IMG/VR virus record: IMGVR_UViG_3300023284_000581
Coordinates: 1-52,582 of that record
Direction: 5' to 3' (one strand)
Length of the DNA stretch: 52,582 nucleotides
From: a virus
Below, one piece after another: positions 1 to 52,582 of the stretch. The notes under the pieces were generated by a model. That model saw only the letters and a list, made by a program, of their open reading frames with translations, searched no databases and was not told the DNA's origin. Numbering within the stretch: position 1 is the stretch's first letter; each line of letters starts with the position of its first letter. The position numbers and the translations under genes were made by a program.

Positions 1-144
1 GCCGCTTGGTCGGCGATCCATGTACTGCATTCGAAGCGCACGGCCGACATATCGTTCTTCGAAAACAATGCCCGGCCGGACTTCCTGCTGACCGCCAAAC
101 CCGGGACCAACCCGGATCAGGTCGATCGCCTGGATTCGAAAATC
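1..144. repeat. Terminal direct repeat, left copy
   Basis: These 144 bases are identical to the last 144 bases of the window. Both copies lie inside the portal gene, and joining them keeps the reading frame. A natural packaging end would be unlikely to cut an essential gene, so this is best read as the overlap left when a circular or circularly permuted genome was assembled as a line. Confidence 0.95.
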
Positions 145-1413
145 AGTAAGCTGCTGCGCGGTGCCCGTAAGGCCGGGCGCTGGCTGTCCGTAACGGGTGA
201 CATCACGGTTACGCCGATGCAGTTCCCGCCCAAGGATGCGGGGCTGGACCCATCGGTGCTGGAGGAACTTGCGGCTGTATTCGGCTACCCGATCACGAAG
301 CTCAAGGGCAACGACCCGAACCGCGCCAACGCGGAGCAGGGCGACCTGACCCACATGCGCGATACGATTCTGCCGATGCTGCGCGGCGATGAGGAGCGGA
401 TCAACCAGTGGCTTGAGGAGATCGATGAGGTGTTCGCGAACGGTGACGCCTGTTTTGCCTACGACGATCCGGTGCCGGTGAATCAGGAGCAGAAGCGTGC
501 TGATGAATTTCATCAGTTCCAAACCGGCCAGGTGTCATCCAATACGCTGGCGGTCGGCAACGGCCTGGAGCCGAATGAGGGCGGCGATAGTCCGCTGGTC
601 AATGCCGGACTGGTTAAGTTGCAGGACGTGGGCAAACAGCCGGCGGGCCTGTTCGGTGGTCTCGGTGGATTCGGCGGGGCGCAGGGGAGCCCGGGGGCGG
701 GGGTTCCGGGGTTGACGTTGCAGCCGACTGGGGGCGGGCTGCAATTACCAGGTGCACCGAAGCCCGATCAGGACGGCGCTGCAGATCAGGCAGCGCAGAA
801 TGTCGTGGCGGGCGAGAAGCTGAACGGCGCCAAGATCACTGCTGCCGTGGAAGTCCTGGATAAGGTCACGGCAGGGCAGACGCCTCCCGAGGTCGGCAAG
901 GAATTGCTTGTAGCCGTGGGCATCGATGAGGGGCGGGCCAGTCGAATGATCGCATCGGTCGAGGCATTTGAACCAGCGCCCGTGTCCGCGCCATCTGGTA
1001 AAATAGCCGGCAATGTTCAACCTGATATTTCTAGTCGAGACCTGGGGCGAACATCCGGTGACGATCCGGGACGAGTCGATCAGGATTCCTCGGATGCAGC
1101 CAACCGTTCTATCGGTAGTGACTCGGACGGAAATCAAACCCTTCGAGATTGTGATAAATCGCTTGGGCACATCGAAGAACGTGGAAGTGGCGATGGCGAT
1201 GGCCGATCAGACAAGGCTGCTTCACCACCCACTGACGGACCTGCCGGACAATCTGCTGGACCTGATGAACAAGCGACCCGCGCCAGCATCGAACTCGGCA
1301 AATCTTCGCCAGTAAGATACAAACTCAAGCTCTACGCGATCCCGCCACTAGTCCAACAGATCGCTGCTGACAGCGCCCGGGCCCAAGCTGGTTGGGCTGC
1401 TGATATGCATTGA
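1..1413 (+). CDS. Portal protein, 3' part (gene continues from the right end)
   Basis: This is the C-terminal 422 codons of an HK97-family portal whose first 308 codons lie at the right edge. Portal subunits form the dodecameric ring at the capsid vertex through which DNA enters and leaves. The family-like part includes the segment AAVFGYPITKL and the acidic block after it. From about codon 165 the protein becomes Gly/Pro-rich. After about position 1004 the frame turns unlike portal and unlike phage coding: it is rich in Asp, Ser and Gly, with A/T-ending codons. An overlapping ORF in the +2 frame carries the normal codon bias there. The tail of this ORF may therefore be chance read-through or the result of one extra A in the AAAA run at 1000-1003. 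With three A the gene would stop at TAG, just ahead of the overlapping ORF. Confidence 0.88.
   Translation, partial: AAWSAIHVLHSKRTADISFFENNARPDFLLTAKPGTNPDQVDRLDSKISKLLRGARKAGRWLSVTGDITVTPMQFPPKDAGLDPSVLEELAAVFGYPITKLKGNDPNRANAEQGDLTHMRDTILPMLRGDEERINQWLEEIDEVFANGDACFAYDDPVPVNQEQKRADEFHQFQTGQVSSNTLAVGNGLEPNEGGDSPLVNAGLVKLQDVGKQPAGLFGGLGGFGGAQGSPGAGVPGLTLQPTGGGLQLPGAPKPDQDGAADQAAQNVVAGEKLNGAKITAAVEVLDKVTAGQTPPEVGKELLVAVGIDEGRASRMIASVEAFEPAPVSAPSGKIAGNVQPDISSRDLGRTSGDDPGRVDQDSSDAANRSIGSDSDGNQTLRDCDKSLGHIEERGSGDGDGRSDKAASPPTDGPAGQSAGPDEQATRASIELGKSSPVRYKLKLYAIPPLVQQIAADSARAQAGWAADMH
996..1004 (+). promoter_or_regulatory. Extended -10 promoter candidate inside the portal gene
   Basis: TGG-TAAAAT fits an extended -10 (TGn followed by a TATAAT-like hexamer). 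No -35 is visible. Transcription would start one or two bases before the ATG of the overlapping ORF, giving an almost leaderless mRNA. Similar TGn -10 elements occur at 19,669, 21,659 and 44,251. Confidence 0.3.
1013..1315 (+). CDS. Overlapping small ORF in the portal 3' end
   Basis: This 100-residue protein in the +2 frame relative to the portal has no recognised family. Its codons follow the G/C-ending bias of neighbouring genes (CTG, ATC, GAC, GTG), whereas the portal frame over the same bases does not. The composition is globular, with a hydrophobic start (MFNLIFLVETW) and a Leu-rich C-terminal half. A TAG stop lies 6 nt before the ATG and no Shine-Dalgarno site is seen. An extended -10 is placed to give a nearly leaderless transcript. 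It is probably a real virion or assembly accessory gene following portal. It is either truly nested in the portal ORF or exposed by a one-base indel. Confidence 0.55.
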   Translation: MFNLIFLVETWGEHPVTIRDESIRIPRMQPTVLSVVTRTEIKPFEIVINRLGTSKNVEVAMAMADQTRLLHHPLTDLPDNLLDLMNKRPAPASNSANLRQ

Positions 1414-1437
1414 AACAGACCAATCGTCGGTTATACT
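1410..1437 (+). promoter_or_regulatory. Sigma70-like promoter candidate
   Basis: TTGAAA, a 16-bp spacer and TATACT lie in the only non-coding gap of the head module before 7 kb, about 30 nt upstream of the next start codon. This is a plausible internal late promoter for the virion accessory genes that follow. Confidence 0.4.
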
Positions 1438-1468
1438 TGTCGGCGATGATTACAATAGGGGTTAACGA

Positions 1469-1846
1469 ATGGCTTTTACGATTCCGAAGGAAAAATTTGG
1501 CAAGACCAAGGGCGGCGGCAGATTCCACAGCGCGACTGCGACCGGCACCGGGGTGATGGATGAGTCTCTGACCACGGGGCTGAATTGTTCCGTGAGGGAA
1601 ATCCGCCTGCACCTGAGCGCTGCCGGGGCCACGGCTGAAAACTTTACCGGGCAACACGACGCCCAAGAGGGCGTGGTCTTCGATCTTCTGATTGTATCGC
1701 AGGACATGAATGGCGAAACTGATTTTCACCGCGTCTATGATGGCGAGGGCATGGTGTTGGATCAGAACGACCTAATAGATTTTGATTATGCCAACACCGA
1801 CGCGCGTACCTGGGGGTTGGAGATCATCTACAAGGAATTACGCTAA
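1469..1846 (+). CDS. Putative virion structural protein
   Basis: A 125-residue protein without signal peptide or membrane segment. The sequence is beta-rich, with a Gly/Thr start, a hydrophobic strand (VVFDLLIVSQDM) and a C-terminal pattern (YANTDARTWGLEIIYKE). I recall similar patterns in small structural proteins beside tail or head genes of prophages. It stops on the A of the next gene's ATG, so the two are translationally coupled. Its position between portal and Mu F-like protein suggests a capsid- or fibre-associated beta-sandwich. The function is inferred from context only. Confidence 0.6.
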   Translation: MAFTIPKEKFGKTKGGGRFHSATATGTGVMDESLTTGLNCSVREIRLHLSAAGATAENFTGQHDAQEGVVFDLLIVSQDMNGETDFHRVYDGEGMVLDQNDLIDFDYANTDARTWGLEIIYKELR

Positions 1847-2457
1847 TGACTGATTTCCTAAGCGGTATAGAACAAACTGGCGGTGTACCAGCCGCGCATA
1901 CTTTAGGCGGCGCGCAGCACACCGCAGACACACTCGCGAATCTCAACACCAAGGTGTCGGACGCCACGCTTGACGAGATAAGCCATCTGGATGACTTCGA
2001 TGCTAATGATGCCATATTCCCATCGTCAAATCCAGCGGCGGCAATCGCGAGAAACAATCATCCGGTTCTTGCGTTCGATGCTGACACTGCTGAATCCGTT
2101 ATCTTCAATGGCTCGATGCTCAGGGATTACCTAGCAGCTAGCATCCTAGTGGACATCGATTGGGTTTCCGCGTCGGCTGTTGTTGGTGACGTCGTCTGGG
2201 GAATCGAGATTGAACGAATCGCACCGGGTGCTCAAGACATTGGCTCCGATGGGTTCGCCGCTCAGATAACCGGAACGAGCACCACAAGCGGGACGACGGG
2301 CATCATCACGCGCACGACCATAACGTTGACACAGGCGCAGGCCGATGCCATCACAGCGGGAGATGGCTACCGCATGCGAGTACAACGAGTTGCTGCTGAT
2401 GGCGGTGACACGATGCTGCTCGACGCTCAAATCGTTCGCGTGATCGTGAGGCAATAA
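1846..2457 (+). CDS. Putative fibre or decoration protein
   Basis: A 203-residue protein. The N-terminal stretch around HTLGGAQHTADTLANLN resembles linker regions of fibre-type virion proteins. The C-terminal half alternates beta strands with Thr-rich loops (TSTTSGTTGIITRTTITL) and ends in a conserved-looking strand (MLLDAQIVRVIVRQ). No catalytic motif is visible. The ATG overlaps the previous stop and its own stop overlaps the next ATG, so it sits in a tight three-gene virion block. A trimeric capsid or neck fibre is likely but not shown. Confidence 0.6.
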   Translation: MTDFLSGIEQTGGVPAAHTLGGAQHTADTLANLNTKVSDATLDEISHLDDFDANDAIFPSSNPAAAIARNNHPVLAFDADTAESVIFNGSMLRDYLAASILVDIDWVSASAVVGDVVWGIEIERIAPGAQDIGSDGFAAQITGTSTTSGTTGIITRTTITLTQAQADAITAGDGYRMRVQRVAADGGDTMLLDAQIVRVIVRQ

Positions 2458-3146
2458 TGGCTCGCAACTTCGACGGCATAGACGATCACCTGGAGGTCGG
2501 CGATGTTCCGGCCCTGCGATTTCTGGGCGGTTCTGCGGATAAGATGTCGATCTCGGTGTGGGTCAAGATCGCATCCAAGACCGCCGAGAAGAAGGTGGTG
2601 GCCAAGTGGGAAGATGAACCTGATGAAACTCAGCGCAGCTATCTTTTAACAATTGACACTGGCGATAATGACACTCCCCGCTTCGCTGTTACCAATGCGA
2701 GCGGCACCGTTGCGATCACGAGCGCGACGACCAATATGGTCATCGGGACGTGGCATCACCTCGCCGGAACTTACGATGGGGCGAACGTCCGGATCTACGT
2801 CGATGGACTAGAGGAAGGTTCGGCTGCATTGACCGGTGCTATTAAATCAACCACAGCCGTAGTTAGGGTTGGCAGCGGTTCAGGGGGTCCCACCGTAGAA
2901 AACCCAATGCATGGCGACATTGGACATCTTGCGGCGTGGGACGTCGCGCTGAGCCCGGGTGAAGTGCAAACATTGGCGACGGGCCTTTCGCCGCTGAGAA
3001 TTAACAGAGCGAACCTAACGTTCTACGGTCCGATCAACGGCCAGTCGCCTGGGCTAGATGTGGTTGGCAGCCTTCCCTTGACAGTAACGGGAACGACCGT
3101 CAGCGAAGAACCCCCGATCCCCAATAGCATTGTGTGCCCGGGATGA
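2457..3146 (+). CDS. LamG-like concanavalin A fold protein
   Basis: This 229-residue protein opens with the typical LamG/laminin-G-like start (FDGIDDHLEVGD) followed by SISVWVKI, GTWHHLAGTYDGANVRIYVDG and a C-terminal GHLAAWDVALSPGEV strand set. Together these form the jelly-roll core at about residues 5-165. Such domains bind carbohydrate on virions or host surfaces. Lying among virion genes, it is likely a capsid-surface adhesin or fibre head. No signal peptide. It overlaps its upstream neighbour by one base. Confidence 0.85.
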   Translation: MARNFDGIDDHLEVGDVPALRFLGGSADKMSISVWVKIASKTAEKKVVAKWEDEPDETQRSYLLTIDTGDNDTPRFAVTNASGTVAITSATTNMVIGTWHHLAGTYDGANVRIYVDGLEEGSAALTGAIKSTTAVVRVGSGSGGPTVENPMHGDIGHLAAWDVALSPGEVQTLATGLSPLRINRANLTFYGPINGQSPGLDVVGSLPLTVTGTTVSEEPPIPNSIVCPG

Positions 3147-3147
3147 A

Positions 3148-4902
3148 ATGACTGAAACTATCGCCGACAAAATCGCAAACGGCACGCCCCTCGACTTGAT
3201 GGAGAAGAAGACGGTCGTGGATTCGTGGGACGGGCTGTCGCCCGATCAGCGCGTTCGATATGGCGGTGATGTCGGGTTGCGGTGGATGCAGAAGACGATC
3301 GAGCAGGATGGCAAGAACCTGGGCTCGGGTTTGGTCGATAAATTCCTGAAGACTGGCAAGGTCGGATCGAACAAGGTCACGCGCCTGCCCGGGGAGTCGG
3401 TAGACGAGTGCGTTGAGCGTGCGGTCCCGCTACTGATCAACGAGGGCATGGAGCAGGACGAGGCGGTGGCGGTCGCCCACTCGATGTGCGAGAAATGTAT
3501 CAAGGCCAAGGGCCCCGAACAGTTCGCCCAGTGGGTGGCCGATCAGGGCGATAAGGTCGAAGCTGCTTGGATGCGCGGGATGCAGGTATTTGTCAGTATG
3601 CCCGCCAGTGAAGGCCAGGAAGACTTCGAAGATGTAATCCACGAACTGCAGGAGCTGCTTGGCGATGATTACATGGTGGACGTGCAGACCGAAGCCGAGC
3701 CGACCGAGGGCGAGGGCTGGGAACGGGTGAAGTACAACGGGGAAGACGAGGATGAGAAGCAAAAGCGATGGACCCGAAAGGAATTCTACCGCGATGAGCT
3801 TACGCCGCTTGGCCGTTGGATGTATGACTGGGGCGGCGACAGCCAGGAGATATTGATCCTTAAACCGCCATCGAATATCGGCGCTGAGCCTGATCCAAAC
3901 AGGACGGTCGAAAAGTTCCTACTGTCCCAAGCCAAAGCGGCTTGGCGTGCCAAAGTCGAAGCCGCCGAAGACATCCGCGACGAAGAGCCCGACGCGCCGA
4001 TCATTCGCCTCGCTCGCGGATTGGCCGACATCTTCGCACGACAAGAGGCTGAGGTTCTGGCCGCTGTGGTCGAGTCAAACAAGGGTAAAAAGTCCGTCCG
4101 CTTCAAGATCAACCAGGGCGACATCGACCGCATCCTCCAGATTATCAGCAGCTTTGATGACGAGATTATCGACCTGATGGGGCCGTTCGCCGAGGGCATG
4201 GTTGGGCTGGGCGGCGATGCTGGCATTGTCCGACTAAACGATCAGTTTGGTCGGCTTGTCGAGGGCGACCCCGACGCGCCGGTCATCGCCGCCTTCGACG
4301 TGACCAACCCGGAGGTGCAGAAGTTCCTCGAATCCTACGCCATTCAGTTGACCGATCAGGTACAACAGCAGTCGGCCGATGCGATCAACCGGGTGCTGCA
4401 ACAGTCGCTCGAAGAGGGCGCGACGACCGCCACGATGGCCAAGCGCATCCAGGAGACGGGCCGGTTCAGCATCGCGCAGGCTGAGCGGATTGCCCGGACC
4501 GAATCGGCGCGGGCGTATGTGTCGGGACAGGATGAAAGTTGGAAGCAGAGCGGCGTTGTGGTTGGAACCCGTTGGCTCCTTGCGCCAGGCGCATGCCCGA
4601 TTTGCCAAGCTGCAGCCGCCGTATTCAACTCGACGGCCAACGGTGTGCCTGCTGGTGAAGCAGCATTAAAGAAAGGCCAGACGCTTTCGTTGCCAGGCGG
4701 CGGTACGTTCACGATTGGTTTTATCGACCTGACTGGTCCCCCGATCCACCCGCATGACCGCTGCGATAAGGTCGCGGTGCTGACCACTGATGCCGAAACC
4801 GCGAAGGCGATAAGCAAGTGGTTCGATGAATACGCGGAGACCGGTAAGTATCCGGCGCCGATCAAGGTCAAGTTGTATCGGTTTGTCCGTAAGGCGGCGT
4901 AA
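3148..4902 (+). CDS. Mu gpF-like head morphogenesis protein
   Basis: A 584-residue minor head protein. The C-terminal third carries the Mu F domain signature: ERIARTESARAYVSGQDESW, then a Cys pair in APGACPICQ, then PPIHPHDRCDKV. Such proteins act with portal in head assembly. The N-terminal half has a Cys-containing acidic segment (SVDECVERAVPLLINEGM, SMCEKC) and a long acidic charged region. I chose ATG at 3148. A TTG six codons upstream overlaps the LamG gene and has no better ribosome site. The stop overlaps the next ATG. Confidence 0.85.
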   Translation: MTETIADKIANGTPLDLMEKKTVVDSWDGLSPDQRVRYGGDVGLRWMQKTIEQDGKNLGSGLVDKFLKTGKVGSNKVTRLPGESVDECVERAVPLLINEGMEQDEAVAVAHSMCEKCIKAKGPEQFAQWVADQGDKVEAAWMRGMQVFVSMPASEGQEDFEDVIHELQELLGDDYMVDVQTEAEPTEGEGWERVKYNGEDEDEKQKRWTRKEFYRDELTPLGRWMYDWGGDSQEILILKPPSNIGAEPDPNRTVEKFLLSQAKAAWRAKVEAAEDIRDEEPDAPIIRLARGLADIFARQEAEVLAAVVESNKGKKSVRFKINQGDIDRILQIISSFDDEIIDLMGPFAEGMVGLGGDAGIVRLNDQFGRLVEGDPDAPVIAAFDVTNPEVQKFLESYAIQLTDQVQQQSADAINRVLQQSLEEGATTATMAKRIQETGRFSIAQAERIARTESARAYVSGQDESWKQSGVVVGTRWLLAPGACPICQAAAAVFNSTANGVPAGEAALKKGQTLSLPGGGTFTIGFIDLTGPPIHPHDRCDKVAVLTTDAETAKAISKWFDEYAETGKYPAPIKVKLYRFVRKAA

Positions 4903-5111
4903 TGACTATCAACATCCTCATACCCGTAACCAACGACCTGCTGGCCAAAGGAGATCCACTGTTGCGCCAACACCTTGACACTGTGGCTGCGCAAAACCTG
5001 AAACACAAGGGCTACGATCCTGCCAAGTGCACACGGGTTGGCAAAGAGTTTGATAAGGGGCTCGTGGCGTTCAGGGTTAGTTATGAGGTTGGGGCGGAGG
5101 GAGAAAATTAA
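4902..5111 (+). CDS. Small hypothetical protein
   Basis: A 69-residue soluble protein, start overlapping the Mu F-like stop (TAATG). The N-terminus alternates hydrophobic residues (INILIPVTNDLL) and the middle is basic (NLKHKGYDPAKC). No family recognised. The tight coupling to the head gene suggests expression with the late operon. Confidence 0.6.
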   Translation: MTINILIPVTNDLLAKGDPLLRQHLDTVAAQNLKHKGYDPAKCTRVGKEFDKGLVAFRVSYEVGAEGEN

Positions 5112-5112
5112 C

Positions 5113-5436
5113 ATGGGTATAGGATACCGAACAAATGAGTGGGGTTGTGACGTTTGCCATGTCACAGGCGAAGCGGCCGAGGATGATAATCGCTGCTCGG
5201 AATGCAGACGACTGGATCGTTATCCATTTGACCGGGATCCTTGGGCGCGACGTGTATTGCATTGGATTCTCAAGGCATATGGCGCGCCCTGTTACTGGCT
5301 AAGCCATCGCAGTCCCGTTTTCGGTAGCTTCTTTTTGGGTGCCTACTATTGGTCACTTCGCGCCACCTGCAACTGGTGCCGTTTGAACTGGTATGGGCAG
5401 CCGTGCCCGAAAACATTTAGAAAGGTCTGGTTATGA
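5113..5436 (+). CDS. Small Cys-rich protein
   Basis: A 107-residue protein with two early CxxC pairs (CDVC, CSEC) about 16 residues apart, as in a zinc ribbon, and a later CNWC pair after an aromatic, membrane-like stretch (SFFLGAYYWSL). A purine-rich GGAGGGAG sits ahead of ATG 5113. An in-frame ATG 25 codons upstream would overlap the previous gene. Function unknown. It ends four bases inside the next gene. Confidence 0.6.
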   Translation: MGIGYRTNEWGCDVCHVTGEAAEDDNRCSECRRLDRYPFDRDPWARRVLHWILKAYGAPCYWLSHRSPVFGSFFLGAYYWSLRATCNWCRLNWYGQPCPKTFRKVWL

Positions 5437-5930
5437 ACCGGGTCAGGCCATCATGTTTTGTTGAATTGATCGGGCGGGTATTTTCAGAAATGCCCTTGGG
5501 CATTTCTCGCTTATTGAACGGCACTGACTTTGCAATCGGCCTTTCGCCTTCATGGATAAATTTACACCATAGTAAATCAAGCGAGGACGGACGGTCTTAT
5601 GCCAGTACGTCGCATGCAGTTTGGCCTATGCATCAGAAGCATTTACCAATGGCACAGCGCAATGCAACAGTGGTGCTTAATGATGGTGATGAATTTGATC
5701 GCTTGTTAATTCTACATGAGTTGGGGCATATTTTAGATGAGCGACTTGATTTTGGTTCACCTAAGCCAATCGCAATATCTGACTATGCAAAAACAAGTGA
5801 CGTTGAAGCGTTTGCCACATCATTCCAAGCGTTCCTCACACCACTGGGCGAGGGGAAGTTTAATTACCCCACCTATGGCGATCTATGGGAATCAGATAGC
5901 CGCATGCTGAATTTCTTTAGGAGCTTATAA
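5433..5930 (+). CDS. Zinc metallopeptidase-like protein (HELGH)
   Basis: A 165-residue protein with HELGHILDERL at residues 95-105. This gives two zinc His (95, 99) and the catalytic Glu96. DVEAFATSF supplies a plausible third ligand, Glu125. HExGHxxD followed by a downstream E in a helix resembles the anthrax lethal factor-like (ATLF) group more than phage prohead proteases, which are serine enzymes. The gene is clearly richer in A/T codons than its neighbours, suggesting later acquisition as a moron. No signal peptide. Substrate unknown: a capsid-borne protease, a lysis aid or a host-directed effector are all possible. Confidence 0.7.
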   Translation: MNRVRPSCFVELIGRVFSEMPLGISRLLNGTDFAIGLSPSWINLHHSKSSEDGRSYASTSHAVWPMHQKHLPMAQRNATVVLNDGDEFDRLLILHELGHILDERLDFGSPKPIAISDYAKTSDVEAFATSFQAFLTPLGEGKFNYPTYGDLWESDSRMLNFFRSL

Positions 5931-6424
5931 TGAACCGCCGCACATCCCTAAAAGCAATCGCCGCGTCCATCGCCGGTATCGTCGCCGCGCCGTTTACGGT
6001 GTTTGCGAAGCCGAAGCAGACGCAGAAGATCAGCTTGCCGCCGCTTATATTGAACGCGAACGTGGATAAATACCGGGACGGTCTGAAAAAAGCACAGGCG
6101 AAAATCATGGAAACTTTCCGACCCGCAATCATCACGCCGAAGCGGACCATTTCGCACGATGGCCGCTGGGAATATGAATGTCAATTTGTGCGTAGGGTCG
6201 GCGACAGCTTTGAACCCACCGGCGAATCCGTCTTGGCCTACAACACCAGCGAGGGCGGGCACGATCTGTATGAATTGGAAGAGGGGCTATTCGTTCAGCC
6301 CGTTGGGGCTGGCGTGAAATTGATCGCGCTGGTGTTCAAGGTCAAAACTGAATCAGGACCACGATACGCCTTCAATTATGAGAATGCTTACAGCAGCGTC
6401 AGGCCACCCGTTTACTACGGATAG
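5930..6424 (+). CDS. Exported protein with Tat-like signal
   Basis: A 164-residue protein beginning NRRTSLKAIAASIAGI. The twin Arg plus SLK, an Ala-rich hydrophobic stretch and a VFA|KP cleavage-like site match a Tat leader. This would send a folded, possibly cofactor-bearing protein out of the host cytoplasm. The mature part has no family I recognise. It has a beta-rich centre (RWEYECQFVRRVGD, KLIALVFKVKTESG). The start overlaps the metallopeptidase stop, so the two are co-expressed and may act together. Confidence 0.6.
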   Translation: MNRRTSLKAIAASIAGIVAAPFTVFAKPKQTQKISLPPLILNANVDKYRDGLKKAQAKIMETFRPAIITPKRTISHDGRWEYECQFVRRVGDSFEPTGESVLAYNTSEGGHDLYELEEGLFVQPVGAGVKLIALVFKVKTESGPRYAFNYENAYSSVRPPVYYG

Positions 6425-6434
6425 GAGACTCATC

Positions 6435-7274
6435 ATGACACTAATCAAATCCCCACCCCGACCCGGAACCCCCGAATGGTGGGCCCAGCGCAAAGGCGAG
6501 ATGGCCGACCGCCACGGCCGCGAGGCCGAAAAGATGGTTATCAAGGTTTTGCCCGGTCGCTACAAGATCGATAAGGCTGACCCGTTCCTATTTACCGCCC
6601 AGATCACCAAGCAGATCAACGACCGCGACCGCGAGGTCGTGATGCCCGAGGGAATCCGGCTCAAGAACTTTCGGAGATCCGGCGCTGTCCATTGGATGCA
6701 CGACTTTAGTAAGCCCGTGGCCGTTCCGCGCGATGTCAAGCATGTCGGCGACACGCTTGTATCCACGGCCCGGTTTATGGAACGTGAGCCGGATATGAAG
6801 GGAGAGTTCTTCCCCGACTTCGCGCGCGCGTTCGTTACCCAGATGATCAAGGCTGGCAAGATGCCGGGCGTGTCCATCGGTTTCGAACCCCTGGAATCGC
6901 GGCGACCCACCAGCGGCGACAAAGAGAAGTTCGGCAAGGACGTGCAGTTGATTACCAGCAAGGCCGATCTGCTGGAATGGTCGATCGCGACCGTGCCGTG
7001 CAACCCTCAATCATTCGTAACCACCATCGGCAAATCGCTGGGCCTGTCGCGGCCCGCAATCAAAGAGCTGTTCTATGGCGTGGATCTGCCGGCCAAAGCG
7101 GAACCCGAGCAGGTTGTGGGCGTGATTGCCACGGTGGCGCGCAAGAAACGTGTTGGGCCGGTGCTGATCTACATGGACCCGCCGAAGAAGAAGGCCAAGA
7201 CGGTCAGGCGCGAGGATCCGCAGATCGTGGTGGCGAAGAAGGTGGCGCGGCTGAGTGGCCAGATGTTTGTTTGA
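6435..7274 (+). CDS. HK97-type prohead protease (S78)
   Basis: A 279-residue serine protease that removes the capsid delta domain and itself during head maturation. INDRDREVVMPEGI, AVHWMHDFSKPV (catalytic His among residues 86-89) and PGVSIGFEPLE (nucleophile Ser147) follow the S78 family order. A basic C-terminal tail (PKKKAKTVRR) may be autocleaved. ATAGGAG precedes ATG 6435 with good spacing, so the longer reading back to 6378 is rejected. In most phages the capsid gene follows directly, but here a minus-strand moron separates them. Confidence 0.88.
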   Translation: MTLIKSPPRPGTPEWWAQRKGEMADRHGREAEKMVIKVLPGRYKIDKADPFLFTAQITKQINDRDREVVMPEGIRLKNFRRSGAVHWMHDFSKPVAVPRDVKHVGDTLVSTARFMEREPDMKGEFFPDFARAFVTQMIKAGKMPGVSIGFEPLESRRPTSGDKEKFGKDVQLITSKADLLEWSIATVPCNPQSFVTTIGKSLGLSRPAIKELFYGVDLPAKAEPEQVVGVIATVARKKRVGPVLIYMDPPKKKAKTVRREDPQIVVAKKVARLSGQMFV

Positions 7275-7315
7275 GTAGGTGCGCGGGTACAGAGTTTTGT
7301 TCCAGTCGGTTTTGC

Positions 7316-7504
7316 TCATGTTCCTTCCTCCAACTTAAACGCCCCGTTCACCCGCTCCGCCCAGTCCGCAAGCAACCCCATCACCTGCCGATACTCCTGG
7401 TCCGGTATCTGATCGTTGATGCTCGGCACGATCTGGCGCAGGACGCCTTGGGCGCAGCGGATCTTGGTCAGGTCGGTGGCGAGGGTGTATTGGGATTCGG
7501 TCAT
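7316..7504 (-). CDS. Small hypothetical protein of the minus-strand moron
   Basis: A 62-residue, probably all-helical protein (LRQIVPSINDQIPDQEYRQV, LLADWAERVNGAF). Its start overlaps the end of the gene upstream on the minus strand, so both belong to one operon. Unknown family. Confidence 0.55.
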   Translation of the reverse strand: MTESQYTLATDLTKIRCAQGVLRQIVPSINDQIPDQEYRQVMGLLADWAERVNGAFKLEEGT

Positions 7505-7926
7505 TTTGACTTAGCCTTAAATTCACCGCACCAATCGTTACAACCATCGACATTAGGCCACATCAAGGTGCGGGCACGGGGAACAAAACCATCTCCTGGA
7601 ACATGGGGTGGCGTCTCGGATCGCGGCGTAATCATGAACACATATGCGACAGGAGGGGACTTCCGGCATTCACCATCGCCGCCTTCGATTTCATTAAAAT
7701 AATATTTGCAAAGTCGGCATTGCTCTTTGATGTCAACAATAGCATCTACCGCCTCTTCCGCAGTTTGGCCCGTAAATATTCTGGAGGTATCTTCCTGGTC
7801 TGGCTTTCCTCGCCAAGCCATCACCCCGCCGAAACGCCTGTCCACCGAAACAGTTGTATTGCGTTCTCCGTCATAGTAATAATCCATGCCACTGTAGGGG
7901 CTTTTAATCTCTTCCAACATTGCCAT
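7501..7926 (-). CDS. Cys-rich moron protein with DWCGEF end
   Basis: A 141-residue soluble protein. The C-terminal half carries CRLCKYYF, GECRKSPP and CNDWCGEF. I know this arrangement from many small phage and bacterial proteins of unknown role; it probably binds one zinc or iron centre. The N-terminal half has SGMDYYYDGERN and a VDAIVDIKE helix. Second gene of a three-gene minus-strand unit placed within the head operon. Confidence 0.6.
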   Translation of the reverse strand: MAMLEEIKSPYSGMDYYYDGERNTTVSVDRRFGGVMAWRGKPDQEDTSRIFTGQTAEEAVDAIVDIKEQCRLCKYYFNEIEGGDGECRKSPPVAYVFMITPRSETPPHVPGDGFVPRARTLMWPNVDGCNDWCGEFKAKSK

Positions 7927-7964
7927 CGCTCCAGCTATTATTTTTAGGCATCAACCCGCACCCG

Positions 7965-8150
7965 TCACTCCCCCACCATTGCCACAACCACACTAACTGG
8001 AATCATCCAGTAGCCTTTGGGATTTTGCCGCGCCTTATCCATCGGCGCGGTTTTGTCTTTAATCCAAACACGTCCAGTTTCGGGTGTGATGCCAAGCATT
8101 CGGCACGCTTCAGATAAACGAATGAGTCTATCGGGTTCGTTCTTTTCCAT
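7965..8150 (-). CDS. Excisionase/MerR-like HTH regulator
   Basis: A 61-residue DNA-binding protein. RLSEACRMLGITPETGRVWI is a typical winged helix-turn-helix of the excisionase (HTH_17/AlpA) class, followed by a wing-like NPKGYWMIPVSVV. First gene of the minus-strand moron. A TTGACA box and a 7-bp dyad lie just upstream, so it may control its own unit and the divergent capsid promoter. It could alternatively act as the Xis of the distant integrase. Confidence 0.65.
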   Translation of the reverse strand: MEKNEPDRLIRLSEACRMLGITPETGRVWIKDKTAPMDKARQNPKGYWMIPVSVVVAMVGE

Positions 8151-8159
8151 AAGTTGATC

Positions 8160-8186
8160 TTAGTAACCACACGGAACCGCTGTCAA
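8160..8186 (-). promoter_or_regulatory. Minus-strand promoter of the moron
   Basis: On the minus strand a consensus TTGACA (8181-8186) is followed after 15 bp by TACTAA (8160-8165), about 10 nt before the HTH start codon. The spacer is short, so strength is uncertain. Confidence 0.4.
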
Positions 8187-8205
8187 CCCCCCTTGTTTCG
8201 TGTGG
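8167..8205. promoter_or_regulatory. Dyad operator candidate
   Basis: CCACACG (8167-8173) and CGTGTGG (8199-8205) form a perfect 7-bp inverted repeat, or 9 of 10 when extended inward, centred on the -35 box of the moron promoter. It lies upstream of the capsid promoter candidate. The natural binder would be the adjacent HTH protein. Confidence 0.45.
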
Positions 8206-8223
8206 GCAAAATAATTCCACCCC

Positions 8224-8253
8224 TTGCATCGCGCTCCACCCCGCGCTTATAAA
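8224..8253 (+). promoter_or_regulatory. Capsid-operon promoter candidate
   Basis: TTGCAT, an 18-bp spacer and TATAAA point toward the capsid gene. The transcript would start about 180 nt upstream of the capsid ATG and include the four-fold repeat leader. It would restore late transcription after the opposing moron. Confidence 0.4.
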
Positions 8254-8276
8254 ACAACCTCAAGGCAATTCCCCTT

Positions 8277-8368
8277 CGGGCCGGATGGCTGGCAACGGCC
8301 GGGCCGGATGATCGGGGTCTTTTGCCGGGCCGGATGGTCTATCACTTCTCGATAGTCCGGGCCGGATG
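8277..8368 (+). repeat. Four copies of CGGGCCGGATG in the capsid leader
   Basis: The 11-mer CGGGCCGGATG occurs at 8277, 8300, 8326 and 8358, with start-to-start steps of 23, 26 and 32. The region 8151-8442 holds no gene. The repeats lie between the promoter candidate and the capsid ribosome site. They may be protein-binding sites or GC-rich RNA elements affecting stability or translation of the capsid mRNA. Confidence 0.75.
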
Positions 8369-8442
8369 GCGAAGACGAAAGCCGCAGTGCTGTGCTTTTG
8401 CGCAGCGGGCATTCGTATTCCACCCATTCGGAGACCGGACAG

Positions 8443-9918
8443 ATGAAACTCAAGCAATTCCTAGCTGTCATCAAACTTGAAATGAAGGGCGGCGCGACGT
8501 TTGACGAGGCCAAAAAGAAGGCTGTCGTCATGCTTGACGGTGATGCCATCCTTGACGAAACCGGCGCGGAGGTCAGCGTTGACCAGATTCAACTGATAAC
8601 AACGGCCCCGGCCAAGCGCGAAGATGAAACCGAAGAGGAGAAAGCCAAGCGCGAAGATGAGGAAGAGTTGAAGCGCAAACTACAGGACGAAGAGGAAGAG
8701 GAGGAAGACCCTGCCAAGGGCAAAATTTATCAGTTCACTGATAAGCAGCTCGATAAGTTCATCAACGCCAAGGCCAAAGCCGACCACGCCGCAGCCGCCA
8801 GCCAGACCAACAAGGCCACGCAGATCGGTATCATTAGCGCTGGCGATGTCACCGGTGGCGGCCCGCGCAATGATCTAGCCAAGACAACTGGCGGGTTTAA
8901 GTGCCTTGGCGACCAAGCCCGGGCAATCCATCAGTATGTGATGGACCCGATCAACCTGGACCCACGGCTCAAGTCCTTCAGCGGCAAATCCACACCCACC
9001 AATGTTTCGGTCGGGCAAGTTGGCTCCGATGGCGGCTTTTCGATCGCCCCGGATTTTCTCGCAGAACTCCAAGGCCATGCGTTTGATGAAAATTCCATTT
9101 TCGCCCTTTGCCGCCAACTGAACACCAGCGGCAACAGCCTGGAACTACCCAAGGATGAGACCGTTCCCTGGGGAACCGATGGCGTGCAGGTTAACTGGAC
9201 CGCCGAAAACGTCGGCATCACAGATAGCAAGTTGAAGATCGGCGCCATCGACATCAAGCTGCACAAGCTCGCCGCTCTGGTGCCTGTTACCAATGAATTA
9301 CTCGAAGACAGCGCCCTGAACCTGGGTTCGTATCTTAACGACACGACCCCGCGCAAGATCCGCTACAAGGTCGATGACGCGATTGTTAACGGCAGCGGCG
9401 CTGGTCAACCGCTGGGCATCCGCAACAGTGGCGCAATCAAAACTGTCACCCGCACGACCGCCACGGGCATCGCGATCGATGAGATCGCCGACCTCATGGC
9501 CGCTGTTCCGTCATGGTCAATCAATAGCGCAACATTCCTGAGCCACACCACGGTCCTACCCGACATCGTTAAGGCGCAGATCGGTAACTTCCCGGTATTC
9601 ATGGCTCCCGGCGCGCTGGAGACCAAAGGGTTGCCCATGGGCCTGATGGGGCGGCCGCTCCTGGTCCATGAAGTGGCCCAAGCTCGGGACAATGCCGGCG
9701 ATCTGGCCTTGCATGATTTCTCACAATATATTTGCGTGACCAAGACGGTTAGCGGCGGAATCCAAGGTCAGATGTCGGTTCACCTGTACTTCGATCGCGA
9801 TGTATCAGCGTTCCGTTTCACCATGCGAATCGGTGGCCAGCCGTGGCTAACCTCGACCATCGCGCAAGACAACGGCGGTGGCACCATCAGCCCGTTCAGT
9901 GAAATCGGCGCTACCTAA
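8443..9918 (+). CDS. Major capsid protein, HK97 fold
   Basis: A 491-residue precursor. Residues 1-110 form an acidic, helical delta/scaffold region (coiled, Glu-rich at 58-90), removed by the prohead protease in this family. The shell domain follows, with VGSDGGFSIAPDFL at about 193-206, then LVPVTNELLEDSAL, the Asp/Gly-rich A-domain and a C-terminal DRDVSAFRFTMRIGGQPW. GGAG stands 10 nt before ATG 8443; a longer reading has no ribosome site. Confidence 0.93.
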   Translation: MKLKQFLAVIKLEMKGGATFDEAKKKAVVMLDGDAILDETGAEVSVDQIQLITTAPAKREDETEEEKAKREDEEELKRKLQDEEEEEEDPAKGKIYQFTDKQLDKFINAKAKADHAAAASQTNKATQIGIISAGDVTGGGPRNDLAKTTGGFKCLGDQARAIHQYVMDPINLDPRLKSFSGKSTPTNVSVGQVGSDGGFSIAPDFLAELQGHAFDENSIFALCRQLNTSGNSLELPKDETVPWGTDGVQVNWTAENVGITDSKLKIGAIDIKLHKLAALVPVTNELLEDSALNLGSYLNDTTPRKIRYKVDDAIVNGSGAGQPLGIRNSGAIKTVTRTTATGIAIDEIADLMAAVPSWSINSATFLSHTTVLPDIVKAQIGNFPVFMAPGALETKGLPMGLMGRPLLVHEVAQARDNAGDLALHDFSQYICVTKTVSGGIQGQMSVHLYFDRDVSAFRFTMRIGGQPWLTSTIAQDNGGGTISPFSEIGAT

Positions 9919-9959
9919 TCGTGATCGATTCTCCCGACCTTTAGCACAGGAGATAGGTC

Positions 9960-10199
9960 ATGAGCGAGACAAAGAAGCTGCTGAATGTGGCCCAAGCCAA
10001 CTTGGCAAAGGCGCAGGCCGATGCCAAGGACGCCGATAAGGCCGTAGCCGATGCAAAGCAGAAAGTCAGTTCCGCAGTGCTGGCGCAGCAGAAATCTTCC
10101 GACACTGAGGCCAATGTACCCAAGGCTCCATCGAGCGGGGAAGAGCGCGGACCGCAGCCGAAGAAGACCACAAAGAAAAAGACCAGCGAGAAGAAATAA
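9960..10199 (+). CDS. Small Lys/Ala-rich coiled-coil protein
   Basis: A 79-residue protein with a good GGAG site. Residues 1-45 are an Ala/Lys/Asp heptad-like helix (AKAQADAKDADKAVADAKQK). The tail is basic (KKTTKKKTSEKK). No family recognised. Lying directly after capsid, it may be a minor head or scaffold-like protein. A DNA- or RNA-binding tail is possible. Confidence 0.6.
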   Translation: MSETKKLLNVAQANLAKAQADAKDADKAVADAKQKVSSAVLAQQKSSDTEANVPKAPSSGEERGPQPKKTTKKKTSEKK

Positions 10200-10235
10200 C
10201 CAACCTTGAATCAAGAAAGAATTTGGAGATAGATC

Positions 10236-10688
10236 ATGCCTAATAACGCACTTGGAACTGAACTAAGCGCCCTGGTCGGTGCTATCGATCCTGATGTGAC
10301 TGCCGCGTCCACCGTTACTACGGCGTGGATTACGGCTAAAGATTTTGAGCGATATGTCGCAACAATCATGGTTGGAACGCTTGGGGCGTCAGCCACGGTT
10401 GATGCCAAGCTTCAGCAGGCTACGGACGGCAGCGGAACCGGCGCAAAGGACATAACTGGTAAAGCCATCACCCAGCTTACTGCGGCTGGCACTGATTCGG
10501 ACAAGCAGTCGAAGATTAATCTTCGCGGGGATGAACTCGATGTCGATGGCGGGTTTGATTTCATCCAATTGTCGGTAACTGTCGCCGTGGCGACTTCTGA
10601 TATTGCCGCATACGTGGAAGGATTGAGTCCCCGATACGGGCCAGCCAATGATTTCGATGCGACGACTGTAGACGAAATCATCAGCTAA
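10236..10688 (+). CDS. Putative head decoration protein
   Basis: A 150-residue protein with a good ribosome site (TTTGGAGATAG). The C-terminal half (INLRGDELDVDGGFDFIQLS, then VEGLSPRYGPA) resembles a virion protein pattern I associate with the gene after the capsid in environmental siphophages. No membrane or catalytic motif. Probably a capsid-surface or stabilising protein, by location. Confidence 0.6.
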   Translation: MPNNALGTELSALVGAIDPDVTAASTVTTAWITAKDFERYVATIMVGTLGASATVDAKLQQATDGSGTGAKDITGKAITQLTAAGTDSDKQSKINLRGDELDVDGGFDFIQLSVTVAVATSDIAAYVEGLSPRYGPANDFDATTVDEIIS

Positions 10689-10704
10689 CAAAACTGAATA
10701 CGCA

Positions 10705-10738
10705 CCCCAATCTCGCTTAACGGCGCGCTTGGGCTTTT
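10705..10738 (+). terminator. Weak intrinsic terminator candidate
   Basis: CCCAATCTCGC and GCGCGCTTGGG form an 11-bp imperfect stem with two mismatches around a TTAACG loop, followed by CTTTTCC. It would trim transcripts after the highly expressed capsid genes rather than stop them fully. Confidence 0.4.
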
Positions 10739-10760
10739 CCTATTACCACGGAGGTGAGCT

Positions 10761-11090
10761 ATGGCAATTGTGCAAACGAGAAAAGAACACTGCGGGCTTG
10801 CAGAAGGTCGTGTCATGTACATGACTGATGTCGCCGCCGAGAAGCTGGTGGCACGCGGTAAGGTCAAAATCCTGAAAACAAACGAATCGAATAAGGCGCG
10901 GCTCATGGCCGAAAACTCGGTTCACATTAAACCGGACGAACCCGAAACCGAACAAGAACCACAGACCCCAACCGCCGGCGATTTCGATTCGATGAAAAAG
11001 GCCAAGGACAAGCCCACACGCGACAAGGCAGTCAAGTCCGAGGAAACCAAACGCAAGGGCCCCACGAACGTCACGACCAGCGAGGGCTAA
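10761..11090 (+). CDS. Hypothetical virion-module protein
   Basis: A 109-residue protein. The N-terminal 45 residues are compact (EGRVMYMTDVAAEKLVARGK), suggestive of a small binding fold. The rest is charged, Pro/Lys/Glu-rich and likely disordered. It has a good GGAGGTG ribosome site. Position between capsid and connector suggests a head-completion accessory role, unproven. Confidence 0.55.
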   Translation: MAIVQTRKEHCGLAEGRVMYMTDVAAEKLVARGKVKILKTNESNKARLMAENSVHIKPDEPETEQEPQTPTAGDFDSMKKAKDKPTRDKAVKSEETKRKGPTNVTTSEG

Positions 11091-11092
11091 CC

Positions 11093-11311
11093 ATGGCGAC
11101 GGGAACTCTCACAGTTGAAGTGCGGGCACGATTCCCTTGGTGGTGGAAACCATTGGCCAAGACTGTCGTCTTTGCGAGCCGCTTGGGTATTCGAATGCCT
11201 TTTTCGGAAGAAGCGTTCGCGTCATTCATCATTCGCCGTGCCACATTCCAAACCAAACAAGCAGATAAGTGGGTAGACATTGGCAAGCCTGACCACCAGA
11301 GCAAAGCTTAA
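11093..11311 (+). CDS. Small hypothetical protein
   Basis: A 72-residue protein starting two bases after the previous stop. RFPWWWKPLAKTVVFASRL is aromatic and basic and could lie on a membrane surface. Its last 32 nt overlap the connector gene. Unknown family. Confidence 0.5.
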   Translation: MATGTLTVEVRARFPWWWKPLAKTVVFASRLGIRMPFSEEAFASFIIRRATFQTKQADKWVDIGKPDHQSKA

Positions 11312-12149
11312 ACGGTACCTGGGTATCAACGAATTGATCAGCGCTGATGATAGCCTGCTTGATTCGTTGATCATCGCGGGCACCAAGCGGATTGAACGCC
11401 TTGCCCATCGGATTTTCTGCGCCAACGACCGGCGCGAATGGCACGATGGCGACGATGCGCATATCAAGGTCAAGAACTGGCCGCTAATACGGGTTAATCG
11501 CGTGATGATCGGTAGCGGCGAGGCCCTGCGTCTGGAATACACGGGGTCGGACATACAGGCCCACGTCTCGGTCTTTTCCGATGCCGACCATGAAACCACC
11601 GGTATCCGGCTAAGCACGCTTAGCGCGACCGGTACGGCGATCAATACCGAGCGAACCTTTGCCAACTTCCTGACGCTTTCACTGATGGCCACCGAGCTAA
11701 ACAGCGTTGCGGATTGGACGGTCACGCAGCGCGGCGACGATTGGAGCGTTAAGGATCTGCACCCGCTGTCGGGGCTCGATGCCAAAGCTACCGCGGTAAA
11801 CCTGACGCGCCCGGATTTCTCCTGTCCATTTGAAACCAACTACCGCACGGGCATTATCGAGATACCCCACCTGCGCGATGCCACGATCCACATGCACCTG
11901 AATGCCTATGACCGACCCCAGACTCGGTTCCAGATGACGCTGGTGGATTATCGTGGTGGGTACGACGCCATCCCGGCGGACATTGAGCAGGTGGCACACG
12001 AGTTTATCCGGGATATGTTTGCCAATACCGACCAACCCAGCGGTGTGCAGTCGGAAAACCTGGGCGATTACGCATACAGCCTCGCCGATCAGACTCAGTT
12101 CAACACTCGCCAACTTGAAATCATCCGTTCTTATGTGGAGTTGGTCTGA
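11280..12149 (+). CDS. Head-tail connector (gp6-like)
   Basis: A 289-residue protein whose N-terminal region (TTRAKLKRYLGI, DDSLLDSLIIAGTKRIERLAH) matches the gp6-type head-tail connector helices. The C-terminal part (DIEQVAHEFIRDMF, TRQLEIIRSYVEL) completes the fold after a beta insertion. These adaptors sit beneath portal. The start is TTG, overlapping the previous gene. No ATG fits the family start better. The stop overlaps the next ATG. Confidence 0.72.
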   Translation: MASLTTRAKLKRYLGINELISADDSLLDSLIIAGTKRIERLAHRIFCANDRREWHDGDDAHIKVKNWPLIRVNRVMIGSGEALRLEYTGSDIQAHVSVFSDADHETTGIRLSTLSATGTAINTERTFANFLTLSLMATELNSVADWTVTQRGDDWSVKDLHPLSGLDAKATAVNLTRPDFSCPFETNYRTGIIEIPHLRDATIHMHLNAYDRPQTRFQMTLVDYRGGYDAIPADIEQVAHEFIRDMFANTDQPSGVQSENLGDYAYSLADQTQFNTRQLEIIRSYVELV

Positions 12150-12508
12150 TGACGTTTGTCAAGCGACCTCCGCGTCACTTATTTAATTCGGTCGTCACCG
12201 TGCAGGCCATTACCCAGACCGCGACAGGCGTCGGGGGCGGCTTTACCCAGACATGGCCAAACACACTGGTGAGCATCCAGGCGCGCATACAACCGCAAGT
12301 AGCGGCCTTCAGCGTCCAGCAGGGAACCGAGCGCGAGCGCAAGAAGTACACGGTCTTTATCGCACCAGGCCAGGCGGTTGTCGCCGGCTACCGCATGACC
12401 TTCACCGACTTCGAGGGCACGGCCCGCACTGTCCTGATCGATTCGACCAAGGACAACCAGCTTGGCGGCGTGGTCCTGCGCTGTGACTGTACGGAGGTGC
12501 TGGACTGA
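12149..12508 (+). CDS. Head closure / head-tail joining protein
   Basis: A 119-residue beta-rich protein of the HK97 gp7/SPP1 gp16-like head-tail joining type: FNSVVTVQAITQTATGVGGG, then a long strand pair and YRMTFTDFEGTARTVLID. Gene order (connector, this, neck, tail terminator) is canonical. Joined to both neighbours by one-base overlaps. Confidence 0.68.
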   Translation: MTFVKRPPRHLFNSVVTVQAITQTATGVGGGFTQTWPNTLVSIQARIQPQVAAFSVQQGTERERKKYTVFIAPGQAVVAGYRMTFTDFEGTARTVLIDSTKDNQLGGVVLRCDCTEVLD

Positions 12509-13002
12509 TGGCTAGCAGGGTTGTCTGGAAAGGTGAACAAGCGTTGAAGGCGGCCAAGGTGGCGGCGTGTGCTGCTATTGCTGCGGGCGCTATTTTCATC
12601 CAAGCCGAAACCAAGAAGAATCTGAACCGACACAACAGCGGATCGCCCGCAAAACCTTCCAAGCCTAGTTCCCCAGGCCGTCCACCAGGTAAGCAGAGCG
12701 GCGCCCTGAGCCGATCCATCCAGGTCGATCTATCGGATTGCAAAAACAAACTGATTGCCCGGGTCGGGACGAACCTGATTTATGCCCGCATCCAGGAGTT
12801 CGGCGGCATGATCACGGCCAAGACCGCGAAGTTCCTCAAGTTCATGCTGCCCGATGGAACCTGGCGGATGGTCAAGAGTGTATTTCTGCCGTCCCGCCCT
12901 TATATGCGTCCAGTGATTGCCCGCAAGCAACGCAAGATCCTGGACACCGTTGCGGTCACGTTCCGCAAAGTGTTCTTTAAGCAGACACGGAACCTTCGAT
13001 GA
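12508..13002 (+). CDS. HK97 gp10-like neck/tail-completion protein
   Basis: A 164-residue protein with helix VAACAAIAAGAIFIQAETKK, a Pro/Ser-rich loop, and the signature GTNLIYARIQEFGGMI followed by PSRPYMRPVIARK. That is the gp10 pattern of tail-completion proteins joining the neck to the tail tube. Basic C-terminus. Overlaps the tail terminator gene by four bases. Confidence 0.82.
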   Translation: MASRVVWKGEQALKAAKVAACAAIAAGAIFIQAETKKNLNRHNSGSPAKPSKPSSPGRPPGKQSGALSRSIQVDLSDCKNKLIARVGTNLIYARIQEFGGMITAKTAKFLKFMLPDGTWRMVKSVFLPSRPYMRPVIARKQRKILDTVAVTFRKVFFKQTRNLR

Positions 13003-13418
13003 GCCAAGTTGAGTTCAACAAGGCGGTGCTGACCAAGTTCACCGGCAGCGGTGCGCTCGACACTGCGCTGACCAGTCGGTTCTTTGACACGATGCCGCCA
13101 ACCGATGCGAACGGCCAACTATTGGCGAATCTGCCGTTCCTGGTCTGGACCGTCACTACCGACGTCCACCCACCTAATTTCATTCGCGACGATCTGGACG
13201 TGATTATTCAAATCGACCTTTGGTCAAAGAAAGAGACTGGCAAGGAAGCGGCGACGGCAAACAACGATTTGATCGTTGCACTGTTAAACCGTCAGTCGCT
13301 GACCATGACCGGCGTAACCGGTATTACCGGCCGAGTCGAAGACAGAGGAACCCCCTCGTTTGAGGGTGACGCCATCCGAATTTTATCGTCCTACCGATTC
13401 GTAGGCACTGGGAGCTAA
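12999..13418 (+). CDS. Tail terminator (DUF3168-like)
   Basis: A 139-residue protein. LANLPFLVWTV, DVIIQIDLWSKKETGKEAAT, DLIVALLNRQSL and the last strand RILSSYRFVG follow the DUF3168 tail-terminator pattern. This ring protein caps the tail tube. ATGAG start overlaps the neck gene. Confidence 0.75.
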   Translation: MSQVEFNKAVLTKFTGSGALDTALTSRFFDTMPPTDANGQLLANLPFLVWTVTTDVHPPNFIRDDLDVIIQIDLWSKKETGKEAATANNDLIVALLNRQSLTMTGVTGITGRVEDRGTPSFEGDAIRILSSYRFVGTGS

Positions 13419-13420
13419 CT

Positions 13421-13837
13421 ATGGCTATTCCTGATATTGGCAGTTTCAACGGCGAGATCATCCTGCAGGCGTTCACCGGTTGTACGTTGACATTCAACGC
13501 GACGATTACCCAGGTCAGTCTGGATCGAACCGACAAGGAAGCCATGGTCGGCACGTTCACGTTCGTTTCTGACGGCGATCCCACGTCGATTGTTTGGGAT
13601 GAGAGTGGCGCCGGCCCGACAGTCATCCAGGGCCTTAACGCGGCAGTCACCATGCCCGCCGGCTTCAACCTGACCGAAAACGCATGGCAGGCGACGATCG
13701 ATGTGGATGCGGTTACGTGGTCGGAGTTCATCAGCTTCTGGGAGCGGAACAAGCCGGGCAACGCGCGAATCAATGGAACGATCACCGGCCTGGTGCAGTT
13801 CGACGCGGCCAACACGCAACCCGTGCCGTCTGTCTAA
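13421..13837 (+). CDS. Putative major tail tube protein
   Basis: A 138-residue, beta-sheet protein placed directly after the tail terminator, the usual slot of the tail tube gene. It has strand-rich segments (GCTLTFNATITQVSLDRTDK, NAWQATIDVDAVTWSEF) and no signal or membrane segment. Assignment rests on size, composition and gene order. Confidence 0.55.
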   Translation: MAIPDIGSFNGEIILQAFTGCTLTFNATITQVSLDRTDKEAMVGTFTFVSDGDPTSIVWDESGAGPTVIQGLNAAVTMPAGFNLTENAWQATIDVDAVTWSEFISFWERNKPGNARINGTITGLVQFDAANTQPVPSV

Positions 13838-13860
13838 CTAATTGAATCGGGAGATCAATC

Positions 13861-14073
13861 ATGGCCCAGGAAGACAAAGGCATAACGATGAAGCAGCTTT
13901 GCAAGAGGATCCGTAGCGGCCAAAACGGAATCAGGGTGGCGTGCCGAGGCAACGATCTTGGCCCGGACATCCTTGATCCGAAGAAAGTCATGGACGAACG
14001 CTACAGCGAAAAGATGGTGGCGAAAATCGCCAATGCCATGGGGCTCGAAGGCAAGGGGCAGAAAACCACTTAA
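13861..14073 (+). CDS. Small hypothetical tail-module protein
   Basis: A 70-residue basic protein with GGGAG before the ATG. KQLCKRIRSGQNGIRVACRG and VMDERYSEKMVAKIANAMGL are predicted helices. Unknown. It precedes the chaperone pair and could be an assembly factor. Confidence 0.5.
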   Translation: MAQEDKGITMKQLCKRIRSGQNGIRVACRGNDLGPDILDPKKVMDERYSEKMVAKIANAMGLEGKGQKTT

Positions 14074-14113
14074 GCGATTGGCTAACCAACAACCCTTTTA
14101 GGAGAGGATTGAA

Positions 14114-14476
14114 ATGATTGCTGAATTATCAAAAGTCGCAACAACCCATAACGAGGTGGAGTTGCGCAAACTCACGATGCAAAACTGGGCCGATTTGGCG
14201 TCTAAGTTGCCAGATCATATTAAAGACCGGGGGATCGATGGGGTAATCGAATGGATTACTGGACATCCCGGAGGCCTGGTTGCTGGGCTAAAAATGGTTA
14301 CTTCGATGAGCGATGAACAGCTACTTGGACTTACGGACGTCTTCGGTTGGTCAAAGGCGTTGGGAGAGTGTATCGCGCCCCCAAAAGATCAAGGCTCGGA
14401 GAATACGGATCCGGGCCGACCGACTGGATCGTCGAGTGTGCCACGTTCGAATACATCTACAAGCGCTCACCAATGA
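14114..14476 (+). CDS. Tail assembly chaperone, short product (G-like)
   Basis: A 120-residue protein read without frameshift. The helical core (LRKLTMQNWADLASKLPDHI, DEQLLGLTDVFGWSKAL) is followed by a Ser/Thr/Pro-rich end, probably an in-frame tail of little importance. AGGAGAGG site. A CCCAAAA heptamer at codons 90-91 allows a -1 shift to the longer product. The pair lies just before tape measure, as in lambda G/GT. Confidence 0.72.
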   Translation: MIAELSKVATTHNEVELRKLTMQNWADLASKLPDHIKDRGIDGVIEWITGHPGGLVAGLKMVTSMSDEQLLGLTDVFGWSKALGECIAPPKDQGSENTDPGRPTGSSSVPRSNTSTSAHQ

Positions 14477-14595
14477 GCATGACGTTGCGGCAGTTCGACG
14501 ATTACCGAATGCAAGCCGCGTATTTCAAAGCCCTGGAAAGCGGCGACGAGAAAGCGATTACCAAGCAGCGATTCTTTATGTTAATGAGGAACTAG
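14114..14595 (+). CDS. Tail assembly chaperone, -1 frameshift product (GT-like)
   Basis: Slippage from CCA-AAA to CCC-AAA at 14380-14386 joins residues 1-91 of the short product to 69 residues from the -1 frame, giving 160 residues. The added T-like domain (DWIVECATFEYIYKRSPMSM, then FDDYRMQAAYFKALESGDEK) has normal codon bias and no start codon with a ribosome site of its own. That supports expression only by frameshift. This extension recruits tail tube subunits to tape measure in known phages. Confidence 0.72.
14380..14386 (+). promoter_or_regulatory. Slippery heptamer CCCAAAA
   Basis: It has the X XXY YYZ form with zero frame C CCA AAA. Both the P-site and A-site tRNAs re-pair fully after a -1 slip. 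It lies inside the overlap of the two chaperone frames. I did not find a convincing stem-loop just downstream. Confidence 0.72.
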
Positions 14596-14596
14596 C

Positions 14597-15406
14597 ATGG
14601 CGCCCAAGGCAACTGTTGCTGAAATGATTATTGAGCTTAGGGCCGACACTAAACGGCTCAGGGCCGATTTCAAGAAAGCGCGCAGGCTGTCCGACGATGA
14701 AGCCAAGAAGATCGGCAAGGGGTTTCGCGATCAGTTCGGCGAGACGATGGGCCAGATAGGCCAGATTCGGGCTGTGACAGGAGAGATCGCCAATGTTGCC
14801 AACGGACTTACCGAAATGGGCAAGAAGCTGCGCATGGTTGAAAGTGATGCTGAAGGAATCCTGGTTGTCTTCGAGTCTATGCCATTTGGCATCGGGCAAG
14901 CGGTCAGTTCGGTTAAGGGCTTGTTCAATGAATTGTCCGGGGCCGCCGAACAAGCGGAGAGGCTGGCAAAATTCCGGCTCGGTCAATCAATAGAGGGGCG
15001 CAGGACTGCATCAAGGGACGCGATCGCCCGGGGTCTGAGCAACAGACTCGCGTTGGCAACCGCCAAGACCCCGCAGGCCCGGCAGGCTATCCAGAACCAG
15101 CAACAAGTAGAAACCCTGAGGTCTCAATTCAGGAGGATCGGGGGCTTTGATCCGTTCAGTTCGAGGCAAGACGACAAGTTGCCAGCGCAGTTCCAGGCAG
15201 CGCTTGCCTCGCTAAAGGAGCTGCAGGGGCTTGCCGGTGGCGGTGGGGCTGGCGGTGTGCCAGGGGCCCGAACCATCAGCCTGTCGCGCACGGCATTTGG
15301 CGGGCCCGGCGGCGCTGAAATGGGCAAGCCGATTAACGAGCGACAAGGCACGCGGATCATCGAACTCCTCGAACAAGGGAACACCCAGGGGGCGACAGCA
15401 GGATAA
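14597..15406 (+). CDS. Tail tape measure protein, short
   Basis: A 269-residue protein in the tape-measure slot. It is helical and charged at the N-terminus (LRADTKRLRADFKKARRLSD), with a hydrophobic central segment (IGQAVSSVKGLFNELSGAAE) and a Gly-rich stretch near 215-235. Tape measures scale about 0.15 nm of tail per residue, so this predicts a very short tail, about 40 nm. A shortened or split tape measure is the alternative. The stop overlaps the next ATG. Confidence 0.6.
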   Translation: MAPKATVAEMIIELRADTKRLRADFKKARRLSDDEAKKIGKGFRDQFGETMGQIGQIRAVTGEIANVANGLTEMGKKLRMVESDAEGILVVFESMPFGIGQAVSSVKGLFNELSGAAEQAERLAKFRLGQSIEGRRTASRDAIARGLSNRLALATAKTPQARQAIQNQQQVETLRSQFRRIGGFDPFSSRQDDKLPAQFQAALASLKELQGLAGGGGAGGVPGARTISLSRTAFGGPGGAEMGKPINERQGTRIIELLEQGNTQGATAG

Positions 15407-16278
15407 TGGCACCGAAAGTCACATTAAAACACGCTGGCACCTCGGTAGGCGATACCGTCGCCACCTTTGCCTATCAAATTATCGATCTGGATGCTGGCCC
15501 CTCCGGTGATTTTGCGCCTGGAGACTCCGCGCTGCAAAGCGTTGACCGCGCTATGCAAGCCTACAACGTACTGCCTGTCAAGAAAAAAGACTTCCCGAAA
15601 AAAGGACTGGGTTGGCAGTTCGATGCCAAGCAGATCACCAGCATCGACAGCGCCACAGCCGCGTCCGGTTTCGTTCGTTACGTAAAACTGAAAGCCGCCG
15701 CCGAAGTTACTTTTCGCATGGGCTCGATCGTTCGGTCGGTGACGACTGAAACCGATGTGGACAGCAAACCCATCGTGGTTGAATACACCGGAAAAGACGG
15801 GACCATGGGCGATCCGATCAGTGCCACGACCAATCAATTCATCCCGAATAACACACTGATCGTTAACCACCAGACGACCAACCCGCCATTCAGCCAGTTG
15901 GCCAATGTCGGAAAAGTTAACGAGAAAGCATGGATAGGCAACGTCTTGGGCCGCATCGACGTGCCTGACGGCGCTGGCCAGTGGCTGTTTCATGCGTTGG
16001 AGTTGCCGACGTTTAACCCAAGGGATCTAGCGGAAAGTACGGCGGAGGTTCCCCCCTACAACGTCCAATACACCTTTGTATTGGACCAAGACACATTCCA
16101 TCCGGTTGTGGCAGCGATAAATCCGGCAACAGGCAAACAGTTTTCCAATAACACCAAGCCCGACCGAATAGAACCCGGCCAAAAGGGCAATGGAACACTT
16201 GTGGTGCAGACTCAGAAGATTCTCGATTTCGGAACCCTCCCATTTGTCGCAACGCTCAAACGATTACGCAACAGGTAA
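15406..16278 (+). CDS. Tail protein of unknown type
   Basis: A 290-residue beta-rich protein after tape measure, where distal tail or baseplate genes occur. Contains VKLKAAAEVTFRMGSIVRSV and a Pro/Asn-rich middle (NTLIVNHQTTNPPF). No family recognised, no signal peptide. Probably a tail-tip component, by position. Confidence 0.55.
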   Translation: MAPKVTLKHAGTSVGDTVATFAYQIIDLDAGPSGDFAPGDSALQSVDRAMQAYNVLPVKKKDFPKKGLGWQFDAKQITSIDSATAASGFVRYVKLKAAAEVTFRMGSIVRSVTTETDVDSKPIVVEYTGKDGTMGDPISATTNQFIPNNTLIVNHQTTNPPFSQLANVGKVNEKAWIGNVLGRIDVPDGAGQWLFHALELPTFNPRDLAESTAEVPPYNVQYTFVLDQDTFHPVVAAINPATGKQFSNNTKPDRIEPGQKGNGTLVVQTQKILDFGTLPFVATLKRLRNR

Positions 16279-16281
16279 GCC

Positions 16282-16815
16282 ATGATTGATCGAATACAAA
16301 ATGGCCAAAGATTGCAAGGCGGCCTAGACGGCAACCTGAACAATGCCGCACGTGTGATGAACCCGATCATTTCGCAGCTTGATAGCTCTGCCTTGGACTT
16401 GGTGCGGCAAATCGTGGCTCTGATGTTCCCCTTTTCGGCCAAGATCACCGAATGGGAGGAGATTGACACCGATAGCAACCGTTGGAAGTACGCATGGGAA
16501 GAAGTAGCCAGAACTTCGGCTGATGCCTTCACCAATTCATCGGACCTAAAGAGATCGGGCACCCTTACCACCGACTACGCGCTCAACACGATTGAGGCCG
16601 TCAATGACGGAACCGGTGTACACGGCAATAGTGTGGACATCGACGGCGCAGACTATCCGGCCGGTTTCGAGCAGAAGCCAGTAGGCGCGGGCAGCGGCGG
16701 AACGCCTGATAAGGAAGTGGTTGTGATTATGAGCCCGATTGTCGGGTCGGACGGCAATATTAGTTTCCAATTCCAATACGAGAATGCAGACGATGGAACT
16801 TGTGAGGCGCCTTAA
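16282..16815 (+). CDS. Tail-module protein of unknown type
   Basis: A 177-residue protein. The N-terminal helices (ALDLVRQIVALMFPFSAKIT) are followed by a Thr/Asn/Gly-rich, acidic part ending in a strand (ISFQFQYENADDGTC). Overlaps the Cys-rich gene by one base. Unknown; likely virion-associated. Confidence 0.5.
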   Translation: MIDRIQNGQRLQGGLDGNLNNAARVMNPIISQLDSSALDLVRQIVALMFPFSAKITEWEEIDTDSNRWKYAWEEVARTSADAFTNSSDLKRSGTLTTDYALNTIEAVNDGTGVHGNSVDIDGADYPAGFEQKPVGAGSGGTPDKEVVVIMSPIVGSDGNISFQFQYENADDGTCEAP

Positions 16816-17225
16816 TGTCATGGCGACACGGATCATGCGAATGCTGCGCAAACTGCCCAAGCGATTGCACGGCTTGCCCGTCAATCAGCGCCACGATCAC
16901 CGGCGGGACCGGATGTTGCTGCTCATCGGTCAATGTCGCCAGCCAGGCGCTTACCCGTATTGGCTGTACATGGTCGGCATCGTATTTCGGTGTGGATACC
17001 GGCATTGCAACCATCGACATCACTTGCGATGGAGTCACCAATGAATGGGTCTATACGGTCACGATCACCAGCCACGATGTTTGTGGCGGAGCCTGCAACG
17101 CCGACCAGGAAGTATGGGAAGGCCGCCAGCCCGCCAGTGCGTGCCCGGAAACAACGAGTCTTTCGCTTACTCACCAGTCGGGATCTGATTGCTCGGCACA
17201 AACTTTAACCCTAACGGTCGCATGA
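16815..17225 (+). CDS. Extremely Cys-rich tail-module protein
   Basis: This 136-residue protein has about eighteen Cys. They are clustered in CECCANCPSDCTAC and GCCC near the N-terminus, with single or paired Cys later (TCDG, CGGAC). The rest is Thr/Ser-rich beta sequence. No signal peptide. The pattern suggests either metal clusters or dense disulfides formed after virion release. Unknown family, but small Cys-rich proteins beside tail genes occur in environmental phages. Its stop lies within the next start (ATGA). Confidence 0.55.
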   Translation: MSWRHGSCECCANCPSDCTACPSISATITGGTGCCCSSVNVASQALTRIGCTWSASYFGVDTGIATIDITCDGVTNEWVYTVTITSHDVCGGACNADQEVWEGRQPASACPETTSLSLTHQSGSDCSAQTLTLTVA

Positions 17226-17467
17226 TGATTATGGAACTGCAAAAAGCAAAAGACAAGCCATTGGGTAGTTGTGGCGCCCGAATACTTGGCAAGGCGCACA
17301 AGTCGGGCGATAGGCAGTTTTATTGGTTTGAATATGTCAGTTGGAATGGCGAGCAGGCTGTAGCCGCTAGCCAAAGGGATACGGCGTATAGCTTCGATGG
17401 AGGGATAGTAACCGAGGGCCAAATCGTTTACATGCACAACATCGGAGAGTTTCATTTCCACACATGA
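17222..17467 (+). CDS. Small hypothetical protein
   Basis: An 81-residue protein starting in the ATGATG that overlaps the Cys-rich gene's stop. Beta-rich (RQFYWFEYVSWNGEQAVAAS) with a His-rich end (GEFHFHT). Unknown. It overlaps the next gene by four bases. Confidence 0.5.
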   Translation: MMIMELQKAKDKPLGSCGARILGKAHKSGDRQFYWFEYVSWNGEQAVAASQRDTAYSFDGGIVTEGQIVYMHNIGEFHFHT

Positions 17468-18144
17468 ACATCATCGCCACAATTTGTAATCGACGTCCCG
17501 ACCTGTTGGAAATACAGGCGCGGCTTTGTATCAAGTTATGTACCGATCAATTCACTTTTGTTGTGGGGGTCGCCAAGCGGTTTGATGTGGGCGATCTATC
17601 ACAATGGTCAGATATTCGGCACGATTTGGAAAGCCGCGAATACAGCGAAAACGTGTTTGAGTTGGCCGATCACATCGATCGGATGAATCCAAGTGCGGCT
17701 ATCTATCTTGAAGAAGATGTATTGCCCATTGGGGCGTTCAGCTTTGATATGTATGCGCCTGTGGCTCGGCATTTTCAGGGCCAACCTGTCTACACGATGC
17801 GTAAGTGGTGTGGTAATTATCCACCTGAAAATCATTGGGACGAAATCGACGCCGAATATGCCGAGGCCAATCTGCTGATGGGCGAACTGCTTGATGGCGG
17901 TCGGTTCTATCACCTCGACAAATCGAGCCACATCCTGCCCCGATGGTTTCAGGATGAGAAATGGGCGCGTGTCAAAGCGATAGCGGACGCGCACGGCGTT
18001 CCAATGCCCGCCAAATCGTGGGCGCGGATCGAACGGGAGCAAACATCGGAAGAAATAGCACGCCATGAGGCGGCGGTGGAAGCGGCTTACGGAGGGAATT
18101 TACCGGAAATACAAGTAGGTAGCTGCAAAGGATGCGGCAACTAG
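17464..18144 (+). CDS. Putative glycosyltransferase-like protein
   Basis: This 226-residue protein opens with MNIIATICNRRPDLLEIQAR, a GT-A style first strand and helix. It carries MNPSAAIYLEEDVLPIGAFS, where EED could play the DxD nucleotide-sugar and metal role. A Cys pair ends the protein (SCKGCGN). Placed in the tail block, it may glycosylate a fibre. No database comparison was possible. The GT assignment rests on this motif order and remains tentative. Confidence 0.42.
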   Translation: MNIIATICNRRPDLLEIQARLCIKLCTDQFTFVVGVAKRFDVGDLSQWSDIRHDLESREYSENVFELADHIDRMNPSAAIYLEEDVLPIGAFSFDMYAPVARHFQGQPVYTMRKWCGNYPPENHWDEIDAEYAEANLLMGELLDGGRFYHLDKSSHILPRWFQDEKWARVKAIADAHGVPMPAKSWARIEREQTSEEIARHEAAVEAAYGGNLPEIQVGSCKGCGN

Positions 18145-18154
18145 GAGATAGATT

Positions 18155-19369
18155 ATGCCTTTCGACTTTGTATGGAATGGAACGGGTGACGCCGTTAATG
18201 GCGATGTTAAAAAGGCCAAGAACTGGGACGGCATCAGCATCGTCAATGCAACCTATCGGTGGGTAGCTAGTGCGTCTGGTACTAATGAGTTTTTCGTTGA
18301 GTTAGCCGGCGGCGGGGATCCGGGCATCTCCGAGCAACCCGACTTTGTGCAGGAACTAGACCCGGTAGACGGGCAAACCTACACCGACATGCCAGAGGGC
18401 ACACTGGGGGCCCTCGCGGTTGGTGAGTTTGATTATGGCGATAACGATACGCTGGGGTTCTCTACTGTCTATGTTCGATTGACCGACACGGCTACGCCGG
18501 ACCCCGACAATCAGAACGTCGATCACGTCCAATTCCTTGACGTGCCCTATGCCTCGCAAAACTGGGACGCAGGTAACGGCTCGCAAGCCATGAGCACCAA
18601 TCTGCAGGCGCTGACGGCCCTGACCTTTGTGGATGTGTCAATCGCCCAGGATTTCGCCGGGGCCATTGGATTGCTAAACGAACCTCTACGGTTCAAGGTT
18701 TCGGGCGTCCTGACCATCGGCTATCTCAAAACGGACGGCACCACGCCCACCGGATCCGGCCGTCTGCACATGGACATCCAGGACTCCAATTGCACGGTTA
18801 AGATTGAGCGGTCATCTGTCTCGCCAACAGATTCAGGATTCAACCCGATCCGGTTACTGGTCAGAAATTCATCGACCAAGATTTACCAGCGCGGCGGTTC
18901 GGCTTCTTACGGCGTGAATCCCGGCGACATCTTTACCGCAAGCCTTCTAAGCGTAAGCGGTGACATTGAGGCGGCGTTTGCGCGCGTCGGTTATCCGGGT
19001 GGCCAGGCCAATATCACGATCACTGATACCGATGCATGGGCCAATGGCGAGATCGTGGCCTACGACGGGCCCAGCGGCACACTCAACATCTTCGAGGGAA
19101 TCTATCGACTGTTAGGCCAAGGCGTGTTTGGCACCGCCAACATCCGCGAGACCGGCTTGTTTGAATTGTCGTCAACAGGCAATCACAGCAGCGCCACAAT
19201 AAACATTCATGACGCTACGCTCGATACCTTCGGCCTGGACGATCAGCCTATCACGATTGGCACCATCGACCTGAAGTCGTCGGGTGCCATCTTTAGAGAA
19301 TCCAAGAGTATTACCGTTACCACGCTGACCCGAAGCTACACGGGCAAGCGCGAGGTTTCGGTATCGTAA
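18155..19369 (+). CDS. Putative tail fibre / receptor-binding protein
   Basis: A 404-residue protein opening WNGTGDAVNGDVKKAKNWDG, then repeated beta-strand blocks rich in Thr, Ser and Gly, including a later region (ANITITDTDAWANGEIVAYD, ATINIHDATLDTFG) typical of beta-helix fibres. It is the last large gene before the lysis and terminator region, the usual place of host-recognition fibres. No catalytic site seen. Confidence 0.58.
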   Translation: MPFDFVWNGTGDAVNGDVKKAKNWDGISIVNATYRWVASASGTNEFFVELAGGGDPGISEQPDFVQELDPVDGQTYTDMPEGTLGALAVGEFDYGDNDTLGFSTVYVRLTDTATPDPDNQNVDHVQFLDVPYASQNWDAGNGSQAMSTNLQALTALTFVDVSIAQDFAGAIGLLNEPLRFKVSGVLTIGYLKTDGTTPTGSGRLHMDIQDSNCTVKIERSSVSPTDSGFNPIRLLVRNSSTKIYQRGGSASYGVNPGDIFTASLLSVSGDIEAAFARVGYPGGQANITITDTDAWANGEIVAYDGPSGTLNIFEGIYRLLGQGVFGTANIRETGLFELSSTGNHSSATINIHDATLDTFGLDDQPITIGTIDLKSSGAIFRESKSITVTTLTRSYTGKREVSVS

Positions 19370-19413
19370 TTTGTGACTCGGAAAATGGACGCATTTAACG
19401 AGAGGTTTTTAGT

Positions 19414-19614
19414 ATGTCCGATCAAGATCAACTTGACAGGATGGAAAGGCAACTTACATCTATCCATAAATACATCAACGGCCATAACGGCGCCCCCGGA
19501 CTAAAGGTGCGCGTCGATAGACTGGAGCGATTCCAGGCCACCGCATCTAAGTTGATTTGGCTAATTATCGTTGTGGGCATCACCAATATCGCGGTGTTGA
19601 TCCTGACGCGATAG
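19414..19614 (+). CDS. XhlA-like membrane protein (holin partner)
   Basis: A 66-residue protein: an amphipathic helix (DRMERQLTSIHKYI), a charged linker (VRVDRLERFQATASK) and a C-terminal membrane helix (LIWLIIVVGITNIAVLI). This matches the XhlA/hemolysin-type small lysis protein. GAGAGG site. It ends the late operon directly before a strong terminator. Confidence 0.68.
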   Translation: MSDQDQLDRMERQLTSIHKYINGHNGAPGLKVRVDRLERFQATASKLIWLIIVVGITNIAVLILTR

Positions 19615-19632
19615 CCCGTTTTCTCCCCTCCG

Positions 19633-19669
19633 GGAGTCGTTTGCCACGACCGGCAAACGGCTCCTTTTT
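19633..19669 (+). terminator. Strong intrinsic terminator of the late operon
   Basis: A 13-bp stem (GGAGTCGTTTGCC with GGCAAACGGCTCC, one G-U pair) closes a 6-nt loop and is followed by five T. It stands 18 nt after the last late gene. Confidence 0.92.
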
Positions 19670-19677
19670 GCTATAAT
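19669..19677 (+). promoter_or_regulatory. Extended -10 TGC-TATAAT
   Basis: It matches the extended -10 form, with no -35. Its transcript would run at once into the second hairpin, so it may be fortuitous or give only short RNAs. Confidence 0.25.
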
Positions 19678-19706
19678 AGCCCTATCCGCCGATAGGCGGG
19701 GCTTTT
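19678..19706 (+). terminator. Second, tandem terminator-like hairpin
   Basis: CCGCC-GATA-GGCGG is extended by AGCC/GGCT after a four-base bulge and followed by TTTTA. Together with the hairpin just upstream it insulates the late operon. Confidence 0.6.
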
Positions 19707-19750
19707 ATATGCGCCCCTTGTCATCCCAGTCCAAATCCGCCACAATGCCA

Positions 19751-19835
19751 GTGTTACACCCTTCAACTTGAATATCTGAACGGCCGTGCTCCGCCGGTGA
19801 CTTTTCTTCGGAAGGGTGTAACACATCGGCGGAGC
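19751..19835 (+). other. Interleaved inverted repeats (a-b-a'-b'), pseudoknot or operator element
   Basis: Arm a, GTGTTACACCCTTC (19751-19764), pairs perfectly with a' (19811-19824). Arm b, GCTCCGCCG (19788-19796), pairs perfectly with b' (19827-19835). The order a-b-a'-b' describes an RNA pseudoknot or two mutually exclusive hairpins. It ends 21 nt before the start of the next small gene. The core GTTACACC also occurs in the operator region at 22,294, so a DNA-binding role for a/a' is an alternative. Confidence 0.7.
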
Positions 19836-19856
19836 CATTGCGCATTGAGGGGCGTG

Positions 19857-20087
19857 ATGGATAAGCAAGAGGCTGAAATTAGGCGAATCAAGCGCAAGCT
19901 CGCTCCTGTTAAAGCGTGTCTCGATGAAGCGCTCAGGGGCCTGCCTGTCGGTACGGCGGTTGTTGAAGGTGAGCATTATCGATACTTCATTGTCCGCAAG
20001 GATCTGAAAGACTTTTACGGTACGCCGTTGGCCGACGCGCTCCGTATCCAATTGCTGGCGATGCGCGACGACTTGGCGGGAAAATAG
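19857..20087 (+). CDS. Small hypothetical protein behind a structured leader
   Basis: A 76-residue soluble protein: basic helix IRRIKRKLAPVKACLDEALR, then beta strands (VVEGEHYRYFIVRK) and a helix (PLADALRIQLLAMRDDL). A GAGGGG site precedes ATG 19857. A GTG 20 codons upstream would place arms a' and b' inside the gene. Unknown family. Its stop codon touches the three-way-junction element. Confidence 0.6.
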   Translation: MDKQEAEIRRIKRKLAPVKACLDEALRGLPVGTAVVEGEHYRYFIVRKDLKDFYGTPLADALRIQLLAMRDDLAGK

Positions 20088-20168
20088 GCAGCCCACTGAA
20101 CAGCCGCGGCTACTGTCGCGGCAACCCAAGCAGGACGTCCCCTGCAAAGGTTTTGTTCATGGGCTGCC
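20087..20168. ncRNA. Three-way-junction element between convergent genes
   Basis: P1 pairs 20087-20102 with 20154-20168: 15 bp with one bulged C at 20096. Inside it are P2 (GCCGCG/CGCGGC, 20103-20108 with 20117-20122) and P3 (GCAGG/CCTGC, 20130-20134 with 20141-20145). P2 abuts P1. The element exactly fills the space between the + stop and the minus stop. It could be a processed RNA, an unusual two-way terminator (T-rich on both sides) or a small mobile element with 15-bp terminal inverted repeats. Confidence 0.55.
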
Positions 20169-20906
20169 TTATTTCTTATGGGCTATTTTGATGATTTTAC
20201 AATCAACAAGGGATATGGAGTACGCCCGCCACCTGTCGCCTATTCGATGATTTACCTTTTTTATCGTACCTTCAAGAATAATTAAATCACCTTTTTTGAC
20301 ATTGGCTAATTGATCAATGTATTTGGTTGAGATCAAGCATTCAAGATCGCAGTGAATTCCTCTTCCTGAAATACTCAGAGATGGTGGCTTGCTGAATGCC
20401 GGCCAATTTGCTTTAAGTGGATTGCCTTTCAGGTAAAAGCCTTTTCCGATCACCCCTCGACTATTGACTTTCGATGCACCCCCTTTTGTATGGAACGTGA
20501 CTCTAATCGCTTTGCCTATCGACTTCATCTTTTTTTCTTGTGAATCGATCCGGTCTTGATAAATATCATTGGGGCTTTGGCCTACAGGTGGCAATACGCC
20601 AGTGGGAAAGGCCTTTGCCAATGCTTCAAACGATGGGATAATGCCCTCTTTCAGGGGTGCGGGAATCGGTTGCTTGCCGCCTCCCAGCGCCTTCACCTGC
20701 GCCACCAGCTTGGCCACCTGCGCCCGCAGCCGCGCGTTCTCAGCCTTGAGCTTAGCCAGTTCGCCCTTGGTGTCCTTGGTCTTGCCCTTATTGAGGATCG
20801 CCTGCGCCGCCCTTTGCCGCGCGGCCCGCGCCTCGACTTCGGCGGGGGTGTCGGCCAGGGTGGCGGTGGCGAGGATCATTCCTATTAGAATTGCCCGGGT
20901 AATCAT
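20169..20906 (-). CDS. Secreted coiled-coil / OB-fold-like protein
   Basis: A 245-residue protein with a signal peptide (ITRAILIGMILATATLADTP). An Ala/Lys/Leu coiled coil follows (KLKAENARLRAQVAKLVAQV at about 52-71). A C-terminal domain follows, with VKKGDLIILEGTIKKVNHRI and a strand set like an OB-fold (tRNA_anti-like) domain. Minus strand, in the control region, so probably a lysogeny-expressed moron acting in the periplasm or outside the cell. Substrate unknown. Confidence 0.6.
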   Translation of the reverse strand: MITRAILIGMILATATLADTPAEVEARAARQRAAQAILNKGKTKDTKGELAKLKAENARLRAQVAKLVAQVKALGGGKQPIPAPLKEGIIPSFEALAKAFPTGVLPPVGQSPNDIYQDRIDSQEKKMKSIGKAIRVTFHTKGGASKVNSRGVIGKGFYLKGNPLKANWPAFSKPPSLSISGRGIHCDLECLISTKYIDQLANVKKGDLIILEGTIKKVNHRIGDRWRAYSISLVDCKIIKIAHKK

Positions 20907-20950
20907 GGTGAACTTACCTTTCTTCCCACGCTGTTTTAATCATATGCAGA

Positions 20951-21568
20951 CTATTTCAATCGGCTCACCAACATCATGCTTTTCCATAACCACACGCACC
21001 GACCCAGCCCACGAAACCCCACCACGTTAAAACCCTCTTTATTGAGCAGGGTTGTTAGCGATCGCTTCGACCAGAACTTAATATGTCCGCCGTCCCACGC
21101 GCTGTGATGAAAATCCCACCCGCCCGCCAGCGCGATAGCCAGGTTCTTTAGGTAGCCGTGGTATGGCGTCGTCAGGATCAGGTGACCTGATGGCCGCAGC
21201 GCCGCAGCGGCAAATTCCAGGAGCTTGCCCGGGTAATACAGGTGCTCAATCACTTCGCACGATATAACGGCGTCAAAGGTTTTACCCTCCAGCACATCAG
21301 GTGAGTCATAAACACTGCACTGGATAAACCGTGCATCGGGTACAAACTTCGTAGCCTTTTCGGTTCCCTTTTTATCGGTGTCACAGCCGGTTACCTGGAA
21401 CCCCGCATCGGCAAGATGCTTGGTCAGCAGCCCATTACCGCAGCCAAGATCCAATATGGTGGACGCGCCGATCTTTTGACACGCATCCACCAATGGACCA
21501 GCCAGGTACGATTCCGAGTAGCTGGGCACATCACCCCAGTTAAAATCGTCAATGACCATTTCAGTCAT
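20951..21568 (-). CDS. SAM-dependent methyltransferase, class I
   Basis: A 205-residue enzyme with motif I ILDLGCGNGLLTKHLADAGF, acidic strand-2 end VTGCDTDKKG, FDAVISCEVIEHLYYPGKLL and GHLILTTPYHGYLKN. This is the Methyltransf_23/UbiG-like group acting on small molecules or glycans rather than DNA. AAGGGGG precedes ATG 21568; the longer form starting at 21601 has no site. Minus strand, upstream of the secreted protein with a 44-nt gap, so likely co-transcribed. Confidence 0.8.
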   Translation of the reverse strand: MTEMVIDDFNWGDVPSYSESYLAGPLVDACQKIGASTILDLGCGNGLLTKHLADAGFQVTGCDTDKKGTEKATKFVPDARFIQCSVYDSPDVLEGKTFDAVISCEVIEHLYYPGKLLEFAAAALRPSGHLILTTPYHGYLKNLAIALAGGWDFHHSAWDGGHIKFWSKRSLTTLLNKEGFNVVGFRGLGRCVWLWKSMMLVSRLK

Positions 21569-21582
21569 CTCGGCCCCCTTAC

Positions 21583-21591
21583 TTATCCACA
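21583..21591 (+). promoter_or_regulatory. Consensus DnaA box TTATCCACA
   Basis: An exact 9-mer match to the DnaA box, just upstream of the methyltransferase start. Two more exact copies stand before the integrase. Confidence 0.5.
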
Positions 21592-21658
21592 AAAAGTCCA
21601 CAACCTCTTAAATCCAATTGCCGTCACAATTTGGCGCACACTTGAGTTATCGACAGCT

Positions 21659-21667
21659 TGTTATAAT
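21659..21667 (+). promoter_or_regulatory. Extended -10 promoter TGT-TATAAT
   Basis: A perfect TATAAT preceded by TGT, about 53 nt upstream of the next + start codon. No clear -35. It likely drives the small gene that follows. Confidence 0.5.
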
Positions 21668-21719
21668 ATTCGTGGCCATACCGGGACGGCCACCATTTCC
21701 AATCCGGTGGAGACAACTC

Positions 21720-21947
21720 ATGCGTGATACTTACCCCGTTGTACTCGTGCCCAATCCCCAGCCAGACGACCAAGGCCAACCCTTTTGCGTCATTCGGGAC
21801 CACGACGCCGAAACGATTTGGGTCTGGCGCGATGCGCCACCTGACCGCGTTCGCCAGGGGTTTGAGGCGATTGGGGTCAACTGCCCCTGGGCGGTCGTTT
21901 CGGAGTTCCAATCGTACTTCCAGTACCAACCTCCTGGGGTGGTTTAG
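21720..21947 (+). CDS. Small hypothetical protein
   Basis: A 75-residue protein with GGTGGAG before the ATG. The compact sequence DAETIWVWRDAPPDRVRQGF, with paired Trp, suggests a small folded domain. It overlaps the 3' end of the minus-strand gene by 71 nt, tail to tail. Unknown family. Confidence 0.55.
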   Translation: MRDTYPVVLVPNPQPDDQGQPFCVIRDHDAETIWVWRDAPPDRVRQGFEAIGVNCPWAVVSEFQSYFQYQPPGVV

Positions 21948-22173
21948 GCTTTTTCCCCGCTGCCAAACGCTCTAAAAGCATCTTTGCATACCAGGGCTCC
22001 AGTGTTTCTGGCACGCCGCGCAATATCGCTGACTGCAATTCGTCTGGCTGTTGTTCAAACCAGGGCAATAGACGGTCAAGGACGTATTGCTCCGACTGAT
22101 CAAACTTGTCCTTTATCCGCTTCACTGTCGCTAAGGACAGACTCGAAGCCGGAATACTTGTACGTTTAGCCAT
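21877..22173 (-). CDS. Hypothetical protein divergent from the RHH regulator
   Basis: A 98-residue helical protein (LATVKRIKDKFDQSEQYVLD, DELQSAILRGVPETLEPWYA) with a basic, Pro-rich tail. GGGAG precedes the ATG. Divergent from a regulator across an operator-filled gap, it is probably lysogenic or immediate-early. Unknown family. Readings starting at 22257 lack a ribosome site. Confidence 0.55.
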   Translation of the reverse strand: MAKRTSIPASSLSLATVKRIKDKFDQSEQYVLDRLLPWFEQQPDELQSAILRGVPETLEPWYAKMLLERLAAGKKPKPPQEVGTGSTIGTPKRPPRGS

Positions 22174-22239
22174 TTCTCGCTCCCACCAAGCGAATGTATA
22201 AAAAAATATACAGAATGCAACCCCTTTATATAGATAGGG

Positions 22240-22299
22240 TTGTGTAATTCTATACACAAATTGTGTACAGAACTGCTTGCATTGTGTAATAAGTTACAC
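22240..22299. promoter_or_regulatory. Operator array of TTGTGTA half-sites
   Basis: Half-sites TTGTGTA/TACACAA occur at 22240, 22253 (inverted), 22261 and 22282. They form a perfect 20-bp palindrome (22240-22259) and an overlapping 15-bp one (22253-22267). GTGTAA-TAAG-TTACAC (22284-22299) lies between the -35 and -10 of the regulator promoter. This layout fits cooperative binding by a ribbon-helix-helix dimer that represses itself. Confidence 0.68.
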
Positions 22300-22305
22300 C
22301 ATAAT
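22277..22305 (+). promoter_or_regulatory. Leaderless promoter of the RHH gene
   Basis: TTGCAT, a 17-bp spacer and CATAAT, with exactly 6 nt to the ATG. Transcription would begin at the start codon. The spacer holds an operator palindrome. Confidence 0.62.
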
Positions 22306-22311
22306 GCGGTC

Positions 22312-22689
22312 ATGGTTAACAGAACAACCGTTGCCGTATCTCGAGAGACGCACGACAAGCTCAAGCTGATCGCCGAGCGCGATAGCCGGACAATCAGCGG
22401 AGTAGTTGCTGTTCTTGTACGTGATGACCTGGCGGCCCACGCGAACGGCAAAGGTGTTGGCAATAGCAAAGCATCCCAGTCCTCCTTAAACGAAGAACCG
22501 GTCAGCCCAGACCGAGATATGTCGTCGGCTCCATCCGCGCCAACGGAAAGCGAGCCGGTCAACGGCGAGCGTGGCAGTGACCACGACGCCGACAGCGACA
22601 AAAGCGAATCATCCGTGATTGAAACAGCCGCCCACCAAGGCGGATCAGATACAGACCGCGGGCCCGAATCGGGTGGCGGTCGAACTTAG
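22312..22689 (+). CDS. Ribbon-helix-helix transcription regulator
   Basis: A 125-residue protein. Residues 1-45 fit the RHH fold: strand RTTVAVSRETHDKLKLIAER, then RTISGVVAVLVRDDL. The remainder is acidic, Ser/Asp/Glu-rich and probably disordered. As first gene of the early operon, overlapped by its own operator array, it is a candidate for the lysis-lysogeny or early-gene repressor. ATG 22312 has no Shine-Dalgarno and a -10 placed for leaderless mRNA. The reading from 22240 would run through the operators and is rejected. Confidence 0.75.
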   Translation: MVNRTTVAVSRETHDKLKLIAERDSRTISGVVAVLVRDDLAAHANGKGVGNSKASQSSLNEEPVSPDRDMSSAPSAPTESEPVNGERGSDHDADSDKSESSVIETAAHQGGSDTDRGPESGGGRT

Positions 22690-22700
22690 TTTGGAGGGAG

Positions 22701-22753
22701 GTTTGCGGCGTGATGTGTAGGAGCTGATCGCCGCGGCCTCCGGTTTAGAACCG
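22701..22753 (+). other. Structured leader between RHH gene and next gene
   Basis: Two small hairpins are visible: GCGGC..GAT with ATC..GCCGC (22705-22734) and CGGTT-TAG-AACCG (22741-22753). No T-run follows, so they are not clear terminators. They may modulate read-through. Confidence 0.3.
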
Positions 22754-22804
22754 TGTCCGCCTCAACTCTAACGAGCAAGGCGGGCCCAAGTCAAGGGGTT
22801 TGTC

Positions 22805-23161
22805 GTGGCCGAAACGAAAGAACAGCAAACAACGGCGCGGACGCAGGGGAAGTTGATTGCCATTCCACCTGATGAGGTATGGACCGCGTGGGTCATTCAA
22901 ACCACTGATGACGAGAAGCTGGCAGATGGCATTGAATCCGGCGATGAAGAAAAGGACGCGGCCAACGCCCATCACCTCGCCCACTGCTGGAATACGCACG
23001 ATGAACTGGTGGACGCACTTGGGATATTCGCCGACGGGGCGGAAATCGGCAAAGAGTGGAACGACAAGAAAGACGATGAACTGATCACCGTGGCGATGAC
23101 CGCGGGCGAATTGCGTCACATCCTCAAGCTGTACGCCGCCGCCCAGGAGCCAACGTCGTGA
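22805..23161 (+). CDS. Hypothetical early protein with HCWNTHDELVDAL motif
   Basis: A 118-residue protein starting at GTG after GGGG. AHHLAHCWNTHDELVDAL is shared, with changes, by the gene at 23804 (HLVYCWNAHEELVAAL). I associate this motif with small early phage proteins of unknown role. A C-terminal helix follows (AGELRHILKLYAAAQ). The stop overlaps the next start. Confidence 0.6.
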   Translation: MAETKEQQTTARTQGKLIAIPPDEVWTAWVIQTTDDEKLADGIESGDEEKDAANAHHLAHCWNTHDELVDALGIFADGAEIGKEWNDKKDDELITVAMTAGELRHILKLYAAAQEPTS

Positions 23162-23340
23162 ACCAAATCAATCCAATCGTCGCCAGCCCCCAAGAGACCA
23201 TCGCGGTCCGCGCGCTGAATCAGTACGACGATCACAACAAACTCGACGATCCCAAGCCCCAACTACCAAGCCCCCGAAATCCGGCTGGGTCGCATGACGA
23301 GCGCGGCCTGGCCGGTCTTTTAACAAGCGAGAGATCATGA
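23158..23340 (+). CDS. Small hypothetical protein
   Basis: A 60-residue, Pro/Asn-rich protein, GTG start in a GTGA overlap, and overlapping the following ATGA. Little structure is expected. Retained because of the tight coupling on both sides. Confidence 0.4.
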   Translation: MNQINPIVASPQETIAVRALNQYDDHNKLDDPKPQLPSPRNPAGSHDERGLAGLLTSERS

Positions 23341-23807
23341 GCGAGCAAGCCACACGATCACAGCCAGACTTTAGAGCTATGGCCGAAAACTTTGCCAAGA
23401 CGATGCATTGCAATTGCGATCTAGATAACTGGCAGCCCGAACCAGATACCGGGCATTCCCATGTGTGCAGAATCCATAGGGCTGCAAAGGACGCGAGGCG
23501 TGATGATGCTGGTTACATCGGGAAACAAGTGCCCATTCCCGCTAAACCCAAAGCGCCACAGCCCGAATCGCGAAAGATCGATGACGGCGGGCCAATCCTT
23601 CCCGGCCCTTGCCAGCATGAAACCAACATTGATATTCACGAAGGCATGTCGCTTCGTGAGTGGTATGCGGGGCAGGCGTTGGCGGGGATGACCGCCACAG
23701 CCTATCTAGCGGCTGCTGGTGAGATGAGCATTCCGGCGGCCGCCAAGGATCTTGCAGAGATTTGTTTCGCTACCGCCGACGCCTTGATCGCTGCGAGTAA
23801 ATCATGA
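23337..23807 (+). CDS. Hypothetical early protein with SLREWYAGQAL motif
   Basis: A 156-residue protein. The N-terminal half has spaced Cys and His (CNCDLDN, HSHVCRIH), a possible zinc site. The C-terminal half, GMSLREWYAGQALAGMTATA followed by an Ala-rich helix, resembles a small motif common in phage early proteins. Function unknown. Overlapped at both ends by ATGA junctions. Confidence 0.6.
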   Translation: MSEQATRSQPDFRAMAENFAKTMHCNCDLDNWQPEPDTGHSHVCRIHRAAKDARRDDAGYIGKQVPIPAKPKAPQPESRKIDDGGPILPGPCQHETNIDIHEGMSLREWYAGQALAGMTATAYLAAAGEMSIPAAAKDLAEICFATADALIAASKS

Positions 23808-24319
23808 CCGACACACCCCCCAAACCAAAGCGCACGCAGGGAAAGATCGCCTGGTTCGCCAATCGCAAGACCGGCACGGCCTATCTTGCCACGCCGAATC
23901 GTGGTCGCGTGTTTGTGCTCAGCGCGGACCGCAATAGGCAGATCCTCGCGCAAGACCACAAGCCCGATTGCGACGGAAACTGTCGGGGTTGTGGCATCAT
24001 GAAGCCTATCCACGAATTCGGCGAAGCGGACCATAACGGCGAAGTCGCGGTAGACCATCCGGATCTTAACCATCTCGTGTACTGCTGGAATGCGCATGAG
24101 GAATTGGTCGCGGCGTTGAAAGCGCAGAAGTTTTACCGCACGCACGGAGCCTACCTGTATTGCGCTGAGTACGGAATTAATTGGAGATCGCTTTTCAAAC
24201 AAGATGATGTTGCGCCGGGCAATGCTGTTGACGCTGGCGTTAATGGACTGGCGACCGGAGATGTTCAGAGGCGTGCTAATGAAGCCCTCGCGAATCTGCC
24301 GTTTGAGGACCAATCATGA
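23804..24319 (+). CDS. Hypothetical early protein, relative of the 22805 gene
   Basis: A 171-residue protein. KRTQGKIAWFANRKTGTAYL at the start parallels TARTQGKLIAIPPDEVWTAW of the 22805 gene, and HLVYCWNAHEELVAALK parallels its HCWN motif. A Cys cluster, CDGNCRGCGIMK, is added here. The two are likely old duplicates. Unknown role. Confidence 0.6.
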   Translation: MTDTPPKPKRTQGKIAWFANRKTGTAYLATPNRGRVFVLSADRNRQILAQDHKPDCDGNCRGCGIMKPIHEFGEADHNGEVAVDHPDLNHLVYCWNAHEELVAALKAQKFYRTHGAYLYCAEYGINWRSLFKQDDVAPGNAVDAGVNGLATGDVQRRANEALANLPFEDQS

Positions 24320-24609
24320 CCACCACGGCCCCACAATCCGAACTGCTTCTCTCGATGTCCGACTTGCGCAAGAGCCGGGCGCGTCGGGCGGCCCATCGGG
24401 CACAAGGCGCGACTGATCGGATCAAGCACTGGCTTGGGAAGAAAGACCAGATGGTCGCGGCCTGCAATCAGGGCGGGGCCCAGCAATGCGAACAGCAGGT
24501 CCAGATCGCGATCCTCGATCGCAACCGGGCAATCATCGAATGCGCGGAGCATAACCAGATGGCCGACGAACTAATCACCGGGGCCGCACAACAAGGAGAA
24601 ATCGAATGA
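24316..24609 (+). CDS. Small hypothetical protein
   Basis: A 97-residue, Ala/Gln/Arg-rich, helical protein (KSRARRAAHRAQGATDRIKH). Coupled by four-base overlaps to its neighbours and directly ahead of the recombination ATPase. Unknown. Confidence 0.5.
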   Translation: MTTTAPQSELLLSMSDLRKSRARRAAHRAQGATDRIKHWLGKKDQMVAACNQGGAQQCEQQVQIAILDRNRAIIECAEHNQMADELITGAAQQGEIE

Positions 24610-25892
24610 TCAAGATCGTTGAACTTCAATCGGAAAACGTTAAGCGCCTCCGGGCCGTCACGATCACGCCCCAGGGTAACACGGTGGTGATCGCCGGCGA
24701 CAACGAGCAGGGCAAATCCAGCGCGTTGGACTCCATCCAATATGCCTTTGACGGCAAGCGATCGATCCCGTCCGACCCGGTTCGCCACGGCGAGGAAAGC
24801 GCGACGATCAATATCAAACTCAGCAACGGCCTGACCGTGACCCGAACGATCACGCCCGAGGGCAAGAGCCAGCTTGTGGTGAAGAATGCTGACGGCCATC
24901 GGATGTCCAGCCCGCAATCCATCCTGGACGCCATGACGGGATCAATCGCGTTCGATCCGCTTGAGTTTAGTCGGATGAAATCGAAGGATCAGGCTCGGAC
25001 GGTGCGCGAACTGCTGGGCCTGGATTTTACAGAATTGGATCAAAGGCGCGACGGGCTTTACAACCAGCGGACGGATGTGAACCGCGAGGCCAAGCGGCTG
25101 GAAGGTGTGGTACTTACATACAGCCATGATCCTGACACGCCGGACGAAGAGGTTTTGATCGCGGATCTGTCGGTGGAATTGGAGCGCAGACGCACAGTTA
25201 ACCGGGATAACCAGTCGCGGCGCGATGGCCTCGCAACCCAAATACAAACCCAGGAGGCCAAGCTTGAGCGCCTGGCGGGAATTCAGCAACAGATCGAGGA
25301 ACTACGGAAAGCCGAACAGGAATTGAATGGCTCGATCGACGCGAACCAAAAGGTTCTTGACGCTGATGCGATCGGCATCGAAAAGCTCAAGGATCTCGAT
25401 ACCCAATTCGTTGTCGGTCAAATCTCATCGGCCGAGGATACGAACGCGAAAGTCAGAGCCAACCAAGCGTTCCAACAAGCGTCCGAGCAGGCCAAGGCCA
25501 AGAATCAAGAGTCGGCGAAACTCACCGAACAAATCGAATCGATCGACCAGGACAAGCAGAAGCAACTCACGGCGGCAGATATGCCGGTCCCCGGTCTGTC
25601 CTTTGACGAAAGCGGCGTGCAACTCGACGGCGTTCCGCTCGAGCAGGCTTCGAGCGCCCAGAAGCTAAAGACCTCGATCGCCATGGGCATCGCGATGAAC
25701 CCCGAGCTGCGGGTCCAGTTGATCCGCGAGGGCTCGGCACTTGACGGCAAGTCCATGAAGATCGTCGAAGACATGGCCGAACAACACGACATGCAAATCT
25801 GGATCGAACGTGTGGGCCAGGACGCCGACGCGACGGTCATCATCGAAGACGGCCAGGTGGCCGCCGCATTGGAAACCGTACCTGCTGAATAG
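24606..25892 (+). CDS. SMC/RecF-like recombination ATPase
   Basis: A 428-residue ABC-type ATPase with Walker A GDNEQGKSS (31-39), a coiled-coil middle (about 165-315) and a C-terminal half-site with VQLIREGSALDGKSMKIVED and MQIWIERVGQDADATVIIED. This group accompanies phage exonuclease and RecT annealing genes, as it does here. The Walker B Asp/Glu pair is changed to RE in LIREGSALD, a feature I associate with this phage subgroup. Cytoplasmic DNA repair and recombination. Confidence 0.78.
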   Translation: MIKIVELQSENVKRLRAVTITPQGNTVVIAGDNEQGKSSALDSIQYAFDGKRSIPSDPVRHGEESATINIKLSNGLTVTRTITPEGKSQLVVKNADGHRMSSPQSILDAMTGSIAFDPLEFSRMKSKDQARTVRELLGLDFTELDQRRDGLYNQRTDVNREAKRLEGVVLTYSHDPDTPDEEVLIADLSVELERRRTVNRDNQSRRDGLATQIQTQEAKLERLAGIQQQIEELRKAEQELNGSIDANQKVLDADAIGIEKLKDLDTQFVVGQISSAEDTNAKVRANQAFQQASEQAKAKNQESAKLTEQIESIDQDKQKQLTAADMPVPGLSFDESGVQLDGVPLEQASSAQKLKTSIAMGIAMNPELRVQLIREGSALDGKSMKIVEDMAEQHDMQIWIERVGQDADATVIIEDGQVAAALETVPAE

Positions 25893-25904
25893 AAAGGGGA
25901 TCAC

Positions 25905-26822
25905 TTGATCACCAAAGCCCAAAAATTAGACATTGGTTTCTTCCCAAACGTCCCGATGGAGACCTATCGCCAGTGGCCGGAGATGAACGCCAGCACGCTC
26001 ATTTGGGGCATGGTGTCGGAGAAGCACTTGAAGGCGTCCCTCGATGGTCGGATGGATCACGACTCCCCCGCCATGGCATTCGGCCGAGCCTATCACGCGG
26101 CGTTGCTGGAGCCCGAGGTATTCAAGAACGAATACCGCGAAGCCCAAAACTGCCAGGTCCTGATGAAGAGCGGCAAGCGAGCAGGGGAGGCTTGCGGCGC
26201 GGCCGGCAAGACCCTGATGGGCGACGATGTTTGGGCGTGCGGCAAACACAACGAAGGGTCAGACCCGGACGAGAACGCGCTGGCGTCCCATGAATTTGCA
26301 GCGATCAGATCAATGCGATCGGAGGTCATGGCGCACGATGTGGTGAAGCTGCTCCGCCAGGCCGGCGGTTTTGAAATCTCTGCGCGGGCTCGCTTCATGA
26401 ATGTCGACGTGAAGATCCGCCTCGACAAGTACATACCGTTGGTCGATGGGCTCGACAGTTCGTACATCATTGATTTGAAGAAGACCCGGCGCGGCAAGGT
26501 TACGTCCAGCAAATGGGAAGCCGAAGTCCTCAACTATCACTATCACGTAAAGGCCTCGTGGTATCGAGACATCGCTGCTGAACTGACGGGCGACATGCCC
26601 AGGTTCATCTGGATCGCACAAGAGGATGAGGCGCCGTACGACGTTGGGGTGTATGAGCAGGATCAGGAAAGTTACGAGATTGGTCGGTGGGAATACCGCA
26701 ATCTAGTCGCCAAATTCATTAACTGCACAGCCAGCGGCAATTGGCCGGGTGTCTGCCAGGACATCGTTGACTCCGGCCTTCCCGAATGGCATGTCAAGCA
26801 GATGAGGAGGATCATGCTGTGA
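25905..26822 (+). CDS. PD-(D/E)XK exonuclease (RecE/DUF3799-like)
   Basis: A 305-residue nuclease feeding single strands to the RecT protein. FGRAYHAALLEP (His64), VKIRLDKY (Asp174), YIIDLKKT (Asp190 and Lys192/193) and the helix LNYHYHVKASWYRDI give the RecE-like order. An insert at 83-115 holds Cys83, Cys97, Cys112 and His115, a possible zinc or Fe-S site. The start is TTG, 6 nt after AAAGGGG. The first ATG is 17 codons later and lacks a site. Confidence 0.8.
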   Translation: MITKAQKLDIGFFPNVPMETYRQWPEMNASTLIWGMVSEKHLKASLDGRMDHDSPAMAFGRAYHAALLEPEVFKNEYREAQNCQVLMKSGKRAGEACGAAGKTLMGDDVWACGKHNEGSDPDENALASHEFAAIRSMRSEVMAHDVVKLLRQAGGFEISARARFMNVDVKIRLDKYIPLVDGLDSSYIIDLKKTRRGKVTSSKWEAEVLNYHYHVKASWYRDIAAELTGDMPRFIWIAQEDEAPYDVGVYEQDQESYEIGRWEYRNLVAKFINCTASGNWPGVCQDIVDSGLPEWHVKQMRRIML

Positions 26823-28063
26823 CCCAGGCAAAAACACAACCAGCTAGCAATGGCGGCGCGACCAGAACGACAACGCGCAAACCAGACTCGGATTTCAGCC
26901 GTCTTCTAAGCCTGCCGGCTGCCCGGAATCACGGCGCGGAAGCCGCGTCCAAAGCGATCCCCAGCATCATTAAAGCCTTGCCGGGAACGACTGATCAGGA
27001 GCGGTTTGCCAACTCCCTGATCGTCGCGCTTAATGAACTGAATGATGTCCCCAACGGCGATAAATGCACGGACAAGTCTGTCCTGATGTGCGCCTATAAC
27101 TGTGCACGGCTCAACTTGATGCCGGGCAGAGTATTGGGGCTCGTCGCATTCATCCCGCGATGGAACTCAAAGGGTGGCCCCGATGGCAAGGGTGCCACCG
27201 AATGCCAGTTGATGACGATGTATCGCGGCTATCAGGAAATGGCCTATCGCAATGGCTTCCTCCTGCGCATGAGTGCCCAAGTCGTCACGCAGGAAGAGTT
27301 GGTCAACTTTGATATGTGGGCCGATGAGGCTGGCGAGCATCTTAAACATCGCATCGATCCGAACCGCAACATTGAGGCCAGCAATATCGTCGGCGCCTAC
27401 TGCTCGTTCACGCGAAGCAACGGCACCCATGGCTATGTCTATGTGAACAGGCAGCAACTCGATAGGGCTATGCAGGCTGGAGGCGACAAGGGATTCAGCC
27501 CATGGAAAGACAAAATCTATTTTGCGGCGATGGCCCGAAAGACACCGATCCGGGCGGCAGCCAAAGACTGGCTCTTGACGCCCGACATGGCATTGGCCGT
27601 CCGGATGGACGAGCAGATCGAACTGGGTGTTCCGCAGTCTTACGACGGTTGGGATGGCGGTGGCGAAACCGACCCAGACCCCGCGCCGCGCAAGCCCGGG
27701 CTGAATGATCTTCCCGATCCCGATGCTAAAGCCGGTTCTGGTAAGCAGAAGGCCAAACCCAATAAGCAAACGGCCAAGTCTGAAACGAAAGAGCCGGAAC
27801 CCGAGCAGCCCTACACCGACACGGGCCACGAAGAAGCTGTTGCGGCGCAGGAGCAAGAGAAGCAGCAGGACCAGGGCACCCCCAGTAAAGCCGATCAGTT
27901 GATCGATCTGATGACGAGCAATTGCGAATGCAACTCGGATCAGGCTGAGGCGAAACTGAACAAGTCGCTGGGCCTCTACGGCGTCAAGTCGCTGGACGAT
28001 CTGAGCGATGAGCAGTTCAGCGACATCGCGGGTCGCATCAACTCGGGAGACATCGCGGTTTAA
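26819..28063 (+). CDS. recT: RecT-family single-strand annealing protein
   Basis: A 414-residue protein starting at GTG after GAGGAGG, overlapping the exonuclease stop. The core (NSLIVALNELNDVPNGDKCT, CARLNLMPGRVLGLVAFIPR, CQLMTMYRGYQEMAYRNGFL, FAAMARKTPIRAAAKDWLL) is typical of RecT. It anneals complementary strands. A long Lys/Gln/Glu/Pro linker leads to a C-terminal small domain (KADQLIDLMTSNCECNSDQA), perhaps for SSB or partner contact. Confidence 0.88.
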   Translation: MTQAKTQPASNGGATRTTTRKPDSDFSRLLSLPAARNHGAEAASKAIPSIIKALPGTTDQERFANSLIVALNELNDVPNGDKCTDKSVLMCAYNCARLNLMPGRVLGLVAFIPRWNSKGGPDGKGATECQLMTMYRGYQEMAYRNGFLLRMSAQVVTQEELVNFDMWADEAGEHLKHRIDPNRNIEASNIVGAYCSFTRSNGTHGYVYVNRQQLDRAMQAGGDKGFSPWKDKIYFAAMARKTPIRAAAKDWLLTPDMALAVRMDEQIELGVPQSYDGWDGGGETDPDPAPRKPGLNDLPDPDAKAGSGKQKAKPNKQTAKSETKEPEPEQPYTDTGHEEAVAAQEQEKQQDQGTPSKADQLIDLMTSNCECNSDQAEAKLNKSLGLYGVKSLDDLSDEQFSDIAGRINSGDIAV

Positions 28064-28182
28064 CAAGCCCCCGGAAGGGTTCGGTCGGTCCAAGTTCGAG
28101 CCGGCCGGACCTATTTCGCTGCGTCGGGTTACCACTCGGCGCGGCGTTTGGAGACGAGGAACCCTTTTCAAAGGAGAACGAT

Positions 28183-28563
28183 GTGAGGAAATCAGCAGTA
28201 GGGGAATTGAACAAGATGGTGAAATCGCTACGGGACCAGCGCCAGTATCACCTTGACGCGGTTGATCAGATCGACGCGGCGTTCGATGGCCTGGGGATGA
28301 ACGGCCAGGCCAAGACGAACGGCCACGCCCCCGGAGCCCGAAAGCCCCGCCAGCGCAGCAAGTTCAAACTGACGGCCGAGGAAATGATCGCCCAGTTGCT
28401 CAAGGGCAAGACCATGACGACCGGACAGATCAACAAGCGGTGGACCCGCGCAGGCCGCGGCGGCAACGCGGACAACACCTTGAGCAAGATGACCAGGGAG
28501 AATCAGATCCGGCGCACGAACATGCCGGGCGTGATGGGGAGTCAGTATCGGTTGGCCGGATGA
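28183..28563 (+). CDS. Winged-helix-like DNA-binding protein
   Basis: A 126-residue basic protein. The C-terminal half (LTAEEMIAQLLKGKTMTTGQ, INKRWTRAGRGGNADNTLSK, then a wing-like MPGVMGSQYRLAG) fits a winged helix. The N-terminal half is a charged helix. The start is GTG, nested in ATGTGA, so the apparent ATG is followed at once by a stop. AAAGGAG supports it. Between RecT and the replication genes, it may regulate or organise replication. Confidence 0.6.
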   Translation: MRKSAVGELNKMVKSLRDQRQYHLDAVDQIDAAFDGLGMNGQAKTNGHAPGARKPRQRSKFKLTAEEMIAQLLKGKTMTTGQINKRWTRAGRGGNADNTLSKMTRENQIRRTNMPGVMGSQYRLAG

Positions 28564-28567
28564 CAGA

Positions 28568-28693
28568 TGGTGGCTGGTAGCTCAGTTGGTAGAGCGGCTG
28601 CGGAAGCAGTGCCACCAGAAGGACGCCTGGAACAGTCGCGAATGGTTCAGGCTATCGACTTCTTAAGCGCAGGTTCGAGTCCTGCCCAGCCCA
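28568..28693 (+). tRNA. tRNA-like element without an anticodon loop
   Basis: Parts of a tRNA are clear. The acceptor pairs GGCTGG (28572-28577) with CCAGCC (28686-28691). There is a D-arm GCTC-AGTTGGTA-GAGC and a T-arm GCAGG-TTCGAGT-CCTGC followed by acceptor and A73, with no CCA. Where the anticodon arm belongs stands GCTGC-GGAA-GCAGT with a GNRA-like four-base loop. About 58 nt follow that form a long arm (AGAAG/CTTCT enclosing CCTG(g)AAC/GTTCAGG). TGGTGGC (28568) can also pair with GCCACCA (28611). It is either a decayed or interrupted tRNA gene or a tRNA mimic. Confidence 0.5.
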
Positions 28694-28714
28694 TTTAACT
28701 TAGGAACTTCACGG

Positions 28715-28963
28715 ATGGCAGGACCAAAACGCAACGGATTGATCAGACACCTCATGCCCCAGCGCGATCGGCGCCTGGACGAGATACCCCGCAACGTAGA
28801 AAACCGGCCCAGGGGTATGTCGCATTCTGATGCGACCCGGCAGAGCACCATTCAAGCACAACAACTTTACGACCAGATATGCGCCGACGTGGCGCTGAAG
28901 CGTTCAGGTGGACGGTGGACGTTTATTGGTGACCTACTTGTTCGGGCTCACACCCACAGATGA
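28715..28963 (+). CDS. Small hypothetical protein
   Basis: An 82-residue basic protein (MAGPKRNGLIRHLMPQRDRR), with a helix STIQAQQLYDQICADVALKR in the second half. Unknown family. First gene after the tRNA-like element. Confidence 0.45.
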   Translation: MAGPKRNGLIRHLMPQRDRRLDEIPRNVENRPRGMSHSDATRQSTIQAQQLYDQICADVALKRSGGRWTFIGDLLVRAHTHR

Positions 28964-28973
28964 AAGGATTCAA

Positions 28974-29435
28974 ATGTCTAAGAAAGAGAAAGAGAAATCA
29001 CGATCCATCCCGGTTTCATTCCAGGGAGTCACGGTCAACGAGGATAAGTGCAGTATCCCTGTCCACGCGCTTCGTACTTATTTGAATTTGGATGTTGCGG
29101 ACTTGGGGATCTGTAAGGCCCGCCTGGATGTGACGTTGTGCGAGCACGATCCAGACCAGGGGAACCTGCAGGAAGAGGCTGACGAGGAGGTTCGTCTGGT
29201 TTCGGTTGCCGACGCCAACACCCTGACGGTTTCCCCCGAAAAGATCAACTTCACACTCTCGTTTCAACGCTCCGACATCGACGTGAACAAGCTGATCAAG
29301 TTCGCTAAGCGATCGGGATACCTGCGATTCCAACGCATCGGCGATGCCAAGTCCAACCCAGACGATCAAAGCCGGGTTGGCAACGAGCCGTTGCTTGATG
29401 GCGAAGAGCAGGAAAAGGAAACCGCGAAAGCGTAA
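28974..29435 (+). CDS. Conserved-looking early protein
   Basis: A 153-residue soluble protein with a mixed beta core (SIPVSFQGVTVNEDKCSIPV, LTVSPEKINFTLSFQRSDID) and an acidic tail (DGEEQEKETAKA). GAAAGGA precedes ATG 28974; the longer reading overlaps the upstream gene. Unknown. Directly ahead of the replication genes. Confidence 0.58.
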   Translation: MSKKEKEKSRSIPVSFQGVTVNEDKCSIPVHALRTYLNLDVADLGICKARLDVTLCEHDPDQGNLQEEADEEVRLVSVADANTLTVSPEKINFTLSFQRSDIDVNKLIKFAKRSGYLRFQRIGDAKSNPDDQSRVGNEPLLDGEEQEKETAKA

Positions 29436-29453
29436 ACCCGGAGTGAGCCAAGG

Positions 29454-30293
29454 ATGGCCGAGTGCTGGCGAATAACTCAATGGGTCGAGCGCTACGAGGT
29501 AGGCAGCGACGGTAAGGCTTTGACCGATCTGACCAAGCCGATCCGCGCGACACCACTTCCCTACGTGCGCTACAAGGTAAACGGCCACAAAGACGGTGGC
29601 GGTTACAAGCGTCTCAAGTTAGTCGCCGGCACTCCGGCCAAACTGCTTTCCTGCGTTGCCGTGTTCTCGAAATTATTGGAGTTGGCGGCCGATGAGCCGC
29701 GCGATCTTCGGGGATGGATCTTAAACGAGCGGGATGAGCCCGCGACAGTGGACGACATCATGCTTTTCACCGGGTTCAATAAATCGTCAATCAACACGGC
29801 CCTGCAAATACTGTCAGACGCTCGGCTTGCGTGGATCGAGCTGGATGACTTCGCAATTGACCGCTTTGTTCCGCGAGTCTCAGCTAATGACAGGAAATCC
29901 CTTCAAGAAGAACAGAAACAGAAACAGAAACAGAGACTTAAACATAAGAATAAGAAGGGCGGGGAATCCGGGGGGAATTCTGGGGGAGATTTGGGTGATA
30001 TTTCTGATTCTGTTTCTGATCAGCCCACAGCCCCACGCCGTGCCCGGATGAAATTCGATCTTGCCATCCAGCCGATCATGGCACCCAAGGGATCAAAGCA
30101 ACACACATCCGACAGGACTGACCTGGACCAAAACATCTGGCCGACCATCTGGCCCGAAGGCGCTCGGTTTGAAACTGCCCAGCCTGTTTTCGCCCTGGCG
30201 ATGGTCTGCATCGATGGCGCACGTAAGTACAGCGGCAAGGCCTCGAAGATGAGCGTCTTCAAATCACTCCTCAAGAAAGCGGGAATCAAATGA
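29454..30293 (+). CDS. Probable replication initiator / helicase loader
   Basis: A 279-residue protein directly upstream of, and overlapping, the DnaB gene. A winged-helix segment (VFSKLLELAADEPRDLRGWI, VDDIMLFTGFNKSSINTALQ) resembles replication protein O/DnaD-type modules. A disordered Lys/Gln and Gly linker follows (about 150-195). The C-terminal domain (LAIQPIMAPKG, FALAMVCIDGARKYSGKASK) may contact the helicase. The linker DNA carries repeats and a G-rich tract like an origin. Function inferred from context and fold. Confidence 0.6.
   Translation: MAECWRITQWVERYEVGSDGKALTDLTKPIRATPLPYVRYKVNGHKDGGGYKRLKLVAGTPAKLLSCVAVFSKLLELAADEPRDLRGWILNERDEPATVDDIMLFTGFNKSSINTALQILSDARLAWIELDDFAIDRFVPRVSANDRKSLQEEQKQKQKQRLKHKNKKGGESGGNSGGDLGDISDSVSDQPTAPRRARMKFDLAIQPIMAPKGSKQHTSDRTDLDQNIWPTIWPEGARFETAQPVFALAMVCIDGARKYSGKASKMSVFKSLLKKAGIK
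29913..30021. promoter_or_regulatory. Candidate replication origin inside the initiator gene
   Basis: Three tandem CAGAAA units plus CAGAGA (29913-29936) are followed by a purine/A-rich run. Then comes GGG-C-GGGG-AATCC-GGGGGG-AATTCT-GGGGG (29957-29986), a canonical G-quadruplex pattern. An inverted AT-rich copy (TTCTGTTTCTG) ends near 30,020. Repeats, then A-rich DNA, inside an initiator gene is the arrangement of the lambda origin. Confidence 0.45.
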
Positions 30294-31675
30294 GCAGCGC
30301 ACCACCGATTGAACACAGACAACACCACTTGCTCCCGGCGCCGCACAGCCTCGAATCCGAGATGGCGCTGCTGGGTTCGATCCTGATTGACCCCAAGCAG
30401 ATCGGTGAGGCCCTGTTGATCTTGAGCGGCATGGATGATTTCTACTCGCAGAAGAACGCGATGGTCTATCACGCGATGGTGGCGGTCTTCGAGGAAGGCA
30501 ATGAACTCGATGTCATCACGATCAAGAACTGGCTCCAGGATCGTGGTGAACTCAAGCAGATCGGCGGCAGCGAGTACCTGATGGAGATGGCCGACACGGT
30601 GGCGAGCGGGGTTGTCGCGCTGTATTACGCCAAACAGGTCAGGGAATACGCACACCGGCGCCAGTTGATCGAGACACTGAGCCGCGGTTTGCAGCGAGCG
30701 ATGCGCGGCGATGAGTCGGCATCTGAGCTAGCCGATGCGGTCGAGACCGAGATTTACAAACTGGCCAGCACGAGCGAAACGCACGAGGCGCAGGATCTCG
30801 GTTCGTTGTTGCAGGCCGAATACGATCGGTTGGAAGCTGCGGATGGTCAGGGGATGTCGGGTCTCGAGACCGGGTTCTACGACCTGGACCACCTGATGGG
30901 CGGGTTCCAGCGTTCAGACATGATCATCCTGGCGGGCCGACCCTCGATGGGCAAGACCGCGCTGGGCCTCGGCATCGCGGCCCACCTGGCGTGCAATAAA
31001 GGCGAGCCGGTCGGGATCTTCTCGCTCGAGATGAGTAAATCACAGTTGGGCCAGCGCCTGCTGTGCGGACACGCGGGTGTTGATTCCGGCAAGGTCAAGC
31101 GGAACCAGCTCAGCGGCGAGGAATTCAATCGACTGTCGCTGTCGGTCGGGGCCCTGCACGATGCCCCGCTTTACATCCACGATCAGGCGGGCCTGACGAT
31201 CATGCAGCTCCGGGCGCTCGCTCGCAGGATGGCCAGCAAGTACCAGATCAAACTCCTGGTGATCGATTACCTGCAGTTGATGCACGCAACAGGCTACGAC
31301 TCTCGGCGCGAGGAAGTCGATGCGATCAGCCGCGGCATCAAGGCACTGGCGCGCGAGCTGGACATCCCGGTACTGGCCCTGGCCCAGTTGAATCGATCGC
31401 CCGAGGCCCGGGCTGATTTCAAACCACGCATGAGTGACCTGCGCGAGAGTGGCGCGCTCGAACAGGACGCGGACGCGATCCTGATGCTGCACCGCGAAGA
31501 GTATTACCACCAGGGGGACGAGACGTGGATAACTGAAAACTACGACAAGAAGGGCCACACGTTGTTGATGCTGCTCAAGGCGCGCAACGGACCGGTCGGG
31601 AATGTCAATCTTCATTTCGATGCCCTCACGACTCGGTTCCACAGTCACGCGCAACGAAACCCAATGAATCTATGA
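30290..31675 (+). CDS. dnaB: Replicative DNA helicase DnaB
   Basis: A 461-residue hexameric helicase. The N-terminal domain starts LPAPHSLESEMALLGSILID. The C-terminal RecA-like domain has GRPSMGKT (216-223), SLEMSKSQLGQRLLCG, the Walker B LLVIDYLQLM (Asp326) and SDLRESGALEQDADAILMLHR. Full length for the family. It unwinds the phage fork, and the gene upstream is its probable loader. Confidence 0.95.
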   Translation: MSSAPPIEHRQHHLLPAPHSLESEMALLGSILIDPKQIGEALLILSGMDDFYSQKNAMVYHAMVAVFEEGNELDVITIKNWLQDRGELKQIGGSEYLMEMADTVASGVVALYYAKQVREYAHRRQLIETLSRGLQRAMRGDESASELADAVETEIYKLASTSETHEAQDLGSLLQAEYDRLEAADGQGMSGLETGFYDLDHLMGGFQRSDMIILAGRPSMGKTALGLGIAAHLACNKGEPVGIFSLEMSKSQLGQRLLCGHAGVDSGKVKRNQLSGEEFNRLSLSVGALHDAPLYIHDQAGLTIMQLRALARRMASKYQIKLLVIDYLQLMHATGYDSRREEVDAISRGIKALARELDIPVLALAQLNRSPEARADFKPRMSDLRESGALEQDADAILMLHREEYYHQGDETWITENYDKKGHTLLMLLKARNGPVGNVNLHFDALTTRFHSHAQRNPMNL

Positions 31676-31765
31676 CGGAGGCCAGCGAGCGTTCGCAGGG
31701 GCGACGGCAACTCTAACTACCATCAAAAAACCCGCCGCGCCCCGCGGCCTTCGACTGAGAGAATT

Positions 31766-33463
31766 ATGAAACCACCACAAAACAATCTGTTTCGTTACGA
31801 ACGACCGTCCGCCACCAGCTTGATCGATGACGATCTCGGGATGGTCGTGGACAACTTCGCCGGTGGCGGTGGGGCATCGACCGGAATCGAGGCCGCAATC
31901 GGCCGGCCCTGTGACCTGGCGGTTAATCACGACCCGCAGGCGATCGCGATGCATGAGGTCAATCATCCGGACACACGCCACCTTTGCGAGTCCGTTTGGG
32001 ATATTGACCCCCTGAAGGTCACGGGCGGACGCACGGTCGGTCTCGCTTGGTTTAGCCCGGATTGCACCTACTTCTCCAAGGCGCGCGGGGGCAAGCCACA
32101 ACGCGATGAGGCCAAGAAGGTACGGGGCCTGGCGTGGGTTGTGATCAAGTGGGCCAAGGCGGTTAAGCCGCGCGTGATCATGCTGGAGAACGTCGAGGAA
32201 TTCCGACACTGGGGCCCGCTCAAGCGTGATGGCCAGCCATGCAAAAGGCGCCGTGGCCAGACGTTTGATCAATGGGTCGGTGCTCTTCGCGCTGAAGGCT
32301 ATGAGGTCGATTGGAAAGAACTTCGTGCCTGTGATTATGGCGCCCCAACAATCCGCAAGCGTCTGTTCCTGATCGCTCGTTGCGATGGCCGGCCGATCGT
32401 CTGGCCCGCCGCGACACATGGTAAGGCGCCATTACTTCCCTATCGCACGGCGGCGGAGTGCATCGACTGGTCACTTCCCTGCCCCTCGATATTCGAACGC
32501 AGGCGCCCGCTGGTCGAAAAAACACTCACTCGAATCGCGACGGGAATCCGGCGCTATGTGATCGATGCCCAAGAGCCGTTCATCGTCACTTGCAATCACG
32601 GCGGCGATTGGTTCCGTGGCCAGGGTATTTCCGAGCCGTTCAAGACCGTGACGGGATCGCGCGATGCGCACGGCCTGGTCTCTCCCATCTTGAGCCAATA
32701 CCACAGCCAGAAGGGCGATGAGTCCCGCTGCGGATCTCCCAATGATCCGATCAACACACTGGACACCCAGAATCGTTTCGGCCTGGTGTCGGCGTTTCTT
32801 GCCAAGCATTTCGGCGGTGCGGTTGGCGCGAAAGTAACAAGGCCATTCCCGACGATCACCCAGCGCGGGGTTCAGAACCAGGTCACGACGGCGTACTTGA
32901 ATCGCATCTGTCAGAATGGGTCCAAGGGAAAACGTGTCAGCGATGTTCGGGATCCACTGACCACGATCACCAGCAAGAATGAGCATTGTGTCACCGCTGC
33001 TTTCCTCTCCCACCAGCGCGGTTCAAATACGGGCGGCGGCAACGGCAATCTCGACAAGCCGCTAAACGCTCTCACCGCCGGCGGCAATCACATCGCGGAG
33101 GTCCGCGCGTTCCTGATCCAGTATTACTCGCACGGTTCGGGCAAGACCGGCAGGGCGATCGACAAGCCGGCTCCAACGATCCCGACAAAGCATCGTTTGG
33201 GACTGGTCACCATCAGCGGGATCGAATATCAGATCATTGACATCGGCATGCGCATGTTGCAGCCGCGCGAATTGTTCCGATGCCAGGGCTTCCCCGATGA
33301 CTACGTGATCGATCCGATCAATCCAGCAACCAGCCGGGCATTCACCAAGACGTTGCAGATCAAGATGTGCGGCAATTCAGTATCGCCGCAAATGTCCGAG
33401 GCGCTGGTCCGCGCGAACGTCGCGGCACCTGAGAATTATTTCGCGAAGGGAGCGGTAGCGTGA
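31766..33463 (+). CDS. DNA (cytosine-5) methyltransferase
   Basis: A 565-residue enzyme. Motif I is NFAGGGGASTGIEAAIG (30-46), motif IV SPDCTYFSKA has catalytic Cys100, motif VI is ENVEEF (141-146), and RELFRCQGFPDDY and CGNSVSP (536-541) lie near the end. The region at about 260-480, expected to read the target, is built of several similar blocks (FKTVTGSRDAHGLVSPIL, FPTITQRGVQNQVTTAYL, LTTITSKNEHCVTAAFL, APTIPTKHRLGLVTI). No partner restriction enzyme is adjacent, so it probably protects phage DNA. The 90 bp upstream holds only a GC-rich stretch. Confidence 0.9.
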   Translation: MKPPQNNLFRYERPSATSLIDDDLGMVVDNFAGGGGASTGIEAAIGRPCDLAVNHDPQAIAMHEVNHPDTRHLCESVWDIDPLKVTGGRTVGLAWFSPDCTYFSKARGGKPQRDEAKKVRGLAWVVIKWAKAVKPRVIMLENVEEFRHWGPLKRDGQPCKRRRGQTFDQWVGALRAEGYEVDWKELRACDYGAPTIRKRLFLIARCDGRPIVWPAATHGKAPLLPYRTAAECIDWSLPCPSIFERRRPLVEKTLTRIATGIRRYVIDAQEPFIVTCNHGGDWFRGQGISEPFKTVTGSRDAHGLVSPILSQYHSQKGDESRCGSPNDPINTLDTQNRFGLVSAFLAKHFGGAVGAKVTRPFPTITQRGVQNQVTTAYLNRICQNGSKGKRVSDVRDPLTTITSKNEHCVTAAFLSHQRGSNTGGGNGNLDKPLNALTAGGNHIAEVRAFLIQYYSHGSGKTGRAIDKPAPTIPTKHRLGLVTISGIEYQIIDIGMRMLQPRELFRCQGFPDDYVIDPINPATSRAFTKTLQIKMCGNSVSPQMSEALVRANVAAPENYFAKGAVA

Positions 33464-33705
33464 TCACCACCGATGAAATCGAAACCCGTGTATTCCAGAT
33501 GATCCGCGAGCAACTGGGCCAACCAGAATTCGAGGTCCACCGCGAGTTGAATTTCGGGCTCCTGGGCTTTGACAGCATGGACGAACTGGAGTTGTTGATT
33601 GAATACGAGGATGAATTCGATCTGGAGATCCCCGAGAGCGTTTCGGTCAAGTGGCGTACGCCCGGCGATGTGATCGACTGGCTGGAGAAGGAGCTGAGCA
33701 AGTGA
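33460..33705 (+). CDS. Acyl carrier protein
   Basis: An 81-residue protein with the ACP layout: helix EIETRVFQMIREQL, then LLGFDSMDELELLIEYEDEF, where Ser39 in DSM is the phosphopantetheine site, then IPESVSVKWRTPGDVIDWLE. Size and acidity fit. It starts at GTG within the cytosine methyltransferase stop and ends in the adenine methyltransferase start. It would be loaded by the host holo-ACP synthase. Role unknown: hijack of host lipid metabolism, or acyl supply for a modification, are open possibilities. Confidence 0.82.
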   Translation: MITTDEIETRVFQMIREQLGQPEFEVHRELNFGLLGFDSMDELELLIEYEDEFDLEIPESVSVKWRTPGDVIDWLEKELSK

Positions 33706-34976
33706 AGTTGAAAGCGCCCTTCCCATATTTTGGCGGCAAGAAAGCTGTGGCCGAGCTGGTCTGGAACCGCCTGGGTGACGTGCGCAATTACATCGAACCG
33801 TTCGCTGGGTCGATCGCGGTTTTACTATTGCGGCCGCACAAGCAGAAGGTCGAGACGATCAACGACATCGATCCGTACATCTCGAATTTCTGGCGCTCGG
33901 TCAAGATGGACAAGGATGCGGTTGTGAATTATTGCGACTGGCCGGTGATCGAAACCGATCTGCACGCTCGCCACCGGTACTTGGTGCTCTCCGATGACGC
34001 GGTTGAATTCCGCCGGAGGATGCGAACCGACCCCGATTACTACGATCCGAAGATCGCCGGCTGGTGGGTGTGGGGCCAATGCATGTGGATCGGTGCCGGT
34101 TGGTGTGCTAATGATCCGAGCGCTCGTGCTACGCCTGAAACCAATTTGCGCCCGCATCTGAGTTCGGACGGCAGGGGCCAGGGGATGCAGCGCGGTCCCA
34201 AGCAGGAGATCCCGTCGAATTGCGCTAAGGGCGTTCACAAGAAGCGGCCGGCCATCGGCGATAGCGCTGGTGACAAAGGCCTACTGCAGAATCTTCCCGA
34301 TGTTTCGGGTCATCGCGGAGGTACCGGGCGAGGGATCCTGACGAGCAAGAAGCCAATGTTGTCCGGGAAGGGTGTTGGCAAGGGTGTTCATGCCGAAGGC
34401 CTGCGCGATGGCTGCCGTCCGCAGCTCGCGGATCAACGCGCTCGCGGACGAGGTATTCACAGCAACGACGCAATGGAAGAATGCGAGGCTCGTCACGAAT
34501 GGCTGTCGAGATGGCTGGGCTCGCTGCAGGATCGGTTGAGATCCGTACGGACCTGCTCGGGCGATTGGAAGCGCGTTTGTTCATCGCCCAGCGTCACGAC
34601 CCGCATCGGCATGACCGGATTGTTTATGGATCCGCCGTACAAGCACACGGTCCAGGATGGTGAAGGCGACCAGGTGAAGAACCGGGATGCCCGACTGTAC
34701 GGCCATGATGCCTCGACGGTCGCGCAGGAATGTCAGGACTACTGCATCGAACGTGGCGAAGACCCGCTGATGCGAATCGCGCTGTGCGGCCTCGAGGGAG
34801 AACACGAGCAGCTTGAGAAACACGGTTGGGAAGTCGTCGCCTGGAAGTCTCACGGCGGTTACGGCAATCGATCAGTCAACGGGAACGACAACAAAGAACG
34901 CGAGCGCATCTGGTTTAGCCCGCATTGCCTAAGCGGATTGACTGCCGAAGCGCCACTATTTTCGGAGCAATCATGA
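33702..34976 (+). CDS. DNA adenine methyltransferase, D12 class
   Basis: A 424-residue protein starting at GTG after GGAGAAGGAG, overlapping the ACP stop. FPYFGGKKAVAELVW and YIEPFAGSIAVLL give the SAM site. FMDPPYKHTV near residue 310 gives the DPPY catalytic motif. Between them lies a long Gly/Arg/Lys-rich insert (about 150-260), unusual for the family, perhaps a target-reading or flexible loop. Methylates N6 of adenine in phage or host DNA. Confidence 0.85.
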   Translation: MKLKAPFPYFGGKKAVAELVWNRLGDVRNYIEPFAGSIAVLLLRPHKQKVETINDIDPYISNFWRSVKMDKDAVVNYCDWPVIETDLHARHRYLVLSDDAVEFRRRMRTDPDYYDPKIAGWWVWGQCMWIGAGWCANDPSARATPETNLRPHLSSDGRGQGMQRGPKQEIPSNCAKGVHKKRPAIGDSAGDKGLLQNLPDVSGHRGGTGRGILTSKKPMLSGKGVGKGVHAEGLRDGCRPQLADQRARGRGIHSNDAMEECEARHEWLSRWLGSLQDRLRSVRTCSGDWKRVCSSPSVTTRIGMTGLFMDPPYKHTVQDGEGDQVKNRDARLYGHDASTVAQECQDYCIERGEDPLMRIALCGLEGEHEQLEKHGWEVVAWKSHGGYGNRSVNGNDNKERERIWFSPHCLSGLTAEAPLFSEQS

Positions 34977-35356
34977 CGATACTCGACTTACCACATTGTG
35001 CAGAACCCGTGACCGAACCGCTCGGCGGAATGCTGAGCGTCTTGAACTGCGGCCTGGGCGACCTTGAGATCGCGTTCGATAAAGACGATGCGCGTCAGGT
35101 GGCCAAAGCCAAGCGGGTCATCAACGACATGCTGAAGCGCGGCTATCTCCTGTTCGTCAAGCACGGTGAAGAGTGGGTGCAGGTCAAATCGTTCGACCCC
35201 GAGCAAGAGGCGTACATGATCGAAGAGGGCCCGCTGTATTCGGACGAACAGCCCGAACCGGAGAAACCCAAGAAAAAGCGTGGGCGTCCGCGCAAGACGG
35301 CTAAGCCATTACGGACGACCAGGGCGATTGCTGTCGGTCCGACCGCAGGAGGATGA
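34973..35356 (+). CDS. AT-hook-bearing early protein
   Basis: A 127-residue protein, ATGA overlap with the methyltransferase. The N-terminal domain (LNCGLGDLEIAFDKDDARQV, VINDMLKRGYLLFVKHGEEW) is compact. The C-terminus has KPKKKRGRPRKTAKP, an AT-hook-like minor-groove binder. Likely DNA- or polymerase-associated. Unknown family. Confidence 0.62.
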   Translation: MTILDLPHCAEPVTEPLGGMLSVLNCGLGDLEIAFDKDDARQVAKAKRVINDMLKRGYLLFVKHGEEWVQVKSFDPEQEAYMIEEGPLYSDEQPEPEKPKKKRGRPRKTAKPLRTTRAIAVGPTAGG

Positions 35357-36045
35357 GCATGACGGTGACATGGGATGACGTTAACGAGAAATCGAACGAG
35401 CTGCTCATGAAGCGCGGCGAGTGGGCTGGCGCTCCGGCGCTGGCTGATACTGATCTGGTGCTTGAGCCGCGCCATCCGCTGTATGAAAACCTGAACGGTT
35501 GCAGCATTGAAAACCTCACCAAGAAGAAGGAGCCCGACGCACCGGTCGATTACAAGTTGGTCAACTCCTGGTTCTCCTTCAAGCGCGACTCGCAGGTCTA
35601 CATCTTTCGCGAGGCCAATGGCCGGACCACCCATTCGGAAATAAAGAACGCGGGCATTCGTATGCGACATCTGATGCACACGCTCGGCAACTCCCAGTAC
35701 ATCAAGGTGGACGCGGAACTCAAGGCGATCCAGACCTTGATGCCTCTGATCAACCGCAACCAATTTCGGACCTACATGGTCAGTGGCATGTTCGTCGAAT
35801 CCTCCAAGCGCAGCGGTGTGGCCTACGTCTTCCGAAAGAACCGGCCGACGCTGGCCATCCGGGGCAACACGTACATCGCGGCCCTGTGCCTGCATCCCAT
35901 CGGTTACTACGACACGAGCTGGCTGGGCGTGATGGCGCCGACCGATGACGTGATCGCGCACCTGCTGATGATGCGGGCGAACGAGCACAAGTTCTGGGCG
36001 AAGGCGAATCAGCACGCGGTCTGGGTACCGCAGTCGGGAGTTTGA
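35353..36045 (+). CDS. Hypothetical early protein
   Basis: A 230-residue protein with mixed alpha/beta composition (YKLVNSWFSFKRDSQVYIFR, HLMHTLGNSQYIKVDAELKA, GYYDTSWLGVMAPTDDVIAH). No catalytic signature I recognise. Coupled to the AT-hook gene by ATGA. Confidence 0.58.
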   Translation: MSMTVTWDDVNEKSNELLMKRGEWAGAPALADTDLVLEPRHPLYENLNGCSIENLTKKKEPDAPVDYKLVNSWFSFKRDSQVYIFREANGRTTHSEIKNAGIRMRHLMHTLGNSQYIKVDAELKAIQTLMPLINRNQFRTYMVSGMFVESSKRSGVAYVFRKNRPTLAIRGNTYIAALCLHPIGYYDTSWLGVMAPTDDVIAHLLMMRANEHKFWAKANQHAVWVPQSGV

Positions 36046-36047
36046 GA

Positions 36048-36497
36048 ATGAAAACCATCAGCTTATGGCAACCCCACGCCGCCGCGATCGCGCGCCATCT
36101 CAAAACAATCGAGACGCGCCACTGGAGTCCACCCGAGAAGTACATCGGGGTCACGATCGCGATCCACGCGGCCCGGCGCAAGATCCGCCCGAGCGAGCTG
36201 CAGGAGTTCCAACACGACATGGCGGCCTGGGACTGGTTGCTCTGCCCGGGCGTGGTTCAGCAGTTGCCCTACGGCGCACTGATCGCGACCTGCAAGATCG
36301 AGCGGGTTCTGCCGACGAACGACCCAGTGCTGATCAAGCTCGCGTTCGACCAGGATCAACTCCCGTTCGGCAACTTCGGGCCCCAGCGGTTCGGCTGGAT
36401 TCTCTCGGATGTCAAGGCACTGGCCACGCCCGTTCCGTTCAAGGGCCGCCAGGGCTGGTTCGATGTGCCGGATGAACTTTTGTTGGAGGTAGCGTGA
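36048..36497 (+). CDS. ASCH-domain protein
   Basis: A 149-residue protein opening ISLWQPHAAAIARHLKTIET followed by RHWSPPEKYIGVTIAIHAAR, the ASCH (PUA-like) start, and closing with an RFGWILSDVKAL strand. ASCH proteins bind RNA or modified nucleic acid. Several hydrolyse modified nucleosides or flip bases. GGGAG precedes ATG 36048. Next to methyltransferases, reading of modified DNA is a possible role. Confidence 0.82.
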   Translation: MKTISLWQPHAAAIARHLKTIETRHWSPPEKYIGVTIAIHAARRKIRPSELQEFQHDMAAWDWLLCPGVVQQLPYGALIATCKIERVLPTNDPVLIKLAFDQDQLPFGNFGPQRFGWILSDVKALATPVPFKGRQGWFDVPDELLLEVA

Positions 36498-36820
36498 TTT
36501 ACCTCGCAAGCCCATATTCCGACGTTAACCCGGAGGTTCGACAGCAGCGGTTTGAGGCCGCGTGCAAAGCGGCGGCAAGGTTGATGAATGGCGGCCGAAT
36601 CGTGTTCTGCCCTGTGGCGCACAGTCACGGTATAGCTGAATTGGGATTTGCGACTAGAGACTGGGAGTTTTGGCGCGTTCAATCCCTGGCGATGTTGAGG
36701 CTTGCGACTGAGTTGATGGTCTTGAAACTTCCGGGCTGGGACGTAAGCGTTGGCATTAATGCAGAACTTATGCACGCGAAGACGATGGGGATGCCCATTC
36801 GATACATGGAGGCGAAATGA
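36494..36820 (+). CDS. DUF1937-like protein (deoxyribosyltransferase fold)
   Basis: A 108-residue protein: IYLASPYSDVNPEVRQQRFE, GGRIVFCPVAHSHGIAEL, ELMVLKLPGWDVSVGINAEL. YLASPYS and the LPGWDxSxGIxAE block are hallmarks of DUF1937, related to nucleoside 2-deoxyribosyltransferases, so nucleotide metabolism is likely. GTG start in a GTGA overlap with GGAGG ahead. Confidence 0.8.
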   Translation: MIYLASPYSDVNPEVRQQRFEAACKAAARLMNGGRIVFCPVAHSHGIAELGFATRDWEFWRVQSLAMLRLATELMVLKLPGWDVSVGINAELMHAKTMGMPIRYMEAK

Positions 36821-37356
36821 ACGACGCGATCTCCGAAAACGTGATCTGCTGCTCGCTGTACCTGAGCTATCGGTCGGCCTCGTCTGTGACCGCGCCGCGA
36901 TACACCCCGCCCAAATGGTGGGAGTGCGATTTCTTCCGCATTACCAAGGCTGGTTTCTTCTACGAGTATGAGATCAAGCAGACGAGGGAAGATTTCAAAG
37001 CGGACTTCAAGAAGGCCAAGACCGAATGGGGCGAGTGGGACGCTGAGCAGCAGAATTTTGATCACACGAGGCACAACAAGCACAACCTTCTTGAGGCTGG
37101 ATCAGATCGCGGCCCGTCCTACTTTAACTTTGTAGTCCCTGAAAAACTCACCAATAATATTGTCATTCCTGATTACGCGGGCCTGATCACGTTCACTCCG
37201 TCCACAAATCGCAAGCGCGTTTATCTAACCGTGCAGAAGAAAGCGCCGCAACTGCACAAGAACAAGATTAAAGACCCGCAACACGTCTACCGTCAGGCCT
37301 GCGAGCGCCTTGCTTATCGCTATTGGAATCTACTGATCGGGGGGCTGGCACGATGA
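36817..37356 (+). CDS. PD-(D/E)XK nuclease-like protein
   Basis: A 179-residue protein. FFYEYEIKQTREDFKADFKK has the E-x-K core followed by an Asp/Lys helix. Then come KHNLLEAG, FNFVVPEKL and YAGLITFTP. This resembles restriction-like proteins of phages (MmcB-type). The catalytic Asp/Glu upstream is not certain. Overlaps neighbours by four bases on each side. Confidence 0.62.
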   Translation: MNDAISENVICCSLYLSYRSASSVTAPRYTPPKWWECDFFRITKAGFFYEYEIKQTREDFKADFKKAKTEWGEWDAEQQNFDHTRHNKHNLLEAGSDRGPSYFNFVVPEKLTNNIVIPDYAGLITFTPSTNRKRVYLTVQKKAPQLHKNKIKDPQHVYRQACERLAYRYWNLLIGGLAR

Positions 37357-37793
37357 GCACCTTGTTCGACAACACGCCGCGACCCGAAGGCCTGCAATCG
37401 ATCGCCCCGGTCCCGACCAACTACGGCGCGCCGCACAATGGCTCGGACACCAGCAGGGCGGGGGCGCGGAAGATCAGCAGCGAGCGGATCAACCTGGAGA
37501 CCTACGTGAAGGTCGCGCTGTGGAACGCGGGCCGGTCGGGTCTGACTTTGTGCGAATTGACCGAGGCCGTGACGAAGCGCAGGGGTAAGACCACGAAGGA
37601 GACGAGCTTGACGGGGCGGCTTGACACGTTGAGTGGTTATCGAAAGGACGAAAGCGGTAAGCGAGTGCTCCATCCTGGACTGCGGTGGGTCTACAAAACC
37701 AAGAAGCGGCGCATGGGATCGGCACATATCGAAATCACTGTTTGGATGCACAAGGAATTTTGGACGGCTGATATGGGAGATGACAAATCATGA
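37353..37793 (+). CDS. Winged-helix-like hypothetical protein
   Basis: A 146-residue protein. Residues about 45-125 (LETYVKVALWNAGRSGLTLC, ELTEAVTKRRGKTTKETSLT, GRLDTLSGYRKDESG) fit a winged-helix fold as in small phage regulators. The first 40 residues are Pro/Asn/Ser-rich. ATGA overlap at both ends. Confidence 0.58.
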   Translation: MSTLFDNTPRPEGLQSIAPVPTNYGAPHNGSDTSRAGARKISSERINLETYVKVALWNAGRSGLTLCELTEAVTKRRGKTTKETSLTGRLDTLSGYRKDESGKRVLHPGLRWVYKTKKRRMGSAHIEITVWMHKEFWTADMGDDKS

Positions 37794-38308
37794 TGACCAG
37801 CACAGAAAAGTGGATGGCCGTTGATGGCTTTCCGTATGAGGTAAGCAGCCACGGCCGGGTTCGTCGAACCAAGGCAATCGGATGCACTTGGGTTGGTCGG
37901 GTGCGAAAGCTTTGCCAAAATAAATGGGGGTATTTGATAACGCGCTTGTTGGATGGGCCAAAACATCGCACCGTAACGGTTCATATATTGGTTGCCTCGG
38001 CATTCCTGGGCCCGAGGCCGGAGGGCAAGGAGGTCAACCACAAAGACGGGGTGAAGCACAACAATCACGCTTCCAATCTTGAATACGTTACCCGGTCCGA
38101 AAACAACAGCCACGCCTTTTCGTTAGGCCTCAAGTGCGTGGATGGAGAGCGCAATCCCCAGGCGAAAATTACCGAGGGCGACGTTCGGGAAATCAGGAAA
38201 CTTCGCGCTGGTGGAATGAAGAACGTAGACATCGCAAAGAGTTACCCAATTGGCGCAACGATGGTTTCCCAGATTTGCGTTGGCAGAGCTTGGAGTCATG
38301 TTCGATGA
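37790..38308 (+). CDS. HNH endonuclease with NUMOD4 domain
   Basis: A 172-residue homing-type endonuclease. NUMOD4 start EKWMAVDGFPYEVSSHGRVR, HNH core VHILVASAFLGPRPEGKEVN then HKDGVKHNNHASNLEYVT, and a C-terminal DNA-binding HTH (DVREIRKLRAGGMKNVDIAK). Free-standing, lying in frame with the operon by ATGA overlap. Its base composition is less GC-rich, consistent with mobility. Confidence 0.88.
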   Translation: MMTSTEKWMAVDGFPYEVSSHGRVRRTKAIGCTWVGRVRKLCQNKWGYLITRLLDGPKHRTVTVHILVASAFLGPRPEGKEVNHKDGVKHNNHASNLEYVTRSENNSHAFSLGLKCVDGERNPQAKITEGDVREIRKLRAGGMKNVDIAKSYPIGATMVSQICVGRAWSHVR

Positions 38309-38862
38309 AAATCGCCGCGATAGACCCATCCAGCACGGGAATTGGATACGCCTGCGGCACCAGCCCGCGCGACATTCAGAGCGCGCGCCTGTTCAATCGG
38401 CCGGGCGACCACTGGAACATCCGGGTCAAGGCGGCAATCCCGGCGCTGCGCAAGCAGATCCAGGCGGACCGGCCGGACAAGTTCGTGATCGAGGAACCCA
38501 GCGGCCACACGCACGCGCGGGTCGGCAACGCGGGTGGTTGGCTCGCTTACTACGGCTGCGGTGTCGGCGCGATCTGGATGCTCTGCGAACTCTACGCCGG
38601 TATGTGGGGGCTCGGGCCCAATGCGATCGAGCTCATCAACGCGAACGACTGGACCCGGCACTTCCGCGCACCGAAGAAGAACAAGGCGATGGGGGATCTG
38701 TTCGGCGGCAAATCGAGCGATCCGAAGGCAATGCGGCGCCTGCACGCGCGGCAGACCTATCCGAGGTACGTGACGTTCGACGATCCGAAAGCGGACCTGG
38801 CGGATGCGATTTGTTTGTTGGACTGGTGGTTTACCGAGCAACGGGTTAGGAGTTTGAAATGA
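38305..38862 (+). CDS. RuvC-like Holliday junction resolvase
   Basis: A 185-residue RNase H-fold nuclease. KIAAIDPSSTGIGYA gives Asp7, FVIEEPSG gives Glu63/64, and DDPKADLADAICLLDWW near the end supplies the last acidic residues. It fits a phage resolvase that clears branched DNA before packaging. ATGA overlap with the HNH gene. Confidence 0.75.
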   Translation: MKIAAIDPSSTGIGYACGTSPRDIQSARLFNRPGDHWNIRVKAAIPALRKQIQADRPDKFVIEEPSGHTHARVGNAGGWLAYYGCGVGAIWMLCELYAGMWGLGPNAIELINANDWTRHFRAPKKNKAMGDLFGGKSSDPKAMRRLHARQTYPRYVTFDDPKADLADAICLLDWWFTEQRVRSLK

Positions 38863-39203
38863 GCAGCTTTGCCGACGCGATCATCCAGGGAACGCCACCA
38901 GCGGACGGACGCAACTGGGAATGCCAGTGCGCTCGCTGCGGATCGTCGGCTGACTGGATTGATTGCTGGGCATGCGTTGACGGGATGGCCGGGCACGACT
39001 GCGGTGAAGATTGCTGTATGTGCTTGCGCCCGGAGGAGAACGTTATTTGTGAAATTTGCGGCGGTAATGGTGGCGGGTGGCGCTGCTTGGCCGCGCTAAT
39101 TTATTGCGAAGAGAACCCGATGGATGGGCGCGAGCAGATTGTGCGCGGGGCTATCGAGTGGTTTACGGTTGAAAGGAATGAACGTGAGCAAGACATCAAT
39201 TGA
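38859..39203 (+). CDS. Cys-rich zinc-finger-like protein
   Basis: A 114-residue protein with a dense Cys block in the centre: CQCARCG, CWAC, CGEDCCMC, then CEICGGNGGGW. This is enough for two or three zinc sites in a DnaJ-type or zinc-ribbon style. C-terminal helix. Role unknown. Confidence 0.6.
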   Translation: MSSFADAIIQGTPPADGRNWECQCARCGSSADWIDCWACVDGMAGHDCGEDCCMCLRPEENVICEICGGNGGGWRCLAALIYCEENPMDGREQIVRGAIEWFTVERNEREQDIN

Positions 39204-40209
39204 ATGGACGACCGATAGTTGGAATCCGATCCGCGCACGCCGCAAGGATACGGGCAAGATCGGCTGGCATTGCGAGCGAGTGAGCGATGGCTGTAAAAAC
39301 TGCTACGCCGCGACGTTCAACCAGCGCATGCTGCCCAACGGCGGGACCGGTCTGGATTACACCAGGCAGAAGCGCGACGAGGTTGAGATTTACCTGGACG
39401 AAGAGGTCTTGTTACAGCCGCTCGGGTGGAAGAAACCGCGCAAGGTCTTCGTCTGCTCGATGACTGATCTGTTCGGCGAGTTCGTTCCGTTTGAATTGGT
39501 CGATCACGTAATGGCCGTGATGGCGCTTTGCCCCGAGCATACGTTTCAGGTGTTGACCAAGCGGCCGGAGCGGTCGGTGGAGCATCTGAAGAAACGAGTC
39601 GCCGATGGCTGGGACACGCCCACTGGAAACTTCCATGACACCGTTGAAGCGAACATGACCGATGGATTTTTCAAAGCGTACAACGGGGTATTCAACAAGG
39701 GCGGTGACGAATACCACAGCAACGGAACGTACTTGGGAACCAGCCCCGGCTATGTCGAACATGAGATGCCGAACATATTGCCCAACGTCCAGATCGGCAC
39801 GTCGGCCGAAGATCAACCGACGATCAATGAACGGGCTGTCCACCTACGCGAGTTGTCCAACGCCGGTTGGTTCACCTGGTTCAGCCTCGAACCGTTGATC
39901 GATCAGATCCACTTGCCCGATCAGTGCTACCACGATCCGGATGTTGCCGCGTCGTGCTGGATTGACTGGATCGTTGTCGGCGGCGAGTCCGGCCGGCCGC
40001 GGCCGTGCAACATCGATTGGATCCGTTCGATCGTCCAGCAGTGCCGGGCCGCTGGCGTTCCAGTTTTCGTCAAGCAGCTCGGGACGATTTCGCGCAGAGT
40101 CTCGGGCGGTGTGACCCGTGATGTTCGGATGAAGAAGAAGGGCGGCCAGCTTAAAGACTTCCCGGCCGATCTCCGCGTCCGCGAATTTCCAAAGGCGGTG
40201 AGGATATGA
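39184..40209 (+). CDS. DUF5131 (phage Gp37/Gp68) protein
   Basis: A 341-residue protein: KTSIEWTTDSWNPIRAR, Cys30, Cys37 and Cys40 in HCERVSDGCKNCYA, then KPRKVFVCSMTDLFGEFVPF and FQVLTKRPERSVEHLKKR, with WIVVGGESGRPRPCNIDWIR late. The Cys triad is reminiscent of radical SAM or Fe-S enzymes, and the family is suspected to act on nucleic acid or nucleotides; chemistry unproven. GTG 39184 has GAAAGG seven bases upstream. ATG at 39178 is too close to that site. Confidence 0.82.
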   Translation: MSKTSIEWTTDSWNPIRARRKDTGKIGWHCERVSDGCKNCYAATFNQRMLPNGGTGLDYTRQKRDEVEIYLDEEVLLQPLGWKKPRKVFVCSMTDLFGEFVPFELVDHVMAVMALCPEHTFQVLTKRPERSVEHLKKRVADGWDTPTGNFHDTVEANMTDGFFKAYNGVFNKGGDEYHSNGTYLGTSPGYVEHEMPNILPNVQIGTSAEDQPTINERAVHLRELSNAGWFTWFSLEPLIDQIHLPDQCYHDPDVAASCWIDWIVVGGESGRPRPCNIDWIRSIVQQCRAAGVPVFVKQLGTISRRVSGGVTRDVRMKKKGGQLKDFPADLRVREFPKAVRI

Positions 40210-41888
40210 GCAATAAACCATGCCCCAAGTGCGGCACGTTTTCGATGACGGAAGCCGAATGCGAGCAGGGCGTTTGTTACGACTGTCGGCGGAAGGCCCC
40301 CGCGCCCGCCGAAACGACCGAGCAAGCGTATGGCATAAAGCTGGCCGAACTGGCCGATGCCCACCACGAATTGGCAAACGATTACGAGCGCGCCGGATTC
40401 ATCGATGGAACCGTTGCTCTTCGGAAAGTCGAGAACCTGCTGTACGCGATTCTGCAAGGCCGGGAGGCCGTGGCCATTCTGCCGCCGCTTGCTGAGGTAG
40501 ACCCCACGCCCAGCGAACTAAAGCCGTGCCCGTTTTGCGGCGGCGAAGCAGCGGACCCATGTGAAGATGGCGACCTTAACATTGGCGACGGGTGGCTGGT
40601 CTCCTGCGAGGCGTGTGGCGCTAACGTTGGCAGTTTCATTTGCATGGACGGCAGCACTGAGCCCGAAGAACTGCGGGCTAGCGCCATCGCCGCATGGAAC
40701 ACTCGCAATGAATTGGGGGGCGATAAGCAGGTGCCCATAGCGGTTCAAGCCGCTGGGTCTGTAGAGCACCACCCATCGACCATTCCAAGGTCATCGGGTT
40801 ATCAGACTCCGCCTGTCCGCCCCACCCCCGCGCCCGCCGATGCGGCTGTTGCTGAACAGTTGCGAGCGACCGCCGAATGTTTTGCAGCACTTGAGTTGTC
40901 GCAGAACACCACCGTTCAGGCGGTAGGCATCGAATGCGGCGAACATCTGGAAAAGCTCACCGCCATCTTGGCGAAGCAGGTTACCCAGCCCGCCGATGCG
41001 GCAGAAGTAGTCGGCCTAATTGTCACCGGCAAGGATGGTGAGTTTAGTTGGGACGACAACATTTGGGACGCGAATGATCGCGACGGCGCTCAAGAAATAT
41101 TAGACGAGTTGGATGCAAATCGCCCGCAGGATGGTCCGCACCAAATCATCGAGTTTTACAGCAGGCCGTCACAACCCAGCGAGAGCCTCCGCACCGCTGC
41201 CGACATTGAAGCGGAAACACCGATTGCTGTTGGCGCAACCACCCAGCCCACCCCCGCCGCGCGCGATGCGGCAGCGGTGGCAGAAGCTATCACGACCATT
41301 GAAAACGGTGCGTGGTTTAGCGGAGACTGCGCGGCGATTAAGGAAGCGTGGGTAGTTATCACCGCCATCCTCGCCACCCCCGCGCCCGCCAGCGCGGCAG
41401 CGGTGGACGAAAATGTAGCTGGACAAATCGTAACGCAGATGACGACGTATCGGTCGGATGATCGCAAGGCAAATGTGGCGCTCGTTGCCGCGATGCTTAC
41501 CGGTTACCGTTCCGCCATCTTGAATAAGCACGCCACCGACAGCGCGGGGCGGGTTGAACAAATCGATGCCATGCTGGACGGATTGCTCGGTGTGTTTGCC
41601 GCCGCGGGTTTTCCTGAACCAATCGAAGGGTTCAAGGAGCGCCCGCAGGACGTTAAGCATTGCGTTCGTGATGCGCTGAAAGAACTCGCCGACCTGCGGG
41701 GGCGATGCGAGTGGCTGGAGGGGGGTTATGAAAAGTCCAAGAAAGTGTCGGCGGGGCTCATCCGCATGATGGCGGAAGACATCGCTAAAGCAAGGGGCGT
41801 CAATCTCGCAAAGGTACTTACCCAATACGAGGAAGCCGCCCTTGCACTCCTGCCCGGCGGCGCGAAGGAGCCCACCGATGCCACTTAG
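40206..41888 (+). CDS. Modular zinc-ribbon (Lar-like) early protein
   Basis: A 560-residue protein of joined small modules. Residues 1-30 form a CxxC...CxxC ribbon (CPKCG, CYDCRR). Residues about 100-170 match the Lar restriction-alleviation type (LKPCPFCGGEA, VSCEACGANVG, SAIAAWNTR). Further blocks follow, separated by near-identical Pro/Ala linkers (PTPAPADAAVAE, QPADAAEV, PTPAARDAAAVAE, TPAPASAAAV). A helical end follows (VKHCVRDALKELADLRGRCE). It looks like several early genes fused. Protection from host restriction is possible. Confidence 0.65.
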   Translation: MSNKPCPKCGTFSMTEAECEQGVCYDCRRKAPAPAETTEQAYGIKLAELADAHHELANDYERAGFIDGTVALRKVENLLYAILQGREAVAILPPLAEVDPTPSELKPCPFCGGEAADPCEDGDLNIGDGWLVSCEACGANVGSFICMDGSTEPEELRASAIAAWNTRNELGGDKQVPIAVQAAGSVEHHPSTIPRSSGYQTPPVRPTPAPADAAVAEQLRATAECFAALELSQNTTVQAVGIECGEHLEKLTAILAKQVTQPADAAEVVGLIVTGKDGEFSWDDNIWDANDRDGAQEILDELDANRPQDGPHQIIEFYSRPSQPSESLRTAADIEAETPIAVGATTQPTPAARDAAAVAEAITTIENGAWFSGDCAAIKEAWVVITAILATPAPASAAAVDENVAGQIVTQMTTYRSDDRKANVALVAAMLTGYRSAILNKHATDSAGRVEQIDAMLDGLLGVFAAAGFPEPIEGFKERPQDVKHCVRDALKELADLRGRCEWLEGGYEKSKKVSAGLIRMMAEDIAKARGVNLAKVLTQYEEAALALLPGGAKEPTDAT

Positions 41889-41970
41889 TCCTCTCGAAGC
41901 CATCACGATCCTGCTGGTCGCGTGTTGGGGGCTGATCTGCAGGTTATCCACACGGCGCCGGCGCCGCTGA
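41878..41970 (+). CDS. Very small membrane protein candidate
   Basis: A 30-residue ORF overlapping the previous stop: a hydrophobic helix (AITILLVACWGLICRL) followed by STRRRRR. The positive end would stay in the cytoplasm. It fills the gap before the integrase, and the DnaA boxes fall at its end. A real gene is likely but unproven. Confidence 0.4.
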   Translation: MPLSPLEAITILLVACWGLICRLSTRRRRR

Positions 41971-41985
41971 TCCGACTTATCCACA
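41944..41985. promoter_or_regulatory. Pair of DnaA boxes around a GC palindrome
   Basis: Two exact TTATCCACA boxes (41944-41952 and 41977-41985), same orientation and 33 bp apart, flank CGGCGCCGGCGCCG, itself a 14-bp palindrome. They end one base before the integrase ATG. Possible DnaA control of integrase or a replication element. Confidence 0.5.
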
Positions 41986-41986
41986 A

Positions 41987-43240
41987 ATGAGCCAAGCAAC
42001 GATCCAACCCGAGAACATGATGGACGCGGTAAAAATCGCCGCGGCCCGCATGGGTATGGTGCCGTCCCGAAAGGGAGGCAATGTCTTGAGCGCACCGAAA
42101 GAGCGAACGGATCGGCCCGGCACCTGGTACTACAGCTACAAGGATCATCGCGGTCGGTGGCGCAAGAAGTCGGGGTTCGCGTCCGACGGCGCCGCCTGGG
42201 CCGACAAGATCGTTACGGAGTCCGCGCTGCAGAACGTCAAGCTTGGTCTCGAGACACCCGAGCAATACGAGCAGGCGCGCGATATGGCGATCCCGCTGAT
42301 CGATCTGGCTGGGCGCAAGCACAATCTGGAGATCGACCAGGGTAAGCGCCGGGGCGATCGCAAGGATGACGATCTTCTTATCCAGTTCCGTGACCACATG
42401 ACGGGCGAGGGCCGGAGCCGGATGCACGTCCGCTGGTTCACCCGGTACGCCGAGGACATGATCACGACCTGCCGGTTCAAGAGCCTGGGGGACATTGAAC
42501 CCAACGAGGTCGATAAGCAACTCGCCAGGCGGATCCAGAACGGCGCCAGCTTCGCGACCCGCAACCGCTATCTATCAGCCATCAAGGCGTTCGTGAACTG
42601 GGCGGTCGAGCGCCGGATGCTCCAGGCCAACCCGCTCAAGTGCCTGCACAAGCTCAATGAACGGAAAGACCCACGCCGGCCGAACCGGGCGCTGACCGAG
42701 GATCAGTTCGAGAGCCTGATCGCCACGGCGCCAGCCCGTTACCGCGTTTTCTACATGGTTTCAGCGTTGACCGGTGGGCGCTGGTCCGAGATCGCCCGGC
42801 TGGAATGGCAGCATGTGGACTTCGATCGCCGCGAAATCTACTACGCGCCTAACATCACCAAGACGGGCGAACCCGGTACGGTATCGATGAACCGCGAACT
42901 TACCCGGGCTCTTAGGGAATTTCGGCCAGTGGGTGCCAGCCTGGGCGACAAGATATTCGGCAATCAGCCCCAGCTACTGACCTGGAAGAAACACCTGAAA
43001 ACTGCGGGCATTCCGCACCAGGACGGCGCGGGCCGAATCGCCGATCGCAAGTGCCTGCGGAGTTCGTTCGCGTCATGGCTGATCGCAAAGGGCGTGCTCC
43101 CGCGCGAGCTACAGATCCTGATGCGCCACGCGGACATCAGTACGACAATGCGTTACTACTCAGATCCCACGCTGGTCGATACCGCGTCGGCCGTCCAGTT
43201 GCTGGGCAAGAAGGTCAAGAAGAAGAAAGGGGTGGCGTAG
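41987..43240 (+). CDS. int: Tyrosine recombinase integrase
   Basis: A 417-residue integrase. The catalytic set is Arg265 in GGRWSEIARLEW, Lys292 in ITKTGEPG, Arg358 in KCLRSSFASWL (the usual His three residues earlier is Lys355), His381 in LMRHADISTT and Tyr390. The N-terminal part has an AP2-like arm (GTWYYSYKDHRGRWRKKSG) and a SAM-like core-binding domain (about 130-215). The attP-like tRNA segment lies 380 bp downstream. No Shine-Dalgarno is seen ahead of the ATG. Confidence 0.92.
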   Translation: MSQATIQPENMMDAVKIAAARMGMVPSRKGGNVLSAPKERTDRPGTWYYSYKDHRGRWRKKSGFASDGAAWADKIVTESALQNVKLGLETPEQYEQARDMAIPLIDLAGRKHNLEIDQGKRRGDRKDDDLLIQFRDHMTGEGRSRMHVRWFTRYAEDMITTCRFKSLGDIEPNEVDKQLARRIQNGASFATRNRYLSAIKAFVNWAVERRMLQANPLKCLHKLNERKDPRRPNRALTEDQFESLIATAPARYRVFYMVSALTGGRWSEIARLEWQHVDFDRREIYYAPNITKTGEPGTVSMNRELTRALREFRPVGASLGDKIFGNQPQLLTWKKHLKTAGIPHQDGAGRIADRKCLRSSFASWLIAKGVLPRELQILMRHADISTTMRYYSDPTLVDTASAVQLLGKKVKKKKGVA

Positions 43241-43504
43241 ATGGGGTGTGGCCACGGACCATCGGTAAAACTTGAACTCTGCTGGAACTGCCGTGAAATC
43301 GAGGGTCACATGGGCTCGACTGAATGGGGTCACGGATTCTATTGCTGCTCCGATGCCTGCGGGATGCGCCTCGGCCATAAGATACGGCACGGGATGTTGA
43401 CCACCGAGCAGGCTAATCAGTTGGGCTTTACGTACAAGACGCCAGAATGGTATCTGCGAGTGCAGATTAGATGGCTGAAATACCTTTTGAAGTATGACGG
43501 TTGA
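43241..43504 (+). CDS. Small Cys/His-rich protein next to int
   Basis: An 87-residue protein starting directly after the integrase stop. Its Cys pairs CWNC and CCSDAC, with His nearby (GHGFYCCSDACGMRLGHKI), suggest a zinc-binding fold like MYM/TRASH fingers. Its place between int and attP hints at a directionality or accessory role, unproven. Confidence 0.55.
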   Translation: MGCGHGPSVKLELCWNCREIEGHMGSTEWGHGFYCCSDACGMRLGHKIRHGMLTTEQANQLGFTYKTPEWYLRVQIRWLKYLLKYDG

Positions 43505-43597
43505 TAATAATCTTGGGGAAACGTGGGGGAAAAAGTTGAGAGTAAACCACGGGGGGTTGACAGAAGTGGGTGAAGCAGTGCGAAATCATAAACCTTG

Positions 43598-43695
<98 letters not shown>

Positions 43696-43746
43696 AGTTA
43701 TGAACATGGCCCAGATTTGGGGACGGCTGGGGGAAAAAGGATAGCC

Positions 43747-43992
43747 ATGAAATGCGCCTGCGAAACCCGATGGCAGATCAATGTCGGCGATAAGCGCGGC
43801 TGGTTCATCGTGCCGGCACAGATCGCGGCGCAGGCTCTGGTGCAGGTCAAAGCGGATGTTCAGTTGATTTCCGTCTCGATGTCGATGCTCCGGCCGATAG
43901 CTGTTCCAGGCGTGATCTACCGGGGCGACGATGAGTACGTGGCGAAGGTCTGCCGGGTGTGCGGGTATCCGACCAGGATGGAGAAAGTCTGA
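43747..43992 (+). CDS. Small hypothetical protein
   Basis: An 81-residue protein with AAAAGGAT ahead of the ATG. It has Cys pairs at both ends (MKCACETRW, KVCRVCGYPTR) around a beta-rich middle, so probably one zinc site. The stop overlaps the next ATG (TGATG). First gene after attP. Confidence 0.58.
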   Translation: MKCACETRWQINVGDKRGWFIVPAQIAAQALVQVKADVQLISVSMSMLRPIAVPGVIYRGDDEYVAKVCRVCGYPTRMEKV

Positions 43993-44246
43993 TGGATGAG
44001 CCGAATCTATTTGGACCGACCACCAAGGACGGCAAGCGTATCAGGGATATGTTGTTTGACCCCGTTTATTGCCATGAAGGCGGCGAGGATCTGGAATCGA
44101 GTGTGATCGAGTTCGATTTGGCTGGCAACGGCATCTGGACAGCTATGTTCTACGCGCCTGACGTTATTGAGAACGGTGACCTTTTTGTGCCAGTGGCTGA
44201 ATGCTACTCGACAAAGGACGCACTTAACGCGCTGGAGAACCAATAG
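43992..44246 (+). CDS. Small hypothetical protein
   Basis: An 84-residue acidic protein (CHEGGEDLESSVIEFDLAGN, VIENGDLFVPVAECYSTKDA). Beta-rich, soluble. Coupled to the upstream Cys protein. Unknown. Confidence 0.55.
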   Translation: MDEPNLFGPTTKDGKRIRDMLFDPVYCHEGGEDLESSVIEFDLAGNGIWTAMFYAPDVIENGDLFVPVAECYSTKDALNALENQ

Positions 44247-44250
44247 CGCG

Positions 44251-44259
44251 TGATAGAAT
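44251..44259 (+). promoter_or_regulatory. Extended -10 TGA-TAGAAT, leaderless
   Basis: TGn extended -10 with exactly 6 nt to the next ATG and no Shine-Dalgarno in between. Transcription would start at the A of ATG. Confidence 0.5.
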
Positions 44260-44265
44260 GCTCAC

Positions 44266-44631
44266 ATGGACAAGCTGCCCGACGACTGGCTGACGCAACT
44301 GCTGGGCGGATTGCCGCCGGAGTACGCGGCGCTGGTGCTCCTGGCCCTGATCGCGCTGGCGGCGTGGATCGCATACCTGGTGATCGGGAAGAAGAAGAGC
44401 AAGAACAACGAGGACCAAGCTTTACGCGAGATCCACGAGAAGAAGACCATGCCGGACTTCATCCGCGACACGTCGAGCCTGATGGTCGATCATGGCAACA
44501 CGAAGCGGCGTGTAAATAAACAAGGCGCCAACGTCGATTGGCATCATGACCGGATCGCACAGATCGAATTTAAGCTGGGTTTGAAGCCGCCACGGATGCG
44601 ACGGGAGATTGAGGACGAGTCGGACGGGTAA
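44266..44631 (+). CDS. Single-pass membrane protein, holin or spanin candidate
   Basis: A 121-residue protein: short N-terminus, membrane helix (YAALVLLALIALAAWIAYLV), a basic stop (GKKKSK), then a charged helical cytoplasmic or periplasmic part (FIRDTSSLMVDHGNTKRRVN). Just ahead of a lipoprotein and a lipase, it fits a lysis cassette as holin or inner-membrane spanin. It could also be an unrelated membrane protein. Confidence 0.5.
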   Translation: MDKLPDDWLTQLLGGLPPEYAALVLLALIALAAWIAYLVIGKKKSKNNEDQALREIHEKKTMPDFIRDTSSLMVDHGNTKRRVNKQGANVDWHHDRIAQIEFKLGLKPPRMRREIEDESDG

Positions 44632-44637
44632 TTGAGG

Positions 44638-44643
44638 TATAAT
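44638..44643 (+). promoter_or_regulatory. TATAAT box, leaderless
   Basis: A perfect TATAAT with exactly 6 nt to the following ATG. No good -35 is visible. Confidence 0.42.
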
Positions 44644-44649
44644 CGGGCG

Positions 44650-44805
44650 ATGGACAAGAAGGGCAACATGAAGATAATCCAACTGAAGCCAAGCGAACAG
44701 GCACTGGAATTCGCCCAGTGGATGCGGCGCGTCCGCGAATTGGAGAAGCAAATGTTTCGATCATTTCTCTTGACCGAAGATCAGATTAAACGCCCTAACC
44801 ATTGA
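44650..44805 (+). CDS. Small hypothetical protein (51 residues)
   Basis: A 51-residue helical, charged protein (LKPSEQALEFAQWMRRVREL, EKQMFRSFLLTEDQ). Supported by a TATAAT box spaced for leaderless transcription and by ordinary codon use. Its stop lies inside the -35 box of the next promoter. Unknown. Confidence 0.5.
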   Translation: MDKKGNMKIIQLKPSEQALEFAQWMRRVRELEKQMFRSFLLTEDQIKRPNH

Positions 44806-44831
44806 CATCCATCCCGCGCGCTCTGTACGAT
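44802..44831 (+). promoter_or_regulatory. Promoter of the lipoprotein gene
   Basis: Consensus TTGACA, an 18-bp spacer and TACGAT. The expected start, about 44838, is the first base of the hairpin leader. Confidence 0.62.
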
Positions 44832-44837
44832 TCAGAC

Positions 44838-44890
44838 GTGTAGCACCGGCAGGGAGACCTGCCCATGATGTCAATACGCCGGTGCTACAC
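44838..44890 (+). promoter_or_regulatory. 5' hairpin enclosing the ribosome site and start codon
   Basis: GTGTAGCACCGG (44838-44849) pairs perfectly with CCGGTGCTACAC (44879-44890). Nested inside, GGCAGG-GAGA-CCTGCC (44848-44863) holds the AGGGAG ribosome site, and the ATG at 44865 lies in the outer loop. Folding should silence translation until opened, for example by a protein, temperature or a ligand. The arms could also be a DNA operator. Confidence 0.6.
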
Positions 44891-45308
44891 AACACCGCAC
44901 AAGAACCATCGCGTCAATCTACTCGGCGCGGTGGTTCTTTTTACTTCAATTCTGACCAGCTGCTCGACCTTGACCGTCTACGATTATGCCGAGGCCGGCA
45001 CGGTCATAGCGCTGGTATCGACCCGGGCCACCGTCGATGAGGCGCAGCAGGTCAAGGATCTGGCCGCCGAGCTTGAAGCGGTCGCCCATCTTGATCGCGC
45101 CGCCATCGAGAAGGTCTACGACAGCGGGGTCGCGCGGATCCGCAACGACAAGCTGCGCCTCGCGCTCGAAAAGCTCAAGCCCAAGCTGATCAGCCAGATC
45201 GTCAAGCTCGCTCAGCGCAACCCGCTGGTGCAGATCCGCGTCCATGTTGTTGAGGCCGCCCAGGGAATTCAAAGCGGCTGCACGATCTATATCACGGCGA
45301 AAAGTTAA
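44865..45308 (+). CDS. Lipoprotein, possible outer spanin
   Basis: A 147-residue protein with a signal peptide and lipobox (LLGAVVLFTSILTSCSTL, lipidated Cys about 33). The mature part is helical (VDEAQQVKDLAAELEAVAHL, LRLALEKLKPKLISQIVKLA) and ends with a beta/Cys segment. Position with a membrane protein and a lipase suggests outer-membrane spanin in lysis. Its length is more than usual for spanins. Expression appears gated by the leader hairpin. Confidence 0.55.
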   Translation: MMSIRRCYTTPHKNHRVNLLGAVVLFTSILTSCSTLTVYDYAEAGTVIALVSTRATVDEAQQVKDLAAELEAVAHLDRAAIEKVYDSGVARIRNDKLRLALEKLKPKLISQIVKLAQRNPLVQIRVHVVEAAQGIQSGCTIYITAKS

Positions 45309-45314
45309 ACGATT

Positions 45315-45388
45315 GCAGTGTGGAGAAGCGGTCTATCTCGTCGCGCTCATAACGCGAATGTCGCAGGTTCGAATCCTGTCACTGCTAT
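45315..45388 (+). tRNA. tRNA-Met (CAT)
   Basis: A full cloverleaf: acceptor GCAGTG/CACTGC with a 1:72 T-T mismatch, D-arm GAGA...TCTC, anticodon arm TCGCG-CTCATAA-CGCGA with CAT, variable ATGTC, T-arm GCAGG-TTCGAAT-CCTGT, A73. CCA is not encoded. The anticodon stem lacks the three G-C pairs of initiators, so elongator Met, or Ile2 if the C is lysidinylated. Confidence 0.87.
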
Positions 45389-45392
45389 TCCG

Positions 45393-46151
45393 ATGAAACA
45401 CGAAACCCTCGCACGCATGGCTTTAGCCGCTTACCTGCCGTTGGAACCGGCCGAGTCGCTGTTCATCGACGACGGTTGGTCACTCAAGCTGATCGAACGC
45501 AACGAGACGCAGTGCATGGTGTTCAAGGGCGCGGACGATCTGGTGTTTGCGTTCCGCGGTACCGAGCGAAAGTGGCGGGACATCCGGGCGGACCTGGATC
45601 TTCGCTGGAAACCGATCGACGGCGCGGGTCATGTCTACCGGGGTTTCCACGATGCGATGTGTCAGGTGCGAGACGAACTGTTTGCCCTGGCTGACCGCGC
45701 GGGTGGGCGGAAAGTCAGTGTCACGGGGCACAGTCTGGGTGGGGCTGAGTCGTATCTTTTTGCGTGCTTCCTTGAACGCAGCGGTGTCCGAGTCGATCAA
45801 GTCGTGACTTTTGGGGCCCCCCGACCTGGCGATCGTCGATACCGCGACGTTTACAACAACTGGCTTGTTCATAAGACCTATCGCTACATGCTGTTTACCG
45901 ATCCGGTGTGCCTCGTGCCATCCAATATTCGCGGTGGGCGACACGTCGGTGGCAACTTCGCGTGGTGGACCGGCCTGCGCTGGCGCTACAAGTTTCAGTG
46001 GTGGCGCGCGGCGATTGTCGGGACGGTCGTGCGGTTGCTGCTCGGCTTGGGTTCAAGCCATCCCATGAAGGGCTACGTGGATGTGCTGCGCCGCCATGAG
46101 GACGAGATTGCTCTGAACGGAAACGGTGCGGTGCTGGCGGGGGGTGAATGA
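45393..46151 (+). CDS. Lipase, class 3 type alpha/beta hydrolase
   Basis: A 252-residue enzyme: FAFRGTERKWRDIRADLD (oxyanion region), nucleophile Ser114 in TGHSLGGAES, Asp170 in FTDPVCLVPS and His223 in SSHPMKGYVDVL. No signal peptide. Four bases separate it from the tRNA. A C-terminal hydrophobic stretch (AAIVGTVVRLLLGLG) might touch membrane. In the lysis block it could attack host envelope lipids, as LysB-type esterases do. No peptidoglycan hydrolase is recognisable beside it. Confidence 0.85.
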   Translation: MKHETLARMALAAYLPLEPAESLFIDDGWSLKLIERNETQCMVFKGADDLVFAFRGTERKWRDIRADLDLRWKPIDGAGHVYRGFHDAMCQVRDELFALADRAGGRKVSVTGHSLGGAESYLFACFLERSGVRVDQVVTFGAPRPGDRRYRDVYNNWLVHKTYRYMLFTDPVCLVPSNIRGGRHVGGNFAWWTGLRWRYKFQWWRAAIVGTVVRLLLGLGSSHPMKGYVDVLRRHEDEIALNGNGAVLAGGE

Positions 46152-46933
46152 TGGGCGTAGTCCCTGGAATCCTAAACGGCGGCGCAACGCTGATCGGCCC
46201 TACGACTGATGGCACGGCCAATCAGGTGATGGAGACTGACGGCGCTGGTAATCTGTCGTTTGTCACGCCTGCAGGCGGCGGGGGTTTGGCTGATGGTATC
46301 GCGATCGTAAAGGATCATGAAGTCATACAGGTGGTTGATGTCCACATGGACAATCATCACCAAGTGGGATCGAGCGGCACAGGATCATCGACAGGCAACG
46401 GTCAACGTCGCCACCATTTGGCGACCGGGACCACGGCTGGATCAACGGGGTGGGTCAAGTTTTTCGACGAGAGCTTCATAAATCTATCAGCTACTGAAGC
46501 TGATAGCGCAATGAATTTTAGTAAGGCTATGGAGGCAGTATTTGTACTGTCGCAACTGAACACTACCGCAAACGGGATACTGCGTCTATGGTTCGGTTCT
46601 GATGGCACGCCAACAACCAACCTGGTGGAGAAGACCATGGGGTTTGAAATCCAAGGCAACGCCATTAAGGGCGCACACTATGGGACTTCCGAGGTAATCA
46701 CTGATCTGTCTACCACAGTCACCGCCGATAAGACGACTATTTTAAGGGTATCCAACGACGGCGCGGGCAATCTTGAATGGTTTGTCAATGGCACCACAAA
46801 GGCGACGGCTTCAACTGGGCCGACAGGCACTTTAACTGCTGGCGTTGGGCTGAGTGCTGGGGTTATTAACGGGGCGGACGCAGCTCAGTATTTCTTCTCC
46901 CTTGCCCAAATACGATTGGCGGTAGCACAATGA
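46148..46933 (+). CDS. Putative fibre protein
   Basis: A 261-residue protein. The N-terminus (GATLIGPTTDGTANQVMETD, GAGNLSFVTPAGGGG) is the repetitive start common in tail and head fibres. The C-terminal half is a beta-sandwich (ADKTTILRVSNDGAGNLEWF, VNGTTKATASTGPTGT) similar to lectin-like heads. Start overlaps the lipase stop. Confidence 0.6.
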   Translation: MMGVVPGILNGGATLIGPTTDGTANQVMETDGAGNLSFVTPAGGGGLADGIAIVKDHEVIQVVDVHMDNHHQVGSSGTGSSTGNGQRRHHLATGTTAGSTGWVKFFDESFINLSATEADSAMNFSKAMEAVFVLSQLNTTANGILRLWFGSDGTPTTNLVEKTMGFEIQGNAIKGAHYGTSEVITDLSTTVTADKTTILRVSNDGAGNLEWFVNGTTKATASTGPTGTLTAGVGLSAGVINGADAAQYFFSLAQIRLAVAQ

Positions 46934-47142
46934 AAATCGAAGTCACAAGAGACAATTTGAATTTAAGATCACCGATCGACATTGCCGAGCAGTTCGGCAT
47001 TAAGGATCAGTTAACCGAGCTTCCCTCGATACTGGTTGAACGCGATCGCGTTGTGTTGGACTTTCCCGGCGTACCAGAGGACGCGCGAAAGCGCGCCGAA
47101 TTCGAAGCCTACGGCCTAAAACTACTTGAGCAAAGTCGATAA
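46930..47142 (+). CDS. Small hypothetical protein
   Basis: A 70-residue charged alpha/beta protein (MKIEVTRDNLNLRSPIDIAE, DFPGVPEDARKRAEFEAYGL). Coupled to both neighbours by overlaps. Possibly a fibre assembly helper; unknown. Confidence 0.5.
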   Translation: MKIEVTRDNLNLRSPIDIAEQFGIKDQLTELPSILVERDRVVLDFPGVPEDARKRAEFEAYGLKLLEQSR

Positions 47143-47831
47143 TGGCAACCACGCCGATCCAATTCAAAGCACCGACCGGGCTGTCGCTTAAGCTAGAGCT
47201 ATATCCGTTTGGCAGTGATACCATCGCCAACGGGGCGGGGGGCGACACCGCGGCCGAGAAGACCAATGCGGACGGCCTGTATTCTGCTGATGTAACCCAG
47301 AACATTACGGGTCTGCATGATGCGGTTATTGTTGACGGGTCGGACAATTTGATCGCGACTTACTCGGTCAACATCCGTGCGGATGACGCGACGATCTATC
47401 GGTGTTCCGATGACGTGGCGGGGCTGGTGGCGCTGCCGGATGCCCAGATAAACAACTTCGATCCTGCGTCTGATGCGGTCGGAACGGTTACGATTTTGAC
47501 CGGTCACACCGCCCAAACCGGGGACAGCTTCGCGCGGATCGGGGCGGCGGGGGTGAGCCTCACAGACTTGGGTGGTATGTCTACAACGATGAAGGCCCAG
47601 GTAAATACCGAAGTTGACGGGGCTCTTGATACTGCTATCGCTGAGTTAGCCAGTGAGCCAGGGGCGACTCCGACCCTGCGTACCGGGTTGATGCTGCTTT
47701 ATATGTGGCTGCGGAACAACACGCAGGATACGGCAACAGCACGCAAGATTCTAAACGATGCCGGGACTACCATCGCAACGGGCACTATGGCCGACGATGG
47801 AACCACCTTCGCGCAAGGGAAACTGTCATAG
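47142..47831 (+). CDS. Virion structural protein, beta-rich
   Basis: A 229-residue protein. The N-terminal beta domain (LSLKLELYPFGSDTIANGAG, GLYSADVTQNITGLHDAVIV) precedes a C-terminal segment (PTLRTGLMLLYMWLRNNTQD, TARKILNDAGTTIATGTMAD, DGTTFAQGK) of a type I know from many phage structural proteins. Likely a neck or fibre component. It ends in TAG, overlapping the proposed ATA start of the next gene. Confidence 0.65.
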   Translation: MATTPIQFKAPTGLSLKLELYPFGSDTIANGAGGDTAAEKTNADGLYSADVTQNITGLHDAVIVDGSDNLIATYSVNIRADDATIYRCSDDVAGLVALPDAQINNFDPASDAVGTVTILTGHTAQTGDSFARIGAAGVSLTDLGGMSTTMKAQVNTEVDGALDTAIAELASEPGATPTLRTGLMLLYMWLRNNTQDTATARKILNDAGTTIATGTMADDGTTFAQGKLS

Positions 47832-48157
47832 CGATCAACACCGAGACAAGACGACGGTCGGCCCTTCGATCGGTCCACGCGGTTCCGGACGGGACTATCA
47901 GTTCCCTAGACCGGCGCCATGCGCTGCGGATCTATGCGGGCATTGAGACTGCGCCGGTGGGCCCGGCCTGCACGCCGGCCAACAGTAACTGGGTGGGCGA
48001 TGTGGCGGCTGGCTCAAACGCCCCGGGCGATCTGGTGCCGAACAGTAATTGGCCAGGTGATCTAGTTCCAGCAAGCAACGCCCCGGGCGATGTGTTGACC
48101 AACAGCAATACCCCGGGCAGCATCGCCGTAACCTCAACATGGGACACATGTAACTGA
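47828..48157 (+). CDS. Repeat-bearing structural protein, probable ATA start
   Basis: A 109-residue reading from ATA (AINTETRRRSALRSVHAVPD, then RRHALRIYAGIE), which matches the usual start of small structural proteins of this sort, with Met expected in place of ATA. The nearest ATG is 41 codons upstream, deep in the previous gene. The ATAG overlap copies the ATGA junctions used elsewhere. The C-terminal half is five 10-residue repeats of the form SNxPGDLVPx. Confidence 0.55.
   Translation: MAINTETRRRSALRSVHAVPDGTISSLDRRHALRIYAGIETAPVGPACTPANSNWVGDVAAGSNAPGDLVPNSNWPGDLVPASNAPGDVLTNSNTPGSIAVTSTWDTCN
47984..48133 (+). repeat. Five tandem 30-bp repeats
   Basis: The units encode SNWVGDVAAG, SNAPGDLVPN, SNWPGDLVPA, SNAPGDVLTN and SNTPGSIAVT. 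The DNA copies are diverged at third positions, so they are old or under protein-level selection. They suggest an extended, repeated fibre shaft. Confidence 0.85.
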
Positions 48158-48501
48158 TGGCAACGAACGCAGGCACATTGATAGTCTTCGAGGGGACTGA
48201 TCGAGACCTTGACTTTACCCACAGCGGTAATGATGCGTCTACTGCCACGGCGATTCTTTTTACGGTGACCGATGATCCGGGCGTGACCACACTGAACGGC
48301 AAAACCGCGATTAGTAAGACGCTGGGCGCAGGCATCACCGCGCCGGATTCGACTTCAATAATCGTGGCACTGGCCGATACCGACCTCGACGGGTTCGGCG
48401 GCGTGTTGGGCTATTTCGATTTGCGCGTGACGGATGCCAGCGGGAACGAGGATGTGGTGGCGTTTGGTGTGCTGGATATACGGCCAAGTAATACGGATTA
48501 G
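48157..48501 (+). CDS. Virion structural protein, Ig-like
   Basis: A 114-residue beta protein (LIVFEGTDRDLDFTHSGNDA, ILFTVTDDPGVTTLNGKTAI, GYFDLRVTDASGNEDVVAFG). An Ig- or baseplate-wedge-like fold, as in the small structural genes that follow SNxPGD-type proteins. TGATG junction with the previous gene. Confidence 0.6.
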   Translation: MATNAGTLIVFEGTDRDLDFTHSGNDASTATAILFTVTDDPGVTTLNGKTAISKTLGAGITAPDSTSIIVALADTDLDGFGGVLGYFDLRVTDASGNEDVVAFGVLDIRPSNTD

Positions 48502-48512
48502 GAGTCGAACTC

Positions 48513-48686
48513 ATGGCAGACAAATGGGAAAAAGTCGCGGGACTACTTGCAAAGCGTATAGCGCAACTTGAATGCAAGGCAGTCGATATGGAGAAGCGAG
48601 TGGGCAAGGCCGAGCTTGCAACGGCGGCGCTGGCTGCGCGGGTAGCGAAGCTTGAGCCCGAAGTCGCAGAAGCGGATACAGATTGA
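48513..48686 (+). CDS. Small coiled-coil protein (57 residues)
   Basis: A helical, heptad-patterned protein (VAGLLAKRIAQLECKAVDME, KRVGKAELATAALAARVAKL) with GGAG ahead of the ATG. Unknown. Perhaps a fibre trimerisation or assembly peptide. Confidence 0.5.
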   Translation: MADKWEKVAGLLAKRIAQLECKAVDMEKRVGKAELATAALAARVAKLEPEVAEADTD

Positions 48687-48743
48687 TCTTATTAAGCCAA
48701 ACCGGTGATTTCCACTTGGTTTGGCAGATGCGGGAGAACAGGC

Positions 48744-48971
48744 ATGGAAAGCGAAGGATTGATTGTGCAATACCCAGGGCGTGAACCGCAGACATTCCGC
48801 TACGCCGTGAGCGTGGTTGAACGTGGTGGCCTGCGCCATCTGGTAGATCGGCTCGGCAACTGGGTGCAGACCGTATTTGATGACCGAGCTTTTATCGGGA
48901 ATCAGCGCGAGCATATATGGAATCAAGTAGGCGATGGGCCGTTCAGTGATGTGTTTAAGGGAATGTTCTGA
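48744..48971 (+). CDS. Small hypothetical protein before the packaging genes
   Basis: A 75-residue protein with GGGAGAA before ATG 48744. YAVSVVERGGLRHLVDRLGN suggests a small alpha/beta fold. Its stop overlaps the next ATG. Unknown. Confidence 0.52.
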   Translation: MESEGLIVQYPGREPQTFRYAVSVVERGGLRHLVDRLGNWVQTVFDDRAFIGNQREHIWNQVGDGPFSDVFKGMF

Positions 48972-49387
48972 TGATCAAGCCCAGCGACGGATATAATGGA
49001 AATGGCGATGGGGGTCAGGGGGACTCCGCCTCGCCACTTTCAACTAGCGACGGACACCACGACCGCGACGACGTGCGGCAGCTTGTGCGCGCCATCACCG
49101 CGGGATGGCTCAAGGGCGATGCGTTCGAGAAAGCAGTTGATCGTCTCAAGGTGCTGGCCGAAGGCAGCCATGACGACCGGGTAAAGCTCGGCGCCGAAAA
49201 GGGCCTGATCGACATTGCCAAGCTGGGGCTGAATGTGGCTGAGTTCGAGGATAAGGCGAATCGGTTGGACAGTGGCGGCGCGACTGATCGGGTCGAGTTC
49301 CTCCCCATGAAAGTCCTGCCCCCCGACTGCCTGAACGACATCCGCAACACCGCCAAATCGAACGGGAATGGGAGTAACGGCAAATGA
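48971..49387 (+). CDS. Probable small terminase subunit
   Basis: A 138-residue protein one gene ahead of the large terminase. A disordered Gly/Asp/Ser N-terminus precedes a helical core (VRQLVRAITAGWLKGDAFEK, AVDRLKVLAEGSHDDRVKLG, AEKGLIDIAKLGLNVAEFED), in the size and pattern of small terminases. No classical HTH is obvious. Assignment from position and helical make-up. Confidence 0.5.
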   Translation: MIKPSDGYNGNGDGGQGDSASPLSTSDGHHDRDDVRQLVRAITAGWLKGDAFEKAVDRLKVLAEGSHDDRVKLGAEKGLIDIAKLGLNVAEFEDKANRLDSGGATDRVEFLPMKVLPPDCLNDIRNTAKSNGNGSNGK

Positions 49388-49638
49388 CTCAAGTCAAAGT
49401 GTACGAATACACAGTGGGCTACAAACTGGATGGCAAGGGGGCCGTGTTTCATTGGACATTCCGTGCAGCAGACGAAGAGGATGCAAGAGGGCAATTAAAG
49501 CAATTATCTAAAGGATCATCACACAAGCGGCACGTTACCTCGGTAACGCAAGGGCGATACTTGGGGTCAAATCCTATGAAGCTCAGATGTAGCGGAGAGG
49601 TCTACGCCGCGCCGGCACTGCCATGGCTGGCACCATAA
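49384..49638 (+). CDS. Small hypothetical protein between the terminase genes
   Basis: An 84-residue protein (VYEYTVGYKLDGKGAVFHWT, AADEEDARGQLKQLSKGSS) resembling a small ferredoxin-like alpha/beta domain. ATGA junction with the previous gene. Unknown. Confidence 0.5.
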   Translation: MTQVKVYEYTVGYKLDGKGAVFHWTFRAADEEDARGQLKQLSKGSSHKRHVTSVTQGRYLGSNPMKLRCSGEVYAAPALPWLAP

Positions 49639-49645
49639 AAGAACA

Positions 49646-51061
49646 ATGCCGATTACCACCCTCGACACCCCGCCCACCGCTCAAGACAACGTGTACCGCC
49701 CTTACGGCGCTGCCCGCGAGCTATGGCGTGCCCGCGATGAACAGGTCCTGCTCGAGGGTCCGGCCGGTACGGGCAAGACCCGCGCGCTGTGTGAGTACGC
49801 CTTTGCCTTGGCCTGTGAGTATGACGGCTGCCGCATCCTGTTCATCAGGCAGACGCGCGAGTCGATGACCGAATCGGTGCTGGTCACCTGGGAAGAGAAG
49901 GTGGTGCCCGCCCAGCATCCGTGCCTCGTCGGTCCCAAGCGAAACGGGCGGCAGGCCTACGTGTTCCCCAACCGCAGCGAGATCGTGGTGGCGGGCATGA
50001 AATCGAACGGCCGCGACCAATCGGCCAAGATCATGTCCACCGAGTTCGATCTGATATGCGTCTTTGAGGCCACCGAGATAGCCGAGGGCGACTTTGAAAA
50101 ACTGACCACACGGCTCCGGAATGGTGTTATCCCGTGGCAACAGATCGTGGCCGACTGCAATCCCGGCGCCACCACCCACTGGCTGAACCGCCGGGCTAAT
50201 GATTCCAAGATGGCCAGGCTGCTATCCCGCCATGAGGACAACCCGGTCCTGTATCGCAACGGCAAGTGGACTGCCGCGGGCGTTAATTACATCGGCAAGC
50301 TGGACGCCCTGACCGGTCCGCGCCGTGAGCGATTGCGGTTCGGGCGCTGGGCAACATCTGAAGGCGTGGTGTATGAGAACTGGGATCCGGCTGTACATCT
50401 GATTGACGCCTTCCCGATTCCAGACGACTGGGAGCGGTATCGGTGCATCGACTTCGGGTACACCAATCCGTTCGTATGCGGCTGGTGGGCGATGGACCCG
50501 GATGGGCGACTCTATCGTTATCGCGAGATTTACCACACCAAGCGCATCGTGGCTGACCATGCTATCCAGATCAAGGACTTAAGTGGCGATGAGCGATTCG
50601 AAGACACCGTAGCCGACCATGACGCGGAGGACCGGGCGACCCTGGACCGAGCGGGTATAGGCACGTCATCGGCCAAGAAGGCGGTCAGGCCTGGAATCGA
50701 CGCGGTGACCGACCGGCTCAAGATCCAAGACGACGGCAAGGCTCGGCTCTACATCTTCAGGGACTGCCTGGTTGAAGTGGATGAGAAACTGCGCGAGGCT
50801 CATAAGCCGATCTGCCTTGCCGAGGAATTCGATAGCTACATCTGGAGAAAGTCAGTCGAGGGAAAGCCGATCAAGGAAGAGCCAGTCAAGACGGACGACC
50901 ACGGCATGGACGAGATGCGCTACATCGTGATGCAGTTGGACGCGACCACCGCGATCGACGCCCGCGTACTCGGCCAGGACCTGGACGATTCAGACCACGA
51001 CCCGTTCGACGAGTACGAAGAGGACTGGTCGGCGGGTCAGCATGAATGGGGAGGGAACTGA
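49646..51061 (+). CDS. terL: Terminase large subunit
   Basis: A 471-residue packaging motor. Walker A GPAGTGKT (38-45), Walker B-type FDLICVFEATEI (Asp135, Glu141), coupling motif CNPGATTHW (171-179), and a nuclease domain opening at CIDFGYTNPF (Asp269), with DHDAEDRAT and the late acidic DDHGMDEMRY. Cuts and drives DNA into the head. The ribosome site is weak. Confidence 0.93.
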   Translation: MPITTLDTPPTAQDNVYRPYGAARELWRARDEQVLLEGPAGTGKTRALCEYAFALACEYDGCRILFIRQTRESMTESVLVTWEEKVVPAQHPCLVGPKRNGRQAYVFPNRSEIVVAGMKSNGRDQSAKIMSTEFDLICVFEATEIAEGDFEKLTTRLRNGVIPWQQIVADCNPGATTHWLNRRANDSKMARLLSRHEDNPVLYRNGKWTAAGVNYIGKLDALTGPRRERLRFGRWATSEGVVYENWDPAVHLIDAFPIPDDWERYRCIDFGYTNPFVCGWWAMDPDGRLYRYREIYHTKRIVADHAIQIKDLSGDERFEDTVADHDAEDRATLDRAGIGTSSAKKAVRPGIDAVTDRLKIQDDGKARLYIFRDCLVEVDEKLREAHKPICLAEEFDSYIWRKSVEGKPIKEEPVKTDDHGMDEMRYIVMQLDATTAIDARVLGQDLDDSDHDPFDEYEEDWSAGQHEWGGN

Positions 51062-51423
51062 TGGGCTGGGGTTCACCAATAGAAAAAGAAAATATCACCG
51101 ACCGATCCGCGCCTAACGAGGTAAAGCCAACCGATTGCACCTGTGATTGGCCTGTCGTGAGTTACCCAAACGGACATGGCCACCATCCATCATGCCCGTT
51201 TGGGGTTAGATGGAACCTGCTAGCACAGGGAAGCGGCAATCCCATGTTGCTGCCGGACAAACCGATGGAGTACGCATTGCCGGCGACCAACATCACAGTA
51301 GCGATAACCGAACAGATCGGCGCAGTAAGCGTGACATTCATGGCGGCCTCGACCGAGCAATTAGCTGAGCTTATGGAGAACCAGCGGATACGGAAGTCAA
51401 TGAAATCAGGAGGCGAAAACTAG
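51061..51423 (+). CDS. Hypothetical Cys-containing protein
   Basis: A 120-residue protein in a TGATG junction with terminase. CTCDWPVVSYPNGHGHHPSC, with Cys and His, resembles a zinc knuckle. The C-terminal helix EQLAELMENQRIRKSMK ends it. Unknown. Confidence 0.55.
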   Translation: MGWGSPIEKENITDRSAPNEVKPTDCTCDWPVVSYPNGHGHHPSCPFGVRWNLLAQGSGNPMLLPDKPMEYALPATNITVAITEQIGAVSVTFMAASTEQLAELMENQRIRKSMKSGGEN

Positions 51424-51426
51424 CCA

Positions 51427-51654
51427 ATGCTCAAACACCTGGACCCCAACATCAAAACCGCTTTACAGACCGGCCTGGCCCTGAGCTTTCTGCTCGGCAT
51501 GATCGCGTTGGGGGCCGCGCTGGTCTGGTCGTTCTTCGTCCCGCTGACTTTCGCCGAGTGCCTGGTGCCGATCAGTGGCGGCTGGTTCATCTTGTCGGCC
51601 ATCGTCCTGGGGGGCTGTGCAATCTTCTTAACCCGTAAGCTTGAAAAGGGCTGA
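51427..51654 (+). CDS. Two-helix membrane protein
   Basis: A 75-residue protein with two membrane helices (TGLALSFLLGMIALGAALVW and PISGGWFILSAIVLGGCAIF) and a basic end (TRKLEKG). Holin-like in size and layout, but it sits between terminase and portal, so superinfection exclusion or another membrane role is equally possible. Confidence 0.58.
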   Translation: MLKHLDPNIKTALQTGLALSFLLGMIALGAALVWSFFVPLTFAECLVPISGGWFILSAIVLGGCAIFLTRKLEKG

Positions 51655-51658
51655 GTAA

Positions 51659-52582
51659 ATGGGGTTCCTTACAAAACTACGTCACAGCAACGTCGTGGCC
51701 GCGCGCGTCAAGGCCCAGACCGAGCCCGAGAAGTTCCTCGAGTCAACGGTTCGGATCATCGACGGTGGTCCGCATTCGATCTACGGCAAGCCATGGCCGG
51801 CCGATTACCACGCCTTCATGGTGCAGGCTCAATCGTGGGCCTACGCCGCGGCGATGGGTAACGCGCGGACCGCCGCGAGCGTGGCGATGCGACTGTTTGT
51901 CCGAACGACCCGCACGACCAAGGGCCAGTCGGTGCATCCGTTTCTCAAGCGCGCCAACGGCGACCCAATGGAGTTCTGCCATCCGACACAGAAGGTCGAT
52001 CCGCATACGCGCCGCTATCTCAAGGGCCAATTTGCGCACAAGCCGTCGATGGCGGTCCAGCGCAAGGTCATGGCGTTCGGCGAAGACTTCGAAGAGGTTA
52101 CGGATCATCCGCTTCTGCAGTTGTTCCGTAAGGTCAATTCCGAGATGGACGGGTACCAATTCGCGGTGCTGCGCTTCCTGTCGCAGGAGATTACCGGGAA
52201 CTTCTACATGCACCCGATCATGGGCCAGGTGCTTGGCCACCCGCAACCGGTCGAACTCTGGCCGATGCTGCCCCATTGGGTGCGCGTGCTGGTGGCCGAA
52301 CCGGATACCAATGAACTGGTCGAGGGTTATGTCTACGGATCTCAGGGTTCAAACCGTCAACGCTTCGAACCGGACGAGGTTGTGCACTTCAAGTACACCA
52401 ACCCGCGCGATCTGATTTACGGACTGGGCAAGTTCGAGGCCGCTTGGTCGGCGATCCATGTACTGCATTCGAAGCGCACGGCCGACATATCGTTCTTCGA
52501 AAACAATGCCCGGCCGGACTTCCTGCTGACCGCCAAACCCGGGACCAACCCGGATCAGGTCGATCGCCTGGATTCGAAAATC
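51659..52582 (+). CDS. Portal protein, 5' part (gene continues at the left end)
   Basis: The first 308 codons of the HK97-type portal. AQSWAYAAAMGNARTAASVA, FLSQEITGNFYMHPI, FEPDEVVHFKYTNPRDLIYG and the helix following are typical clip and crown-side sequences of this family. The frame runs on exactly at base 145 of the window. ATG 51659 follows the membrane protein by four bases. Confidence 0.92.
   Translation, partial: MGFLTKLRHSNVVAARVKAQTEPEKFLESTVRIIDGGPHSIYGKPWPADYHAFMVQAQSWAYAAAMGNARTAASVAMRLFVRTTRTTKGQSVHPFLKRANGDPMEFCHPTQKVDPHTRRYLKGQFAHKPSMAVQRKVMAFGEDFEEVTDHPLLQLFRKVNSEMDGYQFAVLRFLSQEITGNFYMHPIMGQVLGHPQPVELWPMLPHWVRVLVAEPDTNELVEGYVYGSQGSNRQRFEPDEVVHFKYTNPRDLIYGLGKFEAAWSAIHVLHSKRTADISFFENNARPDFLLTAKPGTNPDQVDRLDSKI
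52439..52582. repeat. Terminal direct repeat, right copy
   Basis: Identical to the first 144 bases, in the same orientation, inside the portal gene. It marks the point where the circle was opened. Confidence 0.95.

Follow-up and report, generated by a model that had tools for sequence, protein, structure and literature searches.

The translational operator of rpsO (S15) adopts mutually exclusive leader folds, one of which is a pseudoknot, beside the ribosome site. In start-site switching of the pyrC type, a few 5' nucleotides decide how the 5' end of the mRNA pairs, and the 5' end itself covers the Shine-Dalgarno (SD) sequence. Among type I toxin mRNAs, leaders such as that of aapA3 from Helicobacter pylori contain metastable anti-SD hairpins with alternative partners (PMC6733600). 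The leader of phage T4 gene 32 has a pseudoknot upstream of the gene with a proposed role in translational control, and the pseudoknot operator of rpsO is mentioned in the same work (PMC3014915). Few leader RNAs with rival folds have been described from phages other than those of model hosts, and how Planctomycetota phages control their genes is poorly understood.

The window analysed here is the whole 52,582-nt stretch of IMGVR_UViG_3300023284_000581, a 52.6-kb virus record with head, replication, integrase and terminase genes. The phage is unclassified. Its host is probably a planctomycete, because the terminase resembles those of prophages of Singulisphaera, Phycisphaeraceae and other Planctomycetota (~53-57% identity). 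A pair of neighbouring DNA methyltransferase genes, together with a Lar-like match for restriction alleviation (31766-34976 and 40206-41888), hints at anti-restriction functions. Elsewhere, an Rfam tRNA match of 39.9 bits (28571-28693) has normal acceptor, D and T arms, carries ~50 extra nt in the anticodon/variable region and was not called by ARAGORN; it is possibly an interrupted or repurposed tRNA.

The element of interest, E1, lies on the plus strand and consists of two interleaved inverted repeats. Arm a (19751-19764, GTGTTACACCCTTC), which is 5'-terminal in the predicted RNA, is complementary at 14/14 positions to arm a' (19811-19824, GAAGGGTGTAACAC), the proposed switching strand. The second repeat has a perfect 9-bp core (19788-19796 / 19827-19835, GCTCCGCCG / CGGCGGAGC). 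The preliminary description had reported perfect 14-bp and 9-bp inverted repeats in the order a-b-a'-b' within 85 nt; the same arms were found again, and b/b' was seen to extend to a helix of 12 pairs (19788-19799 / 19824-19835, GCTCCGCCGGTG / CATCGGCGGAGC) that includes one G-U pair in plus-strand RNA. Arm b' abuts a', and loop 1 (19765-19787) separates a from b by 23 nt. Downstream, a 76-aa orphan gene (19857-20087, plus strand, ATG at 19857) encodes a charged sequence without a membrane segment and with a predicted helix-strand-strand-helix arrangement, for which Pfam gave no match and a PHROG search only a chance-level one.

The repeats of E1 are not random. At a distance limit of 110 nt, the window has no 14-bp inverted repeat other than a/a', and no interleaved pair of perfect repeats ranks above E1, whose summed arm length of 23 was reached in 0/200 dinucleotide shuffles of the whole window (shuffle maximum 22). 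With the 14-bp repeat taken as given, the probability that a helix matching b/b' in quality interleaves with it is ~0.005. A third interleaved candidate on the minus strand (21620-21726) did not stand out from shuffles, for which 0.2 are expected per strand, and was dropped.

The earlier placement of E1 after two terminators and ahead of a small gene agrees with the features found on the plus strand. An intrinsic-terminator-like hairpin (19632-19665) closes the upstream tail/holin-like operon and is followed by a second, weaker one (19685-19700). A promoter-like site, TTGTCA-17-CACAAT (19718-19746, plus strand), predicts a +1 at ~19751-19753, with arm a beginning 5 nt past the -10 box. The match is weak when taken alone, one being expected per region. 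Across the window, 2/19 promoter-like sites have a perfect 13-14-bp arm at +1 with a score of at least 33, namely those of E1 and of a second element, E2, described below. Such a score was reached at 6 of the 1915 promoter-like sites on 7.6 Mb of control strands (4 distinct) and at none in 40 shuffles. Perfect arms at +1 are thus rare in controls, and E1 and E2 are therefore most simply regarded as transcript 5' ends. In L268 and L190, a promoter-associated 5' hairpin that lies antisense to coding genes was left out of account.

Folding of the predicted RNA (19751 to 19862) gave two mutually exclusive structures of near-equal energy, A at -45.8 and B at -45.1 kcal/mol, a small gap that lies within the error of the energy model. 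Fold A combines a/a' as a 5'-terminal hairpin with a 9-bp start-site hairpin (19835-19860, plus strand), in which the SD sequence GAGGGG (19847-19852) is mostly in the loop and the AUG is in the 3' arm. Fold B is one long hairpin comprising b, loop 2, a C-G-closed UUCG, the 5' half of a', a 6-nt bulge and b'; arm a is thereby freed and pairs with the ribosome-binding site UUGAGGGGCGUGAU (19845-19858, plus strand). The AUG is paired in fold A as well as in fold B, which counts against a switch.

Arms a and a' each have a second partner. Taken as 19753-19766, arm a pairs at 13/14 positions with the ribosome-binding site when G-U is allowed, a match expected by chance in 0.5-2% of position controls and 0.3-0.6% of shuffles. 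This complementarity is moderate evidence for a switch, because the energy of the duplex is equalled by 9% of random 22-mers from the window. For a', the alternative is a C(UUCG)G hairpin of 7 pairs (19800-19817, plus strand), formed by loop 2 (19800-19806) and the 5' half of a' (19811-19817), the half for which a/a' competes. No other C(UUCG)G hairpin of at least 7 pairs occurs in the window, and this one is placed precisely between b and a', as fold B requires. Both the UUCG loop and the G-U pair of b/b' suit RNA of the plus strand, which is the strand of the gene.

The predicted balance between the folds depends steeply on the exact 5' end. Full transcripts beginning at 19751 are predicted to be 98% in fold A, those beginning at 19752-19753 about half in A and half in B, and those from 19754 on more than 97% in fold B. 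The near-complete occupancy of A at 19751 (98-99%) speaks against a switch, and all these differences are small beside the error of the energy model. An RNA thermometer was rejected, since the balance is nearly constant from 10 to 50 C. The preliminary description had proposed a pseudoknot or a two-state switch: the assignment to RNA stands, and the two-state half has gained support from the dual complementarity, the UUCG hairpin and two folds within 1 kcal/mol of one another. By prediction, E1 has what characterises a two-state leader, exclusive folds that share a strand and of which one covers the ribosome site.

E1 is tentatively interpreted, with real doubt attached, as the 5' leader of a one-gene mRNA that acts as a translational on/off switch for the 76-aa gene. 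RNA polymerase would start at or within arm a, giving a leader RNA of ~104-106 nt. In state A, a/a' would form the 5'-terminal hairpin and leave the SD sequence mostly in the downstream loop, so that the gene would be on or poised. In state B, the 5' half of a' would instead pair with loop 2, giving a C(UUCG)G hairpin that stacks on b/b', and the freed arm a would cover the SD sequence and start codon through UUGAGGGGCGUGAU, turning the gene off. Arm a would thus serve as the anti-SD strand, a' as its decoy partner and switching strand, and loop 2 together with b/b' as the competitor for a'; the interleaved layout would make the two states mutually exclusive. Transcription from the promoter, switching of the RNA and the sign of the effect are all parts that we infer. 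The trigger might be a ligand, a protein (for instance the gene product itself), the precise position of the start or the timing of folding during transcription. A more specific proposal, that E1 is an undescribed phage riboregulator in which the exact start site picks the leader fold and hence whether arm a covers the ribosome site, is doubtful; there, with a/a' and the UUCG hairpin on b/b' evenly poised, the first three transcribed bases would decide which of them prevails. Should a switch be borne out, E1 would represent a compact means of controlling translation, built from strands with two partners each and with a balance that may depend on the start site.

The scan that yielded E1 also found E2 (44801-44890, plus strand). 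Its arm a is 9 bp (44801-44809/44867-44875) and its arm b 13 bp (44838-44850/44878-44890), the latter starting at the predicted +1, 7 nt after a promoter-like site TTGACA-18-TACGAT (44802-44831). Arm a of E2 overlaps the -35 box and is therefore missing from the RNA of E2's own promoter. That RNA is predicted to consist of a 5' hairpin and, after it, a 15-bp terminator-like hairpin (44901-44939, plus strand; z -7.0) that precedes a U run. The segment with the promoter, the 13-bp 5' hairpin and the terminator-like hairpin (44838-44945) also takes in the start of a lipoprotein-like ORF (44865-45308, lipobox LTSC), and it is possibly a small RNA or an attenuator. Between this ORF and a gene for a class 3 lipase is a tRNA-Met (CAT) gene (45313-45388), which contains the listed GTG start of the lipase ORF (45318). 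Homology between E1 and E2 was not adopted, as their alignment score was not clearly above shuffles (P 0.07-0.2), and only a shared architecture is claimed. With E2 also promoter-linked and interleaved, this phage may employ leaders of this kind repeatedly.

Several other explanations of E1 were weighed against the switch. E1 does have the two crossing helices of complementary arms that define an H-type pseudoknot, and both helices are non-random. It is less likely than the switch that a/a' and b/b' form together as a static leader pseudoknot, in which the contiguous a'b' strand would be a long helix that, alone or protein-bound, limits ribosome access or blocks a nuclease without any switching. 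A rough additive estimate for the pseudoknot with the start-site hairpin, -49.6 kcal/mol, is below both folds A and B, which allows this state and counts against the switch, but climbs to -45.1 when the 5' end is 19753. For a conventional H-type arrangement, in which the linker must cross a 14-bp stem, the 0-2 nt between a' and b' are too few; the pseudoknot would therefore need a continuous a'b' strand and the 23-nt loop spanning ~26 bp, a strained arrangement with non-standard stacking. It would also leave the ribosome-site and UUCG-hairpin partners of a and a' as coincidences. Stem-loops at the 5' ends of stable mRNAs protect against decay, and a simpler reading holds that only the 5'-terminal a/a' hairpin matters, shielding the mRNA 5' end, with b/b' and the anti-SD match incidental. 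E2 fits this account in having a perfect hairpin at its predicted +1 and an interleaving that alone has a ~7% chance of arising; in E1, by contrast, the interleaving of b/b' has a chance of ~0.5%, and neither the UUCG hairpin nor the anti-SD match is explained, which makes the account rather unlikely.

At the level of DNA, a phage repressor could bind a near-palindromic GTGTNNCACC at +1 together with its downstream inverted copy and loop the DNA between them. Four of the five GTGTNNCACC sites of the window (4/5) are indeed arms of E1 and E2, the arms are located at +1, and the centre spacings are 64 and 43 bp, two helical turns apart. Against this, GTGTNNCACC and CCATYGCG...GCGYGRTGG are words common to E1 and E2 that were picked post hoc, and the match between arms within each element includes positions that differ between E1 and E2; matching at such positions is required by base pairing only and therefore argues against protein binding. 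The preliminary description had supported an operator by noting that GTTACACC is shared by arm a and the operator of the ribbon-helix-helix (RHH) regulator. This link proved to be chance: GTTACACC is an 8-mer, of which any would be expected in ~1.6 copies in the window, so that its copy at 22293 near the RHH gene places no operator word at the regulator above chance, and the 14-bp arm a has no other copy in the window at up to 3 mismatches. An operator pair is regarded as improbable. That E1 is without function, a chance repeat pair or a relic, is likewise improbable. The window was searched for its most striking feature and conservation of E1 cannot be shown, both of which favour the absence of function, but the shuffle and positional controls speak against it.

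To look for covariation, relatives were sought in viral contigs (by single-protein scans), 50 viral records, genome contigs and 392 Planctomycetota genomes, as well as with alignments of the AAA protein and of the terminase and with DNA patterns. In these collections E1, the 76-aa gene, the tail protein at 15406 and the E2 gene had no homologue, and no relatives were found of the tail region or of the genes beside E1. The pattern GTGTTACACC...GGTGTAACAC gave one match (L002), which lies inside coding sequence and was discarded as chance. Layouts resembling that of E1 in other phages (L266, L069) could not be equated with it. That of L069 (9873-9981) is an interleaved a-b-a'-b' pair of 17 + 19 bp with abutting a' and b' and several G-U pairs, directly upstream of the AAA-protein gene. 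The a'-b' linker lengths of high-scoring interleaved pairs in other phages are evenly spread, and there is therefore no sign of a general class.

Covariance models of Rfam 15 gave nothing beyond chance for E1 or E2. The initial view that no described element has this layout thus holds as far as Rfam is concerned; it does not hold for the mechanism, as exclusive leader folds with an anti-SD strand are already known. E1 is not assigned to any of the systems compared. It differs from the rpsO operator in having no ribosomal protein gene and no sequence or Rfam match. The T4 gene 32 leader is, like E1, a phage leader with two crossing helices (PMC3014915). The stems of E1 are much longer, there is almost no a'-b' linker, a and a' have second partners, and the downstream gene is not an SSB gene, which sets E1 apart from a gene 32-type operator. 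Leaders of the aapA3 type resemble E1 in setting folds that hide the ribosome site against others, in competition during transcription (PMC6733600). In E1, unlike in those leaders, the anti-SD strand is the 5' arm, and a', itself SD-like, captures it. The small hydrophobic toxin and antisense RNA of a type I toxin-antitoxin system were not found at E1: the 76-aa product has no sign of being a toxin, and no antisense RNA was seen, nor any minus-strand promoter-like site in 19350-20250. E1 is like pyrC in that the predicted pairing of the 5' end is set by a few 5' nucleotides, and unlike it in that, where start-site use is itself a prediction, the SD-covering 5' end could be diverted by a'.

Follow-up and report, generated by a model that had tools for sequence, protein, structure and literature searches.

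Genes and features at the locus

The window, the whole stretch of 52,582 nucleotides of viral DNA that was analysed, contains two convergent genes separated by 81 bases, and the DNA between them can be folded from either strand into a three-armed RNA (Table 1). The 76-aa ORF is the final gene of a plus-strand unit and has no Pfam match; the 245-aa ORF closes a minus-strand cassette of about three genes that runs from 22257 down to 20169. By codon usage each of these frames was the best of its own six, and a competing antisense ORF (19671-20147) scored below the 76-aa frame.

Table 1. Coordinates of the intergenic element, its parts and other features of the window
Feature	Position	Strand	Basis
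Whole three-way-junction element	20087-20168	either	sequence and folding
Outer stem, left arm (15 pairs, bulged C20096)	20087-20102		folding
Inner hairpin 1 (UACU loop closed by 8 bp on +; 8-nt loop closed by 6 bp on -)	20103-20122		folding
Inner hairpin 2 (4+5 bp in the + RNA, 5+6 bp in the - RNA)	20123-20152		folding
Outer stem, right arm	20154-20168		folding
U-rich tract of + transcript, TTATTTCTT, overlapping the - gene stop codon	20169-20177	+	sequence, tail scan
U-rich tract of - transcript, TATTTTC on -, overlapping the + gene stop codon	20080-20086	-	sequence, tail scan
76-aa ORF ending at the element; Shine-Dalgarno-like GAGGGG before ATG 19857	19857-20087	+	ORF list, codon usage
245-aa ORF closing the - strand cassette; its start resembles a signal peptide	20169-20906	-	ORF list, codon usage
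Interleaved repeats, 14 bp	19751-19764/19811-19824
Interleaved repeats, 11-12 bp	19788-19799/19824-19835
Major head protein	8392-9918
Integrase	41987-43240
Terminase	49646-51061

Two further arrangements lie close to these genes. Shortly before the start of the 76-aa gene, at 19751-19835, two strong inverted repeats interleave; they could form a pseudoknot or two mutually exclusive hairpins (an RNA switch), or could be protein-binding sites, and because the second repeat contains a G-U wobble, RNA of the plus strand is favoured. In the AT-rich divergent promoter region at 22240-22299, the repeat TTGTGTAAT..(A)TACAC occurs twice, 42 bases apart, next to a small ribbon-helix-helix-like gene (22309-22689), and these repeats are likely operators.

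The terminase, head protein and integrase, together with cytosine and adenine DNA methyltransferases that are also encoded in the window, indicate that the virus is probably a temperate phage. Its best eight terminase matches in genome contigs all belonged to Planctomycetota (Singulisphaera, Phycisphaeraceae and others), and several Planctomycetota terminase loci have a head-gene order in common with the window; the host is therefore probably a planctomycete. About 400 bases past the integrase gene, at about 43610-43665 on the minus strand, lies CTTGACTGGGGGTCAAG..GGTTCAAATCC, which we take to be the 3' half of tRNA-Pro(GGG), and this is the likely phage attachment site attP. A tRNA-like gene at 28571-28693 (39.9 bits with Rfam) has normal D and T arms and was missed by ARAGORN; it carries 66 nt at a place where 15 are expected from the model, and may be an unusual or interrupted tRNA. 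The phage gene at 45318-46151 encodes a class-3 lipase domain (Lipase_3, E 1.6e-19); the true start of this gene is probably later, since the longest ORF begins inside a tRNA-Met gene (45313-45388). A candidate small-RNA gene at 44802-44942 consists of a promoter-like TTGACA..TACGAT, a hairpin GTGTAGCACCGGC/GCCGGTGCTACAC (44838-44890) and a strong terminator (44901-44938); it had no Rfam match, and its hairpin arms resemble the arms at 19751/19815 (GTGTWRCACC).

Fold and placement of the element

The plus-strand RNA of the element, folded alone, adopts the structure (((((((((.((((((((((((((....))))))))((((...(((((......)))))...)))).))))))))))))))), and the minus-strand RNA forms the same three-way junction. 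The left arm of the outer stem is made up of 20087-20095 and 20097-20102, the bulged C20096 between them reading G on the other strand. Hairpin 1 is stacked on the outer stem with no gap and abuts hairpin 2, so U20153 is the only unpaired base of an almost perfect junction. The outer stem of 15 bp with a single bulged C, the two enclosed hairpins and the direct stacking of the first of them had all been described in the initial annotation, and sequence and folding agree with that description. When the flanks were included, the outer stem gained the pair 20086-20169 and further A-U pairs, and as single-stranded DNA the element folded as it did as RNA.

Its placement is exact. The element begins at the last base of the plus-strand stop codon (TAG, 20085-20087) and ends at the base before the minus-strand stop codon (TAA, 20171-20169), filling the convergent gap from stop codon to stop codon as had been claimed.

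Stability against chance

Folded alone, the element reached minimum free energies of -52.3 kcal/mol (plus) and -51.8 kcal/mol (minus), corresponding to z-scores of -7.82 and -5.88, with none of 200 shuffles equally stable; with its flanks the scores were -8.3 and -7.3. No other 90-nt stretch of the whole 52.6-kb window is as structured, on either strand. Dinucleotide shuffling of the window, repeated 60 times (3.15 Mb), produced only eight branched stems of at least 15 bp, or about one per 0.4 Mb, and the best shuffled branched stem had -0.51 kcal/mol per nucleotide, compared with -0.64 for the element. We also collected 126 branched stems of at least 12 bp from 3.34 Mb of related DNA (phage, prophage and planctomycete). 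Among these the element had a z-score of -9.0, no other fell below -7.4 among the matches listed, and it alone had a stem of at least 15 bp with a T-rich tail.

Branching as such was a poor guide. An initial baseline had 12% of convergent gaps branched and proved uninformative because shuffled gaps were branched about as often, and the stricter comparison above was made afterwards. By a loose criterion, branching was found in 14% of the gaps between convergent genes and 10% of those between genes of the same direction; among shuffles of these gaps the share was 10-14%. Branching alone is thus common; what sets the element apart is its stability together with its exact placement.

A second branched stem of 15 bp, likewise very stable (z -6.7), is located at 4210-4293, within the long ORF 3130-4902.

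Copies and relatives

A search for repeats of the 82 nt, proposed in the initial annotation, found the element to be single-copy, with no second copy in the record, phages, plasmids, viral contigs or nine kin genomes or records. Rfam gave no match at the gathering score and matches at chance level only at a relaxed threshold, while a one-sequence covariance model matched nothing except the element itself, on both strands, in 1.05 Mb. Protein searches fared similarly: the 245-aa protein had no relative in viral contigs, genome contigs or phages, the 76-aa protein none in phages, and two tail-side proteins none in viral contigs.

Terminase relatives were found at 12 + 80 viral loci and 80 genome loci, which have mainly head, packaging and replication genes in common with the window. 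Nothing adjoining the element was matched at these loci save for a weak methyltransferase match, which left no syntenic copy for alignment. Eight viral contigs contained the outer 9-bp arms separated by an interior of 50-75 nt. The interiors were unrelated and, in both of the two contigs checked by ORF listing, the matches lay within open reading frames; we took them as chance matches.

Known motifs were also considered. From inspection of the sequence alone, an integron attC site was rejected for want of GTTRRRY-type ends, a REP-type element for want of a GTAG head, and a hammerhead ribozyme for want of a CUGAUGA core.

Terminator-like anatomy

In intrinsic terminators, a GC-rich stem measuring no less than about 6-8 bp leads directly into a U-rich tract. 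The element has a stem of 15 bp, with 9 bp (GGCAGCCCA) at its base, and on both strands a U-rich tract directly follows it: UUAUUUCUU in the plus transcript (7 of 9 U, interrupted) and CUAUUUU in the minus transcript (5 of 7 U, interrupted and short). The A/T flanks are complementary and pair with each other. Such complementary A and T tracts mark bidirectional terminators (TransTermHP, PMC1852404; TERMITe, PMC12207403), and here they stand on either side of a stem between convergent genes. The loop departs from the usual form: in place of a short single loop (3-8 nt in our scan), the stem encloses a branched interior of 51 nt. The short-loop scan reported only a partial minus-strand stem at 20107-20088, and a scan for T-tailed stems of any interior recovered the element on both strands. 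Since the stem, the U tracts and the placement agree with a terminator and the short single loop is absent, we class the element as a putative terminator variant.

In stepwise folding of growing plus-strand RNAs, the inner hairpins appeared before the outer stem, whose closure came last, at the U tract. This late closure would suit termination, as the distance that the outer arms must bridge is reduced by the inner hairpins. Intrinsic termination also fits the biology of the phage, which has ordinary long-stem terminators nearby (19632-19665 followed by TTTTT, and 44901-44938).

Interpretation

Judged from this anatomy, we consider it probable, at roughly three in four, that this 82-nt element is an intrinsic terminator acting on transcription in both directions, its loop being branched. 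The near-equal stability of the three-way junction on both strands, and an outer stem that meets a U-rich tract on each, speak for this reading; the 51-nt interior, far above the usual loop length, and the interruption of both U tracts speak against it. Once RNA polymerase had passed the end of either gene, the inner hairpins would form first and draw the distant outer arms together, and the outer stem of 15-16 bp would close as the U-rich tract is synthesised, releasing the transcript. The plus-strand unit would thereby be insulated from the minus-strand cassette, antisense overlap past the element would be held to about ten bases, and both mRNA 3' ends would be protected. The branched shape most likely does no more than fill the loop with structure and has no separate function. 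That the junction itself is functional and couples the plus-strand unit to the minus-strand cassette, either in a protein- or ligand-responsive branched terminator or as a structured 3'-terminal RNA set free from either transcript, seems quite unlikely.

The initial annotation had offered a small RNA, a novel bidirectional terminator or a tiny inverted-repeat element. A functional small RNA, cut from an mRNA 3' end or made from its own promoter and acting in trans or binding a protein, would be in keeping with the great stability and the compact, tRNA-like size of the fold on either strand, and mRNA 3' ends are the source of many small RNAs. However, nothing positive emerged for this proposal: the element had no Rfam match at either threshold, no promoter-like site directly upstream on either strand and no relatives, and nearly all its bases are paired, which leaves little free sequence for base pairing. 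We regard it as unlikely. The inverted-repeat proposal, whether as a small MITE- or REP-like element or as a DNA cruciform site for replication or recombination, draws on the ability of the single-stranded DNA to fold. Elements of the mobile kind occur in several copies, whereas this one is single-copy throughout the collections searched; its flanks are inverted, mutually complementary repeats and not direct ones, hence there is no target duplication. This makes the proposal highly improbable. Of the annotation's three suggestions it is the terminator that gains, from the convergent genes, the U-rich tract after the stem on both strands and the near-equal stability, but at most its branched loop could be called novel, since terminators that act in both directions between convergent genes have long been known.

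Two further possibilities were weighed. If the fold served to stabilise 3' ends by blocking exonucleases, while termination occurred elsewhere or by Rho, its extreme stability would be accounted for and the interrupted U tracts would fit; yet U-rich tracts adjoin the stem on both strands, which is beyond the needs of an exonuclease block, and we consider this explanation very unlikely. A chance fold without function could appeal to the roughly 10% of shuffles of the element itself that were branched with an outer stem of at least 9 bp by the loose criterion. Against it stand z-scores of -6 to -9 at the most structured place of the window, a stability per base above that of every comparable stem in the 3.15 Mb of shuffles and the placement exactly within a convergent gap, and chance is accordingly an extremely improbable account.

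If two-way termination is true, a bidirectional terminator can hold a branched interior of 51 nt, a form that finders built on short loops would miss, and the element would represent a compact natural two-way insulator. If the element does not terminate, its extreme structure needs another explanation.

Comparison with known systems

REP/ERIC-type intergenic repeats are small palindromic elements found in convergent gaps in many copies; the element resembles them in size, palindromic form and location, but differs in having no second copy. It is also like the phage's own terminator at 19632-19665, in which a long GC-rich stem followed by T's ends a plus-strand unit, although that terminator is a simple 14-bp stem with a 6-nt loop and a T tract on the plus side only. 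Bidirectional terminators of convergent genes include the 'X-shaped' class of GeSTer/WebGeSTer. As in the bidirectional intrinsic terminators of TransTermHP (PMC1852404), a GC-rich stem occupies a tail-to-tail gap, preceded by an A-rich and followed by a T-rich tract, and on paper the arrangement works for both strands. The usual stem of this class carries a short single loop, whereas that of the element encloses 51 nt arranged as two hairpins.
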